Positions 1 to 64,000 of a stretch of DNA of 64,000 bases are shown here, in pieces. The translations under genes were made by a program, and so were the position numbers. The notes beneath the pieces are model-generated. The model was given only the letters and a program-made list of their open reading frames with translations, was not told where the DNA came from and did not search any database. Every line of letters begins with the position of its first letter. Position 1 is the stretch's first letter. Source of the stretch: Lanius collurio (Eukaryota > Chordata > Aves > Passeriformes > Laniidae). Location: positions 11,458,032 to 11,522,031 of the forward strand of contig JACBWW010000017.1 in NCBI GenBank assembly GCA_020086605.1, written 5' to 3'.

Positions 1-1564
1 GCTGCTTGGCCTGCAAGTGAAGGTGGCCCAAAAGGGAGAAATGAGTGTGTGTGTGCTGGGCCAGCTTCACACCAGGTGACAGCTAAAGGACTGGAATCTT
101 TCTAACTAGGGAGGCACTTTCCTCAGAATTTATTTTTTCAGGCTTTTGGGCCAGTGGAACTGGAAGGGATTGCTACAGGACTAATGCCAGGAGAAGCTCT
201 GGAAAGTACAGTCAGGCCCCATAGATTTAATGTGAACCTTCTCAAACTGTGTGAATTTGGCAAGTTGAGTTTCCAAGTTCATCTGGCTGAGATGCTGATG
301 AATCAAAGAGAGAAATCTTTTCACTTGGGTCCAGGTGCAGCAAGATAACTTGTTCTGGCAGCCTTTCAGTGTCCCAGAAATCTGCAATGATGTATGCTGA
401 AGTGTATGCCCCTACCCTACGGGGCAGAGTTCACATCTGCAATAAACTTGTATAGCCTAAACCATGTCCAGAACACGACAGTGCTTTTCAAAAGAAGCTG
501 GCAAGTTCTTACCATAGCCTTCAGCAGTTGCAGTTCAGCCAGCTGATTTAATAAAGGACTTCAATATATGTTCTGCTTCCAAAAACCAGATTTCTCTTTA
601 CTGCCCAAAAAACAACAATCAACTTAGGGGAAAAAAGTAGTTTGCAAATAGGATTGTTTTCTTCAAACTGTGTGTTAGGCTGCTTTCCTGCTCAGCTGGC
701 ACTGCTTTGAAACATGCATGTGAGTATTTAACATGCTAATTAAATGCCTTGTGTCACACATTCACTGCCCCCATTTAGCACTTATTTGAGGGCTCTCCAA
801 GGAGCCTGTGTCCATGTCCACACTGGGGCAGCACCGCTGCCCACACTGGCCCCAGTCTCAGGACAATGAGCACCGAGCCCATCACGGTCACCACTGGGTC
901 CCCTTGGTTTCCCTAAGATATGGGATGCTTAGAAATGCTGAGCAGCTCGTTCACACATAATAAAATATTATAATGATTTATTACATAAGAAACCTTTGAT
1001 TATATTTCATGAGCTTCCATTATATTGGTTTATTAGAAGAGAGATGGTCCTCACTAAAATAAATTCCAGAATTAAACTAGAAACATTATTAGACATATTT
1101 GGGGATATAAAGGTCTCATCTATGGGCAAGGCATGTATTTTTCCAAATGTGAAAATACAAAGATCCTTTTAAATGTGAGGAAGATGACAGACAGCAATAG
1201 TACAGTTTTCCAAACTGCTATTTTAGCTCTGATGAAAGCTTGTTTTCAGGCTGTGTATTATTTCTGTGAGCAGTCTTAGATATGAGAAATATCTTAGATA
1301 AGGTTTGGAAGCAACTAGGTAAGAAAACCTGAGTTTGTAGTAGCTGCTTACTCAATTCTGCAGTCTGAAAATAAGGGAAGGAATGGTTTTGTCCCAGAGA
1401 AGCTGAGTGACACCTTTGTTGTGCTTGACTTCCAAATTACCTCAGGCTTCTCTCAGGACAATTTATTTTCCACTTTACTATGAATTTATTAGATGGTTTG
1501 TGCGATACATTATAAAACCTGGAAACACAGAAGCAAGATCCATTGTACTCATGTTTTGCCTATC
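1..1564. other. Intergenic stretch, no gene seen
   Basis: AT-rich sequence with only short chance reading frames. I see no splice-bounded exon, RNA gene or clear repeat boundary before the ACCAGC duplication at 1565. Confidence 0.5.
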
Positions 1565-1570
1565 ACCAGC

Positions 1571-1875
1571 TGTTGGGATACCTTACCCTAAGTCCTGGTG
1601 GGGGAGGGACCCTGGAGTGTATGGGTTTGCTCCTGTCCCTGTCCCTATGTCACATGTGGCCTGTGCCTGTCTTCTGATTGGTTGTTGGGGGTTCCCTGGG
1701 CTCGGGAAGAAGGGGGTAATCTCAGGACTGTGAGGTCAGTCAGCCATGGGACCTCAGTCATGATGAGGCTGGAGGGAAATAAACATCCACAACCAACCAC
1801 AAAACATTGCTTCATATTTCCTTCCAACGTTCATCGCTGTCTTATATTTGTTATAAGTACTCCCCACTTGCAACA
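1571..1875 (+). repeat. 5' LTR of the endogenous retrovirus
   Basis: Starts TGTTGGGATACC and ends TTGCAACA. It contains a poly(A) signal AATAAA at 1778-1783 but no strong TATA box. It aligns end to end, without gaps, to the copy at 4984-5288. The sequence just after it starts TGGTGGAGAATG one base beyond the LTR, where a primer-binding site would lie; I could not assign the tRNA. Confidence 0.88.
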
Positions 1876-1975
1876 ATGGTGGAGAATGTTGGGGTATGAT
1901 CCCTGGAGAAAGTGATTTGTGAGTAAACTCTGGATATCTCTTCTTGCTTTCATTTTGCTGTCCCATCTCTGAACT

Positions 1976-2224
1976 ATGGAGGACTCATGGAAAGACTCAT
2001 GGCTGTCTGAACTGCAAAGAGACATTTACTTTAAACTTAAATAGGTTCTTGAATGGCGATATGTAGATTTTAGTTTAATTCAAGCTCAGAAAGAACCAAG
2101 ACACTTCCTGGCATGGTTGTTTAAAAAGTTCTTCTACGTTTCTTGGGATTTGATTCTTACCAACGACTTTTGGGAGAATGTTTGGACACAATTAATTTCT
2201 GAATCAAAATATATGCCAATGTAA
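1976..2224 (+). pseudogene. Gag matrix-like remnant, interrupted
   Basis: A frame opens at ATG 1976, about 100 bp after the 5' LTR, where a retroviral gag would start. It is broken by TAG at 2042-2044 and ends at TAA 2222-2224, about 82 codons in all. The aromatic and basic stretch after the first stop (for example WLFKKFFYVSWDLIL) resembles the start of a retroviral matrix domain. Position and composition are the evidence; homology was not tested. No capsid or nucleocapsid motif follows, so gag is both interrupted and truncated. Confidence 0.5.
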
Positions 2225-2239
2225 AAATATTTTCGTGAA

Positions 2240-2720
2240 TATTACTTAATTGCAGAGACTGTTGAGCAGTGTTGGCTGTGTCCCGCTCCTGTTCTAGTGG
2301 CGAACACGTGGTCGAGCAGTGTGCTCACTGCAGTGGGCTCCTCCATTGCCCCGGAGACCGCACGGCCTCGGCCGTGAGCGCCCAGTGCACTGCGGGCGGC
2401 AGCAAGGGAGCTCCCACGCATGGGAGGGCTACTGCGAGCCACGGCGGTGGGAGTGAAGCCAGGCGTGGTGGGAGTGGGGCCAGCATGGGCTGCGGAGTCA
2501 GTGGTGGACCACGTGGCGCGCGGCGGCTCAAGCCCCGCGCCAAGAAAGGCAGTGGTGATAACAGTAGTTGATATGGTGACCGTGGTGAGCCGCGCTGAGC
2601 CAAGCCGGAGACATACGAGTGACGTGGTGGTGGCGGCGAGGGGAAGCCGTGTGGGTCCTTTGGAGCGGCCTGGTTAACGGGACGGTGCAGCGCGAGGCTG
2701 CGCCGAGCCCAAGCAGAATC
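2240..2720 (+). other. GC-rich stretch inside the retroelement
   Basis: The base composition rises sharply here, with many CpG, in contrast to the AT-rich sequence on both sides. All three frames on either strand are open for 60-140 codons, which is expected from the composition. It sits just upstream of the cold-shock-domain frame and could be the 5' end of the captured mRNA. That is an inference. Confidence 0.45.
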
Positions 2721-3239
2721 CTATGCAGGGCACAGAGCCAAAGCAGGGACAACGCAAGAGAGCGCAGAACCCAGAAACCCACCGCAGCGGTGCCACCCAC
2801 AAAGCATGGAGCAGTGGCCACGCAGGGGACCAACAGAGATGTTAAAGTCAGCAAAGCGGCAGCCAGAAGCAGTAGCAGTGATCCTGGCTGCGGCAGCTCC
2901 AACATGAGAGAGAGCAAAAGCGAAAGTGAAAGCGAGAACACAGACAGCAAACAGCAGCAACGCAGAAAAAGGAAAAAAGTTATCGTAACTAAAGTTTTTG
3001 GAACTGTAAAATGGTATAATGTAAAGAAAAATTATTGTTTCTTGGTGAGAAATGATACTGGAGAAAGTATCTTTGTCCATTGATTTGACATTATGAAATA
3101 TAACCCCAAAAGGAATGTTCCAAGCTTAGAAGAAGGAGAAAGGGCGGAGTTTAAAATTGTACAAGGAAGAAAGGGCACACAGGCAGCATGTGTTACAGGC
3201 CCTGGGGGTGCTTTTGTAAAGGGTAGTAGATATGCTTGA
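2619..3239 (+). pseudogene. Y-box protein-like cold-shock domain frame with one internal stop
   Basis: An open frame starts at ATG 2619. A low-complexity, Ser/Arg/Lys-rich lead is followed from about 2973 by the start of a Y-box cold-shock domain. The RNP1-side motif GTVKWYNV at 3000-3023 compares with GTVKWFNV in YBX1-type proteins. TGA at 3081-3083 interrupts the domain just after the VH that ends its first half. The same frame then continues open for 51 codons through the second half, with VTGPGGA and a final SRYA, to TGA at 3237-3239. The domain has no introns, so the source was an mRNA, and no Arg-rich C-terminal tail follows. Y-box proteins bind single-stranded RNA and DNA and package mRNA. 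Divergence from YBX1 is substantial. Whether a product was ever made is unknown. Confidence 0.72.
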
Positions 3240-3338
3240 CAATATCCTTATCCCTTTTCCAATCATACCTTTCCCTTTTATCCTATGCTTTCTGTTGCAG
3301 TCAGCCATAGCCCTAGCCAGGGTTTCCTGGACCCCATT

Positions 3339-4049
3339 TGTTATAAATAAGGGACCAGATTACCAATTTAACAATTATCCATTTATTTTGTACTACATTG
3401 TAGCTTTGTTTGAATGTAATTTTGTGCTTTGTTGTAGCTTTGTAAGTTAGGATCTCTCTTGTAGTTTAAGAAAGAAACCCACACTTTGTTGTGGAGAAAC
3501 CAGCTTCTTATCAGACCTTACATTGCTATGCAAGAATTTACCACCCCTCCTTACCCCTTTCAAAGCTGGCCTGCCTGGAGAGTAGTAGATAAGGAAAAGA
3601 CAGAAAAAAAAAAAAAGATAAGAAAACGGGCTGAATATGCAAACTAGAGCTGAAAAGACCCCTGGGAGTGTAAGAACCCCTAAAAAAATAATAATTTAAA
3701 ACGAGCCAACAAACTTTTAAGAAAAATGAACCAGGCTACTCTATAGGCAATTACTACCTGGCCAGCTTTTGAGTTCTCCAAAAAGTCACCGTAACAAAAG
3801 AGTCTATTGGAGCCACTGCCCTGAGGACAGCGAATTACCACCATCGCCTTCGTATACCCTTTGGTATACAGCCACGCCTCGTGAGGAACGCTTGAAGGCC
3901 CGGCTCTATCACAGGGAGTGATAGAGCCGAATTTCCTCCTCCTCCAAGTCGAAGCTGGGGGCAACGAAGCTGGCCGGAGCCCCCACCCGAGCTGATCACT
4001 TTTAATAAAGGCTTAAAAAGGACCATCAGTCCTGCCCTTTTTTATTTCA
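3339..4049 (+). mobile_element. Nested solo LTR, 711 bp
   Basis: The segment starts TGTTATAAATAAGG and ends TTTATTTCA. It is flanked on both sides by the 5-bp direct repeat CCATT (3334-3338 and 4050-4054). Removing it joins ...GGACCCCATT to GGACAAG..., which restores an uninterrupted target. It has a poly(A) signal AATAAA at 4004-4009. A 14-bp A-run lies inside at about 3606-3619. A 5-bp duplication with TG...CA ends fits an ERV LTR left by recombination between two LTRs. It entered after the outer element. Confidence 0.78.
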
Positions 4050-4059
4050 CCATTGGACA

Positions 4060-4640
4060 AGAGGTCCAGTGGTTTGGTTCTCATTAATCCCAGGAATGCT
4101 AGGACGGCTGTCCGCCCAAACATAAGCACCCCCAAGCTGCCTGGCGGGAAAGTTCATTGCCCAAGGTGAGAAAGATGTGGCACCCTGCACATCTGCAATG
4201 GCCACCGCTGTCCCCTCCCTTAGATCTGTCATTGGCCCAAGCTCATCCTCTCCTCCTACCTCTCTCTCCCAGTGGTTAAGCTGTGTGTACCCTTGCCTCT
4301 ATTACACTCCTTGTCTGTGGTGCTATTGGTTGTTTTATGTTTGCTCTGCCCTGAGCAGTGGGGTATAAAACCCCCTGTCAAGGGCTGCTCCTCACTCTTC
4401 TTGGCCCCTCCTCCCCGGGCCCAATAAACTTGTTCCTGTTTCTTCATCCCTCATTACTTCATCTCTCCGTGCGCCTTCCCCACCGGTGGCTGAGGCGAGC
4501 CTTGCCTGGACCTAGCCCAGCCTCCTGCACTCCCTCTGCACCTTCCCCCTGCCGTGGCAGCAGGTGAGACCATTGCCCGGCTCTTAGCCCCCTGAGCCAG
4601 CCACTCGGCGGGCACCGTGGCACCTTTTTATCCCCAGTGT
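4060..4640 (+). repeat. Second LTR-like segment with TATA box and poly(A) signal
   Basis: The order of signals matches a retroviral LTR read on the plus strand: an inverted CCAAT (ATTGG, about 4325), TATAAAA at 4364-4370, a pyrimidine-rich stretch, and AATAAA at 4423-4428, followed by a GC-rich U5-like tail with CAGGTGAG near 4560. I could not find terminal TG/CA with matching flanking duplications, so the ends are approximate. It differs in sequence from both the outer LTRs and the 711-bp solo LTR. Confidence 0.55.
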
Positions 4641-4823
4641 GTTCCCAATCAGTATTTCCATCTCTGGTTCCCCTCACAAAACCATGCTTTTCCATTTGCC
4701 ATGAAGCCCTTTGCAACGCCGATGGGGGGATGAAAAGAGGGCGGGGGGAAGAAATTAACTGTCATTTTCTAAGATTCCAACAGGTACAGAAAACAAAAAA
4801 CTCTATTCTGACTCAGTTTTCAC

Positions 4824-4984
4824 ATGAAGCATGCTCAGAGTCCTGTCTCCCTTCTGATGCGCCAAAGAAAATCTGTTTGGACACTTGAGGACTCAAAAAT
4901 TGGCTTATTTTCTTTAGAAATTGTTTTGTTATGTTTATCCAGCTGTTATCCACTGCTCATTTTATTTAAAACAAAGGGTGAAAT
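4824..4984 (+). pseudogene. Env transmembrane-like C-terminal remnant
   Basis: An open frame from 4824 runs into the 3' LTR. It encodes a hydrophobic stretch of about 23 residues (GLFSLEIVLLCLSSCYPLLI...) followed by a short basic tail (FKTKG). This is the position and shape of the membrane anchor and cytoplasmic tail of a retroviral env, just before the purine tract and 3' LTR. There is no upstream fusion peptide or disulfide motif, so it is at most a remnant. A chance hydrophobic frame is the alternative. Confidence 0.35.
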
Positions 4985-5288
4985 GTTGGAATACCTCACC
5001 CTAAGTCCTGGTGGGGGAGGGACCCTGGGGTGTATGGGTTTGCCCCTGTCCCTGTCCCCATATCACGTGTGGCCTGTGCCTGTCTTCTGATTGGTTGTTG
5101 GGGGCTCCCCGGGCTCGGGAAGAAGGGGGTAATCTCGTGATTGTGAGGTCAGTCAGCCATGGGACCTCGGCCATCATGTGGCTGGAGGGAAATAAACATC
5201 CACAACCAACCACAAAATATTGCCTCGTATTTCCTTCCAACGTTCATCGCTATTTTATACATGTTTTAAGTATTCCCCGCTTGCATCA
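4984..5288 (+). repeat. 3' LTR of the endogenous retrovirus
   Basis: Starts TGTTGGAATACC and ends TTGCATCA; AATAAA at 5191-5196. It is the same length as the 5' LTR, with about 27 substitutions between them counted by eye. The purine-rich tract precedes it directly and the ACCAGC duplication follows at 5289-5294. Confidence 0.88.
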
Positions 5289-5294
5289 ACCAGC

Positions 5295-8200
5295 AGCACA
5301 AAAGCCTTGGCGCAGCTCATCAGCAGAGCACAGGTGAGTTTCAGACATGTTTCCTTCCCAGGTCACACAAGAAAACTTACTGAAATGTTCATGTGCTTGT
5401 GTTAGACTGGACAGCCTGACAACTCTGCTGGATGACAGGAGAGGAGTAAAATGTAATTTAAAGCTACTTTGATCACTAATCTTATCATAAAGAAAACTGT
5501 GGGCTTTTTCTGCTTCCTCAACTCCCAATGATTTCATTGTCCATCGATGTCAATAGGAATGAGCATCCTGGGTGTGCAGTGGCAAGTCTGACATTTCAAT
5601 GAGCCAAAATACAGAGTCTGAGCAGCACTGAATACCCTGGCTGCTACAGATTACACAGATTTAGAAGAATGGGAGAGGACGAGAGAGACAGAGTAGGAAA
5701 AAAGGCCCTTTTTTGCCTAGCTTTATACTGACTGGAATGGAGAGAGTAATCGGCAGGTGATAGGATTGCGTTCAAGTCCTGATTTTTTCCTTTAAAATGC
5801 CTGTACAAGAGAGAGGCTCCAAAGGGTCTGAATAAACAGGAGGTGAAAAATTGTGACTCGCTTCTACTGTGAAGAAGAATTAGCAGAAGAACAGGAGTGC
5901 CCCTTCCCTGGTTTGATTGTCACTGCAATCCCAGGAATTAATTACATCTTGGTCACCAGGTACCTGGCCAACAAATGCTCCCAATATGTTGCATGTTAAC
6001 ATCCAGGAAGAATGCAGTGTGGGATGAAGTCACCTCACCACTGCTAGTGTGCTGCCAGTGACACAGGTGATAGCTGACTGCAGTTTATTATCCCTTTTTA
6101 TGCCCTCTGTGCCATCCTCCACAAAACCCACACAAAGCAAGATGTCACACCTCCTTTGCTGTACAAGCAAGGAAAGTTCTAGACTATGATGAGCAATGTT
6201 CTTCACCAGTGTGGAAAAAGTTGTGTTACCTATTTTTGTACTCAGCTTGCTTCTGGTAGGGATTTTAAGCAAGGTGATTAATATAAGTTTTTCTTTTCTA
6301 CAGAACAAAAAGCCTCACAGAAAAAGATCTGAAGGTAAAGGACCTACCTGATCTACTTCTCCATTGCTTAACTGCCCCAACAGCACATGGCCTTGTTTTC
6401 TTTTTCTATCTGGAGCAGTTTTGTGTACACCAATCAGACTTCCACCCTTCCCTTGGGAAACCATCTTCTATTACTTTGTACCTGTGTCCTTGCATAACAT
6501 ATTTTTCCCTGTCCATAAATTTATCCCATTACATGTAACCTTATCCCACATGAGCCACACTTGGTGTTTATTGCCTTCAAATACTTGCAGAGGGTTATCA
6601 TATCCTCCTCCTTTAGTCACTGTTTGGAAAAGTTTTTTATGCCGAATTCTTTCAGGCTTTTCTCATCCAGCTGTTCCCTCCCACCTCTCATCTGATGTGG
6701 TGCTCTCTGAAAGCCTTCAGCCTGTCTGTATCACCCCAGGCCTGGGGTGCACAGTAACAATGGCAGCAGGCCTCCTGCAGCCCCAGCAGACCCCACTCTG
6801 CACTGAGATACTTCAGTGGGCTTGTCCTGGCCCATGGTGCAGCAATGGCTGCTAATTGATGTTCCTGTTTTCCAGGTTTCTCTGTGTTATTGAGCAGTAG
6901 TGTTTCAGACTATTTTCCCAAGTATATTAACTTTGGTTTTCCCAGGCACAGTCTAATTTGATTATTTCCTACACATATTTCCAACCTCTCCAGCTTCCGC
7001 CATATTATTGCTTCATCCTCCCTCATTTGCTTTTGACTGCTTGGGCCAAATTACAGTCAAAGCAGATATGAGCCAGGATGTGTATCCAGGCTCTCTGCCA
7101 GCTATTTTGCAAAAAGATTACCCATTCCACGAGATTCCACCTCTCAAAAGGCATAGTGACAAACCCTGAGTTAGCAAATAGCTTTGCTTTTCCCAGCCCC
7201 CCTTGTTACATGGGCAGGATCAGAAGTGGTCACCAGCTGACCCATGTGGTCACAGGGCCTTGAAGGTTTCAATCTCCTCCAGTGACTTGCAAGGTGCCCT
7301 TAGGTCCCCAGGGAAGATCATCAGGTATTATTTCCAAGCAATTCTTTGAGGTTAGACACAAAAACGAACGTGGCCTGATTTTCAGAAGCCAAGTGCTTAT
7401 AGTTTCAATCAGGGATTTTGGCCACTGTACTAAGGAATGAAATTTTGGGCATAATCTGACCAAGAGTGGAAAGGATCACCACCTTTGAATTTCACCTTTG
7501 AAATTGCTTTTGTGTAGGTGAATGAATCTTAACAATTTGGGAATTGTTTGCATGCGTGTGTGCATGTGTGTGTGTGTATTTTAGTTTTGGAGGCAGAGAC
7601 CAGGTAGAGGAACATTAGTATTCTGTGAGAGCACAGGGACTGAAGGAGCGATGACAAGGGTCACTGGAAGTCTGTGGCCTTACTTGGGAGTGGGGTGGCC
7701 TGTGCTTTAGCCAGAAAGCTGTTGCATATTTTCCCTCTTCAGAAATAGCCTGAATCATCTCACACCTACATAAGCTGCTTTCCAGGAAGTGACCTGCTTT
7801 CCTCAATCCAACCATTTAATCAAACCAGGCTTTATTTCTCTTTTAGTTCTGTATGTAAAGTTACTCCTGGTTCATGAACACTTTCAGCAGCTGTTCATGG
7901 CCTTTTATCATTGCACTGCTCAAATTCCTTGGGGCTTTTTCCCACTCAATGACTGAGGCATCATGTCTGCTTGAACAAAGTGAATGTTCCTAACTTCACC
8001 ACCTCAGCTTTTAGAAAAAGGGGCTCTTTAGCAGGAAACTGCTTACATTTCACTAGATCACACAAGAGTCTGCAAACTAATATTTACCAAGTCAGACTCA
8101 ATCCATGCACTGTTCCTGGTACCCAGAGTGCCTGACACTGGGCAGGCAGAGTCAGCTCCATGGAGTGGCTTAATACCCTTAATACAGACCCTTAATACCC

Positions 8201-11050
8201 AGCACTGAAGTGCTTGGTAAGTGACACAGGAGTCACCTGCTCAACTCCCCTGCATGAACTTGGTTTCCTTCAGTCTCCCCCTCCCGCAGCAGACTGACAT
8301 CAGATGGTCAGAAGATGACCTAGAAGGTAACAACTCTGAAGCCTGTCAGGTCAGACATGACCCCCAAATCTCTCCTTAGCTGCAGTAGCAGTGTTATGGG
8401 ACAAAGGCAAGATAGTGCTGCCTCCACCAGCCTAATCACAGCCAAGTCTCCTGTTTCTTGTGCAGAGGACATTAGTGGAGACCCCTGTGCTTTGGGATCC
8501 CTCAGGGAGGGGAGGAGAACATCCTGCACAGCTCTAGGCAGGAATCTGAGGAGTCCTGCTGCAATGGCAAGGGCTTAGGGCAGACACCCAGTGCAGAGTC
8601 CTGGGTTCCTGGGAAAACTTAAACACCTCTGGATTCCAATGGTGGGATTCCTCTCTCCTCACTCTCTAGTGGAGCCAAGGGCTCCTTTGTAGTTAGTGGT
8701 GTAAGGGAAAAACCTTTTAGATACAATTCACCTGATGATATGCCTGCTGCCTTTTGGATGAGGTGACTCCAATCCTAGAATCCAGCAGATGAAACAAATA
8801 GAGTTCTGCTGACTATAGATCTGAGCAGAGGTGATTGATTTCCCAGACCTTCCCTTAGCTGCTGAGTGGAGCCTTGAGGTGGATCCAAGTTCAAGATGCT
8901 CTGCAAGTCTGATGGCTGAAAATGGCTAAAAGGAAGAGTAGGCAAGCAGGGCACTGCAGTGGGCCAAGTGACAAAGCCATTTATAGCTGCTCCCATGCCC
9001 TCCTTAGCTTGCCCATTCCTGGCCATCTCCTCTTGAGATGGAGGCAGGAACAAAAGCTGAGGAACTACTGGGGCTTCAGCCTAAATAATCATAAAAAAAA
9101 GTAAGGAAGGGGGATTTTGAATGGCGTAACTTTCTTGGCCCTCAAACTTTCTGTGCTTACCCAGCACCAGAATCAGGTAAAACAGCCCAGAGGCATCCCA
9201 GTTGGTGGGCTGGGAACCAATGCAGGTCCCCTGATGTCAGTGCAGTGCTCTGCCCAAGCTAACAAACCCAAGGCTTATTAGCTCAGGTGCAATGCCAGGC
9301 ACTGCATCAGTCCTGCCATCAGATCCACTGCTATGTATGTGTGACACCAGGCTGCATCTCATGTTGCTATTAACTCTCTATGCGTGGGCAGCCCTGGGCT
9401 GCTGCCTGGCTTGGGGCGTGCAGGACTCATAACCACTACCTTGCTTCAGGCCAAATATGTTAGAGACACCTCCCTCCCAGTGAAAAAGTCATAGAAGTGA
9501 GAGGGAAGAAAGTCCAAGCTCATTTGGTCACTCATTTGGATCTATGCTTTGGAAGTGAGCAAGGAAACTGCTGACAACTATCTGTCACAAGTAGTTCACC
9601 CTCACTCTATTAGTTCCCATGCCTTGGAAAAATGTCCTTTTCTTCTTGCTTGATATTAGAGACTGCCTGACTCCTCCTAAGTATCCAAATGTGTCCTACA
9701 GGTTGAAATTGTGTGGTGCCAAAATGCTTTCAAGAGACCTGATATATGCAGATAACTAACACTCACTGTCACTGTGTAGTGAGGCAAGAAGGCTGCTGTT
9801 GGTTAGTCCATTTAGCCCATCCTAACAGTGTTCCCATTGTAAGGTAAAAAACACTTGAGTATTCAGCACATAAAGTGTTTAAAATAATAGGGTTGGGGTT
9901 TTTTTTGGGGGTGGTGGTGGTGGTAGTGTGAGGATGAGAGAGGTGGTTTCTCTGCAAACTGCTGCACTGTGATCTGGCTGAATATTTCAGCAGCTGAATG
10001 AAAGCCCCCCTCCAACTCTTCTGCATCTGAGTACCCAAATAAGGGTGTATGTATTCAGCACAAGCACAGCTCTAAACCCAAGTCCCAAACATGAGCAGGT
10101 GCTTCTCCCTCTTTTCATCATCTGAGCATAGCTGATGTCTCCTGCCAATTTTGGAGGCAAGTGAATACAATGGTGATGGGGGCAAAGCAGCTGGGGGGGA
10201 CAGCAGGAAGGGGGCACGGAGGAGCCCCTGCTTGGCAAGGTGAGCGGTGCTCGCTGGGGTGGTGGGTGGCCCTGCCAGCTCTCTTTGTGCGGCTCTGTGA
10301 GGAAAGGGGGGGACGAAGAGGCAACAACAAGTGAGCGAGTTCAAAGTGAAGTCACGGAGGCCAGCGAGTCACGGCTGATCTGCACCAGCTGCAAGCTGCT
10401 GCTCCTCTAGTAAATGTGCCAACTATTTTGCTGGAGTAGGGAAGAACCACTAGAAGTGTGTGTGGGTTTGTGGTTGGTGGAGCTGGAGGTGGGTAATGTG
10501 GATCTTTCTTACTGACACAGCCATCACAAATTCCCTAGCACCTGGCATTTGGGATGTGCCTCTGTGCACAGCCGCAGCCTGGTTGGTCCAAACTACTGGG
10601 TCCTAAAGGAGAGAGAAAGAGTAGCTATGCTCTGCACACTTACTCCAGAGCAAGGAATGCCACAAAACCCTGGGTGTGCCAGGAAGTCATTCCCAGAGCT
10701 GCCACATGAAACAGGACCTCAGCACTGGTTTGCTTAGACCAGCTACCAGATAATCAGCTGTCAGGGAAAATGCACAGCCCCAAAACTGCCCCTTCTGAAG
10801 TGCCAGTGACAGCCTGGACTCAGTCCTCTTCCTTCTCTTTTGTGCCTTGAGCCATGGTCCCCAAGCGACCACTACAGTTCTCACATCCAAAGTATAGTTT
10901 TGCCCTTTTAATGTGCTTCTGGATGGACGACCGTGGTTCATGCCAACCACAGCTCTCCTCTCCAGGCTGAGATACGCCTGCCTGGAGAGAAAGTTGGGTC
11001 AGGGCAGGTCTGACACCCCGGTGGGATGTCAGGGGGGCAAATGCAGCTGC
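5295..11050. other. Intergenic stretch, no gene seen
   Basis: Only chance reading frames are present. Visible low-complexity items are a TG-rich microsatellite near 7553-7580 and a G/T-rich run at about 9896-9935. The segment around 6580-6720 vaguely resembles degraded CR1 sequence, but I could not fix ends. Confidence 0.45.
7553..7580. repeat. TG-rich microsatellite
   Basis: An interrupted (TG)n run with one CA interruption in the middle. Confidence 0.7.
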
Positions 11051-11059
11051 TAAAGGCAT

Positions 11060-11950
11060 TTGACGAGGAGTTCGTGCAGCGGGGCAATGCCCTTTGGTAG
11101 GGCAGTGCCCGGGTCACACGGCGGCCAGGGTCGGGCTGTGGGACTGCTCTGCCACCACGCCGGCCTGGGGTCGAGCCAGGCACGGAGCCCAGTGCACGCA
11201 GCCGTAAGCTGGTACGGCAAAACTGCCCTGGGAAGGCAGTGGCAGCCGGCAGGCCCTGCTTGCACCGCAGGGCAGAGCTGTGACTGCGGCTGGTCACACC
11301 AAGCTCGCCGGGGCCGGGCGGCGATGGCCGCTGTGCCGGACCCCGCTGGTCACACCAAGCCCGCCGGGGCCGTGCGGCGATGGCCGCTGTGCCGGACCCC
11401 GCCGGGCGGCGGCGCGGCGCCCCCTGCCGGCCTCGGGGCCACATGGCGGCGGCGCCCGGGAGGGAAGGGAGACAAGAGGGAGGAAGCGAGAGTAGCGGCC
11501 GCGGGGGTTAACGCCGGCCCAGAAGTTGCTTCCAGGGCCCGTGGGGCGACATAAGGGGAAAGGACGGCCGGCAGCTCACAGCCCGAGCCAGCGGCTGCTC
11601 AGCCCTGCAGCACGAAACCCCCGCGCTGTGGCGAGAGGCGCTCGGTCCGCCCGAGGGGCGGGCGGCCGCATGTCCCTGCCCCAGCCCTGCACCGGCGCTT
11701 GTAAACGCCTGGCCAGGTGGGGGGCACCCGGTGAAGTGTCCCAAAACAACAGCCCTCGTTCAGCTCAGATACGGCCGGAGGAGGGGGTGAGCCTCGACGG
11801 GGATGATGCTCTCACGGCACGCAGGCACCCGGCAGCCCGGAGTGAGCACGGGTGGGAACGGGGCAGCAGCGCAGAGCCCTGCCTGTCTGCCTGCGGTACC
11901 TGCGGGGCACAGGAGGCACGGCGTGCGCGCTGCGTGTAGCGCAGCAGCCG
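11060..11950. promoter_or_regulatory. CpG island
   Basis: A run of nearly 900 bp, rich in G+C and dense in CpG, stands out from the flanking sequence. It contains GC-box-like GGGGCGGG and CCGCCC motifs and a short ATG (MAAAPGREG...) at about 11442 that stops after 22 codons. Overlapping long frames on both strands follow from the base composition. CpG islands of this size usually mark a promoter. It is about 10 kb beyond the SVIL 3' end, so it is not the SVIL promoter. The transcript it serves, and its direction, cannot be read from sequence alone. Confidence 0.65.
11290..11401. repeat. 56-bp tandem duplication in the CpG island
   Basis: Two adjacent copies (about 11290-11345 and 11346-11401) begin with CTGGTCACACCAAGC and end with GTGCCGGACCCCG. 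They differ at only a few positions. Confidence 0.85.
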
Positions 11951-12049
11951 CTCCTCTGCCCAGGCATCTGCCCTCGCAAGGTCCGACGGCAGTGACTCAT
12001 GTGATGCAACATGAGCGTGGGACAAGGAGAAGCTCCCATTAAATTCAAA

Positions 12050-13720
12050 CAAGGCTGGCAGCCTTCCGCCACTTCGTAATATAAAATGAAAGGACTTTTA
12101 ATCACTGTGTTCTGGCACTTTTCCGAAGTTTTTTTCCTCATTTCTCTTCCCTCCTAAGAAGGCTCAATCATTATCCCATCTACCAGAACAGTTTCTTCAT
12201 TAGCATACATCCTCTACCAGCCTTTCCTGGGCTCTGGCTGCTTTCCCACACACGGCTCACTCCCGTCTTTGAAAAATGCTGCTTTAAAGGTTTTCTAACT
12301 CTTCTGGAAGAGTTTGGCTAAAAACAGGGAGGGCTTCAGAAAGAGCCAACCCGTAAGAGATCCCTCCCATGACAGAGCAGGGAGGCCGCATGCACGTGTG
12401 CTTCCAGAAGTTTTACTTCCGCACTCGGTTGTATTTGATAAGGACCATCTCATTCTAGAGACAGAACAAAGAAGCAGATCTGCTGCTACCAGACTCTCAA
12501 AGACCACTGCCTCTTGTGTCACCAGAAATGAGGCAGATGCACAAAATACAAAAACACATGTTCTTCTAGCTCTTGGTCTTATGGCATATGAACATCAACA
12601 AGTGAGGTGTGTTGGGGCAGGTGGTGTCTTATTTGTCCAACCAATATGGGCTCTTCATAAACCTCACCTTATGGAGTCATTGCATATATTTTAAAGACAA
12701 ACTGCTGAACTTCTACAGTGGCATCTGTCCAAATTGGTACCAAGACCAGTGGTGGTTCCAGAGGATCTCATCTTCACAGGTCATTTGTGAAGGGCTCCAA
12801 CTTGTCCCTCTGTTGCTCAGACTCAGGATTTTTAAAATCCATTCCTGTTGCTGCCCTGTGTAATTTTAGTTGGACCTTCTATGCCTCATGTCACTAACAG
12901 CCTTCAGTCCTGCATCTGTTACTGCAGAGGCTGTACTGGAAGTCTTTGCTCATCCAGCAGCCATGTTTTGGCAGAATGCATGGCTCTACCTAAAACAAAA
13001 AGCATTGCAAAAATTAAGTCTGTTTTGCTGGAAATTTTAGTAGTAAAGTAAAACAGAGACTTCTGGATAAAGTCACAACCTCAAACTAATTCTGGTAGTT
13101 TTCTTTTTGTGAAATGTTCAGCCTTCCTTAGTATTTATCCCACTGGTGCAGTGCAGTGTGGTTCTGCTTCTGGTTTGCAGCCAAATTTTGAAAATAATTC
13201 CTGAAATAGAGAATCATATTTCCCAGATTACTAATAAACCACTTGGAAAGAACTCGTGTGGAGAAAAGCTGGAAGAATTTAAGACAAAAATTCAAATACC
13301 TCTTTGTTAAAAAAAAAAAAAAACAAAACCAAAAGAATCCCAAACCCAAAACAGACACAAATTAATATATATCTACCTTGATGTATTCTTCTTTCAACAA
13401 TAACTCTAAAGGAAATATTGAGAAATTCAAATAAGGACTTCTTGAATTTATCTTCAAAATCAAGTGACTCTTACGTATTTTTCATTACATTCTTAAAAGT
13501 AGCAACCTGCTATTTCAAGAGCATTAGAACAAGTCAGTCCATTTCAACGTAACAGATGAACCACAACTGTTTCCATATACACTTACTGAGATGATCAACT
13601 GGAGCATGGACACATTTACATGTGTGCACAAACACTCAACATGCACATTCCAGAACGTAGCATATGAAGACCTATTCCACAGGACAGGAACCTAATTTTT
13701 GATACACAGAAACCATAACT
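12050..13720. other. Intergenic stretch, no gene seen
   Basis: No splice-bounded exon or long frame of coding character seen. An A-run of about 15 bases at 13309-13323 is the only clear simple repeat. Confidence 0.4.
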
Positions 13721-13723
13721 TAC

Positions 13724-13791
13724 CTGTTATGCAGCTTATTGTAGTTTTCCTTTAAAAGCTCATACTCTTTTTCTAGATCACTTATTCTTTC
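13724..13791 (-). CDS. Candidate exon resembling RPGRIP1L/RPGRIP1 coiled coil
   Basis: On the minus strand a consensus acceptor (TTGTTACAG) opens a 68-bp exon, and a consensus donor (CAG|GTAAG) closes it. The frame reads ERISDLEKEYELLKENYNKL and ends in phase 2 after AG. From memory, the ciliary transition-zone protein RPGRIP1L has a closely similar coiled-coil stretch ([20 protein letters not shown]) followed by Ser, which would agree with the split AG codon. The exon does not continue in frame from the C2CD3-like exon at 15144-15256: direct splicing would hit a stop. So it is a separate gene piece, a copied exon, or part of a transcript with an exon I have not found. Confidence 0.45.
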
Positions 13792-15143
13792 CTGTAACAA
13801 AAATGAAAAAGGAAATTTGGTTTGATGCATGGCACACAAGGACATTACAAATAGAGAAACACTGACAGCATTTAAAGAACTCAGGTGACATCAAGTCTCT
13901 GCCATTCCAGCATGCAGTAAGACCTGCCCTTTTTCAGTGAGAGAACCCTGTCTCATTTTAACTAACAGAGTTCAAGATGGCTCTTGAGAGAGTCAAAGCT
14001 GAGCTGCAAGAAAAATCACAGCCTCAGGAGAAAGGAATATCTGCAAGCAGAGATGGAACAAATTGTCATTCAGTCTGGAAAATAGTACAAGAAGTACAAT
14101 AACAGTGTTCACCACAGATAAGGAAGTATTCTTGCAATGACAAAAATGCAGGTTACACCTGAGGAAATTTCCAACTGGATGCCCAGCACTTCTCCATCTT
14201 GTCGGGGATGGCTGTGGAATTTTTCACATTAGGCATCTTTAATCAATGAAATAAACAGCTCTCAGGAAAGATAATGCTACAGTGCATTGACTTGAGGTCT
14301 TCTTCAAGTCATTTTCAGCCCAATCTATTTTTATAGGTCCCAAAGAGCTGGACTCTACACAAGGCAAAGGGCAGGAGGATGGATGAGCTTTGGATTACAA
14401 AGCTTGTATTACAAAAGTTCTGAAGAAACAGATGCTTTGTCCGGCCACAAACACAGAATATACAAGAGAACTCAAAATCTCTCGAGTTCCACCCAGAAAC
14501 ATGCAAAGCCAATGATTGGCCGCATGGGAGAGGCATCTGAAAGTCGCCCTGGCATTCCAGTTTCTGGGAAGACTGGGCAGAGAGGATCCTGCTCATCCAG
14601 CATTCTCTGCTCAGTGGCAACTGAAACTGTTCTCAGGGATACAAACACCGGTGACTCTTAGTACAGAGATTACTGTCTGCTGATTTGAGCACAGGACTCA
14701 AGATCCCCTGGATCCATCAGATTATCTGAGCTAGTGAAGATACCACAGAACACCTTCAACAACTGGGAAATTATTTATTAGAAGTCTAAGTATCTCTGAT
14801 ATTTCTAAAAGTACCTGATCATCCTCCTACTAGTGCAGAAAGAATATTGGCTTTATGTTCAAATGAAGGAATGGGCTTACTAACTTGGTCTTTCCCTAGG
14901 AAGAGAAATTTGAAAATCCCAGTATGAATACTTCTTGGAAGAAAAAAAAGAATTTAAAAAAATCACCTGGTTTCCTTCTCCCAGAGAGAACTATTCCCCT
15001 ACCTGCAGCACAGCAACTCTGCAGGCATTAATCATACTGTGATCTTCAGGAAGCAAAGGAAATATGTGGAAAACACTACTAAATGATCTCTAAGAGATGG
15101 AGTCAACAAACCTAGATCTAAGGGGGGAAAATGATACTCTTAC

Positions 15144-15256
15144 CATCATCTGTGATTTTACCTGAGGCTACTCGAATTACTTCTGTTGTTACAGACACCT
15201 GTCCTTTAGCATCCTTGGAGACTCCCACGGGAAAGTGGTACTCCACTAAGAAGATA
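15144..15256 (-). CDS. C2CD3-like exon, second of a spliced pair
   Basis: Minus-strand exon of 113 bp with acceptor CTCACAG and donor GATG|GTAAGA. It reads [18 protein letters not shown]... and ends VASGKITDD. It joins the exon at 15723-15956 exactly in frame: the codon split TG|T gives Cys. Human C2CD3, as I remember it, has [12 protein letters not shown]... and LASSKITDG at matching spacing. C2CD3 is a C2-domain protein of the distal centriole needed for cilium formation. A nearer donor (CCTCAG|GTAAAA) also exists. No continuation exon was found downstream, so this may be a partial copy rather than a full gene. Confidence 0.6.
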
Positions 15257-15722
15257 CTGTGAGTAAAAAAGTGAAAGGGTGATCACAATCCAGCGAGAAT
15301 CTGATGTGAGCAGTGCAACTGAACACAGCAGGCAAGTTCCAGATTTGCACTTTACTGCAATGCTAATTTTTTTAGGATAATCGAAACACCTATTCTATGA
15401 ATTCCTTCCATAGATCATACATATGCCAGAATCTCCTCTAACAAACCCCCTTTTGGTTTCAGTGTACCGCCAGGCACAAAATATATCGGTACCTCCCCAA
15501 AAGCCTGGGAAAGGCACAGTCTGAAGTGAGCCCGTATCAGGATAAACTAGTCACATCTCTAATTTTCCCAAGTTTATGGGATGCAATTTTCTGAGAGAAG
15601 CACAGAAACAGGAAGACCTCAGAAGCCTGGAGAGCTTGGGGAAGCTGGACCACACAAGACATCTCATGGAAATCTCCCCTGAAGGTACAGCAAACAACCT
15701 AGGAAGAAACAATCCCCCTTAC

Positions 15723-15956
15723 CATTTAGGAACAGACATAGGCTGTTGAGATTTCCCCAGTAAACCTTTCCTCCTCGGGGAAATCTGGATGCTCTCAGGA
15801 GGGATTTTCAAGCTTTCAGTCATGACTCTGGCCAGGTGTATTTGCTGCAGCAATGCCAACCTGTCTGCACCCAAGGATGTGACAAGAGTCATTTCCCTGT
15901 GGTCTTCTGAAGGAGCAGTGGGAGAGCACCCGGAGAGAGAAAACCGAGGCTCAGGA
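15723..15956 (-). CDS. C2CD3-like exon, first of a spliced pair
   Basis: Minus-strand exon of 234 bp: acceptor TTTCTGCAG, donor AAATG|GTAAGG, open throughout in the frame that joins the next exon. The text MTLVTSLGADRLALLQQIHL and the following PPES...SPRRKG track the C2CD3 segment MTLSVDRLALLGR...PPDSPQMTPGKK, as remembered. The N-terminal third of the exon is less similar. Open frame, good splice signals and matched phase argue for a functional or recently functional gene. The usual C2CD3 locus is not next to SVIL to my knowledge, so a paralogue or segmental copy is likely. Confidence 0.6.
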
Positions 15957-16119
15957 CTGCAGAAACATTCTTGACATGACCACACGAAGGGAAAATTGTA
16001 GCTTGGTGAGATGTCACTTAAAAACTGCCCAAGGTTCACTAAAATATACATTTTGAAACATATTTTTACAACAAATTTGGTGGTCCACATCAAAGATCTT
16101 ACAGTATCTGGGGTCCATA

Positions 16120-16235
16120 ACTAAAAAAAAAAAACCCAAAACCCAAAAAACACACAAACAAAAAAAACTCAACAACAACCAAAAAAACCCACAAACAACA
16201 ACAACAACAACAAAAAAACCCAACAAACAAACCAG
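16120..16235. repeat. A/C-rich low-complexity stretch
   Basis: Runs of A broken by CC and CAA units, with (CAA)n near 16194-16212. It may be the decayed tail of a retroposon; no element body was recognised. Confidence 0.7.
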
Positions 16236-16513
16236 AGAAAGTGCGTGTTCCATATTGTCGATTTGAAAAAATCTTATCCTAACTCTTCAGAAAGAAAAGC
16301 GTCATTTAATGCCATGTACAAAAGCAGGGACACGATGCAATTGTACACAAGGACAAGTCTCTGCTGCAGAGGAACAGCAATAGGGGTTTTGTCATAATTT
16401 TAAATCTCATGGGTGTAATTTGCAAGACTTGACTTCCAAATGATTTTCTGGGGGTACCTCAGGGGATATAAATTTTACCTGATGTAAAAACAGCAGTGTT
16501 AGTCAGAAAAAAA

Positions 16514-16523
16514 NNNNNNNNNN
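16514..16523. other. Assembly gap, 10 N
   Basis: Ten N follow a short A-run. The gap falls in an intergenic or intronic area next to low-complexity sequence. Confidence 0.99.
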
Positions 16524-19500
16524 GGGAAATACACCCCCTACAACTGTGCAGCAAGGTACCAGCAATCATATTCCTCAAAGTTAGAATTGTTTAAAAAAAC
16601 ACCCACATATTTAAATTGTAAAACTTCAGTGAAATGAGGGTAGCAGTCAGAGTTGAAAAAGGCAAAGCATTAGAACTAGCAGATTTTACTTGGAAATGAC
16701 TTACATAAATGACTTAAATTCAAAAACAGCTTTATAAGTTAAATGATAAAATATTGCCTGGGCCCCTGTAGATAAACCAAGCCAAATCAATTACTTTTCT
16801 GTCTATAAGTCATGACCACTTTATAAAATATAGAGTGAGCAAACAGAGGCACTATTAATGAAGTGTTACCACTTCAACAACATTATTATATACAGCATCC
16901 AATTTTGGGAGTAGGAAGAGGATGCCTTTTCTCACAGGCAGTTGCCATGACCAAGAGTAGTGATTGTATTGAGGTTATGTTTACTGGCTGCATAAAGACA
17001 ATTAATAGTCACACATGCAAGCAGTTAACAGTTTATACAGCACATTTCTAAATTAAAGGAATTAAATATCAGAGTTCTGCTATTGAGCACAAGTGGCTCA
17101 GCAATTGCCACTGGAAAATGAATGTGCTGCTTAGCACAGCCTGGAACACACAGGCTGCAGAAGGAGATAGGAGAGTGTAAAATTGAAGCTGAACAGGTAT
17201 CAGCTAGTAAAATAGCAAATGGGGTCACTACAGATTGCTTTTGCCTGACTTCCCTTGCTCTTTCAGCAGTGCATGCACTCTAGGACTTTTCCTCTGGTTC
17301 AGTAACTTGGTAATTCCACGGGCGGGTCCCTGCAGAGGAGACAGCAGAAGTTTGGGGTGGTTTAGGTAACATTTGCAGCTGTGGTGCAGGCAGCCCCTCA
17401 AGGCCCCTTCCAAGCTCAGCTGGCTTGGTAGAGTCAGACGTGTAGAAATGCACAGCTGCAAGGGTTTGCCAGCACAGGGCCTGCACTCTGTGTGTGTGTG
17501 CAGACATGTAGCAGAGCCAAGGACCTCAGGTGCACGATCAGTACAAATCTACAATTGACTATCTTCTGTTTGAATAGATAAAGGAGAGTTTTCTTCACAT
17601 ACCCCAGTTCCTTACTGTAATGAAAGAGCAGAAAATTAATGTTTCTTTTACATAAATACCATATTTTTTTAGCAACAGAACAGAAGAAATTTGCCCAGAG
17701 TCTGGTCCTTGCTGTGAAAATACATTCTCTGCTAGTCCAAGAGGCTACACTGAGCAGGAGTGATTTACAAAGCTTTATAGAAGTGGCACTCTGTTGCCAA
17801 GAGGGTAAATGTCAGTAGATCAGGACTGCATGTGGAGGTGTCATGGGGCTGCCCTTATGACTGTGTCTGCAGTAACAAGATGGGGACATCTTTGCCCCTT
17901 AGGTTTTACATCCTTGTGAAGAGCACAAGATTTGACATGAAAATGTGAAGATGCAGTCCCTGCTGCTGATCTCCTGCTGCCTTGGCACTTGGGCACACAG
18001 CTTCAATTCTCTAAGGAACAAAGGGCAGGGAGCACCCAGAGCATCCCAGCTGCAGGAAAAATGACAGTGTGCACACTGTATGGTGCTCCCTCTTTTTCAC
18101 CATTCCTCTGAAGTACACTGCACTTTAGGAGAAGCACAAACAGAGATGATTTACTTACCTCCATCTCTAGAGCATGCAGTATTATGGGCTGATTGGGGTT
18201 GCTTCTTCAGTGGCTTTCCAGCTCTTGGAATAGTCCCCACATGACTGGCTCCCAGCCCACACTGCTCTTGGTGACCCCAGAACACAGAGGTGCGTGGAAG
18301 AGGACTGTCCTACTCATGAAAAAGGGCTGCCAGCTGAATGGCTGATGAAATACTGCCATATGGCTGTGCATTCCCCACATCTACCCCTGAGTCTCACAAA
18401 ATGCAAAATCCCACATGAAACATTCTTGATACTGAGCAGATCTTGGGCTGCCAAACAGAGTTTAAGACCACCTGTGAGTCACAAAACAAGTGGCTTCATC
18501 CCTTTTTTTCTGGGATTGGTTGTATTTAACACTCAGTTATTTGGGCTGTGCCTTTGTCCATGGACAGGTTTTGCACTTGTTCTCCTCCACATTCAGAAGT
18601 CAGTGCCTAGAAAAATACTGCTAGCAAGAGGCCAGTACAACACACAGAGAACTTAATATGATGGAAAAAAATATTATTAAAGTATTATTATTATAGGAGC
18701 AGGACAGTTGAATTAAGATAGAGGAAAGCTAACACTGTGACAGCACTATCCCCCAATCACAGGTTTCAACAAAACTTATCCACAGAGCCAGTATGATTGA
18801 GGAAACTGCACTGACTCTGTAGGCTGTTCTTTGGGCAGTTTTAGCTACTACCTCACCTTGACAGCAGCAGGAGTTACAGTTAGCTGTTACTCTCGTATTA
18901 GCTGTTCTTGCAGGTGCTCCTCTTACTCCACCAATCAAATTGCATGGAAACAACACAAATCAGCATTAATCTTAAAGGGCATACACATATGAGAGCAGAG
19001 AAGGGAAAATGAACCTGGCATTTCAAGTACTGCACCCCAAATCCCTTTATCCCCATCAATTCATCAATCCAATCTCAGGAGGAAAGTAAAAAGTGTCCAT
19101 CTACCTGGGACAGCATCTCAGGTTTTTATGGTCAACCCCATGCTGCTGCCTGGTGAGAAGGAGTGTCCCCAGAGCCAGTACTGACTAGCTGAGCACAATC
19201 CTTACCCTGGGCCCAAAAGGGAATTCCCTGGAGCACCAGCTGTTGGCCATCAGCATTATACTGGGTGAGTGCATCAGGTGAACTGGGGCCTCAGTGGAAA
19301 GCAGGCATTTGGAGAATATTATTGAGCTATTTCTCCTCATCTACTACTTGATCCAAAAAGGAAACATTGACTGGAAGGTAGAAGCAGAGACTGGTCAAAC
19401 TATTCTTCCCTATAGTGCAGCCAAGCAGGGCTGACTCCTGTGGGGAGCCTGTCCCACCAGCCAAAACCTCTATCCCAGCAGGACTGTGCAAACACTGGGA

Positions 19501-21864
19501 CTCACCACAGCAACCTGCCCCTGCCCCTTTCCACAAAAGCACCACAAGCTTTTAGAGAAGCTCAGAATCAGCTTTCATCTGTTCTGCACATGGGTCCATG
19601 ACTCCCCCCAGCTAAGTACCTGTTTGGGAGACAGGTGGGACAGTGGTGGACAGAAGAAAGTTCTCCCAAATGATTAAAGATTAGTTTTGTTTTTTTCTCC
19701 TTTTACCTACCTCCCTCCTCTTCTGGCTGAAGCATGCAGGTAGCAGATTTTTCAGACATAATGTTTTATTTGCTGTTTAGGCATACTAATATATTCATGT
19801 TTCCAGCCCATTTCACTGCTAACAAATTCTTCTGTGTGCAGGAATAACTGTGCAATCACAGAACAGTACTCTTAAGAGTCAGGATTGGGCAGTTTAAAAT
19901 TATAGGAGATAATAATCATGGCTCAATGCCTGAAAGGTATTGGACTGACAGAAAACACAGAATGCCATGTTCAAGGTACTACCTTTTTCATGTGCAGATT
20001 CCCTACACCAGAAACCTTGCCTAGACATGGAGTTCTTGGGTGTCTATTTGAAACAAGGAGAGAACAGGCAACCCAGGCAAGCAATCAAACTAACCCTCTC
20101 CCCCTATCCAGACAAGACAGGTTTCAGCTCTATTTCCTGTGCCCAGCTCTAAAAACAGTTCAAGAATTTCTTAATGGCCCTTTGTCAATTCCAACCATAA
20201 ATGGCATCCCTATAGTGGAGAGGGAAGGTAGCAGAAAATTAAAGCATAATCTAACTAAGGCCTTACACTGACTTGCTCTCTGTTGTCAGCTTCACATTTC
20301 AGGAAAGCGTTTTGATAAGTAACAAGTATATAATTGATAATAAAATATTTTCTGCAAAACCTTAAACCTTTCCTAGGCAACGTTATGAGCAAAGCACCCA
20401 AGTAGAAAGTTGGGTTCTGTGTCCTGGTTCGTGGAATTGGGCCATTAGATAAGAAATTTTGTAAAATTTACATGAACTCTGAGATCTGACAAAAGCAAAT
20501 TGTTTCACTGGCTGCAGCCCCCTTGCCAGCTCTTCTTGTCTTTCAGCTGAGATTCTAAAGGCTATAGAGGTGGGTGAATGTTGCCCTTCAGCAGCATTTG
20601 AAGGACTGACAATGTTTTCAAGAAACAAAAGCAAATGATACCACCCTGCCAGAGGGAAAAACAAGGTCAATCATTTGATGCAAATCAGCTCTCTGTTGGA
20701 GAGAAAAATCAAAACAGAAGAACCTGCTACCCTCATGGTACAGACTGAACATGAATAATCAAAACCTAATTCCAGCTTGATTTTATCATCAGAGAGGGTG
20801 AAAGAGGAAAATATATGGGTGCAAAAATACTTAGATGAAAACAGCAGTGACTTTGGAAACCTCTCAGTGCTTGAAGAATTAACTTGTCACTATAAAGCCC
20901 CACATTTTCAAACTAACAGAAGGCAGCTGAGGACCTCTGAGGAACTGGCATCTGAACAGCTTTTGGCTGGGGTTTATGTAAGAAGCATTTTGGCTCCTAA
21001 TAGTGTTCCAAACATTTTCTTGGGTTTTTCATTTCAGTTCTTAACAGAAACAGGTACATGAAAGGAAATACTCCTGTGCTCAAAACTCACCTTGAGTATT
21101 TCTAAGTTTTTAATTAGTTTACGTAAAGGCTTGATTCCAACTTACCAACCCATCTGTCAAAACAAGGTTCACTTTAACTGTGGATCAATACTTACTGCAG
21201 ATCTTGCAGAAATACACACCTCACACATTCAAAAATCCCACTTCAAGTCCTTTGGGCTTAGGAGAATGACAAGATCAGCAACAGGCACCACCCCAAGCCA
21301 GGAGCAGCTCTGAATGGCTGCAGTGCAGAAGGAAAGCTATGCAGCCAGAAACGAAAATGTGAAACCCACTAGCCTACCAGAGGAGAACCTCACAACCTAT
21401 TATAGAAGTGCCCAATGCCTGAAAAACATTTCAAACAATAGCAATTACTTACTCGATGATTCTACTCAATATCCTAATTAACCGAGTAAAAACAATTTTG
21501 ACTTCAGTGCTTATTGAAAAAATGGACACAATGCTTATTTTCAGTTCAAATTTTACTCCCAGTTGCACAAATTGAAAAGATTTTTTTCAAATTTTGAAAA
21601 CCAGCATAACAATTTTGGTTTCATATATAAAACAGGGAAACCCAAAGGATACAGGAGTCGTGTGACAGTTCCAACATTCAGCATTAAAGTGTTGTCCAAC
21701 TTAATTTTATCTCATACATTGATTATTTTCTACATTATCTGCTTCTCAAATTATAACTCTGTACAATACCCACAGATATCTAACATTAAAATATTTTGAG
21801 AAAATACCACGTTATGGAAGGTTCCAATGTCCTAGTACAGATTACATTACAAATTAATGACAAG
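16524..21864. other. Stretch between C2CD3-like exons and SVIL, no firm gene
   Basis: I see no confident exon. Two weak minus-strand candidates exist: 17228-17322 (acceptor CTCCTCTGCAG, then 31 codons to a stop) and a segment ending at about 18160 with a strong donor (GAG|GTAAGT). Neither could be tied to a protein family or to the C2CD3-like pair in phase. Confidence 0.4.
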
Positions 21865-22728
21865 TCAGAGCATTGCTACAAGTTTATTCAGAAGCTTTTA
21901 CTTTCAGTTCTTATATCACAAAAGACATGTTTAATGTTTACAACAAGTATTAGAAACTGAGATGTTTTTATTTCTACTATTATAAAAGTAACATAGGAGA
22001 CCATTCTAAGCCATCTTCAAAATGCAGACCAATCCTTTTTTTTTTTTTGTATATAAACTGTACACAAAAAACAAGGCACTATACATTTTTGGATAATAAA
22101 GTATAAAGGTTGATTCGCATAGTTTCTCAAGAAATCCATGCTATAAATACAAACGCTTTGTTTGGTTTAGCACCTGAAGCAGCACTGAGAACAATTCATT
22201 AACTATTGCAAAGAGAAACTTCAGAATGCGAAGAGATACATATTGGTGGTATAGCTAATTCGGGACAAGCAACTGCCATCCAGCTACTTTTCTGTAGTTT
22301 TGACATGAAAGTCTTAAAAGTGAATATATATTGCATTGTTAAATACATACTTGTTCTATGTGTTTATATAAATATAAATTCTTTGTAATCCACAAACTAA
22401 CAAAATAACACTTTACAAAGAGAACTTCTTTAAAAACAAAAATGGCAAGTATTGTATATAGCCAAAGGACACCTGCAGCAGTAGCTCAAGAAACTACTGT
22501 TTAAGTGCATAGGAGAACGGACCTTAAACACACTGCTTTAAGTCAAAATTGAATTCCATTTTCAAAGAGTTCTCTTGGCCTTTTATAATATTACACACCT
22601 CCAGATAGGTAGTCACTAATAACTTCAGATTATTTTTATTTGTTCTGTAAATGTAGGGTACGATTCTTCTAAAGGACATAGAAAGTGAGAGTGGACATCT
22701 CTTTAGTGCTCACTCCCATAAACACAGC
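21865..22728 (-). other. SVIL: SVIL 3' untranslated region
   Basis: AT-rich sequence between the SVIL stop codon and the last plausible poly(A) signal, about 0.86 kb. The left end is estimated as 15-25 bases past the signal at 21883-21888. Earlier minus-strand AATAAA signals, near 21968 and 22635, could give shorter forms. Confidence 0.6.
21883..21888 (-). terminator. SVIL: Candidate SVIL poly(A) signal
   Basis: TTTATT on the plus strand is AATAAA on the minus strand, about 840 bp past the stop codon. It is the most distal good signal I found before the sequence stops looking like UTR. Confidence 0.5.
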
Positions 22729-63933
<41,205 letters not shown>

Positions 63934-64000
63934 CTAAGAGGACATATGTCATAATTAAAACTATGGAAGAAAAGTTCTGAAATAATACTTTCTTCTTTAG

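What the first reader, a model, noticed from the sequence alone, without database searches (positions are those of the whole stretch)
1565..5294. Retrovirus-like element carrying a host-type Y-box cold-shock domain
A single integration (matching 305-bp LTRs, 6-bp ACCAGC duplication) holds a truncated gag-like start, then an intronless cold-shock domain of Y-box type, and no pol. This is the layout of a defective retrovirus that has transduced a cellular cDNA. Known avian examples carry oncogenes such as src and myc; I know of none carrying a Y-box protein. Y-box proteins bind and package RNA, so a captured copy could in principle have affected packaging of the element's own RNA. The purpose is speculation. 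The structure is seen.
Basis: partly seen in the sequence, partly recalled or inferred. Interest (0 to 1): 0.85.

Follow-up and report, generated by a model that had tools for sequence, protein, structure and literature searches.

The report
Retroelement family with captured cold-shock domain
A short virus-like jumping element seems to have taken a piece of a host RNA-binding gene into its own protein and kept it working while it spread to more than a hundred places in this genome, which suggests that the borrowed piece helps the element.

Summary
The window copy (1571-5288; 305-bp LTRs 91% alike; ACCAGC duplication) is a decayed member of a family of pol-less LTR elements (about 2.2-2.6 kb): LTR, gag/matrix-like N-terminus, low-complexity linker, Y-box cold-shock domain (CSD), Pro/Tyr/Phe-rich tail, LTR. 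The same genome gave 150 scored CSD matches from 1304 candidates: 123 without a stop inside, 10 in open frames of 499-509 codons. Bases 3293-4622 are later LTR insertions; six other copies printed show the uninterrupted site. The 48 CSDs compared form one clade beside human YBX1-3. dN/dS is 0.67 among the closest and 0.31 among the deepest pairs of 28 copies; shifted frames give 0.79 and 1.16 on the deep pairs. So a CSD was probably captured once and kept as a working domain while the element multiplied. Most likely job, inferred: RNA-binding part of a Gag-like protein. Five paper searches listed no such element. The search for a pol-bearing partner did not complete; the N-terminal domain matched nothing in the libraries searched.

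The parts
1565..1570 (.). Target-site duplication ACCAGC, left copy
   Evidence: Identical to 5289-5294
1571..1875 (+). 5' LTR, 305 bp
   Evidence: 91.1% identical to 4984-5288; 40 scored genome matches at 82-100% identity, two of them the window's own, from 1818 first-look candidates
1674..1681 (+). CTGATTGG in the LTR, like the core of a Y-box (inverted CCAAT) motif; 5087-5094 in the 3' LTR
   Evidence: In register in 43 of 81 LTR copies (some counted twice, as loci overlap), rank 22 of 298 8-mers by conservation; that this is a Y-box core is recalled; weak
1877..1894 (+). Primer-binding-site-like stretch just after the LTR (TGGTGGAGAA...)
   Evidence: Also found in 10 of 19 other copies, by a pattern that itself asked for TGGTGG, so this is no proof of conservation; primer tRNA not identified
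1976..2239 (+). Start of the element gene: gag/matrix-like N-terminal part; stops at 2042-2044 and 2222-2224 in this copy
   Evidence: 24 of 30 loci have it. In 22 copies this frame has 20 stops in 1876 codons against 121/1858 and 158/1865 in the other frames; dN/dS 0.30 in the deepest quarter. The family's N-terminal parts matched nothing in Pfam, PDB, viral contigs or the protein collection
2240..2966 (+). GC-rich linker of the same gene (Ala/Ser/Arg/Gln/Lys-rich)
   Evidence: Present in the near-full copies. In its first half the frame of the N-terminus has 10 stops in 1660 codons, against 87/1658 and 22/1651 (16 copies); no frame stands out by dN/dS. In two young copies the N-terminal ATG and the CSD are 353 and 351 codons apart (coordinates)
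2973..3236 (+). Y-box type cold-shock domain, 88 codons, in-frame TGA at 3081-3083
   Evidence: 50 of 87 residues identical to human YBX1
3240..3288 (+). First part of the Pro/Tyr/Phe-rich tail of the gene (after a TGA at 3237-3239 in this copy)
   Evidence: Aligns with the uninterrupted tail of other copies
3293..4622 (+). Later foreign insertion: a solo LTR, itself interrupted; not part of the element
   Evidence: Six of six other copies printed read straight across this point (layout of more); its duplication is decayed (GCTTTC / CCTTTT), so its exact ends are my reading
3339..4049 (+). Second solo LTR, 711 bp, nested in the first; 5-bp duplication CCATT at 3334-3338 and 4050-4054
4623..4733 (+). 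Rest of the Pro/Tyr/Phe-rich tail; stop at 4731-4733
   Evidence: 21 of 26 copies have a stop at this codon, with 5 stops in the 52 codons before it over all 26; in the two young copies the frame runs on to a stop 64 codons after the CSD
4734..4966 (+). 3' untranslated part of the element
   Evidence: Shared by other copies (tail part 78-90% identical); no frame stands out
4967..4983 (+). Polypurine-tract-like stretch next to the 3' LTR
   Evidence: A near-identical AAAAACAAAGGGTGAAA-like stretch before the LTR in 12 of 19 other copies searched; 3 gave a wrong site, 4 gave none
4984..5288 (+). 3' LTR, 305 bp
5289..5294 (.). Target-site duplication ACCAGC, right copy

Best explanation
A family of short LTR retroelements without pol carries one gene for a chimeric Gag-like protein of about 500 residues: a gag/matrix-like N-terminus, a long low-complexity linker, a cold-shock domain taken from a host Y-box mRNA, and a Pro/Tyr/Phe-rich tail. 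Shown: the layout, many insertions with their own LTRs and several with their own duplications, a single clade of element CSDs, purifying selection on the N-terminal and CSD frames, and recent insertions with long open frames. Inferred: the CSD stands where a nucleocapsid would stand and binds the element's RNA, so that it is packaged or protected for reverse transcription, while reverse transcriptase and integrase come in trans from another retrovirus or ERV.
For: Layout in 30 loci. Own 6-bp duplications: of 22 copies tested, 6 exact with TG..CA ends and 8 with one mismatch; exact in two young copies. 26 of 29 other loci have an LTR pair; 24 after dropping near-duplicates, 2161-2593 bp from end to end, which leaves no room for pol. 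CSD frame: 17 stops in 2511 codons against 214/2497 and 217/2501 in the other frames. dN/dS 0.67 (95% 0.44-1.03) in the closest quarter and 0.31 (0.20-0.45) in the deepest quarter of pairs of the 28 copies chosen by DNA likeness; the same deep pairs give 0.79 and 1.16 in shifted frames. One clade, YBX-like forms near the base. W65, F74, F85 and H87, RNA-contact residues of YB-1 (PMC9928419, passages), are kept in 178 of 190 cells against 62% of all sites. Ten of 150 matches lie in frames of 499-509 codons; in two of two checked, N-terminal ATG, CSD and tail stop add up to that frame. Two young copies have LTR K2P 0.017 and 0.025.
Against: Nothing shows RNA binding, packaging or expression. No capsid domain was recognised, so particle formation by this protein alone is doubtful. 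The N-terminal part matched no Pfam, PDB or viral entry, so 'matrix-like' rests on position and sequence character. No pol-bearing partner was found; the search for one did not complete in 21 tries. The dN/dS yardstick is not clean: in the leader, linker and 3' part the same method gives 0.45-0.78 for most frames on deep pairs, so the neutral level is below 1 and pairs share branches. E121, another YB-1 contact, is Q in 45 of 48 copies. In the window copy, positions shared with bacterial cold-shock proteins were not significantly better kept than others (17 of 26 against 33 of 61, p 0.23). 'One clade' was tested against three human sequences only.
Confidence: 0.6

Rival explanations
1. The CSD protein acts on the host, not on packaging: it mimics germ-line Y-box proteins, so that the element's RNA is stored, stabilised or translated, or escapes silencing.
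For: Selection on the CSD fits any trans role; YB-1 knock-down lowers HIV virion production through viral RNA metabolism (PMC6040738, abstract).
Against: The CSD is in one frame with the gag-like N-terminus in both young copies checked, which points to a structural protein. Helping all RNAs in trans would be weakly selected for single copies (inference).
Confidence: 0.22
2. The CSD protein binds a Y-box motif in the element's own LTR and drives its transcription.
For: CTGATTGG lies in both window LTRs and in register in 43 of 81 LTR copies, rank 22 of 298 8-mers.
Against: 38 of 81 copies lack the exact motif; inverted CCAAT boxes are common in promoters (recalled); other LTR stretches are better conserved.
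Confidence: 0.08
3. The CSD is a passenger: selection acts on the N-terminus only, and the CSD is kept because copies come from few masters.
For: The N-terminal frame is also constrained; ladder-like tree.
Against: dN/dS in the CSD falls to 0.31 on deep pairs while its shifted frames stay at 0.79 and 1.16; a neutral passenger of a master lineage would not show this.
Confidence: 0.07
4. A single defective retrovirus that transduced a Y-box cDNA once.
For: The window copy alone looks like this.
Against: The same CSD and layout recur across the genome with their own LTRs, several with their own duplications.
Confidence: 0.02
5. A processed pseudogene of YBX that landed in an old element.
For: The CSD is intronless.
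Against: The CSD is flanked by element sequence in 30 of 30 loci; 43% residue divergence from YBX1 with LTRs only 9% apart. A 13-base A run at about 3605 lies inside the later LTR insert, not at the CSD.
Confidence: 0.01

Closest known systems
Maize Bs1
   Same: LTR element that took part in making retrocopies of three cellular genes (PMC5408686, passages); lacks pol (recalled)
   Different: Plant element with few copies (recalled) and other genes; here one RNA-binding domain is part of the gene of a family with at least 150 scored CSD copies and signs of lasting selection
TR-GAG elements of plants
   Same: Terminal-repeat retrotransposons with a GAG domain, classed as non-autonomous (PMC10552921, passages)
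   Different: No captured host domain known to me; plant elements; here no known Gag domain was recognised by profile
Oncogene-transducing avian retroviruses (recalled: src, myc carriers)
   Same: Cellular coding sequence inside a retrovirus, viral genes lost or replaced
   Different: Those are exogenous and recent; this is an inherited, long-lived family
LTR-mediated retrocopies (Tan et al. 2016, as cited in PMC5408686, passages)
   Same: Host mRNA joined to LTR-element cDNA by template switching, reported for chicken too
   Different: Those are retrocopies of genes; here the hybrid became a replicating family with conserved coding
Vertebrate YBX1/YBX2/YBX3
   Same: CSDs of the 48 copies are 50-74% identical to human YBX1; RNA-contact aromatics mostly kept
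   Different: No YBX sequence recognised by eye outside the CSD; source paralogue not resolved (YBX1 and YBX3 tie in the most host-like copies)

Membership tests
LTR retrotransposon / endogenous retrovirus | Paired LTRs | tested here: met
   Window; 26 of 29 other loci have their own LTR pair in the held DNA, 3 (L041, L059, L060) do not
LTR retrotransposon / endogenous retrovirus | Target-site duplication at insertion | tested here: met
   ACCAGC in the window; of 22 copies, 6 exact with TG..CA ends, 8 with one mismatch, 8 not convincing; two young copies exact
LTR retrotransposon / endogenous retrovirus | tRNA primer site and polypurine tract | tested here: inconclusive
   Purine tract in 12 of 19 copies searched; TGGTGG after the LTR in 10 of 19, by a pattern that asked for it; primer tRNA not identified
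Autonomous retrovirus | pol (RT, integrase) | tested here: not met
   24 LTR pairs only 2161-2593 bp from end to end, filled by the parts described; in two young copies the LTR follows the tail directly
Gag-only non-autonomous LTR element (TR-GAG-like) | Recognised Gag domain | tested here: inconclusive
   N-terminal frame under constraint but no Pfam, PDB, viral or protein-collection match
Gag-only non-autonomous LTR element (TR-GAG-like) | Mobilised in trans by a partner | not tested
   The own-genome search with the N-terminal domain did not complete (21 tries)
Y-box cold-shock domain | CSD above the Pfam cut-off, best to Y-box proteins | tested here: met
   Natural copies L057 and L034: PF00313 75.0 and 63.8 bits, cut-off 27; the window's two broken halves fall below it alone, 26.5 and 24.7 bits; best PDB hits YB-1 and YBX2
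Y-box cold-shock domain | RNA binding | not testable with these tools
   Kept contact residues are indirect evidence only
Processed pseudogene | Poly(A) tail and own duplication at the insert | tested here: not met
   CSD flanked by element sequence in 30 of 30 loci

The most novel reading that the evidence does not exclude
A retroelement replaced its nucleocapsid by a host Y-box cold-shock domain: a single captured RNA-chaperone domain became the RNA-binding part of a Gag-like protein and served a pol-less lineage from its oldest host-like copies to insertions a few million years old.
Probability: 0.35. Interest if true: 0.88.

Novelty: new variant of a known kind. Interest (0 to 1): 0.8.

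Why it matters
Retroviruses are known to pick up host genes, but the known passengers are mostly short-lived (recalled). Here a host-type RNA-binding domain looks like a lasting, selected part of a mobile element, with a series from host-like to derived forms in one genome. It offers a natural test of whether a cold-shock domain can do the work of a retroviral nucleocapsid, and warns that some 'Y-box protein-like' gene models in such genomes may be element copies.

Tried and rejected
Considered and rejected: one-off transduction (copies genome-wide); processed pseudogene; chance open frame (stop counts and dN/dS). A position-conservation test on the window copy alone was not significant (17 of 26 against 33 of 61, p 0.23). 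A neutral-decay simulation was planned and not run. In one search the leader, linker and 3' part gave dN/dS of 0.45-0.78 for most frames on deep pairs (leader frame 0 gave 1.00), so ratios are read against those and against shifted frames, not against 1. No relatives in viral contigs or the protein collection; these probably hold no bird genomes. PDB and Pfam gave nothing for the N-terminal domain. No Rfam family and no tRNA in the window. Paper searches for a cold-shock or Y-box domain in an ERV, LTR element or bird element listed nothing on it; only titles and starts of abstracts were seen, and searches listed 15 of 16 and 12 of 18 papers. Passages of PMC3747384 were looked at and not used. 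Biases: the 20 CSDs come from a ranking by protein likeness, which favours intact ones; the 28 come from a ranking by DNA likeness. L040 and L055 were dropped before counts and later as near-duplicates of L038 and L051. Some LTR pairs are partial or run into flanks (L033, K2P 0.314, is doubtful).
Full report
What is there. The window copy spans 1571-5288 with two 305-bp LTRs, 91.1% identical (K2P 0.096), and an ACCAGC duplication. The cold-shock domain at 2973-3236 is of Y-box type: its two halves hit YB-1 at 9.5e-12 and 1.9e-11. One TGA splits it. The window lies at G000:C17:11458032-11522031 of an unnamed 1.097-Gb genome in 2132 contigs.

Nested inserts. Bases 3293-4622 do not belong to the element. 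Other copies run straight from sequence like 3240-3288 into sequence like 4623-4680 (six of six copies printed). The insert is a solo LTR with a decayed duplication, and inside it sits a 711-bp solo LTR at 3339-4049 with an exact CCATT duplication.

A family, not a single event. The LTR query gave 1818 first-look candidates, of which 40 were scored, at 82% identity or more (two are the window's own LTRs). Of the 28 other LTR loci fetched, 9 have parts of this element beside them (7 elements, as two were met at both ends) and 19 have none of the parts sought within 1.5 kb, as solo LTRs would; I looked only for this element's parts. The CSD-region DNA query gave 1122 candidates; 40 were scored, giving 52 matches. 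A human YBX1 CSD query gave 1304 candidates; 150 were scored, each an uninterrupted stretch of 75 residues or more, E 4.5e-27 or better, 56-74% identical to YBX1. By my count of that table 123 of 150 have no stop inside and 10 of 150 lie in open frames of 499-509 codons. Only the best candidates are scored, so the ranking favours intact copies, the counts are lower bounds, and a few rows may be assembly duplicates. Surroundings were checked for the 30 loci L031-L060 and for five more of the 150: three host-like and two young. All 35 have element parts beside the CSD.

Layout. Loci L031-L060 show LTR, leader, gag-like part, GC-rich part, CSD, tail, LTR in the near-full copies; 24 of 30 have the window's type of N-terminal part. 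L052, L057 and L058 carry a different, longer version of it, as do L008, L012/L029 and L015/L016. Of 29 loci other than the window, 26 have an LTR pair in the held DNA; after dropping two near-duplicates, 24 pairs have median K2P 0.135 (0.055-0.314; the highest is doubtful) and are 2161-2593 bp from end to end. There is no room for pol. Of 22 copies tested, 6 have exact 6-bp duplications with TG..CA ends, 8 have one mismatch (L051 and L055 are near-duplicates of each other), and 8 are not convincing. Two young copies have exact duplications and LTR K2P 0.017 and 0.025. At a recalled bird rate of 2-3e-9 per site and year the window copy is roughly 15-25 million years old and the young ones roughly 3-6.

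One gene. In the two young loci checked, the N-terminal ATG lies 353 and 351 codons before the CSD in the same frame, and the tail adds 64 codons to a stop (coordinates; tail). The sums, 504 and 503, match the open frames of 505 and 504 that the tool reported. So N-terminus, linker, CSD and tail are one frame there. In the older copies the tail is shorter: 21 of 26 have a stop at the codon of window 4731-4733. In the window copy the gene is broken in several places.

Selection. In the 28 copies picked by DNA likeness, the CSD frame has 17 stops in 2511 codons against 214/2497 and 217/2501 in the other frames, and 15 of 28 have none. Pairwise dN/dS is 0.67 (95% over codons 0.44-1.03) in the closest quarter of pairs and 0.31 (0.20-0.45) in the deepest; the same deep pairs give 0.79 and 1.16 in shifted frames. 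Five old against five young copies give 0.20 (0.10-0.35), but these come from a list ranked by protein score. Pairs share branches, so the intervals are rough, and the leader, linker and 3' part give 0.45-0.78 in most frames by the same method, so the neutral level is not 1. Even so, CSD and N-terminus stand apart: the N-terminal frame has 20 stops in 1876 codons and 0.30 on deep pairs. This is the pattern of a coding sequence kept in the replicating lineage and decaying after each insertion.

Origin. The 48 element CSDs compared form one clade apart from human YBX1-3 (support 87), with the most YBX-like copies near the base and the copies with long open frames at the tip. Only these three human sequences served as outgroup; the host's own YBX exons were not retrieved. 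YBX1 and YBX3 tie as nearest. L073 and L074 look mosaic by eye: first half old type, second half new type.

Function. W65, F74, F85 and H87, named as RNA-binding residues of YB-1 in PMC9928419 (passages), are kept in 178 of 190 cells, against 62% of all sites; K118 is kept in 44 of 48 rows (one unreadable); E121 has become Q in 45 of 48. A working RNA-binding domain is therefore likely. I take the nucleocapsid-like role as best because the CSD sits at the place of a nucleocapsid in a Gag-like frame, and because HIV depends on YB-1 for its RNA metabolism (PMC6040738, abstract). This is inference. Rivals: a host-mimicking RNA regulator, and a transcription activator that acts on a Y-box motif in the LTR (weak).

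What could not be done. The own-genome search with the N-terminal domain, meant to find the pol-bearing partner, did not complete (21 tries). That domain has no match in Pfam, PDB, viral contigs or the protein collection, so 'gag/matrix-like' is a judgement from position and sequence character. Presence in other species is unknown. Whether repeat databases already list the family is unknown; five paper searches listed no such report.

Noticed in passing
window 22760-61802, minus strand: Several open stretches read like exons of supervillin (SVIL); recognised from memory only. The element would lie downstream of its 3' end.
   Followed up: no
L073, L074: CSDs that look mosaic by eye, with an old-type first half and a new-type second half, as if two subfamilies had recombined.
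   Followed up: no
L052, L057, L058; also L008, L012/L029, L015/L016: Copies with the same kind of CSD and tail but a different, longer N-terminal part, as if that part had been exchanged.
   Followed up: partly
L038/L040 and L051/L055: Near-identical element copies on different contigs, perhaps haplotype duplicates in the assembly.
   Followed up: no
window 1674-1681 and 5087-5094: A Y-box-like motif (CTGATTGG) in the LTR of an element that encodes a Y-box type domain.
   Followed up: partly
window 11289-11400 and 62209-62314: Two-copy tandem repeats of 56 and 53 bp, 96% and 98% alike.
   Followed up: no
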